DNA from: a virus
IMG/VR virus record: IMGVR_UViG_3300042868_006028
Location: 1-27,832 of that record
DNA: 27,832 nucleotides
Direction: 5' to 3' (one strand)
Below the pieces are notes generated by a model. The model searched no databases. It was not told where the DNA came from and saw only the letters and a list, made by a program, of their open reading frames with translations. The translations under genes and the position numbers were made by a program. Shown here in pieces: positions 1 to 27,832 of the stretch (positions are counted from its first letter, which is position 1; every line of letters begins with the position of its first letter).

Positions 1-226
1 ATATAATGGTTGTACCTACTCTTAAAACTAAATTGTAAAAATGTCCTTCTACTAAACCAAAGGTTGCTGTAATTGTATAAATGTAGTCTCCAACAGTTCT
101 TGAAGTAATCGCTACAGGCGTTGTTACGTTTGTTTGTTCGTCTGTTAGTTCCATAACATTAAACGTATTGTCTCTTGGAATAAAACTAAACGTCTGTGGA
201 CTTCCTGAAGGCGTTAATACTATCAT
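1..226 (-). CDS. Virion-associated protein, 3' end cut off by window edge
   Basis: An open frame starts at an ATG at 226 and runs off the left edge after 75 codons without a stop. The product begins MIVLTPSGSPQTFSF and has the beta-rich, Thr/Val-rich look of a small structural domain. It lies downstream of the tail tube gene, behind a terminator, so it needs its own promoter or read-through. Similar short proteins occur among virion genes of Bacteroidota phages (recalled, not searched). The molecular role is unknown. Confidence 0.7.
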   Translation of the reverse strand, partial: MIVLTPSGSPQTFSFIPRDNTFNVMELTDEQTNVTTPVAITSRTVGDYIYTITATFGLVEGHFYNLVLRVGTTII

Positions 227-270
227 ATAGTTATAATTAAATATTCGTGTTTTTGTTCTTTTTTTAAGAC

Positions 271-302
271 AAAAAAAAAGCCGAACTATGAAGAACGGCT
301 TT
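271..302 (-). terminator. Intrinsic terminator after the tail tube gene
   Basis: On the minus strand a 7-bp perfect stem, AAAGCCG/CGGCTTT (277-283 with 296-302), closes a 12-nt loop. It is followed by nine T residues (271-279 on the plus strand read as A). It sits 20 nt after the stop of the tail tube gene at 322. This is a textbook rho-independent terminator and should separate the tube gene from the edge gene. Confidence 0.85.
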
Positions 303-321
303 AAAAATAATTTTTTTAATT

Positions 322-897
322 TTAGTAAGCGACTATTGTTGCTCCTGTAAAGACTGCTAATAATTGAGCGTCTGTAGATGGATTACTTAATGTTTGAGCA
401 ACGTTTAAGTGATTTGCAGGAATATTCTCTTGTCCTACAAGTGTCATTGTATATCCGTTTAAATCACCCATTGCAGTACCGTTAGAAATAGTCCCTGTTG
501 TTACATCCATTCCATTAAATAAACCTGCTATAAAGAAATTATTAGCATTGGTTCTAATTACAACTTGTGGACGTCCCCAAGCAAGTAATTTCATTTGTTT
601 TGTAGCAATAGCGTCTAAACCTTTAATTGTAAAAGTTAAAGTTTGTTCTACAAATGTAGTTCCGTTTTCTCTTGAACTTGTTATTGTTTGCTCAAAAGAA
701 TTTGCACCTTTTAAATCGTATTTATAAAGTGATGTTACCCCTGTAATAGTAGCAATACTATCTTCTGCTCCAGCAGTTACGCTATAAGTTGGAACTAAAT
801 TAGCATCATTGTTATAGTTTATAAAGTAAATACTTTTTATACCGCCTACAAACTCTTTGCAAACTTCAGCCCTTGATTTTGTTAAAAGACAAGCCAT
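322..897 (-). CDS. Probable major tail tube protein
   Basis: 191 aa, ATG start. The protein is beta-rich with almost no long helices and begins MACLLTKSRAEVCKEFVGG. Its C-terminal half holds a DVTTGTISNGTAMGDLNGYT stretch followed by a GQENIPANHL segment, typical of tube-type proteins that I recall from Bacteroidota phages. It directly follows the major capsid gene and is flanked by hairpin terminators on both sides (929-954 and 271-302), as expected for a very abundant virion protein. The tube role is inferred from fold style, size and position; a second capsid or decoration protein is the main alternative. Confidence 0.6.
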   Translation of the reverse strand: MACLLTKSRAEVCKEFVGGIKSIYFINYNNDANLVPTYSVTAGAEDSIATITGVTSLYKYDLKGANSFEQTITSSRENGTTFVEQTLTFTIKGLDAIATKQMKLLAWGRPQVVIRTNANNFFIAGLFNGMDVTTGTISNGTAMGDLNGYTMTLVGQENIPANHLNVAQTLSNPSTDAQLLAVFTGATIVAY

Positions 898-928
898 CTC
901 GTTTTTTGTTTTTAAATGTGAATAAAAT

Positions 929-954
929 AAAGCGGAATTTTTACATCCCGCTTT
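929..954 (-). terminator. Hairpin terminator between capsid and tail tube genes
   Basis: A 7-bp perfect stem AAAGCGG/CCGCTTT (929-935 with 948-954) with a 12-nt loop lies 10 nt after the capsid stop. On the minus strand it is followed by TTTATTTTATT, a broken U tract, so termination may be partial; on the plus strand the T tract is also present. It may set the capsid to tube expression ratio or protect the capsid mRNA 3' end. Confidence 0.7.
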
Positions 955-964
955 TTATTTAATA

Positions 965-1897
965 TTACGCTCCGTAAGTTACTGCGTCTGAAGCAAAACC
1001 AATTTCAACTCCTGCATTGTAACGTAAAACTACACGTACATTTTGTGAACCGTCAATGTCTGCCATATCAATAACTTTAACTTCGTTTTGGTCGTTTAAC
1101 AAACCACATCCAAAATAAAGGTTGTCTACAGTTGTTGCAATCATATTGTCTGCTCCAAGTCCGTTAGCCATAAAAATTGGAATACCATCAAATGAAAGTG
1201 AACCGTTTGTGTACCATTGTGTACCTTGTGCGTTTGTTCCGTTAGCTCCTAAACCTGAAGCACCAAAACCACCCAATGCACGAACGTACAATTTAGCAAT
1301 TTTTTGAGAAACATACAATCTTAATCCTTCGTTTCCGTAAAGTGTTGCAGGAATTAAATCTACAACTCTACCCATTTCAGAAATAACGTTTGCTGCTGTT
1401 AAAGCCGCACCTGTTAAAGGTGTACCTACTGCTGGTGCTGAACCTGCGATTAACTTCGCTTTAAGTCCTAAATAAGAACCACTTGTTGCTGTTCCGCTCC
1501 ATATTGCAGTTTCTGTTGCAGCTGCTACTTTTTCAGCAACGTGTGCAATTAAGAAATCCGAAAACGTTTTAGGTAAAGTTCTAAAACCACTGTAACCCAT
1601 TTCTGCTGTTTGCCAAGTTTGGAATAAATCTTTTTTACAAAGCTCAAGGTTTACTTGAAGTTCTTTTGTAGTCAAAACGCTTTCAGTAAGTGTTACGTCT
1701 CCTGTGTTTGTAAATGCACAAGAAGCATCTACTACGATTGAACCTGTTGCTACTTTTTGAATTACTTGTTTGTAAGCAACGTTTGGAAGGATTGTTACTC
1801 CACCTTGCTCTAATGTTGGTGCGCTTAATAAAGCTGCTGCGATATACTTACCGGCAAATTCTCCTGCGTAAGTTGTACCTGTTGTTACTAATGCCAT
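965..1897 (-). CDS. Major capsid protein (HK97-type candidate)
   Basis: 310 aa, the size of a compact HK97-fold capsid subunit. The sequence is Ala/Gly/Thr-rich. It has an N-terminal arm, a central stretch in which helices alternate with Gly-rich turns, and a C-terminal strand ending GVEIGFASDAVTYGA. No N-terminal delta domain is obvious, which fits a separate scaffold. The genes just before it in transcription order are a prohead protease candidate and a coiled-coil scaffold candidate, the usual capsid maturation trio, and a terminator follows. The ATG is preceded by an A/T-rich leader without Shine-Dalgarno, as is normal in Bacteroidota. Confidence 0.8.
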   Translation of the reverse strand: MALVTTGTTYAGEFAGKYIAAALLSAPTLEQGGVTILPNVAYKQVIQKVATGSIVVDASCAFTNTGDVTLTESVLTTKELQVNLELCKKDLFQTWQTAEMGYSGFRTLPKTFSDFLIAHVAEKVAAATETAIWSGTATSGSYLGLKAKLIAGSAPAVGTPLTGAALTAANVISEMGRVVDLIPATLYGNEGLRLYVSQKIAKLYVRALGGFGASGLGANGTNAQGTQWYTNGSLSFDGIPIFMANGLGADNMIATTVDNLYFGCGLLNDQNEVKVIDMADIDGSQNVRVVLRYNAGVEIGFASDAVTYGA

Positions 1898-1924
1898 TTT
1901 TTAATTTTTTTAAATTGTTAATAC

Positions 1925-2506
1925 TTATTTTAAATTACTTATTTTTTCTAAAATTGAGTCCATTGTTGTGCGTGGTCTCTTTGAACCATATTGGAAGTGT
2001 TCAACTTCGTTCTTGTTTTCAGGGTTAAACGCAATTGGCTTTACGTCTGAAAGTTCGGTTACTTCGTTTGTAACTTCGTCAACTTTAGACAACTTTTCTA
2101 ATTGTGCTTTTAACTCTATATTTTCTGTTTTTAATTGTTCTATTTCTGCAAAGAATGTTTCTTTAACTACGCTTTCAATTGTTTTCTTTGCTGTTGGTGT
2201 TGCTTGTGCTTCAACTTCTTCTTCTACTGCTGGAGCTTCTTCAACAACTTCTTCTTCAGTTGCAACTTCTTTTATTTCTAAAATAATTCCTTCAACTTCT
2301 ACAACTAAAATACGTCCGTCTTCTAATTCATATTCACCAATTGGAACAGGAATTTTTTGTTCGTCTTCAGTTACAATAAAAACTTCTTTGTCAGTTTCAA
2401 AAGCATCCGCTTCAAAAATTGTTATTCCGTCCATTAATTTCATTGTTTCCAATTTTACTTCCATTCCTAAAAGTGTTTTGATTTGATTAATTACGCTTGT
2501 TTTCAT
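1925..2506 (-). CDS. Candidate capsid scaffold protein
   Basis: 193 aa. Residues about 1-75 look like a small beta domain (ending in an EDGRILVVEVEG strand pair). About 80-100 is a very acidic Glu/Val/Ala linker, and about 110-140 is a predicted coiled coil (EIEQLKTENIELKAQLEKL). The C-terminus is basic, with GSKRPRTTMDSILEKI. A coiled-coil body with a short charged C-terminal helix is the usual design of phage scaffolds, whose C-terminus contacts the capsid subunit. Position immediately before the capsid gene supports this. The scaffold role is inferred; an assembly chaperone or decoration protein is possible. Confidence 0.55.
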   Translation of the reverse strand: MKTSVINQIKTLLGMEVKLETMKLMDGITIFEADAFETDKEVFIVTEDEQKIPVPIGEYELEDGRILVVEVEGIILEIKEVATEEEVVEEAPAVEEEVEAQATPTAKKTIESVVKETFFAEIEQLKTENIELKAQLEKLSKVDEVTNEVTELSDVKPIAFNPENKNEVEHFQYGSKRPRTTMDSILEKISNLK

Positions 2507-2524
2507 ATTTCGTGTTTTGTTTGT

Positions 2525-2902
2525 TTATAGTGATTTTACTTTATTTAAAATTGATTTAAAATAAGGCGCATTACTTACAATTGCTTTTCTTTGTGCTTCT
2601 GCAATTTTTGCAAATGGTGTTGAATTATAGTCAATTCCAAGTTCTTTAACTTTTTGTTGATATATAACTACTTGCTTATCAAAATTATTTGCTATTCCAC
2701 CTATTTCGTCATTATGTCTAACTACAATATCTTGCACTTTCATTAATGCTTGTTTGTATTCAGCATCAAATTTTTTAACAACATCATTTGCTTGAATGGT
2801 AAATATTTTTATTACATCAGTTGCTTGAGCCAAATCTACTTTTTGACTTGCCAACTCCGTTTTGTCAGCTAATTTGTCGTAAACGTTTTGTAGTGTGTTC
2901 AT
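2525..2902 (-). CDS. Helical protein of the head module, unknown function
   Basis: 125 aa, almost entirely predicted alpha-helical and rich in Lys, Gln and Val (for example DVVKKFDAEYKQALMKVQDI). It lies between the small basic protein and the scaffold candidate in the head morphogenesis run. No catalytic motif, signal peptide or membrane segment is seen. It could be a second scaffold component or a head-assembly cofactor; this is context only. Confidence 0.65.
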   Translation of the reverse strand: MNTLQNVYDKLADKTELASQKVDLAQATDVIKIFTIQANDVVKKFDAEYKQALMKVQDIVVRHNDEIGGIANNFDKQVVIYQQKVKELGIDYNSTPFAKIAEAQRKAIVSNAPYFKSILNKVKSL

Positions 2903-2945
2903 ATATGTATAATTTAATTGTTTATTTTTTGTTGTATTTTCAAAC

Positions 2946-3083
2946 TTATCGTCCTTGTCTTGTATAAGTTTTAGTATAATTTTTACTTGACTTTAATTTG
3001 CTATTTCGTGTTTTTGCGTGTACTCCTGCACGTTTAACTTTCGGTTTTTTAAGATGAATTTTAACGTTAGTTTGCTTCGCCAT
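2946..3083 (-). CDS. Small strongly basic head-module protein (45 aa)
   Basis: A 45-codon frame starts at ATG 3083, 17 nt inside the end of the protease gene, and stops at TAA 2946. It begins MAKQTNVKIHLKKPKVKR and ends TKTYTRQGR, with no acidic residues and about 15 Lys or Arg. The overlap with the protease gene and the tight fit before the next gene (2902) suggest translational coupling. I recall similar Lys-rich peptides next to head genes of Bacteroidota phages. DNA or capsid-interior binding is plausible but unproven. Confidence 0.65.
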   Translation of the reverse strand: MAKQTNVKIHLKKPKVKRAGVHAKTRNSKLKSSKNYTKTYTRQGR

Positions 3084-3651
3084 TTAAAATAATTTCTTTG
3101 ATTTTGTCCATTAAAATTTGCTCGTCATTTACTAAACTCATTTCGTATTTGTCCGCAAAATAACCTTCAATACTAAACCCTTTTACTTCGCCTAACTTAA
3201 CTTTGTTCCAAATTTCATCGTTGTTTACTTTCATAGAAATAACCCAAGTACCTTTTGGAAAATTAAATCCGTAGTTCGTGCTTTTGTCGTTTTTTCCTTC
3301 TGTAATCCAACTTTCTACAACACTCATTCCGTCTAACTTTTGTTTATGTTCTAAAGTTGCGTTGTTCTGGTTGCTATTCATAAAGAATAATTCACTTGCT
3401 TTGCGTACCGTTTCTTCAGAAAAGTAAATATAGTATTCTTCGTTCTTGTCGTTCTTGCGATAAATTTGTTTATTAGGTATTAAAGCTGCACCCATTAAAA
3501 TACGCTTTTCAGCATCAACTTCTTTTAACTCTATTTCGTGTTTTTTTAGTGCTATAAAGTCGCTTTCTATTGCAGGACTTGACACAACTGAAACTGCGTC
3601 AATTCCGCTTGTCTCGTCTTTTTCGTCAATTATTAATTCAACTATTCGCAT
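3067..3651 (-). CDS. XkdF-like prohead protease candidate (Peptidase_S78_2 type)
   Basis: 194 aa. The N-terminus has the GIDAVSVVSSPAIESDFIAL segment that opens many XkdF-like proteins. It is followed by MGAALIPNKQIYRKND (about 53-68), the ATLEHKQK histidine segment (His102), ESW (113-115), PKGTWVISMKV (132-142) and GFSIEGYF (158-165). These match the XkdF putative serine protease domain in order and spacing. In the family it cleaves scaffold and capsid arms in the prohead. It precedes the scaffold and capsid genes in the transcript. In many phages the domain sits inside longer proteins; here it stands alone. Protease activity is inferred from the family. Confidence 0.75.
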   Translation of the reverse strand: MRIVELIIDEKDETSGIDAVSVVSSPAIESDFIALKKHEIELKEVDAEKRILMGAALIPNKQIYRKNDKNEEYYIYFSEETVRKASELFFMNSNQNNATLEHKQKLDGMSVVESWITEGKNDKSTNYGFNFPKGTWVISMKVNNDEIWNKVKLGEVKGFSIEGYFADKYEMSLVNDEQILMDKIKEIILNGEAN

Positions 3652-3689
3652 ATCTATTTAATTAAATTATTGTTTGTTTGTTGTATTTT

Positions 3690-5717
3690 CTAACCGCCTA
3701 AAGTTGCGTTTGCTAACCTGTTTCTATCTAACGCCTGTTGTGATGTTACTTGTCCTGAAACAACATAAGCTTGTATTGGTTGTTGGTTAAGACTTGCAAG
3801 TTGATTAACTCCACTTTGTCCAACTACGTTAAATTGTGGTGCGCTCATTGTTGGTACTGTTGCACCGCCACCACCACCATCGCCACCGCTTGGAACTGCT
3901 GTTCCTTGAAATTGTGTTGACATAATTTTTTTAACAGCAACTAAACCACCTGCTGTTGCTATTCCTGCTGCTATTCCACCACGAATAGGACTTGAAATAT
4001 CAGGTGGTAAAAACTGCGATTTGTAAGCGTCTCGTGCTGCTGCAAAAGTTGAAATTAACGTACTTGCAATTTGAAACTTTTTATTTAATTCAAATGCTTT
4101 TTTTGCATTTGCATTGTTTTTAATTATTGCTTTTTCCTTTTGTGCAGTTGTTAGGTTTTCGTTTGCTAAAACTTTGTCGTTAATTTCCTTGTATTTATTT
4201 TCACTCATTGTCGCCAAATCTTGCGTTATACTTAAAATTTGCTTCATTGACTCAATTATAAACTTTAGGTTTCTTTCCCTTAATGCTGTTTGTTCTGCTA
4301 AACTTGTTTTTAATTGTTCCCTTGACTTATCTCCAATTGCTTTTTCTGCTTGTAGTCTTTTAGTTCCTTCACTTACAATATTAGAAATAACACTTTGAGA
4401 ATTTGTTAACCTTATACTTGAATCTTCATTGTCATATTTTTTAGTTATTGCTGCTAAACCTAAACGCTTTTCTTCTTCTAATTTTGAAACATCAATCTTT
4501 GCTTTTTTGCCTTCTTCAATTAATTTGGTGTATTTTTTATTTATTGCATCAACTTCTTTTTCTTGGTCTGTTAAATTACTAACTCGTATTTCTTCGTTTA
4601 AACTTGCAATATTTTCGTTTAATGTTTTTATACGTTCTAATTCAACTTTAGCCGCTTCTTCGTTTTGTTGTTTAATTGCATCGTTATGCGTTTTGTTTGA
4701 TTCTTTTAACTTCGTGTTTTTGTCCGTGATTTCCTGTTGAACTTCAACAGCATTTTTTCTTATAATAGCCGTTTTATTTTTTTCGGATTCTTCTAAATCT
4801 TTGCGTTCTTCTGCTGAAGCTTTTCGTGATTCAATTGTTATTTCTCTTTGCTTTTCGATTAACTCATCACTTGCATCTGAATTAATTAAATTTGCTAAAG
4901 TATTCTTGTTTTTCTCGTATGTATTTTTTGCCGTTGCTAAACTTGCTTTGTTAAGTGCAACTTCTTCTTCTGCGTGTTTTAGTGCCAACGCCCTTAATGC
5001 TTTTGTACTTGCACCGGAAGCTTTAGCCATTTCGTATTCGTGTCCGTTCTTTGTTTTTAACGCTTCACTTGCACGTTCACTTGATTTTATTTGTTGCTTT
5101 AAAGCTGCATCATTTTTTTTAACTGCTGATTCGTTTTTTGCTGTTGCTTCTGTACTTGCTTGAAACATTTTTATTAAACCGTAACCAGCCGCTATTAAAG
5201 CAATAGTTGCCGCTATAATTGCTCCAATAGGGTTTAATGACATTGCTAAATTATAAGCATATTGAGCCGCCGTCATTATTCTTTGAACAATAGTATTTGC
5301 TTTTAATACCGCTCCAAGTTGTTTAAAACTATCAATGCTTTCTCCAATTGCTTGTGCGCCTGAAGCTATTGCCATTGCGCTTTGAACTTTTAACAACGCT
5401 TTTTCTACGTCTTCGTTTTGTTTTCCGAACGCTCCTAACGCACCCGTAACAACTGAAAAACCACCTGCAACACCTGTTAAAGAACTGCTTAACGCTTTAA
5501 ACTTTGCGTCTGGGTTAAACGCATCGGTCAACGCTTTTGCATCGCCTATCTTGTCTTTAAGAATAGCCGCTTTCTTTGCCGCTTCAACTGCTGCTGCTGA
5601 AGTTGCGCCAAATTTTTCTGACAAGTTTTGAACTTCAACTTGTGCTTGTTTAAGTTGTTGTTTTAAATTGCCTAAATTAGAACTTACTTCTAACTCAATT
5701 ACTTTTTTTTCAGCCAT
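3690..5717 (-). CDS. Tail tape measure protein
   Basis: 675 aa, ATG start. It has an N-terminal helical region, Gly/Ala-rich helices around 75-130 and a strongly hydrophobic segment (about 162-186, LNPIGAIIAATIALIAAGYG). A very long Lys/Glu-rich coiled coil covers about 190-500, then another Ala-rich helix, and a Gly/Pro/Gln-rich tail with a GGDGGGGG run follows. This is the standard tape measure design. At roughly 1.5 Å per residue it implies a tail near 100 nm, an estimate from length only. It follows the baseplate-type genes and a 55-aa gene whose stop overlaps its start by 8 nt. The gene lies upstream of the head genes, an unusual order. Confidence 0.85.
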   Translation of the reverse strand: MAEKKVIELEVSSNLGNLKQQLKQAQVEVQNLSEKFGATSAAAVEAAKKAAILKDKIGDAKALTDAFNPDAKFKALSSSLTGVAGGFSVVTGALGAFGKQNEDVEKALLKVQSAMAIASGAQAIGESIDSFKQLGAVLKANTIVQRIMTAAQYAYNLAMSLNPIGAIIAATIALIAAGYGLIKMFQASTEATAKNESAVKKNDAALKQQIKSSERASEALKTKNGHEYEMAKASGASTKALRALALKHAEEEVALNKASLATAKNTYEKNKNTLANLINSDASDELIEKQREITIESRKASAEERKDLEESEKNKTAIIRKNAVEVQQEITDKNTKLKESNKTHNDAIKQQNEEAAKVELERIKTLNENIASLNEEIRVSNLTDQEKEVDAINKKYTKLIEEGKKAKIDVSKLEEEKRLGLAAITKKYDNEDSSIRLTNSQSVISNIVSEGTKRLQAEKAIGDKSREQLKTSLAEQTALRERNLKFIIESMKQILSITQDLATMSENKYKEINDKVLANENLTTAQKEKAIIKNNANAKKAFELNKKFQIASTLISTFAAARDAYKSQFLPPDISSPIRGGIAAGIATAGGLVAVKKIMSTQFQGTAVPSGGDGGGGGATVPTMSAPQFNVVGQSGVNQLASLNQQPIQAYVVSGQVTSQQALDRNRLANATLGG

Positions 5718-5877
5718 TATTCTTTAGTTTTTTTTCTATTAACCTTTTGCGTTGTGCTTGTTTCCATTGTTCTTTTATGGAAGTAGTAAATTTATATTTA
5801 CCCTTTGCTATGTCGATGTTTTCACTTTCACCGTAAAAATCACTTAACAAAAGCATTTCTATTATTTTGTTTATCAT
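5710..5877 (-). CDS. Small charged protein between baseplate and tape measure genes (55 aa)
   Basis: ATG at 5877 overlaps the stop of the 811-aa gene (ATGA), and the stop at 5710 overlaps the tape measure ATG, so translation is likely coupled on both sides. The peptide starts MINKIIEMLLLSDFYGES and ends in a basic helix (QAQRKRLIEKKLKNNG). No known domain is recognised. Tail genes in other phages place short assembly factors at this point, so a tape-measure assembly role is possible. Confidence 0.75.
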   Translation of the reverse strand: MINKIIEMLLLSDFYGESENIDIAKGKYKFTTSIKEQWKQAQRKRLIEKKLKNNG

Positions 5878-8309
5878 ACTTGGTTTATTATTATATAATT
5901 TGTGTCCGTGTTTCCGTTGATATATTCTGTATCTAAACTTAAAGTAATTATTCTTGCTGCATTTGCAGGAACTGTTACTTTTAAATAACCTTCTGCTGTA
6001 AAAAGTACACTTGACAAAGTAACGTTACTTGCGTTTGCGCTTTTTGAAATCCTTACTTCTTTAGCTCCATTTGTAAATAAAATTGCCATACTATGCACAG
6101 AACCGCTTGGTGTACTTACTCCATAAACTATTGGGTTAACTTCTGCAAAATCACTAATCAAAGTAAAATCTACATCACCTGTTGTCAAGTCGCTTTGCAT
6201 TTCATTTATTAAATAGCGTTTGTCTCTAATTAGAAGACGGTCGTTTAACTGAAGTTGTGTAAGTAAAGAAACAGGAAGTACAGTTTTAACTTTTACAAGT
6301 CTATTTTTTGGGTTGTATAAATTAGTTAAATAACTTTGATAATATAAAGCGTAAAGTGTATTCAGATTTTCTACATTATAAAAACTTGAAATTTCTACAC
6401 CAAAATTTAACGTCAAAGGAAAAATTCCACCTTGTATTAAAATTTCGCTATCTTGTCCAAATGGAACGTATTCCGCTATGTTTGGAAGTCCGTTCCAATG
6501 TATTTTGTTTCCTGCTGTTAAAGTTGTTAGCGTGTTCATATACAATAAAACAGGTTTAGGAATATAAGGCGCAAATTCTTTATTTAAACAATAACCAACT
6601 TGCAAATTGTTTCCAAAATTATTATGTAATAAATTCTCAAATGGACTTTGTATTTTGTATTCTCCACCATCAAATGGATAATTTTCTTTTGCGTTTCCGT
6701 AACCGTGAGCTGTTAAATTAGCAGGATTTTCAAGGAAATATTTATTCATAAAACTTTCGCTATCTTGGTATTTAAACTCTATTAATTTATAAAGTTTTAA
6801 CCTTTCAATTTCAATGCTTGTTACATCAGTAAATTTTGTTATGTCTATTACTGCGCCTTTTTTATACCAATCTTGAATTGGTTCAAATGTAAATACGTTT
6901 TTTGTTTTAGAATAAACAGTCATATTAAACTCGTTGCATATTCCTGTTATAAAATCCGATATTTTCATATCTGGAGCAAGTCCTTGTAAATCAGTAAAAG
7001 AAGTTAATGTAACGTTATTAGTATTAAATGAAGTTACTGCTTTATAAGTAAGCCATTGATAAGTTCCACCTAGCAACGCCCAATAATTATATTGTAAAGT
7101 ATAAACAAATTCAAAAGTAAGTGTTTGCGCTAATGCACCACGAAGTTTAAAAGTATAAAATACATCGTTGTTTGGTGTTTGTTCTAAATTAGGCAAAGTA
7201 AAAACCCCACCAAGATTAGATATTAAAGTAAACGTTTGAACATACACATTATTTTTATATACGTCTAACCAACAATTTGACAATAAAGGTAAAGAACCTG
7301 TATAAGTTATTTGTAATTCGTGTGAAACTGTACCGTAAGTTTGTGGACTTGTTCCCCCAAGTTGTGGTGTTACATAAATTGTGTTAAATGTATTGTTAGT
7401 TAAATTAAATGAAGTATAAGGACTTGGAACAGGTGTTGTTGCAGCAGGTGTTGAACTTGGAAAAGTTTCAACTATTGATGAACCTGTTACAGTAAAAGTA
7501 ACGTTTGCCGGTTGTGTAATAAAATTAAACTTTTCTTTATTCTTATAATATAAAAATGCTTTTCTAAACATATCTGAAGTCAGAAAAAGTCCATTAAAAG
7601 TTATTCCGTATTCCGCTTCAATTAAATCAAAAATACTTGCTACACGAACCGCAGGAAACAATTCATTATATTCTATTTCACCGGCATTGTCGCCTATGTT
7701 ATCCGAATTATTTGTTGGATATTCAAACCATTCAGGGCAATTGTCTTGTGGTAAAGGAACACTTCCATCAAATTGCCAAATTCTTTTTGAACTTATTAAT
7801 GGATAACGAACATCATAATCGGTTGTTGAACTGTCTATTGTAACACGGTCGTAAACTTCTTGGTTTGTATAGTCGTGGTCTAAACTTGTGTGGTCTAATT
7901 GGCTTAACTTGTCTTCGTTAAAATAGTCTTTTAAACTTACACCTGCTCCGTAAAATGTTACTGAATAACTATCTGCACTTCCGTTTTTTAGGTTCGTCTT
8001 TTCGAGCTGAATTTTACCACGTCTAAATAAAACTGTATCAACTTCTATATATGCGTTGTATCGTTTTTGATAGTCAATAGTTGCATCAACATCGTTTTGG
8101 TAAAAGTGCTGAAATATTGCGTTGTTAGTCGGTGAACACGGAATTGTAAAACCTTGTGAATAGTCCGTAAATATTTTTGATATATCCGATATGTTTTGAA
8201 TGGTTGAACTTACGGAAATCTTTTCATCGTTAAATAATTCTAAACGTGAAAATTCTAACTCGGTTTGTGCTAAAGCCGTTTCTATAAATATTGCTACTTG
8301 CCTTTTCAT
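5874..8309 (-). CDS. Large minor tail or baseplate protein
   Basis: 811 aa. The start ATG overlaps the preceding gene's stop (TAATG). The N-terminus (about 1-150) is a mixed beta domain containing FTIPCSPTNNAIFQHFY and FYGAGVSLKDYFNEDKL. The middle is Thr/Asn/Val-rich beta sheet, and about 440-700 resembles a hub-like region (ISDFITGICNEFNMTVYSK). Size and position between the 344-aa protein and the tape measure suggest a distal tail or tail-hub component. No lysozyme or peptidase motif is visible. The exact part is not identifiable from sequence alone. Confidence 0.65.
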   Translation of the reverse strand: MKRQVAIFIETALAQTELEFSRLELFNDEKISVSSTIQNISDISKIFTDYSQGFTIPCSPTNNAIFQHFYQNDVDATIDYQKRYNAYIEVDTVLFRRGKIQLEKTNLKNGSADSYSVTFYGAGVSLKDYFNEDKLSQLDHTSLDHDYTNQEVYDRVTIDSSTTDYDVRYPLISSKRIWQFDGSVPLPQDNCPEWFEYPTNNSDNIGDNAGEIEYNELFPAVRVASIFDLIEAEYGITFNGLFLTSDMFRKAFLYYKNKEKFNFITQPANVTFTVTGSSIVETFPSSTPAATTPVPSPYTSFNLTNNTFNTIYVTPQLGGTSPQTYGTVSHELQITYTGSLPLLSNCWLDVYKNNVYVQTFTLISNLGGVFTLPNLEQTPNNDVFYTFKLRGALAQTLTFEFVYTLQYNYWALLGGTYQWLTYKAVTSFNTNNVTLTSFTDLQGLAPDMKISDFITGICNEFNMTVYSKTKNVFTFEPIQDWYKKGAVIDITKFTDVTSIEIERLKLYKLIEFKYQDSESFMNKYFLENPANLTAHGYGNAKENYPFDGGEYKIQSPFENLLHNNFGNNLQVGYCLNKEFAPYIPKPVLLYMNTLTTLTAGNKIHWNGLPNIAEYVPFGQDSEILIQGGIFPLTLNFGVEISSFYNVENLNTLYALYYQSYLTNLYNPKNRLVKVKTVLPVSLLTQLQLNDRLLIRDKRYLINEMQSDLTTGDVDFTLISDFAEVNPIVYGVSTPSGSVHSMAILFTNGAKEVRISKSANASNVTLSSVLFTAEGYLKVTVPANAARIITLSLDTEYINGNTDTNYIIINQV

Positions 8310-9343
8310 TAAATAACTGAATTAATAACATCAAATGCAAACTCAAATTCTAAACTGTAATTTATTTGTTTCGTGTTTATATGCTTAAACAACTCCGTGC
8401 TTTTAGTATTAATCTTTGCAGGTTTATCGTCAATTAAAATTCGTTCGCTTAACATTATTTGTTTTAAAACTTCCTTCCAAGTTTCGTAAACCCAACCTGT
8501 ATTTACCTTAACACTTTTTTTGCCGTTAGCGTTAAATACTTTTCTTTGTCCTTCCTTTACGTTGTAACTAAAACTATTTGTTTGCATTAAATTGTACTCC
8601 GTGTTTTCAACGCTAAAATTGTCGTTACTTGCCTTAAAGAAAAATTCTCTTTGCCAAGCTCCATACTTGTTTACAAAGTCAATTATAACAGGTGTATATT
8701 TACATTCTTCTTGTGGGTAAAAATACCAAGTTGCTTGTACTGCTGAAGCTCCGTTTAAAATCTCAACTTTGTTTCCTACTGCTACGTTTGCAGTTCGAAC
8801 TCGTGGTATGTCAAATGTCGAACTTGCTACTGCTAAACTTGTAATTACAGGTGTTGTTGCAAAACTTGTGTAACGTGCTGTAAAACTCGCTCCTGTTGTT
8901 ACTCGTATTTTTCCTGCGTCTGAAGTTGGGTTGTAGTAATAATTTCCTGCGTCAAGTCCGTAATCTAAATTGTCAAAGTTAAATCCTTGTTCGTAATATG
9001 AATAACCGTCAAATGCTATGTAATCAATTGTATTTAAAAGAGTATAAGTCAAACCTACTAACTTATAACGTTTAACCCTTACGTTTACTCGTTCATTTGT
9101 TGGGTTTGTTGCTGCAGCGTTTCCACCTGCTGAACAACTTGTAAATCTTATGTATTCACGAATGTATGGTGATATGTCGTAAAGTGTTTCAACGTTGTTT
9201 GACGCTGGTATTAATTTACTCAACGTGTATTGTGGACTTCCTAAAAAAGAACCATTTGCTAAAAACAATTCTAATTTAGAACCGTTTTGCCCTGTTTCTG
9301 CAATCCTAATTAAATACGGTGAACGTGCAAATATATTAGCCAT
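8309..9343 (-). CDS. Minor tail protein, probable distal tail component
   Basis: 344 aa, beginning MANIFARSPYLIRI, an opening I recall from tail proteins of Bacteroidota phages. It is beta-rich throughout with few Cys. It lies between the HK97 gp10-like gene and the 811-aa baseplate candidate, with TAATG overlaps on both sides, so all three are probably translated together. A distal tail or baseplate wedge role is inferred from position. No enzymatic motif is seen. Confidence 0.6.
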   Translation of the reverse strand: MANIFARSPYLIRIAETGQNGSKLELFLANGSFLGSPQYTLSKLIPASNNVETLYDISPYIREYIRFTSCSAGGNAAATNPTNERVNVRVKRYKLVGLTYTLLNTIDYIAFDGYSYYEQGFNFDNLDYGLDAGNYYYNPTSDAGKIRVTTGASFTARYTSFATTPVITSLAVASSTFDIPRVRTANVAVGNKVEILNGASAVQATWYFYPQEECKYTPVIIDFVNKYGAWQREFFFKASNDNFSVENTEYNLMQTNSFSYNVKEGQRKVFNANGKKSVKVNTGWVYETWKEVLKQIMLSERILIDDKPAKINTKSTELFKHINTKQINYSLEFEFAFDVINSVI

Positions 9344-9891
9344 TATTTCTTTTCGTTTTTAAATTGTGTTTGTTTAAATAAATTCATTGCATCCAACCCA
9401 AACTTTTCAATAAGTTCATCCGGCAATCTTTTAAATGCAACTTCAAATGGTTTGGTAAAAAATAAACTCGGTTTTATTCCCTGTGCAAATATTCTTTTCT
9501 GTAACCAAAAACCCAAAGTCTTATAACCACCTTTTGCAAATGTTCCGTCTGCATTTCTAAATCTTATATTCTTTTTTTGCGCCCATTTACTCAAAGGTTC
9601 AACAGGTGGCATTTTACTTTTAAAACTAAACGGACTATTCGGAGCTTTTTGTTTTCCGTTTTTTACTAAACTTGGTTTTGCGCCCTTAACTCCTTTGTCT
9701 TGAAATTGCCCGTATTGGTTCATTTCAAACTCTATACTCAACGAATTAGGCATTGCCTTAACATTTCCTTTTAAACTTTCGTAAAGTCCTTTAGAAACGT
9801 TCTTTTGACTTCGTGTTAAATTTGAACGTGCTTCTTTAATAACGTAATCACGAAACCTTTCAAGTTCTTTTTGTACTTCGCTTTGTTTCAT
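9343..9891 (-). CDS. HK97 gp10-like or neck/tail completion protein
   Basis: 182 aa, basic. It has an N-terminal helix (KELERFRDYVIKEARSN), then a central EFEMNQYGQFQDKGVKG segment and a C-terminal helical region (KPFEVAFKRLPDELIEKFG). The short beta strand leading into YGQFQDKGVKG is a hallmark of HK97 gp10-type tail completion proteins. It precedes the minor tail genes and follows the tail terminator candidate by one base, as in many siphovirus clusters. The assignment is by pattern and context. Confidence 0.55.
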   Translation of the reverse strand: MKQSEVQKELERFRDYVIKEARSNLTRSQKNVSKGLYESLKGNVKAMPNSLSIEFEMNQYGQFQDKGVKGAKPSLVKNGKQKAPNSPFSFKSKMPPVEPLSKWAQKKNIRFRNADGTFAKGGYKTLGFWLQKRIFAQGIKPSLFFTKPFEVAFKRLPDELIEKFGLDAMNLFKQTQFKNEKK

Positions 9892-9892
9892 C

Positions 9893-10348
9893 TTAACAAA
9901 TAGTCATTTCGTTCGGTGTTACTACGTCAAAAGTCATTGTCCAACCTGCCATATAATTTTCAAAGCGTTCTGTAAATGGTTCTAAATTTGCAGTTCCTTC
10001 AACCATAAATAAATCGTATGCTAAACTTCCGTGTTTTATTATTTCATACGCCCTATTTAATACTGCGTGTTGTGTATTGAGTACGTCAATTTCGTTGTCG
10101 TTACCTAAAAATATATCAGTAGTTGCGTTCTTTGACAAGTCTACAACATCCATAGCTATTAAACTAATATTCCAAGTTGTTGTGCGTTCGTCTAACGTGC
10201 AGTTATTAACCATTATATGTAATAAAGGAAATATTGTTTGTTTGCTTAAATCAACTTTAAATATGTCGCCTTGTGTTACCGTGTTAACAATAACGTCTGC
10301 GTCAAAGTGTGTTTTTAATTTGTCTAATAATTCGTAATATCCTGTCAT
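9893..10348 (-). CDS. Probable tail terminator protein
   Basis: 151 aa alpha/beta protein starting MTGYYELLDKLKTHF, with a central EIDVLNTQHAVLNRAYEII helix and a C-terminal EPFTERFENYMAGWTMTF strand pair. This helix-sheet layout and length fit tail terminator or tube-joining proteins of siphoviruses. Its ATG overlaps the stop of the -1 frame of the tail chaperone region (ATGA at 10345-10348), tying its translation to that frame. Function is inferred from layout and position. Confidence 0.55.
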   Translation of the reverse strand: MTGYYELLDKLKTHFDADVIVNTVTQGDIFKVDLSKQTIFPLLHIMVNNCTLDERTTTWNISLIAMDVVDLSKNATTDIFLGNDNEIDVLNTQHAVLNRAYEIIKHGSLAYDLFMVEGTANLEPFTERFENYMAGWTMTFDVVTPNEMTIC

Positions 10349-10617
10349 CTTTTTAGTTTATTTAATTGGCGTTGTTCAATTTCTTGCTTTTGCTTTTCGA
10401 AGGTAAGATAGGTGAGACATTGAGTAAGTCTATATCCGGTGACTGTGTCAAATCTTGTAACGTCTCCTTGAGCGAGTGCATAAATTGATTGATACCAACC
10501 CCATTGTTTTCCAAATTGAGCTTCTTCGCTAAACTCGTTTCCGTCTTCTTGTTCGTCTTTATCTGCCGTTCCAAATAAGTAAGCGTAGCTGTCAATAATT
10601 CGCTTCCTAAATTCCAA
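10345..10617 (-). CDS. -1 frame extension of the tail assembly chaperone (T-like domain)
   Basis: A 90-codon open frame whose first codon is TTG at 10617. No credible independent start exists. It begins exactly where a -1 slip on the T run would enter, so the likely product is a 253-aa fusion (163 codons from the 11105 frame plus 90 here). The frame reads like real protein: WGWYQSIYALAQGDVTRF, then LTQCLTYLTFEKQKQEIEQR. Its stop forms ATGA with the next gene. In lambda, the G-T fusion made this way binds the tape measure and tube proteins during tail assembly. A sequencing error in the homopolymer is the main alternative. Confidence 0.7.
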   Translation of the reverse strand: MEFRKRIIDSYAYLFGTADKDEQEDGNEFSEEAQFGKQWGWYQSIYALAQGDVTRFDTVTGYRLTQCLTYLTFEKQKQEIEQRQLNKLKR

Positions 10618-11105
10618 AAAAAAACACTTGAACTAATCGCTATGTCAACAGGCGTAAACTTCATTAACTCGTGCATTTCTTCCATTGGTGTATAATCAAC
10701 TATCTCATATTTATCTTTGAACTTCATTTTAATAGGTCGGTACATTACAGCCATTGCTTTATGGTAGTCTTCCCACTTTAACAAATTGTTTTCCAAGTCT
10801 ACGTATTCGCCAAAACTTATTTCTTCAAGGTTTGTAATAAATCCAAATTCTTGTGTGCCTATTTTAAACGTTGGTTGAAACTTTGGTTTTTCGCTAAACA
10901 ACTTTGTGAAGTGTGTTATTAATTCGTTTAAACTTGTTAGCTTCATTTTTACAATATCCTTCAATTCTATACCGCAAAATATTTGAACCATTTTTTGTGC
11001 AATAAATTCTTCGTCGTTGCTTCCTTGCTGAACCTTTAAAAATTCTTGGTAGCTTTTTAATGTTATTTCACTTAAAGTTGTTGGTACGTTTATTTCTAAC
11101 TTCAT
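10362..11105 (-). CDS. Tail assembly chaperone, zero-frame product (G-like)
   Basis: 247 aa. It starts MKLEINVPTTLSEITLK, a beta-strand opening common to phage tail chaperones. Helical parts follow (SYQEFLKVQQG, SLNELITHFTKLF), as does the TPMEEMHELMKFTPVDIAI segment. The last 84 codons lie on top of the -1 frame described at 10345. They still look protein-like, with SELLTATLTYLERQIK and INQFMHSLKETLQDL, so both frames may be used. Role by analogy: soluble chaperone for tape measure and tube. It lies several genes upstream of the tape measure rather than directly beside it. Confidence 0.7.
   Translation of the reverse strand: MKLEINVPTTLSEITLKSYQEFLKVQQGSNDEEFIAQKMVQIFCGIELKDIVKMKLTSLNELITHFTKLFSEKPKFQPTFKIGTQEFGFITNLEEISFGEYVDLENNLLKWEDYHKAMAVMYRPIKMKFKDKYEIVDYTPMEEMHELMKFTPVDIAISSSVFFWNLGSELLTATLTYLERQIKTNKKTETSLAKKLNLENNGVGINQFMHSLKETLQDLTQSPDIDLLNVSPILPSKSKSKKLNNAN
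10617..10623 (-). promoter_or_regulatory. Slippery heptamer for -1 ribosomal frameshifting
   Basis: The minus strand carries nine T in a row (10616-10624) in the context GTT TTT TTT TGG. T TTT TTT in the zero frame fits the X XXY YYZ rule, and a -1 slip moves the ribosome exactly into the open 90-codon frame. No strong downstream hairpin was worked out. This is a decision site for the G/GT pair. Confidence 0.7.
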
Positions 11106-11115
11106 ATCTTAATAA

Positions 11116-11280
11116 TTAATTATTCGTGTTTTTGTTGTGTTCGTTTTTTTGTATGTAATCGTAAGCGTGTTTTAACATATTAATATCTCTAATGTCTCGT
11201 AAATAAATACGAACCTTTACACCTTTTTTTTGGTAAATGTATATTTGTACCGCCTGCATCATTACTTCTAAATCGTTCAT
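11116..11280 (-). CDS. Small protein after the large terminase (54 aa)
   Basis: ATG at 11280 overlaps the terminase stop (ATGA); TAA at 11116. The sequence starts MNDLEVMMQAVQIYIYQKKG and ends with a basic, Asn-rich tail. One amphipathic helix and a short strand are predicted; no known motif. Tight coupling to the terminase and spacing of 10 nt to the chaperone gene support a real gene in the late operon. Function unknown. Confidence 0.65.
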   Translation of the reverse strand: MNDLEVMMQAVQIYIYQKKGVKVRIYLRDIRDINMLKHAYDYIQKNEHNKNTNN

Positions 11281-12482
11281 CGTATAAAATATAAACCTTT
11301 TGTTGGATTGTCTAATTGATATGCTACTGCGTAACGCAATGCATCAATGGCGTGATTATGCGCATCTTGTGGTGTTTTTGACTTTTTTTCCAACCAACAA
11401 TAGTTGTTTAGTTCTTTGATTAAATCTATACTGTCTTCTGTAATTACAAGGTCGTAATCCTGTAGTAAACTTATTCCGTAAATTACAGAGTCTGCTCCTT
11501 TAATTGTCGGAACTACATTATTACCTAAAGCATTCAATTCGCTTATTAATCTTGGTTCTGAATTGTCACCTACTATTAAATCTTTACTTGCAAAGTCTGA
11601 ATTTAACCTTGCTATTTGGCTTGTGGTTAGCGCCTGTTTATAGTACAGTAACTTAACGTAAATGATTTTGTTTGCTTTGTCTATGTTTGTCTTGACTAAC
11701 GTTGTAGGGTCTGCACTAAATCCGTAGTCTTGTCCGTATACACTTACTCCAACTTCTTTAAATTCTCCTATCTTCCAATTGGTAAATATAACTCCTTCAG
11801 CTTTGTCTAACCAACCACCAAGTATTGTGTGTTTGTACTTTTCAGGTCTTCGTTCTTTTATGTATTCAACTTGTTTTAAAAAAGACTCGGATAGGTTTTC
11901 GATGTTATCCAAGTACGTTGTGTGTATGTAAGTGGTATCGTTTTTTATTACTGTTGTGCCTTGTTCTATTCCTTTACTTTCAAAGAACTTGTCGTATATG
12001 AAATGTTCTTTTGTTGTTGGATTAAGAATAAGAATAACACGGTTTTGTTTTGTCTTGTGCCTTATGGATAAATCTATTTTATCGAAAGTGTCTTCGTCTG
12101 TAAGTTCTTCGGCTTCGTCAAGTACCCAAGTAGTAACACCTTGTAAAGATTTTAAGTTTGCCGTTTGTGTTCCAGAACTTGTCTTTATTCCTTTAAATAT
12201 TATTTTGCTTCCTGTTTGTAAGTTTATTATTTCGTCTTTTGTTACGACAAATTGGTCTTGCATTTGCATCAACTCAATCTTTTCTATAAATTCTGGAATG
12301 ATTGAAATGGATGCTGAAACTAAAGTGTAACGTGTAAACAAAACAACGTGTCCGCTTTCCTTTGTAAGTAAAAGTAAGAACGTTGTAACGCTGTAAGACT
12401 TGGACGAACCACGACCACCGGTTACAATAAAGTAACGTGAAGGACTTCCTAAATAATTAAACTTCTGGTTTATAACTATCAA
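11277..12482 (-). CDS. terL: Large terminase subunit
   Basis: 401 aa DNA-packaging motor. The ATPase domain has Walker A at 22-30 (GGRGSSKSY) and Walker B at 120-125 (VLDEAE). The RNase H-like nuclease domain carries the three expected acidic positions: Asp252 in YGQDYGFSADP, Asp306 in IVGDNSEP and Asp380 in HNHAIDALRY. This layout fits the PBSX/Terminase_3 group. It overlaps the small terminase gene by 26 nt. The enzyme cuts concatemeric DNA and pumps it into the prohead. Length is normal for a compact family member and both active sites appear intact. Confidence 0.95.
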   Translation of the reverse strand: MIVINQKFNYLGSPSRYFIVTGGRGSSKSYSVTTFLLLLTKESGHVVLFTRYTLVSASISIIPEFIEKIELMQMQDQFVVTKDEIINLQTGSKIIFKGIKTSSGTQTANLKSLQGVTTWVLDEAEELTDEDTFDKIDLSIRHKTKQNRVILILNPTTKEHFIYDKFFESKGIEQGTTVIKNDTTYIHTTYLDNIENLSESFLKQVEYIKERRPEKYKHTILGGWLDKAEGVIFTNWKIGEFKEVGVSVYGQDYGFSADPTTLVKTNIDKANKIIYVKLLYYKQALTTSQIARLNSDFASKDLIVGDNSEPRLISELNALGNNVVPTIKGADSVIYGISLLQDYDLVITEDSIDLIKELNNYCWLEKKSKTPQDAHNHAIDALRYAVAYQLDNPTKGLYFIR

Positions 12483-12801
12483 TTCGGAATAGGTCTTTTA
12501 CATCAAAGTCTGAAACACTTAAGTTAGTATCGGTTGTTTGTTTAGGTTGTCCAAATGCGCTATCCATAACCGCTTTGTAAGCATTAACATCGCCTTTACT
12601 TGCTTTGGTTAACATCGCTAAAGTAATTACTTCTTCTTGGCTTAATTCTTCAACTTCGCCTGTGAGTCCGTTTTTTTGTTTGGTTATTAAGTCAAGATAT
12701 TGCCTTGCAACTGTAGCTCGGTTCTTACTTCCTTTTGGTCTTCCGTTTGGATTTCTTACTTCGCCTTTTGTTGCAGGTTTTAAATTTTCATCGTTAGCCA
12801 T
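12457..12801 (-). CDS. terS: Small terminase subunit
   Basis: 114 aa. The N-terminus carries a basic GRPKGSKNRAT segment resembling an AT-hook, seen in small terminases of Bacteroidota phages and in DUF5681-type proteins. It is followed by helices (VARQYLDLITKQKNG, EEVITLAMLTKASKGD, VNAYKAVMDSAFGQP) suited to oligomerisation. It lies directly upstream of the large terminase and overlaps it. Role: recognition of packaging-site DNA and regulation of the motor. Identification combines sequence pattern with position. Confidence 0.8.
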   Translation of the reverse strand: MANDENLKPATKGEVRNPNGRPKGSKNRATVARQYLDLITKQKNGLTGEVEELSQEEVITLAMLTKASKGDVNAYKAVMDSAFGQPKQTTDTNLSVSDFDVKDLFRIDSYKPEV

Positions 12802-12807
12802 TTCTTC

Positions 12808-12963
12808 TTATTTTTCTCTTATTACTTTGTTAATTTCATTCTGCGTTTTCCTTCTTAAATTTCTTAAAGGTTGTGTAATTTCTAAATGTTTAATATTGGT
12901 TACTATCCATTCTTTGTTTGCTCCTTTTTTATTTAAGTATTCTATTGCTTCAGTCAACCGCAT
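12808..12963 (-). CDS. Small basic protein upstream of the small terminase (51 aa)
   Basis: ATG at 12963 lies 14 nt inside the end of the upstream Cys-containing gene; TAA at 12808 is 7 nt before the terminase small subunit start. The peptide (begins MRLTEAIEYLNKKG, ends NEINKVIREK) is helical and basic, with LRNLRRKTQ near the end. A short DNA-binding or packaging accessory is possible. No homologue recognised. Confidence 0.65.
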   Translation of the reverse strand: MRLTEAIEYLNKKGANKEWIVTNIKHLEITQPLRNLRRKTQNEINKVIREK

Positions 12964-13342
12964 TTTCTTCTGTTGTTACTTCTTCTATTTGTTCTGGACT
13001 GTACTCGTTGTAAATTACTCTTAACTTACTTACTAAATCACGAAGACAACTTGAACAAGTGCTAAAGGTTAATTTTTGGTTTAGTACTCTGTTATTTATT
13101 GCAATTAGACTTGTTTGTTCATCGCTTGTTAGTGTGTTCGTGTTTTGCTTAAAATAAGCGTCTAACGTGTTGAACTCGTCTTCTGTTAAACACAACGGTT
13201 TTGCATACGGAAATAGTTTATTTAACTTTTCTTTACGTTCGTCGCATCCGCAGTCTTCACCTGCAATAAATTTAACAAGTTTATCAATTCCTGTTGCTTC
13301 TGTAATCTTTGCGATTGTATCGCCTAATCCTTTACTTTTCAT
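12950..13342 (-). CDS. Conserved phage protein with two Cys pairs, unknown function
   Basis: 130 aa. It starts MKSKGLGDTIAKITEATGID and contains CGCDERKEKLNKLFPY (Cys31, Cys33) and STCSSC (Cys96, Cys99). The two pairs could bind one zinc ion. The KGLGDTI...CGCDERKEKLN combination is one I recall next to terminase genes of Bacteroidota phages, but no function is known to me. It overlaps the sigma-like gene start-to-stop by ATGA. A packaging or late-transcription accessory is a guess from position. Confidence 0.7.
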   Translation of the reverse strand: MKSKGLGDTIAKITEATGIDKLVKFIAGEDCGCDERKEKLNKLFPYAKPLCLTEDEFNTLDAYFKQNTNTLTSDEQTSLIAINNRVLNQKLTFSTCSSCLRDLVSKLRVIYNEYSPEQIEEVTTEENAVD

Positions 13343-13878
13343 TTTTTCTTTTTTATTAGTTCGTAATCTTTATTTATAAAATCTTGGTAGTCTTCACCTA
13401 CGTTATTTTTAATTCGTTTTTTACAAGTCTTAACCGTGTTAAATATACTTGTTACACTTATGTTTGTTTCACTACTTATTTGTCGTAAACTTTTATTCGT
13501 GTTTTTGTACAGTTCAAATAATTGTTTGTCGTACCAATGCCAGCTTTCACATTCTAAATCTACATTATTCAGCAAGTCGTTGTAAGCTTCGTTTTCTTCG
13601 GTGTTGTTTTCTTCTGCTAAATTGTAAACATCGTCTAAAGGTATAAATTTAATTTTGTTGTTTTTGTTCACGTGCTGAAGGAAAGTATTTTTTAAAGCTA
13701 ACCACATATAACCCTTGCTTATGTTTCCGTCTTTAAATAGTTTTTCTTCGCTGCTCCACTTCATTAACATTATGTACGTTTCTTGTACTATGTCTTCGGC
13801 AAAGAAATATTCGCCAAATTGATTAACCATTTTAACCCATTCGTTATGATGCTTCGCAACTTTAGTTAACCATTCCAA
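13339..13878 (-). CDS. Sigma-70/ECF-like RNA polymerase sigma factor
   Basis: 179 aa. Residues about 27-65 match sigma region 2 (AEDIVQETYIMLMKW, then GYMWLALKNTF). About 115-157 match the region 4 helix-turn-helix (WYDKQLFELYKNTNKSLRQI, ISVTSIFNTVKTCKKRIK). The start is a TTG at 13878: the in-frame codon two upstream is a stop and the first ATG would remove part of the conserved N-terminus. It opens the late operon just before the terminases, so it probably redirects host polymerase to late phage promoters. No late promoter consensus distinct from TAnnTTTG could be defined by eye. Confidence 0.75.
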   Translation of the reverse strand: MEWLTKVAKHHNEWVKMVNQFGEYFFAEDIVQETYIMLMKWSSEEKLFKDGNISKGYMWLALKNTFLQHVNKNNKIKFIPLDDVYNLAEENNTEENEAYNDLLNNVDLECESWHWYDKQLFELYKNTNKSLRQISSETNISVTSIFNTVKTCKKRIKNNVGEDYQDFINKDYELIKKKK

Positions 13879-13901
13879 TTTTTAATTGTTTAGATATTAA
13901 G

Positions 13902-13933
13902 CAAATGTATGATTAATTTTTCAACAATAACAA
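13902..13933 (-). promoter_or_regulatory. Promoter of the sigma/late operon
   Basis: The minus strand carries TACATTTGC (-7 box TACATTTG at 13902-13909), matching the TANATTTGC box of the other promoters here. The -33 region is weak: a TTG is found 21 nt upstream, not 19. It lies 24 nt before the TTG start of the sigma-like gene and downstream of a strong terminator, so it should start a new transcript. Confidence 0.6.
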
Positions 13934-13965
13934 AACGAATTTATTAACAATTAGTTGTGTAGAAC

Positions 13966-13994
13966 AAAAAAAGCGCAAACAATTAAGTCTGCGC
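13966..13994 (-). terminator. Intrinsic terminator ending the recombination operon
   Basis: On the minus strand GCGCA (13990-13994) pairs with TGCGC (13973-13977) around a 12-nt loop and is followed by seven T (13966-13972). It lies 22 nt after the stop of the 63-aa gene at 14017 and before the sigma promoter, so it divides early/middle from late transcription. Confidence 0.75.
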
Positions 13995-14016
13995 CTACGT
14001 TTTTAATCTAAAAATT

Positions 14017-14208
14017 TTATTTGTTTACGAAGTAATCTATTTTTTTAAGCGTTGAAAGTGAAACGTCTTTGCCTTCTAAAAAATTAGTAAGCTGGAAAAA
14101 GTGGAATTTATTTCCTTTGTCTTGTATTTCTTTTACTATGCTGTTTCGTGTTTTTAACCTTAAAATGTTTTTTACTTCAGTTCTTAATTGCTCGTCTTGT
14201 ATGTACAT
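14017..14208 (-). CDS. Small helix-turn-helix-like protein (63 aa)
   Basis: The start chosen is ATG 14208, one base after the upstream stop; a longer form from ATG 14235 would overlap the upstream gene by 26 nt. The sequence is helical and basic, with FHFFQLTNFLEGKDVSLSTL followed by KKIDYFV. A Cro/C1-type HTH often ends in an FLxGKDVSLxTLxKI-like segment, so DNA binding is suspected. It is the last gene before the terminator at 13966. A role in switching to late genes is possible but unproven. Confidence 0.65.
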   Translation of the reverse strand: MYIQDEQLRTEVKNILRLKTRNSIVKEIQDKGNKFHFFQLTNFLEGKDVSLSTLKKIDYFVNK

Positions 14209-14209
14209 A

Positions 14210-14470
14210 TCAAAACGGTAAATCGTCATTCGCATCTAAATTAACATAACTTGGTTGTTTTAAAGTTCCGTTAATTTGTGGCTCACCTTTTACAAATGGT
14301 TCACTAAATGAAGCCGACATAAACTTAACTCCTTTTGCTGAAGTCTTCAACCATAAAGCTACTTCCATATCCTTGCCGTTTACGTTTACCTTGCCTTTAT
14401 AGTCTGGGTGGTTTTCCGCTTTTTTGTTGTCGTTCTTAAAAATTGCACCTGTGTTGTTTCTTGTTTCCAT
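14210..14470 (-). CDS. DUF736-like protein with an SSB-type acidic C-terminal tip
   Basis: 86 aa. About residues 1-60 resemble small DUF736-type beta proteins (NTGAIFKNDNKK, PDYKGKVNVNGKDMEVALWL). The C-terminus ends NLDANDDLPF, close to the DDxPF tip through which bacterial SSB recruits partner enzymes. It lies in the recombination operon with ERF and YqaJ. A single-strand DNA binding or SSB-mimic role is inferred; DUF736 has no assigned function. Confidence 0.6.
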   Translation of the reverse strand: METRNNTGAIFKNDNKKAENHPDYKGKVNVNGKDMEVALWLKTSAKGVKFMSASFSEPFVKGEPQINGTLKQPSYVNLDANDDLPF

Positions 14471-14492
14471 TTTTTATTTGTTTAGTTTATAT

Positions 14493-14735
14493 TTAATTTA
14501 AAGTTATGCAATTTAAAGGTATGTTTTCCCATTCTTCTTGGTCTTCAGTTTCTGCGTTCCATTCGTAATTTTCTAACGGCTTTAAATCTATTGTTATATA
14601 AATTGGTTCGCTTTTTTCATAAAAATAAAAGTCTTCAATATTTACCTTTGTAACTATTCCAACAATTTCTTTAAATGGTAATTGCGCTTTTACAATTTTA
14701 CCTATTAATTTTTCTAAATTATCTTTCATTTTCAT
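14493..14735 (-). CDS. Hypothetical acidic protein (80 aa)
   Basis: Starts MKMKDNLEKLIGKIVKAQ; the second Met at 14729 is an alternative start. Beta-rich core (EIVGIVTKVNIEDFYFYEK, PIYITIDLKPL) with an acidic ETEDQEEWENIPLN tail. It begins 17 nt inside the end of the RHH-like gene. The fold suggests a small SH3-like barrel, but no family is recognised. Confidence 0.65.
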   Translation of the reverse strand: MKMKDNLEKLIGKIVKAQLPFKEIVGIVTKVNIEDFYFYEKSEPIYITIDLKPLENYEWNAETEDQEEWENIPLNCITLN

Positions 14736-14892
14736 AACTGTTTAATAAGCTTATAAAGTGAGTTCGCACAAATTCGCTTTTTGTAAGTTCGTGTTTATCA
14801 GCCATTTTATTAATAAGGTTAAATTGTTTTTCGGTTAATCTTACGATTAGTAATTTTGTTTTGTTAAATTTACTTTTATTTTTTGTTTCCAT
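14719..14892 (-). CDS. Ribbon-helix-helix-like small protein (57 aa)
   Basis: ATG at 14892, TAA at 14719. A basic N-terminus is followed by a strand (KTKLLIVRLTEKQF) and two helices (NLINKMADKHELTKSEFVR, then THFISLLNSY). The pattern of a strand with RLTE, then a helix, then LTKSEFVR is that of ribbon-helix-helix/MobC-type DNA-binding proteins. It could be a phage regulator acting on early promoters. Assigned by pattern. Confidence 0.65.
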   Translation of the reverse strand: METKNKSKFNKTKLLIVRLTEKQFNLINKMADKHELTKSEFVRTHFISLLNSYENER

Positions 14893-14904
14893 TTTTATTT
14901 GTTT

Positions 14905-15090
14905 TTAATTAATTATCATTACTAATCTGTTTGTTTCTATATTCCACGTAGCACCCATTTCTCTCATTTTAATTAAACTTTCAACGCTATCCCATTTTTT
15001 TTGTTTTACCAACTCATAAATCAACTCGTCCGTTAATTCTACTTCATCAATTCCGGCAAAAAAATTCATTATTTCCAAGTCTGTTTTCAT
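14905..15090 (-). CDS. Hypothetical acidic protein (61 aa)
   Basis: Starts MKTDLEIMNFFAGIDEVEL. Mostly helical with an acidic N-terminal half (ELTDELIYELVKQKK) and a short C-terminal strand. A TTCGTGTTT copy lies 20 nt upstream of the ATG. It is separated from the MazG-like gene by one base. No motif recognised. Confidence 0.65.
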   Translation of the reverse strand: MKTDLEIMNFFAGIDEVELTDELIYELVKQKKWDSVESLIKMREMGATWNIETNRLVMIIN

Positions 15091-15091
15091 A

Positions 15092-15298
15092 TTATTTAGA
15101 TTGTTTGTATTCGTGTTTTAGTCTCTCCAAGTAAAGAACAAAGTCCATTGCTTCTTCTTGTGCGTGTGTTAGCCATTCTAACGTGCTTAAATCGGTTCGT
15201 TCTAACGTTGTTTGGTATTTCTTTATTCCAGCTTCTGAACGTTCTTTGAATTTAGCCATTACGCTTAAAACGTTTTTGTCTTGTATTTGTATGTTCAT
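15092..15298 (-). CDS. MazG-like helical protein (68 aa)
   Basis: The preferred start is ATG 15298, which overlaps the stop of the 30-aa gene (ATGA); an in-frame TTG at 15307 is less likely. The sequence has SEAGIKKYQTTLERTDLS, then LEWLTHAQEEAMDFVLYLER. The EExxD arrangement within a helix following a KYxTTLxRxDL stretch is seen in small MazG/all-alpha NTP pyrophosphatase-like phage proteins. At 68 aa it is shorter than active enzymes, so it may be a reduced form or act as an oligomer. Confidence 0.6.
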   Translation of the reverse strand: MNIQIQDKNVLSVMAKFKERSEAGIKKYQTTLERTDLSTLEWLTHAQEEAMDFVLYLERLKHEYKQSK

Positions 15299-15387
15299 AT
15301 CAACCAATTAAATAAATTGTAAATACCAACGGCAGCAAACCCATAAATTGCTATCCAAATAATAATTGCTATTGTTTTTTCTTTCAT
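15295..15387 (-). CDS. Single-pass membrane peptide (30 aa)
   Basis: ATG at 15387 overlaps the upstream gene end at 15384; TGA at 15295 overlaps the ATG of the next gene. The peptide starts MKEKTIAIIIWIAIYGFAAV and is almost one transmembrane helix with a short cytosolic N-terminus. The perfect overlap chain on both sides argues it is translated. Function unknown. Confidence 0.6.
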   Translation of the reverse strand: MKEKTIAIIIWIAIYGFAAVGIYNLFNWLI

Positions 15388-15584
15388 ATTTTCACGTTGT
15401 TTTCGTTAATAAATTCGTTTAGTTTTTTCCTTACTTCAAACATTTCTTCTTTGCCGTTGTACTTATACTCGCTTCTTAACCAATTGTCAAACTCACACAA
15501 TGCTGAATAATAATTAATTCCGTTGTTTGCAAATTCAAAATCTTCTTTGTCTTCAGGCAAATTAAATTCAAGTATTGCTTTCAT
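15384..15584 (-). CDS. Conserved small phage protein (66 aa), function unknown
   Basis: Begins MKAILEFNLPEDKEDFEFA and continues with NGINYYSALCEFDNWLRSEY. The ILEFxLPED...SALxxFDxWLRSxxKY pattern is one I know from many phages next to recombination genes, but no function is assigned. Its ATG overlaps the YqaJ-like gene stop (4 nt). Confidence 0.7.
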   Translation of the reverse strand: MKAILEFNLPEDKEDFEFANNGINYYSALCEFDNWLRSEYKYNGKEEMFEVRKKLNEFINENNVKI

Positions 15585-16252
15585 ATTGTTTCAATTAAAC
15601 TGTTAAAATAAATTCTTGCTTCTTCAACCTTTGTTTGTATTTCCCAAATTACTGTTTCATCACGTTCTATTTTAAAGACTTTTACTTTTGTTTGTTCTGG
15701 AAGGTGGTCGAAGTTATGTTTCTTTTCTACGTATTCTCTAATTTCTGCGTCTTCGTCAATTTTAAATTGTTTCCAATGTTCGCGTCTTATTTCGTCTTCT
15801 ACTATTTCTAAAGGTGTATTGACTAAACAATAACAAAGTAGTGCTTCGGTCTTGCCTGTTAGCCACATATAACCCTGTAATTGATAGTAGTAATCCTTTG
15901 TAGGTATTTCGTCTTCAAAGAACGGAAACGTATGTGCTTCGTAACTGCATTTAATATCAAGTAAAATTTCATTCGTGTTTACGTCAGGTGTTCCTGTAAT
16001 CCAATCGTTGTTAAAATGTTCTTCGTTCTTAAATATAAACCCTAAACCTAAAACATCGTTTACCAAACTAATTGCTTCGTCTTCGCATTGTAAACCTTTG
16101 TCGGTGTAACGTGAACTAAATTCTTTTTTAATGCCGAATTTTTCTTCTAAAACAAGTTCTTGGATGTAACTCTTTGCTGTTTTGCTTAATGTTTCGGTCT
16201 TGGTGCGTGGAGCGGTCATTAACCGCCCCAATGCTGAACAACGTATTTTCAT
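15581..16252 (-). CDS. YqaJ-like viral recombinase exonuclease
   Basis: 223 aa. YqaJ-family motifs run in order: SALGRLMTAP (6-15), the TDKGLQCEDEA segment (50-60), TGTPDV with Asp90, LLDIKCS (DxK at 99-101) and the YYYQLQGYMWLTG motif (121-133, Gln124 and Tyr128). These match the lambda-exonuclease-type PD-(D/E)XK core; the usual E of (D/E)xK is D here. Such enzymes make 3' single-stranded tails that a partner protein anneals. Its gene overlaps that of the ERF annealing protein by ATGA, giving a two-component recombination pair. Confidence 0.85.
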   Translation of the reverse strand: MKIRCSALGRLMTAPRTKTETLSKTAKSYIQELVLEEKFGIKKEFSSRYTDKGLQCEDEAISLVNDVLGLGFIFKNEEHFNNDWITGTPDVNTNEILLDIKCSYEAHTFPFFEDEIPTKDYYYQLQGYMWLTGKTEALLCYCLVNTPLEIVEDEIRREHWKQFKIDEDAEIREYVEKKHNFDHLPEQTKVKVFKIERDETVIWEIQTKVEEARIYFNSLIETI

Positions 16253-16764
16253 ACTTCTAACGTTTTTAATTGTGCAGGTGTTAAACTAAACTTTGTTGTT
16301 AGTTCTTCTACGGTGTATTCTCCTTTGCTAATTGCGTCAATAGCTTTTTGAAAACGTGCGTTGTCTATTGTAGCTTTTTTTGGTTCGTGTTTTACTTGTT
16401 CTCCAGAAGCGTCTGTGTCTTTGTCCGTAACTAAACCAAGCATCGAACTTAATGCGTAACGTCTTAAGTAAGTTATTGCACTACCTAATACTTGAAACTC
16501 GTTCATTCCTTTTAAAATTACTCCTTGTGGAATATCAATTTTACTTTCGATGCTTTCAGCACTATCAACGTGAAATAAACAAGTTGCAATTTGTGTTCCG
16601 TTAATTAGTTGTGTAAACCCTAATCCGTGTTTTTTTAGTAGTGGGTTTATAACTTCAAAGATTTTCGGTAAGTCTGCGTAGGTGTAACCGTAACCTTGTG
16701 TTGCTTTGTGAATAACAGGAACTTCTTGTTGGAACGCTGCTAAACTTTTAAATAAATGTTTCAT
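16249..16764 (-). CDS. erf: ERF-family single-strand annealing protein
   Basis: 171 aa. The ERF pattern is clear: YGYTYADLPKIFEVINPLLK (25-44) with HGLGFTQ, then NEFQVLGSAITYLRRYALSS (88-107) and LGLVTDKDTDASGE. ERF proteins form rings on ssDNA and anneal complementary strands in the cytoplasm. It pairs with the YqaJ-like exonuclease that follows. The gene opens its operon behind a clear promoter at 16794-16823, with the ATG 30 nt after the -7 box. Confidence 0.9.
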   Translation of the reverse strand: MKHLFKSLAAFQQEVPVIHKATQGYGYTYADLPKIFEVINPLLKKHGLGFTQLINGTQIATCLFHVDSAESIESKIDIPQGVILKGMNEFQVLGSAITYLRRYALSSMLGLVTDKDTDASGEQVKHEPKKATIDNARFQKAIDAISKGEYTVEELTTKFSLTPAQLKTLEV

Positions 16765-16793
16765 AGTTAAATAATTTAAGTTAATAATATATG

Positions 16794-16823
16794 CAAATAT
16801 AAGAATAGTTATTTAATAAACAA
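16794..16823 (-). promoter_or_regulatory. Bacteroidota-type promoter of the recombination operon
   Basis: On the minus strand TTG (16821-16823), 19 nt spacer, TATATTTG (16794-16801), followed by C. The downstream CATATATTATTAAC closely matches the sequence after the promoter at 21430, and both leaders end AACTATGAAA, suggesting co-regulation. Confidence 0.8.
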
Positions 16824-16831
16824 CTATTTTT

Positions 16832-17308
16832 TTAATTTATTTTTGATAAATCGCTAATTAAACAAATCCAAGTGTCGGTTGCAAAGGGTTTTACGTGACC
16901 CATTTCACCTTGCTTTTTTAGTTTTGATATTAATTTCCAATCTTTTTTTCTAATCATTCCTTCACAATAAGCGTCGTTTGTTTCTAAATTAATAAACATA
17001 AAAGCGTAAAAATCGCAATCTTGTTTTATATTAAAGTTTGGAATATGGCAAGTAAAATTTGGTTTAGGTTTATATTTTAATGATTGTGTTTTTACATCAA
17101 TTTTATAATCATTTATTTTAAAATCATAATCATAATTTTGTCCGTCTTCAAATTTTACCCCTTTATTTATATAATAGTCTATTAAAACAACTTCTCCAAC
17201 TGAACCTAAATAAGTCCCTTCTCCGTTTCTTAATGAATTTTTTAATACATCAAACGTATTTCGGTGTTTTGCTCTTTCTAATTGTTCTTGTGTTATTTTA
17301 AAATACAT
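16832..17308 (-). CDS. Putative PD-(D/E)XK-superfamily nuclease
   Basis: 158 aa, beginning MYFKITQEQLERAKHR. It contains GSVGEVVLIDYY (Glu39) and NYDYDFKINDYKIDVKTQS, with Asp62 and a terminal DxK at 71-73. An acidic residue in the first helix, an Asp in the second strand and (I)DVK in the next strand fit the core of Hjc/RecB-like nucleases. It follows NinG (overlap of 16 nt), consistent with a DNA-processing role. The family call is by motif only; an inactive relative is possible. Confidence 0.55.
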   Translation of the reverse strand: MYFKITQEQLERAKHRNTFDVLKNSLRNGEGTYLGSVGEVVLIDYYINKGVKFEDGQNYDYDFKINDYKIDVKTQSLKYKPKPNFTCHIPNFNIKQDCDFYAFMFINLETNDAYCEGMIRKKDWKLISKLKKQGEMGHVKPFATDTWICLISDLSKIN

Positions 17309-17826
17309 TTTAGTTTATTTTTATAAATTTCTATTAATTCTTTTAGTTCGTCTTTTGTCCATTTTTTTACATCGTGTGCTTTCGCCTGAAGTTCCATTAA
17401 TCTTTGCGCTCCTATTCGTTTTTCTATACCTATTTGATAGTTCAACAAGTTACCGCTTAAATAAGTGTTACAAGCTTCACATTGCAAGTGTACGTTGTCT
17501 TCATCAAACCTTACGTTACTATGTCCACCTTGTGAGTAATAATGTCCTGCATTTTCTTTTTTACAAGGTTTGTTGCACGATATACAATTTAGTCCAGCGT
17601 CACGAACACGAATAAATTTATTAAACACCTGTTGAGCAATTTTTAAATAGTCGTTTGCAGTTTTTAAGTTTTCAACTAATTTTTTTTTCTTCTTGTTCCA
17701 TTCCTTTAACTTTTGCGTTTCAACCATTGCTTTTATACATTCGTTTTTTAAACAAAACTTTTGTAGTGTGCTGTACGGTGTAAATTCTTCTTTGCAATTA
17801 AAACATTTTTTAGTTCGTGTTTTCAA
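17293..17826 (-). CDS. ninG: NinG-like recombination nuclease
   Basis: 177 aa. An N-terminal zinc ribbon-like pair (Cys8/Cys11 with Cys25/Cys30) is followed by a long basic helix (WNKKKKKLVENLKTANDYL). The NinG core is then CISCNKPC (81-88), AGHYYSQGGHSNVRFDEDNV (93-112) and CEACN (116-120). This is the HNH-like zinc-bound fold of lambda NinG (Rap), which resolves branched DNA in phage recombination. A start at ATG 17826 overlaps the upstream stop. Motifs are complete. Confidence 0.9.
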   Translation of the reverse strand: MKTRTKKCFNCKEEFTPYSTLQKFCLKNECIKAMVETQKLKEWNKKKKKLVENLKTANDYLKIAQQVFNKFIRVRDAGLNCISCNKPCKKENAGHYYSQGGHSNVRFDEDNVHLQCEACNTYLSGNLLNYQIGIEKRIGAQRLMELQAKAHDVKKWTKDELKELIEIYKNKLKCILK

Positions 17827-18113
17827 AGTTCCATATTGTTTAACTCTATTTGTCTTTTAAAATTTTGTATTTCCTGCATCTGCTCTAAATTTATACGCTG
17901 AAGGTCAAAGTTAATTTGTCTTGTCGCCCTAAATTCTTTTTCTAAAGTTTGATAAACAGCCATTGCTTTTTTTATTTCGTACAAACTTTGCTCCATTGAA
18001 CTTATTAAGTCTGTTCGGTTAGGATGTTTCGTTTTTATGTCTTCAATGCTTACTTGTAATTTTAAACAAGTGTGGTTTAAGTTTATTCTGCTACTCAATA
18101 AGTCAAGTTCCAT
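17823..18113 (-). CDS. Coiled-coil protein of the replication operon, unknown function
   Basis: 96 aa, entirely helical: IEDIKTKHPNRTDLISSMEQ, then a heptad-like LQRINLEQMQEIQNFKRQIE near the end. No catalytic residues are seen. It lies between the helicase core and NinG; its stop overlaps NinG's ATG. It could be a helicase adaptor; that is context only. Confidence 0.6.
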   Translation of the reverse strand: MELDLLSSRINLNHTCLKLQVSIEDIKTKHPNRTDLISSMEQSLYEIKKAMAVYQTLEKEFRATRQINFDLQRINLEQMQEIQNFKRQIELNNMEL

Positions 18114-18124
18114 TTTTTTATTTT

Positions 18125-19042
18125 TTAAATTGTTTGTTTACAAGCAAAAGTTTTTTCATATACATTTGGCGCTGGATTTGATTGTTCAAAATAACACAAT
18201 TTTTCTTTATCAAACCAAATTTCAATCATTCCAATATTTCCGTTTGAACGTGGTTTAATTTTATTAAAGTGTAATTCAGCTAAATTAAATGTAGGGTCTT
18301 GCCTGTGTACTGTTATCATACATTTACCACTATTAAACCATTCGCTACCACCTTTTAAATCGTAAGGAACAGGAGCGTTTCTTTTTCCGTTTTCTTTTTC
18401 AGTTAGTTTAGGGTGTATAATTGTATGCAAATGTAAATCGTTGTCTTCTGCTATTTGGTTTCTATACGGCAAAACATATTCTAAATATTGTGCATAGCCA
18501 CCGTAATCGTTATAAGGGTGGTTTAAATCCTTCCAACTATCAATTGAAGCTGTGTGTAGTTCATCGTGTTTTTTTAGTTCAACAGCCATATCCCAAAATT
18601 GAATTGGTGTAAGTTTTGCCTTAACATCTTTTTTAGTTAATACTTTAAAATGTTCTAAAACCCAATCAATAGCTTGTGTTATTTCTTTGTCTTCAATCAT
18701 GTTCCTATCTAAAGGGTTAAAACTCTTGCCTGTTTTCTTATGTATTAAATCAGCAATTATTTCTACATTAGAACCAACATCAGGGAAATAAACTAAATGC
18801 TTCCAACCATAAAATTTAGAAGTATTCATTAAACATTCCATTAATACTTGCGTTTTACCGCTCATAGGAAAACCTGTCCAATCCGTACAATTTCCTAAAC
18901 TCATAGAATAATGTTCGTGTAAACTTTTAAATCCTAAATATTTGCCTTTATTATTGTAATTGTCTCTATATTTAAATAGTTGAGTAATTACGTCTCCAGC
19001 TTCTGTAATTTTATATCCATTTAACTCCACGGTGCTTTCCAT
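18125..19042 (-). CDS. Twinkle/DnaB-type helicase core without a primase domain
   Basis: 305 aa RecA-fold ATPase. Walker A is at 57-64 (GFPMSGKT). The next strand carries FPDVGSNVE where the family has SPE, and Walker B is HTASIDSW (163-170). His-Pro (210-211), PYDLKGGSEWFN (226-237) and the VHRQDP arginine segment follow, with a C-terminal KIKPRSNGNIG. The order matches the hexameric helicase domain of T7 gp4 and Twinkle. No zinc or TOPRIM primase is fused or found nearby, so the host primase is probably used. It overlaps the winged-helix gene by 22 nt. Confidence 0.75.
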   Translation of the reverse strand: MESTVELNGYKITEAGDVITQLFKYRDNYNNKGKYLGFKSLHEHYSMSLGNCTDWTGFPMSGKTQVLMECLMNTSKFYGWKHLVYFPDVGSNVEIIADLIHKKTGKSFNPLDRNMIEDKEITQAIDWVLEHFKVLTKKDVKAKLTPIQFWDMAVELKKHDELHTASIDSWKDLNHPYNDYGGYAQYLEYVLPYRNQIAEDNDLHLHTIIHPKLTEKENGKRNAPVPYDLKGGSEWFNSGKCMITVHRQDPTFNLAELHFNKIKPRSNGNIGMIEIWFDKEKLCYFEQSNPAPNVYEKTFACKQTI

Positions 19043-19641
19043 TTTTTAGGTTCATTAACTTCTTGTATTGTTTGTATGTTGTCCCAAAACAAACCCTGCC
19101 AACCTTGTTCGATTGATTTGTTAATTACAAACTTACATTGTTCATTTGTATATTTTTCCATTTTAACTAAAATAGATTTTATGCTTTGTTGTGTTAAAGT
19201 CTTTTTTGCGGACTTCCTGTATTCAATCCAACTATCTAAAATCACTTCTTTTTCATTCTTTTCTTTCTTTTCATTCTTGTTAGTGGTTACTTGCTGGTTA
19301 CTTGTTGGTTCTTTAATGGTTACTTCGTTGGTTACAAGTTGATATTTAGCGTAGTTAACAACTTCAATTATAGTACCTTGCGAACTTGTTTTGATAGTTA
19401 TTTCGTTGGTTGATTTTAATTTGTCTAAAGCTGTTCTAACTTGCTGAATGCTTAAACGTGTTTCAAATGATAAAATTTCCCTTGATGTTATTACAGTTCC
19501 AATCTTTAAAACCATACCCCTATATTTTTTTTCTTTGTGGTTTGCCTTAAGTAGCAATTGTAAAAAAACACGAAAAGTAGTTGTATCTGAAAACCATTCC
19601 CAATCAATAATTTGCCTGTGTAATTTTATCCAACCGCTCAT
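19021..19641 (-). CDS. Replication organiser with N-terminal winged helix (DnaD/O-like)
   Basis: 206 aa. It starts MSGWIKLHRQIIDWEWFSDT, the opening of phage replisome organisers with a wHTH domain, and continues with TSREILSFETRLSIQQVRTA. A charged linker (NEKKEKNEKE) leads to a C-terminal helical part ending PKKWKAPWS. It directly precedes the helicase, as lambda O precedes P. Expected role: origin binding and helicase loading. The C-terminal half is not clearly a DnaD domain. Confidence 0.7.
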   Translation of the reverse strand: MSGWIKLHRQIIDWEWFSDTTTFRVFLQLLLKANHKEKKYRGMVLKIGTVITSREILSFETRLSIQQVRTALDKLKSTNEITIKTSSQGTIIEVVNYAKYQLVTNEVTIKEPTSNQQVTTNKNEKKEKNEKEVILDSWIEYRKSAKKTLTQQSIKSILVKMEKYTNEQCKFVINKSIEQGWQGLFWDNIQTIQEVNEPKKWKAPWS

Positions 19642-19817
19642 AACTCATTAAATAAATAAATTGATAAATAATGAATTAATTTAGCAGCATCTTTTGTGTT
19701 AATACAAACAGTCTTTGAAGTGTCGTTTTCAATAACTTCAAAACAAATGTTAGTTCCAATTGAAACAATCATTTTGTCATTTTTACTTTCAACACATTGT
19801 AAAATAATTTCTTCCAT
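19638..19817 (-). CDS. Small protein opening the replication operon (59 aa)
   Basis: ATG at 19817 and TGA at 19638, the latter forming ATGA with the replication organiser gene. It starts MEEIILQCVESKNDKMIVSI and has NTKDAAKLIHYLSIYLF near the end. Alternating strands with one helix suggest a small alpha/beta protein. It lies 21 nt downstream of the terminator of the structured RNA, so its expression likely depends on read-through. Function unknown. Confidence 0.7.
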   Translation of the reverse strand: MEEIILQCVESKNDKMIVSIGTNICFEVIENDTSKTVCINTKDAAKLIHYLSIYLFNEL

Positions 19818-19837
19818 ACTTTAAATTTTTAGTAAAT

Positions 19838-19863
19838 AAAAAACCCCTGTTGAATCCGCAGGG
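19838..19863 (-). terminator. Intrinsic terminator at the 3' end of the structured RNA
   Basis: CCCTG pairs with CAGGG across a 9-nt loop and is followed by GTTTTTT on the minus strand. The stem is short but GC-rich, and the T run is continuous. It stands between the early operon and the 59-aa gene that opens the replication operon. Confidence 0.7.
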
Positions 19864-19929
19864 TCTCACTTCTGCTTCATTAACAAGGGTTAATAATTTT
19901 TTTTGTTCTATTACGTGAGACCGAACCAT
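19838..19929 (-). ncRNA. Structured leader or small RNA with switch-like hairpins
   Basis: The likely transcript runs from about 19929 (just after the TAAATTTG box) to the T run at 19838. Stem 1: GGTCTCAC (19915-19922) with GTGAGACC (19862-19869), perfect 8 bp. Stem 2 inside it: ATTAAC-CCTT-GTTAAT (19879-19894). Terminator: CCCTG (19859-19863) with CAGGG (19845-19849), then GTTTTTT. An alternative pairing, AACCCTTG (19884-19891) with CAGGGGTT (19842-19849), would destroy the terminator. It could be an attenuator of the replication operon or a trans-acting RNA. A 46-codon frame from ATG 19929 runs through the structure to 19789 and could instead be a leader peptide. Confidence 0.6.
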
Positions 19930-19933
19930 ATCG

Positions 19934-19963
19934 CAAATTTAATAATTAATTTAACATAAACAC
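19934..19963 (-). promoter_or_regulatory. Promoter of the structured RNA/replication operon
   Basis: TAAATTTG (19934-19941) followed by C matches the -7 box of the other promoters. Nineteen nt upstream lies GTG (19961-19963) in place of TTG. The box ends 4 nt before an ATG (19929), so any translation from it would be leaderless. It lies only 4 nt after the stop of the DnaA-like gene. Confidence 0.65.
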
Positions 19964-19966
19964 GAA

Positions 19967-20323
19967 TTAATAAAATTTATTTTTTATTCTTAATTGAATT
20001 TTACGCAAGTCTTTTAAGTTCTTTGCTTCTTTTATTTCTTTACGCAAGTCAAGTTCTGGACGTTCTAAACTTAAAAGAAGTTTGTAGTATTCAATGTCGT
20101 GTAAAAATAACTTGTCATTTACATCGCTTAAGTCTTGGTAAGTTTTTAAACCGTGTAGAATTGTTGCGTGGTTCATATTGAACAGGCTTCCAATTCCTTT
20201 AAGTGTGTGTCCGTCTTCGCGTAGCTTTCTGAACAAATAAATTCTTCGGTGTACTATTTCACGTTTTCGGTTTTTTTGTGCAAGTCCGTCTTGTTCTATT
20301 ATTTCTTTTATTAGTTCTATCAT
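19967..20323 (-). CDS. Stand-alone DnaA domain IV-like DNA-binding protein
   Basis: 118 aa with no AAA+ domain. The DnaA C-terminal signature is seen at about 39-61 (HTLKGIGSLFNMNHATILHG), close to the DnaA signature in which the HxT/SV helix contacts the DnaA box. Upstream HRRIYLFRKLRED matches the first helices of domain IV. The basic C-terminal helix is unique. It probably recognises DnaA-box-like DNA on the phage, or competes with host DnaA. Last gene of the early operon. Confidence 0.75.
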   Translation of the reverse strand: MIELIKEIIEQDGLAQKNRKREIVHRRIYLFRKLREDGHTLKGIGSLFNMNHATILHGLKTYQDLSDVNDKLFLHDIEYYKLLLSLERPELDLRKEIKEAKNLKDLRKIQLRIKNKFY

Positions 20324-20604
20324 TTTTCTATTTGTTTAATTTCTAAAATAATGTCATCGTTTTTTTGTATTAAGTTTTTAACGTGCTGAAAGTCGTAAGC
20401 TTCAACTATTCGTGTTTCTAACTTAACAGGTGCGCCAACGTACGCCCAAGTTTTAAATGTTGCTTTAAATCGTTTCATAGGTTTAAATTTTATTTGTTCG
20501 TTTTTTTTAATTCTGCAAATCTCAAGGTATAACCCCAAGTCAAATGAACCCCGCCATTGTCGTTGCCACCAATCTAATTGGTCGTATATAGTTCCCGCTT
20601 TCAT
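20320..20604 (-). CDS. Hypothetical early protein (94 aa)
   Basis: Starts MKAGTIYDQLDWWQRQWRGS, Trp-rich at the N-terminus, then a basic stretch (KKNEQIKFKPMKRFKATF) and an acidic-tipped C-terminus. Its ends overlap both neighbours by ATGA. No motif recognised. Trp- and Lys-rich early proteins sometimes target host factors, but nothing specific can be claimed. Confidence 0.6.
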   Translation of the reverse strand: MKAGTIYDQLDWWQRQWRGSFDLGLYLEICRIKKNEQIKFKPMKRFKATFKTWAYVGAPVKLETRIVEAYDFQHVKNLIQKNDDIILEIKQIEK

Positions 20605-20933
20605 AGTTCGTGGTAAAAATTATAATTACTTTCATCGTTACTCGCTTTCCATTCCCAGAAGTTATAATGTACCAAATCACTGTTTATTGCTTCCTGCATT
20701 TCTAAACGTAAATCTTCTAAAATACGAACCCCAAGAACGTGCGGTTGTAAATGGTCATCTGTTTCTGTTAACCACTTTTCCGAAACTTCAACATCTAATT
20801 CTATAAATGCAAACTCCGAAACTTCGTCATAGTCGTTAAATTCCCAAGTTCCTGCTATTGAATAAGTCCAACCTGTAAATTCGTAGGTTAATTCCCACCC
20901 TTTATTCCAAAATTCTAAATTTCTATTTTCCAT
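20601..20933 (-). CDS. Hypothetical acidic early protein (110 aa)
   Basis: Starts MENRNLEFWNKGWELTYEF and is rich in Trp, Glu and Asp, with an acidic core (EFAFIELDVEVSEKWLTETD). Net charge is strongly negative, a trait of some anti-host or DNA-mimic early proteins, though no family is recognised. Its stop overlaps the next ATG. Confidence 0.6.
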   Translation of the reverse strand: MENRNLEFWNKGWELTYEFTGWTYSIAGTWEFNDYDEVSEFAFIELDVEVSEKWLTETDDHLQPHVLGVRILEDLRLEMQEAINSDLVHYNFWEWKASNDESNYNFYHEL

Positions 20934-20934
20934 C

Positions 20935-21072
20935 TTACAGCGCTTTTAAATACATTAAACAATAGAACATACCACCGAACACAATAAAAGCCGTTAGAGT
21001 GCCTAAAAAGTGCCTTAAAAACGATTTGTGTTCTTGGGTTGTTGGTGTAAAGTAATCAATTAAATTTTTCAT
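20935..21072 (-). CDS. Small membrane protein (45 aa)
   Basis: ATG at 21072 overlaps the upstream stop; TAA at 20935 is 1 nt before the next ATG. An N-terminal polar part (MKNLIDYFTPTTQEHKS) precedes one transmembrane helix (FLGTLTAFIVFGGMFYCLMY). No cleavable signal is evident. Position in the early operon suggests an inner-membrane host-takeover or exclusion role, which is speculative. Confidence 0.65.
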   Translation of the reverse strand: MKNLIDYFTPTTQEHKSFLRHFLGTLTAFIVFGGMFYCLMYLKAL

Positions 21073-21230
21073 AGTTCAGTTATTACAAATGTGTATAAAT
21101 CATTAAGTTTAGTTTCTGCCATTAATTTGTTGGCGTAATCGGTTGCATCTTCTAAATCAACTGCGGTTACAATTCCAATAAATAATTCGTTCTGGTCTTT
21201 GTCTTGGTATTCAATTCTGTAGTCTTTCAT
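21069..21230 (-). CDS. Small acidic protein (53 aa)
   Basis: ATG at 21230 and TGA at 21069 forming ATGA with the next gene. It starts MKDYRIEYQDKDQNELFIGI, and its second half has an amphipathic helix (LEDATDYANKLMAET). The strand-strand-helix-strand outline resembles many tiny early phage proteins. A perfect DnaA-box-like sequence lies within it at 21090-21098. Function unknown. Confidence 0.65.
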   Translation of the reverse strand: MKDYRIEYQDKDQNELFIGIVTAVDLEDATDYANKLMAETKLNDLYTFVITEL

Positions 21231-21234
21231 AGTC

Positions 21235-21399
21235 TTATTTTTTAAATTGGTTAAATAAATTTTCTACTTCCTGCAATTGCTCATCGTCTAAAAATGTACA
21301 TAAGGTTTGAATAATTAAATGCAGTTGGTTCGTGTTTAATTTGTCTTCTTGTTGTTGTGTTTCCAAGAAATCAATTACTTTGTTAAATTCTGTTTTCAT
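21235..21399 (-). CDS. First early protein, helical (54 aa)
   Basis: The start is placed at ATG 21399; an in-frame TTG at 21432 would lie inside the promoter -7 box, so it is rejected. The protein begins MKTEFNKVIDFLETQQQEDK and is helical and Gln/Leu-rich, with HLIIQTLCTFLDDEQLQEV. It is the first gene after the early promoter at 21430 and should be made immediately on infection. No homologue recognised. Confidence 0.65.
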   Translation of the reverse strand: MKTEFNKVIDFLETQQQEDKLNTNQLHLIIQTLCTFLDDEQLQEVENLFNQFKK

Positions 21400-21429
21400 A
21401 GTTTTAATTGTTTCGTTAATAATTATATG

Positions 21430-21459
21430 CAAATATATATACTATTTTAATAACTACAA
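21430..21459 (-). promoter_or_regulatory. Strong Bacteroidota-type early promoter
   Basis: Minus-strand TTG (21457-21459), 19 nt spacer, perfect TATATTTG (21430-21437), then C. The predicted start near 21424 gives a 5' leader of about 25 nt to the ATG at 21399. The sequence after the box, CATATAATTATTAAC, closely matches the promoter of the ERF operon. Confidence 0.8.
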
Positions 21460-21501
21460 TACTTTTTAACAATTATTTTTAATTTATTTTTAATTATTTT
21501 T

Positions 21502-21652
21502 TAAAACCCTTGTGTTTATTACGTTTTCTGAATAAAAAAAACCTTATTAATATTCATTCTAAATAAGTAAAACACTTAATTAAGGTGAATTTTACTTAAT
21601 AATGTATTATTATACAGGTAAAACCCTTAAAATCTTTGCTATTATTAAGGTT
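21502..21652. promoter_or_regulatory. AT-rich intergenic region with iterated and inverted repeats
   Basis: Three near-identical direct repeats TAAAACMCTT lie at 21502-21511, 21568-21577 and 21619-21628. A 33-bp near-palindrome spans 21565-21597 (AAGTAAAA ... TTTTACTT around a TTAATTAA centre). An outer inverted repeat, AACCTTATTAATA (21540-21552) against TATTATTAAGGTT (21640-21652), matches in 12 of 13 positions. The block lies between the divergent early and endonuclease promoters, so repressor operators or a replication origin are likely. No gene is seen here. Confidence 0.5.
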
Positions 21653-21703
21653 ATAACCATAAAAAGTCCAATTTATTTCACTAAAAACTTCTAGACAATT
21701 CTC

Positions 21704-21734
21704 TTGACAATATAAATAATTTATTGTATCTTTA
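21704..21734 (+). promoter_or_regulatory. Promoter of the plus-strand endonuclease gene
   Basis: TTGACA (21704-21709) and TATCTTTA (21727-21734, one change from TAnnTTTG) are spaced by 20 nt from TTG; read as a sigma-70 type, TTGACA and TATCTT are 17 nt apart. A start near 21740 would leave only about 5 nt before ATG 21745, suggesting a nearly leaderless mRNA. An imperfect 21-bp inverted repeat (21707-21727) lies between the boxes and could be an operator. Confidence 0.55.
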
Positions 21735-21744
21735 TAAAAAAAAT

Positions 21745-22185
21745 ATGACAAAAGAAAAATTATACCAGTTAATAGAAAATGGTGCTACAAGAAAATGTAA
21801 TTCTTGTAATGAAGTATTGCTTGTTAGTAAATTTCATATAAAAAAAGATATAAAACATAATAAGAATTATAGATTTAATTCTCCTTGTAAAATTTGCGCT
21901 AATGTAAATAGAGATGTAAATTATCAGAAAGCATATCAAAGAAAAAGAAATTACAATCTAACTACTGAACAATATAATATTAAATTACATTTTCAAAACT
22001 ATTCTTGTGCTATATGTAATATACATAGAGATGATTATTCTAAAGATTTTGCTGTTGACCATTGCCATAAAACAGGAAAGGTTAGGGCACTATTGTGCAA
22101 CAACTGTAATCTTGGGTTAGGGTTTTTTAAAGATAGTTCAAGCATTATAAAAAAAGCTATTGTCTATTTAGATAAACACAAATAG
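21745..22185 (+). CDS. Endonuclease VII-like HNH nuclease, lone plus-strand gene
   Basis: 146 aa from ATG 21745 (an in-frame TTG at 21724 lies in the promoter). An N-terminal zinc knuckle (Cys18, Cys21, Cys48, Cys51) is followed by a basic linker (KAYQRKRNYNL) and the endonuclease VII core. The core has CAIC (88-91), VDHCH (104-108, catalytic Asp105-His106) and LLCNNCNLGLG (117-126, Cys118, Cys121, Asn122). T4 endonuclease VII has the same metal ligands and D-H...N catalytic set. It cuts branched DNA or acts as a homing nuclease. Opposite strand, own promoter and own terminators suggest a later insertion (moron). Confidence 0.85.
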   Translation: MTKEKLYQLIENGATRKCNSCNEVLLVSKFHIKKDIKHNKNYRFNSPCKICANVNRDVNYQKAYQRKRNYNLTTEQYNIKLHFQNYSCAICNIHRDDYSKDFAVDHCHKTGKVRALLCNNCNLGLGFFKDSSSIIKKAIVYLDKHK

Positions 22186-22232
22186 CACTAAAAAACGGGA
22201 CAATTAATCGGAATTAAACCGTTTATTGTAAC

Positions 22233-22281
22233 AAAAAAAAACAGCTGCGTGCTGGGGAGCTTACAACTGTTTTCTTTTTTT
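22233..22281. terminator. Bidirectional terminator between convergent genes
   Basis: AAAACAGCTG (22238-22247) pairs with CAACTGTTTT (22264-22273), ten pairs with one wobble, around a 16-nt GC-rich loop. On the plus strand CTTTTTTT follows; on the minus strand nine T follow (22233-22241). It ends both the endonuclease transcript and the lysis-side transcript. A weaker AAACGG/CCGTTT hairpin (22193-22224) lies just before it. Confidence 0.8.
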
Positions 22282-22294
22282 CAACTATGAATGA

Positions 22295-22322
22295 CAAATA
22301 TAATATAAATTATTTAATCAAA
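22295..22322 (-). promoter_or_regulatory. Possible antisense promoter next to the terminator
   Basis: The minus strand has TTTG (22319-22322) and a perfect TATATTTG (22295-22302) spaced by 16 nt, shorter than the 19 nt of the other promoters and without the following C. It would make a transcript of about 55 nt ending at the terminator (to about 22233). It could be chance in AT-rich DNA. Confidence 0.3.
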
Positions 22323-23366
22323 CTAAAAAATATGCGTTAATCTTGCAATTTGTCCAAATTCTTTGTGATGGATGTAACCTTCAACCGCTTTTGGAACGCC
22401 TGTATATCCGTTTTTGTGGTGCCAACTATCACTTCCTGAAGGACTGCGTAAAGTTTCAAATGTTACTCCTATAAAATCTTTGCTTGTTTTATGGTGTATA
22501 TGGTGCGAATAAATATATCGGTGTTTAGTTTTGCTCCAAAGTATTGGAAATTCAGTTGCAAGTAATAACGGCAAGTGTTCTATTTTTGCTCCGTCTCCGT
22601 GTGTTGTTCCTATTAAATTACTTCCGTACCTAAATGCTTTTCGGTGTTTTAAATCTACGTTAAAACGAATACTTGAATTGCTAAAGTGTGCTTCTATTAA
22701 CTGCATTAAAAAAAAGCCGTGTGTCAAATCGTGATTGCTTGGATTGTAAACAACTTCGACGTCTGCAAAACTTAATAACTTTTCTAAAAGTTCAATATAT
22801 AGGTTCTTCGCCATTATAAAATTGTCGTACCACATTCCATCCGTGTCTTGTGGTGTTCCACCTGTTGTAGTTCGTTTGGTATTGTCGGTGTGTAAAATGT
22901 CGTTTCCTGCAACAAATAAAACTTTGTCTATATAAAACCCTTTAGCTTTGTTTAAAATGCCTTGTAGTCCGTCTTTTGCACGTTTAACGGCAATCTGTGA
23001 ATTATATTCTTCGCCTGTTTCAAATGCTGTTGCTAATTTTCCGATATGTAAGTCCGCAATATCAATTACAAGTAAATGTCCGTCTGTATCAATATCATAT
23101 TTTATTGCTGTATCAGTATATTTTGGTGCGTATTTTTTTACTTCTTTTATACATTCGTCTTTTATTCTTTGTATCTCGTTTAGTTCTTCAGCTTTAAAGT
23201 TTGGGTTTTTAAAGAATAAACTTGCTTGTTTTGTTTTTAGCCAACCGTGTTTAACGTCTTTGTCATCAACTCCAGCTTCGTCTGTTGCGGTTTTTATTCC
23301 ACGATACTGCATAAGTATTTCGATTTCGTCTTGTTTAAGTCGAAACCTTGCGCTGTTATTTGCCAT
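22323..23366 (-). CDS. Calcineurin-type metallophosphoesterase
   Basis: 347 aa. Metal-binding motifs in order: IADLHIG (DxH, 105-107), VAGNDILHTDN (Asn155-Asp156), NPSNHD (Asn211-His212), GTTHGD (His256) and SHHIHH (288-292). Together they match the five-motif core of Mre11/SbcD-like and other phage phosphoesterases. An N-terminal helical part of about 85 residues precedes the catalytic domain. No partner ATPase (SbcC/Rad50) is seen nearby. Substrate unknown: DNA ends or nucleotides are plausible. It follows the spanin-like gene and ends at the bidirectional terminator. Confidence 0.75.
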   Translation of the reverse strand: MANNSARFRLKQDEIEILMQYRGIKTATDEAGVDDKDVKHGWLKTKQASLFFKNPNFKAEELNEIQRIKDECIKEVKKYAPKYTDTAIKYDIDTDGHLLVIDIADLHIGKLATAFETGEEYNSQIAVKRAKDGLQGILNKAKGFYIDKVLFVAGNDILHTDNTKRTTTGGTPQDTDGMWYDNFIMAKNLYIELLEKLLSFADVEVVYNPSNHDLTHGFFLMQLIEAHFSNSSIRFNVDLKHRKAFRYGSNLIGTTHGDGAKIEHLPLLLATEFPILWSKTKHRYIYSHHIHHKTSKDFIGVTFETLRSPSGSDSWHHKNGYTGVPKAVEGYIHHKEFGQIARLTHIF

Positions 23367-23372
23367 AAAAAT

Positions 23373-23813
23373 TTAGATTAATGATTTTTTTGCATACTTC
23401 CATAAGTACGAAAGCAGTAAACCTATTCCAACACCTACAAAAAGTAAGTTTAAGTTTCCTTTAGGTCTATTCTTTTTGCCTTCAGCTCGTGCTTGTGCTT
23501 TTTCAACTACCTTGTCTTTGTAGATAGTTTTTATTTTTATTTTGTATTCACGTTTTAATTCTATTCGTGTTTTTGGAACGTAAACATTTTTAGTTTTCCA
23601 TTTAACTATTGTATCTTTTTGCGTAATAAATTTTTCGTAAATTATTTCGTTGTTTACAATTACCGGAACGCTATCAATAGTTGCTATTCTTATTGTGTCC
23701 ATTTGTAAAGTGTCTTCACAAACGTAACCTTTTTTTATTGCTTTGTTCAAGTGATATTGAGCCGAACACGAATAAAGTAAAATGCTAATAATTAGAATAA
23801 ATAGTTTTCCCAT
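23373..23813 (-). CDS. Unimolecular spanin candidate (lipoprotein with C-terminal TM)
   Basis: 146 aa. The N-terminal signal ends in a lipobox LYSC (Cys16), followed by SAQYHLNKAIKKG. A middle part of predicted beta strands and a coil-like basic region (about 80-118) leads to a transmembrane helix at about 121-138 (LNLLFVGVGIGLLLSYLW) and a basic tail. Outer-membrane lipid anchor plus inner-membrane helix is the topology of U-spanins such as T1 gp11, which disrupt the outer membrane in lysis. It overlaps the endolysin gene by 29 nt, and the holin precedes that. The role is inferred from topology and context. Confidence 0.6.
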   Translation of the reverse strand: MGKLFILIISILLYSCSAQYHLNKAIKKGYVCEDTLQMDTIRIATIDSVPVIVNNEIIYEKFITQKDTIVKWKTKNVYVPKTRIELKREYKIKIKTIYKDKVVEKAQARAEGKKNRPKGNLNLLFVGVGIGLLLSYLWKYAKKSLI

Positions 23814-24219
23814 TTTTTTTGGTTGCTTTTAATACTTGTTTACGATTTTTAGAACTGAAACTTACGTGAACCCACGAAGGATTTTCATCGTTTCCAAACT
23901 CCCAAATAAGTTGGTCGAAGTCTAATTTGTCTTTTATAAAATTAAACCCTTTAGAACCGATTTGCAAGTCCATTGCTTCGCCTTTACAATGTTGGCTTGA
24001 TAAACTCCCCTTAATCATTTTATTCAATTGTACTGAACGATAGGCAGAACTAATTTTTATTGGTGTGTTTAAGTGAATTCTTAAAGGTTCAAACACATTT
24101 TCACACAAAAGTTTTGCGGACGCAATTTGCGACTCGTTCATTTTGTTGTTTATTCCGTGCGTGGTTGCAGTTGATGAATCTTGAAATTCTGCTAACGTAA
24201 CGTGTGCGCTTAAATTCAT
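23785..24219 (-). CDS. M15-family peptidase endolysin
   Basis: 144 aa. The Peptidase_M15_3 pattern is present: SAYRSVQLNKMIKGS (58-72), SQHCKGEAMD (75-84) with zinc ligands His77 and Asp84, and a WEFGNDENPSWVHVSF region with His118 as third ligand and Glu107 as catalytic base candidate. It lacks a signal peptide, so it relies on the holin to reach peptidoglycan, where this family cuts stem peptides. The gene overlaps the holin stop by 4 nt and the spanin start by 29 nt: a complete lysis cassette. Confidence 0.9.
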   Translation of the reverse strand: MNLSAHVTLAEFQDSSTATTHGINNKMNESQIASAKLLCENVFEPLRIHLNTPIKISSAYRSVQLNKMIKGSLSSQHCKGEAMDLQIGSKGFNFIKDKLDFDQLIWEFGNDENPSWVHVSFSSKNRKQVLKATKKNGKTIYSNY

Positions 24220-24677
24220 TTTAACTTATTAATGTTGTCTTTAACTTCTTTTGCTCTTGCAAACAATAACTTTGCGCTTTGCCAAATGTCTATTCCTTTA
24301 ACAACTTTATAGTTTTCGTTTATACTCATAACTTCTATTGAAGCAAGTACCAACGCTAAAACTTTTGTAAGCATTAATGGTACTGAAAAGAATTGTAAAA
24401 TTATTTGGTTAAGAATAAAATAGTCTATAAGGTAAAAAAGTATAACCGTCAACTCGTATAAAAGTAATTTAGAAACTATCGCCGAAAGTTTGCGTGACGT
24501 TATTTCTTGTTTTTGGTGTTTAGCTTTCCAGATACCTGTTGCCGTGTCCGACAATATCAACGCAAATAAAAGTCCAAGTATTCCGCTAATAGGTAAAAAA
24601 AACGAAAAGCAAATAGTCAATAGTTTCAATGCGGAATTTTTAATTGTGTAAAGTAATAAATATAATTGTAGTCTCAT
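24216..24677 (-). CDS. Phage holin (Phage_holin_4-like)
   Basis: 153 aa with three hydrophobic segments (about 17-45, 69-89, 93-116). Between the first two is SDTATGIWKAKHQKQEITSR, close to the conserved D-xx-TG-xxKA loop of the Phage_holin_4 family. A LASIEVMSINENYKVVKG segment follows the last helix. It directly precedes the endolysin (ATGA). Expected role: oligomerises in the inner membrane to release the endolysin. Confidence 0.8.
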   Translation of the reverse strand: MRLQLYLLLYTIKNSALKLLTICFSFFLPISGILGLLFALILSDTATGIWKAKHQKQEITSRKLSAIVSKLLLYELTVILFYLIDYFILNQIILQFFSVPLMLTKVLALVLASIEVMSINENYKVVKGIDIWQSAKLLFARAKEVKDNINKLK

Positions 24678-24838
24678 AATCCTAAATCTTCAAGTGCTTC
24701 CGTTAAACTGAAAGTTAAGTAAAAAAACAAAGTAACTCCAGCCAAATTAATGTAGGGTTCTGTGCCTTGACAAATCAAAGAGAACGAAGTTAAAAAACCC
24801 GCTATAAAATAAAGAATTGCAAAAATATTACTTTTCAT
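24674..24838 (-). CDS. Small membrane protein beside the holin (54 aa)
   Basis: ATG at 24838 and TGA at 24674 overlapping the holin ATG. It starts MKSNIFAILYFIAGFLTSFS, giving one TM helix at about 5-24, and a second hydrophobic stretch (NLAGVTLFFYLTFSL) follows. Adjacent to the holin, it could be an antiholin or a second holin component. No family recognised. Confidence 0.65.
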   Translation of the reverse strand: MKSNIFAILYFIAGFLTSFSLICQGTEPYINLAGVTLFFYLTFSLTEALEDLGL

Positions 24839-24991
24839 CTATTCTCCTTTAAGAGCTTTCAACTCTTCGTACATAGCAAGTAGTTGTGCTTCTTTATCTT
24901 GTATTAATTCTTCGTTTGTTCTTTCAATAACATCAACAAGTTCTTCAATGTATAGCCCTTGTTCGTTATAATATCCTATTAATTGTTTCAT
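24839..24991 (-). CDS. Small acidic helical protein (50 aa)
   Basis: ATG at 24991, TAG at 24839 touching the next ATG (24838). It starts MKQLIGYYNEQGLYIEELVD and is a Glu-rich helix throughout (VIERTNEELIQDKEAQLLAM). No membrane segment. It lies between the fibre and lysis genes. Possibly a fibre chaperone or lysis regulator; nothing specific is visible. Confidence 0.65.
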   Translation of the reverse strand: MKQLIGYYNEQGLYIEELVDVIERTNEELIQDKEAQLLAMYEELKALKGE

Positions 24992-25001
24992 CTTAATTTA
25001 T

Positions 25002-26099
25002 TTAAATTGTATGTATTCTTACTGCTCTTACATTCACACCACCGCTGTTTTTAGCTATACCGTTTTGACCACCATTAAGGAAAGTAATTGCGTACCCATT
25101 ACTTGCATTAAACTCCGTAGAAGTCCAATATTGATTAAACATACTACTAAAACCATTTGTTCCCCCTAAAACTTTATTTACAACCGCCGCTGAATTATAA
25201 CACATATTTAACTCCCAAAGTGAAGGTAAATACCAATCTGAAAAACCACCACCTGCAAAAAGTCTTGCTATTCCTGCTGCATAAGCTGTAGTTGCAGAAA
25301 GACCTGTTTGTGCTATAATTGCATTAGTATTTGTAAGACCATCAAATAAACTTTGACCTGTAGCACCTACTGCAGTAGTTTGAAATGCAGGTATTGTCCA
25401 AGGTAAACCTATACCTAAATTTGTTAAACTTGCAACAAGTGCTTTGTTAACTCCAGCATCATTAAATACTGCAACAACTATTCCCCCACCAATTTGCGCT
25501 CCTATCTCTGTACCACCACCGCCACCGCCACCTGAAGCAGCAATAGTCTGATTAGGGAAAGTTCCTGTAATAGTTACATTAGTTCCTGCTACCAAACTTG
25601 GAGTAGCTGTGCCTGTACCACCATTAGCAACTGCTACAATTCCTGTAACATTGGCTGCTGTGCCTGTAGTGTTTTGGTTAAGTGTTGGAATATCTGCGCT
25701 TACAATAGCTCTAAATGTCGGTACTCCTGAACTTCCGTTTGGTGCTGCTAAAATATTATTTGCAGTTTTTGACGCATACGGATTTAGAGTGTCTCCATAA
25801 TTTGAAGCTAAACTAATAACAGGTGTTGTAGTTCCTGTTGCGACTACAGGTGTTGTTGCAGAAACTGAAGTTACGCCACCTATTACCAAATTTCCACTTC
25901 CTAATATTGTAGTGGAATTAATGGTCTTGATGTTAGTACCACTTATTAAAGTGTCTTGCTTTGAACCTATAATATTTGCACCTGTAACCGACTTTGTTAC
26001 ATAGCCACCTGCTCCATCGCTTTCACTAATTTCTAATAAATCAGTATTTGCTATTGCTGAACCTTTTGCGGTTAATTGACTAATTTTTAAATCTGCCAT
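25002..26099 (-). CDS. Tail fibre with C-terminal DUF1566 (Lcl-like) domain
   Basis: 365 aa. The N-terminal part (about 1-190) is a repeated Thr/Gly/Ser-rich beta region (KISQLTAKG, then LGSGNLVIGGVTSV, and VANGGTGTATP, typical of phage fibres). A Gly-rich hinge (SGGGGGGGT) follows. The C-terminal about 165 residues hold a DUF1566 fold: FSDWYLPSLWELN, QYWTSTEFN, and VNVRAVRIHTI at the end. DUF1566 is C-type-lectin-like and often binds surfaces. The fibre should contact the host surface. Confidence 0.75.
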   Translation of the reverse strand: MADLKISQLTAKGSAIANTDLLEISESDGAGGYVTKSVTGANIIGSKQDTLISGTNIKTINSTTILGSGNLVIGGVTSVSATTPVVATGTTTPVISLASNYGDTLNPYASKTANNILAAPNGSSGVPTFRAIVSADIPTLNQNTTGTAANVTGIVAVANGGTGTATPSLVAGTNVTITGTFPNQTIAASGGGGGGGTEIGAQIGGGIVVAVFNDAGVNKALVASLTNLGIGLPWTIPAFQTTAVGATGQSLFDGLTNTNAIIAQTGLSATTAYAAGIARLFAGGGFSDWYLPSLWELNMCYNSAAVVNKVLGGTNGFSSMFNQYWTSTEFNASNGYAITFLNGGQNGIAKNSGGVNVRAVRIHTI

Positions 26100-26102
26100 A
26101 AT

Positions 26103-26888
26103 TTATTGTGTTATTCTGTTATTATTATTTTCTGTTATTCTTTGGTCGTTAATTTCTGTTATTCTATTTATGTTTGAATAATTATCTGCTGTAATTGTAT
26201 TAGATATTTGAGTTGCAGTACCTAAAGCATTAGTAGCATCTACAAAACAATTAATATTAGCATTAGAATCTTCTATTACTAAAGTATATGTAGATGATGT
26301 TGCACCAATTATAGGTAAACCATTTCTTGTCCATTCGTATGCAAAAGTAGGTAATGGATTGCCCGTCCAAGTTCCTGTTGTTGAAGAAAGTAAACTACCA
26401 AGTGTTGTTGTTCCACTAATAACAGGCGCAATAGTATTAGCAGGTGCTGAATATGTTTGTGCTGTTATAATATTTGAAGTTGCTGACGCGCTTCCTAAAG
26501 TATTTGTTGCAGTTACTACACAAGTTATATTTTGTGCTGAATCACCAACTACTAAAGTATAAGTTGAATTTGTTGCGCTGGTTATATTTGTTACACCCCT
26601 TCGCCATTGGTAAGCAAAAGTTGGTGTAGGTATTCCTATCCAAGTTCCTGTTGTTGATGAAAGTACACTACCTAAAGCCGTAGCGCCACTTATTACAGGT
26701 GCAATAGTGTTAGCAGGAAAAATAGGTACTATTGGATTTACTACACCGTCAATTACTCCTATTCCTTGAGCGCTTAAACTTCCGTTACAACACTTTATAG
26801 AATAGCTTTTTCCGTCTTTACATAGACAACCACGTTGTCCACCTTTTGGACTTGTTCTCGAAGGTAAAGAACCCCAACTACTTCCCAT
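26103..26888 (-). CDS. Ig-like repeat protein, probable virion adhesin
   Basis: 261 aa. An N-terminal Cys-rich cap (GCLCKDGKSYSIKCCNGSLS, 20-39) is followed by two Ig-like repeats of about 91 residues starting PANTIAPVISG (58 and 149). These keep a Trp (GTWIG/GTWTG), a YxW pair and a Cys (ITCVV/INCFV) at matching positions. The C-terminus has three short RIT repeats (NRITEINDQRITENNNNRIT). The design suits a fibre or surface-binding appendage. It lies between the connector and the DUF1566 fibre. Confidence 0.7.
   Translation of the reverse strand: MGSSWGSLPSRTSPKGGQRGCLCKDGKSYSIKCCNGSLSAQGIGVIDGVVNPIVPIFPANTIAPVISGATALGSVLSSTTGTWIGIPTPTFAYQWRRGVTNITSATNSTYTLVVGDSAQNITCVVTATNTLGSASATSNIITAQTYSAPANTIAPVISGTTTLGSLLSSTTGTWTGNPLPTFAYEWTRNGLPIIGATSSTYTLVIEDSNANINCFVDATNALGTATQISNTITADNYSNINRITEINDQRITENNNNRITQ
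26175..26717 (-). repeat. Two tandem Ig-like domain repeats within the adhesin gene
   Basis: Repeat 1 covers 26717-26445 and repeat 2 covers 26444-26175. Both encode PANTIAPVISG, an LGS(V/L)LSSTTGTW stretch, an FAY(Q/E)W segment and a STYTLV strand, with DNA identity clearly visible in the shared blocks. Likely a recent duplication and a site for repeat-number change. Confidence 0.75.
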
Positions 26889-26951
26889 TTTTTATAGTGT
26901 TTAGGTAAGTCTTTAATTTAACGATATTAACTTCCTTTGGTTTGTATGTTC

Positions 26952-27452
26952 TTAAATGTACCATCCTGTATAATTATTATTAGTGTCAGGAAACATATCG
27001 CTATTTGAATTCGTGTTGTATTCTGGAAATAAACTTGTGTTATTACTTATGTAGTCAATAAAACGTTGTGTGTAGTGTTGTGCTATTTGTGTTTCTTTTT
27101 CAATTAAAAAGTCTATTTCGTTTTTTTCTACGCTTGTTGAATTTTCAGAATTGTGTTTGTAAACACCTTTGTTTGAAATCGTGTAAGCTGCGAATGGCAA
27201 ATAATATTTCATTGCTAAGTGAATTAACATCGGCTTTAAATAAGTCGTTGTAAGCGTTAAATAATTACCGCTTAATGTATTTGCTATTATGTCCGCTTTT
27301 ATCTTGTCTAATAGCTTCGTACCGGTGAAATTTTGCAAGTCTGTATCTTGTGCAATCTTGATGTATTGTATAAAATTGTCCGTGTCAACATTTCCATTTA
27401 ACGAAGTAAATTTAACTAAATCTTGTCTTGTGACTAAAAGTGCGTCTGCCAT
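26952..27452 (-). CDS. Head-tail connector protein candidate
   Basis: 166 aa. It begins MADALLVTRQDLVKFTSLNG, with helical parts QYIKIAQDTDLQNFTG, LKPMLIHLAMKYYLPF and KETQIAQHYTQRFIDY. The helical layout and opening resemble gp6-like/DUF6712 connector proteins of Bacteroidota phages. It overlaps the preceding head-domain gene by one base. Role: links portal and neck. Assigned by pattern. Confidence 0.6.
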   Translation of the reverse strand: MADALLVTRQDLVKFTSLNGNVDTDNFIQYIKIAQDTDLQNFTGTKLLDKIKADIIANTLSGNYLTLTTTYLKPMLIHLAMKYYLPFAAYTISNKGVYKHNSENSTSVEKNEIDFLIEKETQIAQHYTQRFIDYISNNTSLFPEYNTNSNSDMFPDTNNNYTGWYI

Positions 27453-27832
27453 TATTGAAAACGTTTGTTAGAAGGTAAAAAACCGTGTGTGTTTGGTATG
27501 TCGATTGGACGTGTTGCAACTAAACTTGGGTTAGTAACTACATAACCAAATTTAGCAGCTTTTGCTTGTGCTAATTTCTTTGTGTTTGCGGTTATGTTTA
27601 ATCCTGTTCCTTCAAAGACTGCATAAACTTGTTTGTTCCAACGGTGATGACAATTTCCACCGCCTTTATATAACCAAATAGAATAGTAGTCTGTTCCTTT
27701 TGGCCCCCAACCTGCGTTAACAACTTGTGTACTCATATTTAAAATATCTTCTTTTCTATAAATCTTGTTGGCTTTTACCATTTGTGTACAAAATTCACGT
27801 GGATTGTCCGTTACTTCGCCTTCGTATTTATA
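27452..27832 (-). CDS. Head-associated C-terminal domain, 5' end cut off by window edge
   Basis: The frame is open to the right edge without a stop, so the start lies outside; an internal ATG at 27781 would give 109 aa. The visible part has EGEVTDNPREFCTQM, then YRKEDILNMS, GWGPKGTDYYSIWLYKGGG and CHHRWNKQVY (Cys and His-His). I recall this domain at the C-terminus of portal/XkdF-type head proteins of Bacteroidota phages. The Cys/His pattern hints at metal binding. The missing portal gene probably lies just beyond this edge. Confidence 0.65.
   Translation of the reverse strand, partial: YKYEGEVTDNPREFCTQMVKANKIYRKEDILNMSTQVVNAGWGPKGTDYYSIWLYKGGGNCHHRWNKQVYAVFEGTGLNITANTKKLAQAKAAKFGYVVTNPSLVATRPIDIPNTHGFLPSNKRFQ

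Follow-up and report, generated by a model that had tools for sequence, protein, structure and literature searches.

The window, meaning the whole 27,832-nt stretch of DNA that was analysed, is an IMG/VR virus contig carrying tailed-phage genes, nearly all of them on the minus strand. At 19930-19840 (minus strand) we delineated a compact element predicted to encode a roughly 90-nt RNA whose three helices are here called P1, P2 and P3, with a predicted transcript start immediately 5′ of P1. P1 and P3 have 8-nt loops that are complementary throughout (GGUCUCAC/GUGAGACC), giving a kissing-loop contact between two strands termed K and K′ below; each of these 8-mers, GGTCTCAC and GTGAGACC, occurs only once in the window. 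In the direction of transcription, the features are:

19967..20323, minus strand: upstream gene for a 118-aa protein with a DnaA domain IV-like helix-turn-helix (Pfam)
19934..19941, minus strand: -7 promoter box TAAATTTG (TAnnTTTG), Bacteroidota-type, by sequence pattern
19905..19926, minus strand: P1 hairpin, GTTC 19926-19923 / GAAC 19908-19905, with a 14-nt loop, by covariation
19915..19922, minus strand: kissing strand K, GGTCTCAC, inside the P1 loop, pairing with K′
19909..19911, minus strand: invariant ATA in the P1 loop, adjoining the P1 3′ strand, 100% in 92 distinct aligned elements
19842..19891, minus strand: P2 terminator stem, AACCCTTGTTAAT 19891-19879 / ATT-C-AACAGGGGTT 19855-19842, by covariation, MFE and RNAalifold
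19858..19875, minus strand: P3 inner hairpin, GCAG 19875-19872 / CTGC 19861-19858, loop AA + K′, by covariation
19862..19869, minus strand: kissing strand K′, GTGAGACC, inside the P3 loop, a perfect, covarying complement of K
19838..19843, minus strand: U tract TTTTTT of the predicted intrinsic terminator, found after P2 in homologues
19638..19817, minus strand: next gene, a 59-codon ORF (ORF call) with its ATG 20 nt past the U tract
19021-19641, minus strand: DnaD-like helicase loader, after the 59-codon ORF
18125-19042, minus strand: ATPase of primase/helicase type, after the DnaD-like loader

The upstream 118-aa protein matched the Pfam family Bac_DnaA_C with an E-value of 5.9e-7 and 29.9 bits, just under the cut-off of 31.5, and the 59-aa ORF gave no Pfam match above cut-off. 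A NinG endonuclease gene also lies downstream. P1 and P2 are separated by an A-rich linker of 13 nt. The only sizeable plausible plus-strand gene of the window is located at 21724-22185; judged by eye from its Cys/His pattern, its product reads like an HNH/endonuclease VII-type protein.

Searching viral contigs for a pattern with both 8-mers of the window yielded at least 120 stretches, and most among the matches listed were clear relatives. Because this pattern fixes the loop letters, loci picked by their proteins were used as the main sample. We built a covariance model from 13 sequences, based on P1-P3 only and with K left unpaired. The model recognized the window element with 94.5 bits (E 4.6e-17, whole window searched) and found 54 matches in helicase-chosen loci, representing 37 distinct sequences. 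In these 37 sequences 97.5% of the cells are paired, compared to 35-43% in slid controls and 70% in shuffles. Compensatory changes in homologues, which the earlier note had set as the test of its proposal, are clearly present, with two-sided changes in 23 of 28 pairs. They affect all five pairs of P1 (96% paired), nine of the 11 pairs of P2 (96% paired) and three of the four pairs of P3 (100% paired), the inner hairpin that had been recognized before. For the K/K′ helix, although absent from the model, 99.3% of the cells are paired and 6/8 pairs covary. This kissing pairing (99%) spans at least nine loop sequences; beside relatives of the DnaA-like protein, the same site holds the loop pairs CGTCTAAC/GTTAGACG, GGTCTAAC/GTTAGACC and GGCTCGAC/GTCGAGTC. 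Little or no variation is seen in the AC/GT end of K, the ATA of the first loop and an A in the internal loop between P2 and P3, and the offset from K to K′ varies from 51 to 58 nt. Comparison of the relatives demonstrates the three helices together with the K/K′ pairing, and we regard the structure as established through covariation with hardly any residual doubt. Loops that always match while their letters change point to a new RNA family.

When every pair of alignment columns in 92 elements was scanned for mutual information, the pairs of P1-P3 and K ranked at the top, and no competing or additional helix emerged. The long-range pairing of GGTCTCAC (19922-19915) with GTGAGACC (19869-19862) seen previously is real, but it is a loop-loop contact compatible with P2 and not an alternative to it. 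The mutually exclusive stems of a switch, in contrast, were not recovered. The pairing AACCCTTG/CAGGGGTT, said to remove the terminator stem, is in fact the terminator stem P2, and the stem that had been proposed for the terminator, CCCTG/CAGGG, failed with 58% of cells paired versus 61% in shuffles; what stands of that terminator is the U-tract terminator ending at 19838. The scan shows no helix competing in the manner of the exclusive terminator and antiterminator helices that mark a riboswitch or a classical attenuator. The 46-codon frame starting at 19929 is present in the window but broken in most relatives. It is open in 29 of 91, where shuffles expect 10-12, and the excess is mostly due to close kin; we therefore rejected a leader-peptide attenuator or coding frame for lack of conservation.

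The MFE structure of the window RNA consists of exactly P1+P2+P3 at -20.5 kcal/mol. RNAalifold recovers P1-P3 unguided, with a P2 identical to that of the MFE fold. Programs of the MFE type are unable to place the kissing helix, for which we computed approximately -12.6 kcal/mol as a free duplex. Folding K as a nested helix instead was rejected (-17.5 vs -20.5 kcal/mol for the P1+P2+P3 fold). Because the single-sequence MFE is weak and unremarkable on its own (z -1.25), the structural evidence is comparative.

None of the tested families includes the element. At the gathering score, Rfam 15 gave no matches for the window (Flavo-1, 6S and C4 included) or for nine further sources with relatives or look-alikes, so that the Flavo-1 and 6S-type RNAs suggested for comparison are excluded along with every other Rfam family. 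The strongest of the weak matches reached 21.4 bits, where the cut-off is 42, and is not credible. Blastn of the element against phages returned chance pieces only, and Polaribacter blastn matches were rejected because they are located in the structural gene region. Copies of the GGTCTCAC type were absent from 84,980 species genomes (exact pattern), as were copies of the element from 396 Bacteroidota genomes searched by the covariance model under stricter filters; the absence of other loop types from bacterial genomes is less certain. Within bacterial genomes, helicase relatives were found in two MAG contigs only.

Dozens of phage contigs carry the element, as do cultured phages of Flavobacterium, Cellulophaga and Tenacibaculum, so that it is known from many phages with flavobacteria-like hosts. 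Flavobacterium phage FL-1 has the element with an E-value of 4.8e-9 (K CGTCTCAC), Cellulophaga phage phi18:3 with 39.8 bits (K CTTCTGAC) and Tenacibaculum phage JQ with 32.4 bits (K′ GGTAGGATGC). Downstream of the element, both phi18:3 and JQ have a small ORF followed by a DnaD-like gene. The element of phi19:3, read by eye, has loops CTCTCAC/GTGAGAG and a weak P1, precedes a DUF6291-type initiator and is an architectural look-alike, not a proven homologue. Phages VK58, elemoA and phi40:1 gave no model match, and some close relatives are without the element. Within the phage records searched, the element occurs once per record, except in one 47-kb contig that has two copies.

The promoter box noted before was confirmed as TAAATTTG at 19941-19934. 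A TAnnTTTG motif lies 4-10 nt 5′ of P1 in 88 of 94 relatives, where shuffles expect 3.5, and the RNA is therefore predicted to begin with P1. Upstream genes are co-directional in 112/113 cases and usually end 11-44 nt before P1; downstream genes are co-directional in 97 of the 99 loci with a called downstream gene. The downstream start codon usually lies within approximately 20 nt of the U tract, and this distance is nearly fixed in most loci and too short for a second promoter. The families of the downstream genes vary, comprising DnaD-like, DUF6291, Lin1244_N, HTH_36, NUMOD4-HNH endonuclease and small ORFs. Loci L161, L253 and L264 share the upstream gene and the element but continue with three different initiators, and in relatives without the element the initiator gene follows the upstream gene directly. 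On the minus strand from the element to 16801 there is no other intergenic -7 box, and for this reason the genes between 19817 and 16832 probably depend on read-through. Further TATATTTG boxes are located at gene starts at 16801-16794 and 21437-21430 (minus strand), probably as promoters of recombination genes and early small ORFs.

The sequence patterns and the covariation strongly support a regulatory RNA heading the replication operon and equipped with a promoter and a terminator of its own, as the earlier note had suggested. We propose, at a probability of about 0.5, that this element is a structured cis-acting leader RNA attenuating the phage replication operon. Transcription would begin at the TAnnTTTG promoter and the first transcribed nucleotides would form P1. 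As the polymerase advances, loop K would capture K′ while P3 and P2 close, leaving the whole transcript in a single compact kissing-loop fold, and the P2 stem with the U tract would stop transcription some 20 nt short of the start codon. Polymerases coming from the element's promoter or from upstream genes would have to pass the terminator to reach the genes for the replication initiator, the helicase and NinG, and this would keep the dose of replication proteins low and possibly regulated. In this scheme the promoter box, the U tract and the fixed spacing to the next gene are evident as sequence patterns, and we infer that the RNA is made and terminates, that K pairs with K′ within one molecule and that read-through sets the dose.

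The arrangement itself, with a promoter of its own and a terminator directly before a co-directional gene, is that of a promoter-leader-terminator cis-element at the level of sequence signals. A role in cis is favoured because the element is so closely tied in position to the following start codon, and covariation, promoter box, co-directional genes and variability of the downstream gene add to it, as do the arrangement in element-free relatives and a structural cousin before a homing endonuclease gene (L004). Against an attenuator in cis, the covariation scan shows no antiterminator or ligand switch, the element is missing from some close relatives, and P1 at the predicted start site is also expected of an independent sRNA. 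Moreover, intramolecular K/K′ pairing would need a bend, since the 13-nt linker is short for a straight P1-K-P3-P2 stack. If correct, the proposal suggests a common control point of replication in phages of Bacteroidota. It would also offer a directly testable case in which kissing ties a terminator hairpin to an upstream hairpin. The covarying structure itself, absent from Rfam, includes a loop-loop contact of a kind seldom provable by sequence alone, and the natural, interchangeable loop pairs could also find use as orthogonal RNA parts.

The main rival, less probable but a serious one, is a free-standing sRNA with trans targets among the RNAs or proteins of host or phage, for which the site before the replication genes would merely be a convenient slot for early expression. 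The signals form a complete unit from promoter to terminator with a 5′ hairpin, present in a single copy per phage, and a protein could bind at the invariant unpaired ATA, the AC/GT end and the conserved, purine-rich loop inside the hairpin. A trans-acting RNA does not, however, account well for the tight distance to the start codons of many different genes, and K, the loop one would expect to do the pairing, shows no conservation, with neither 8-mer found elsewhere in the window.

A further reading, which we consider rather improbable, arises from the history of the loops. Across the tree of 52 helicase genes there are at least 25 switches of K type (minimum 9), and helicases that are 97-99% identical often differ in K. 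These changes always keep the pairing, types that differ in K differ in the P1 stem as well, most types pair poorly with other types, and the type is not clearly linked to the family of the downstream gene. All of this would fit an attenuator in which kissing occurs between copies as well as within one, with terminated copies contacting nascent copies through K/K′. The terminated RNA might then sense genome number, tune termination and damp the replication operon, and each K type would define its own specificity group among phages. If so, K/K′ pairs would be incompatibility types deciding which co-infecting phages restrain each other. Intramolecular kissing, however, accounts for the same covariation, and recombination of the region is the simplest cause of the frequent switching.

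More doubtful still is a replication-origin RNA, a short transcript or promoter that opens the origin or primes synthesis beside the initiator gene. The element usually heads replication initiator cassettes of different families, and in the window it adjoins the DnaA domain IV-like gene; its terminator, its absence from some close relatives and the cousins or copies preceding homing endonuclease genes speak against this role. A feature acting as DNA, either two inverted protein half-sites or a recombination boundary, could be imagined from the 8-bp inverted repeat formed by K and K′ and from the frequent exchange of the following gene, but it is very unlikely and already disfavoured by the covariation and the mutual-information scan, as RNA-like covariation extends to three further stems, nested and ending in a U tract, and the K to K′ offset varies.

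Among known systems, the element is most like an attenuator leader, yet without the antiterminator that defines the classical kind. In the pT181-type antisense transcription attenuator of the repC leader, loop-loop kissing triggers the terminator, and orthogonal variants differ in the loop and upper stem (PMC3753616). The likeness extends to the position of the leader before a replication initiator gene, the loop-loop pairing, the terminator just before the gene and K types that also differ in loop and stem. In contrast, the element has both loops in one RNA and no preemptor/antiterminator helix, and no TAnnTTTG box for an antisense RNA was found on the plus strand between 18169 and 22525; with regard to this promoter type, we rejected membership in the pT181 type, which uses an antisense RNA from the opposite strand. 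In the rep leader pseudoknots of IncI/IncB-type plasmids, a loop likewise pairs ahead of the gene for a replication initiator, but these pseudoknots control translation and have no terminator between pseudoknot and gene. C4 antisense RNA of P1/P7-like phages (RF01695) resembles the element as a small two-hairpin phage RNA with loop-based pairing; it pairs with target sites elsewhere, whereas the two loops of the element pair with each other. The put RNA of phage HK022 is also a structured nascent RNA just after an early phage promoter, but makes the polymerase read through terminators, whereas the element's RNA ends in one. Type III antitoxin RNAs (ToxI, CptI) share a compact pseudoknot-like RNA with a terminator before the gene; the element differs in having no tandem repeats and in preceding replication initiators and other genes instead of one toxin family.

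A generic finder for this architecture was loose, with 13 matches in reversed controls compared to 252 real ones. Because it returns chance matches, loci L004, L158, L192, L287 and L142/L155 are look-alikes and not proven homologues, and being few as well they are treated as leads. L158 and L142/L155 have a promoter, a small hairpin and a terminator hairpin between the upstream gene and the initiator, at the same site as the element, with complementary loops of unrelated letters (AGGCAG/CTGCCT and GATGCA/TGCATC, respectively). In L004, a second promoter-hairpin-terminator element at 4558-4662 has loops GTTACGG/CCGTAAC and lies directly before a NUMOD4-HNH homing endonuclease gene. The same second element occurs in L030, L083, L084, L107, L182 and L238, and all these phages, including L004, have the main element as well. 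A larger leader of another kind, again made up of promoter, RNA and terminator, was observed in the Riemerella phages PJA1 (L289 1480-1715), CRP5 (L290 1370-1705) and CRP12 (L291 1370-1725), with a 15-bp long-range stem TGTTAATCCAAGTGC/GCACTTGGATTAACA in PJA1. These leaders end some 20 nt upstream of a gene near NinG or an antirepressor gene and possibly represent another class of phage leader RNA.
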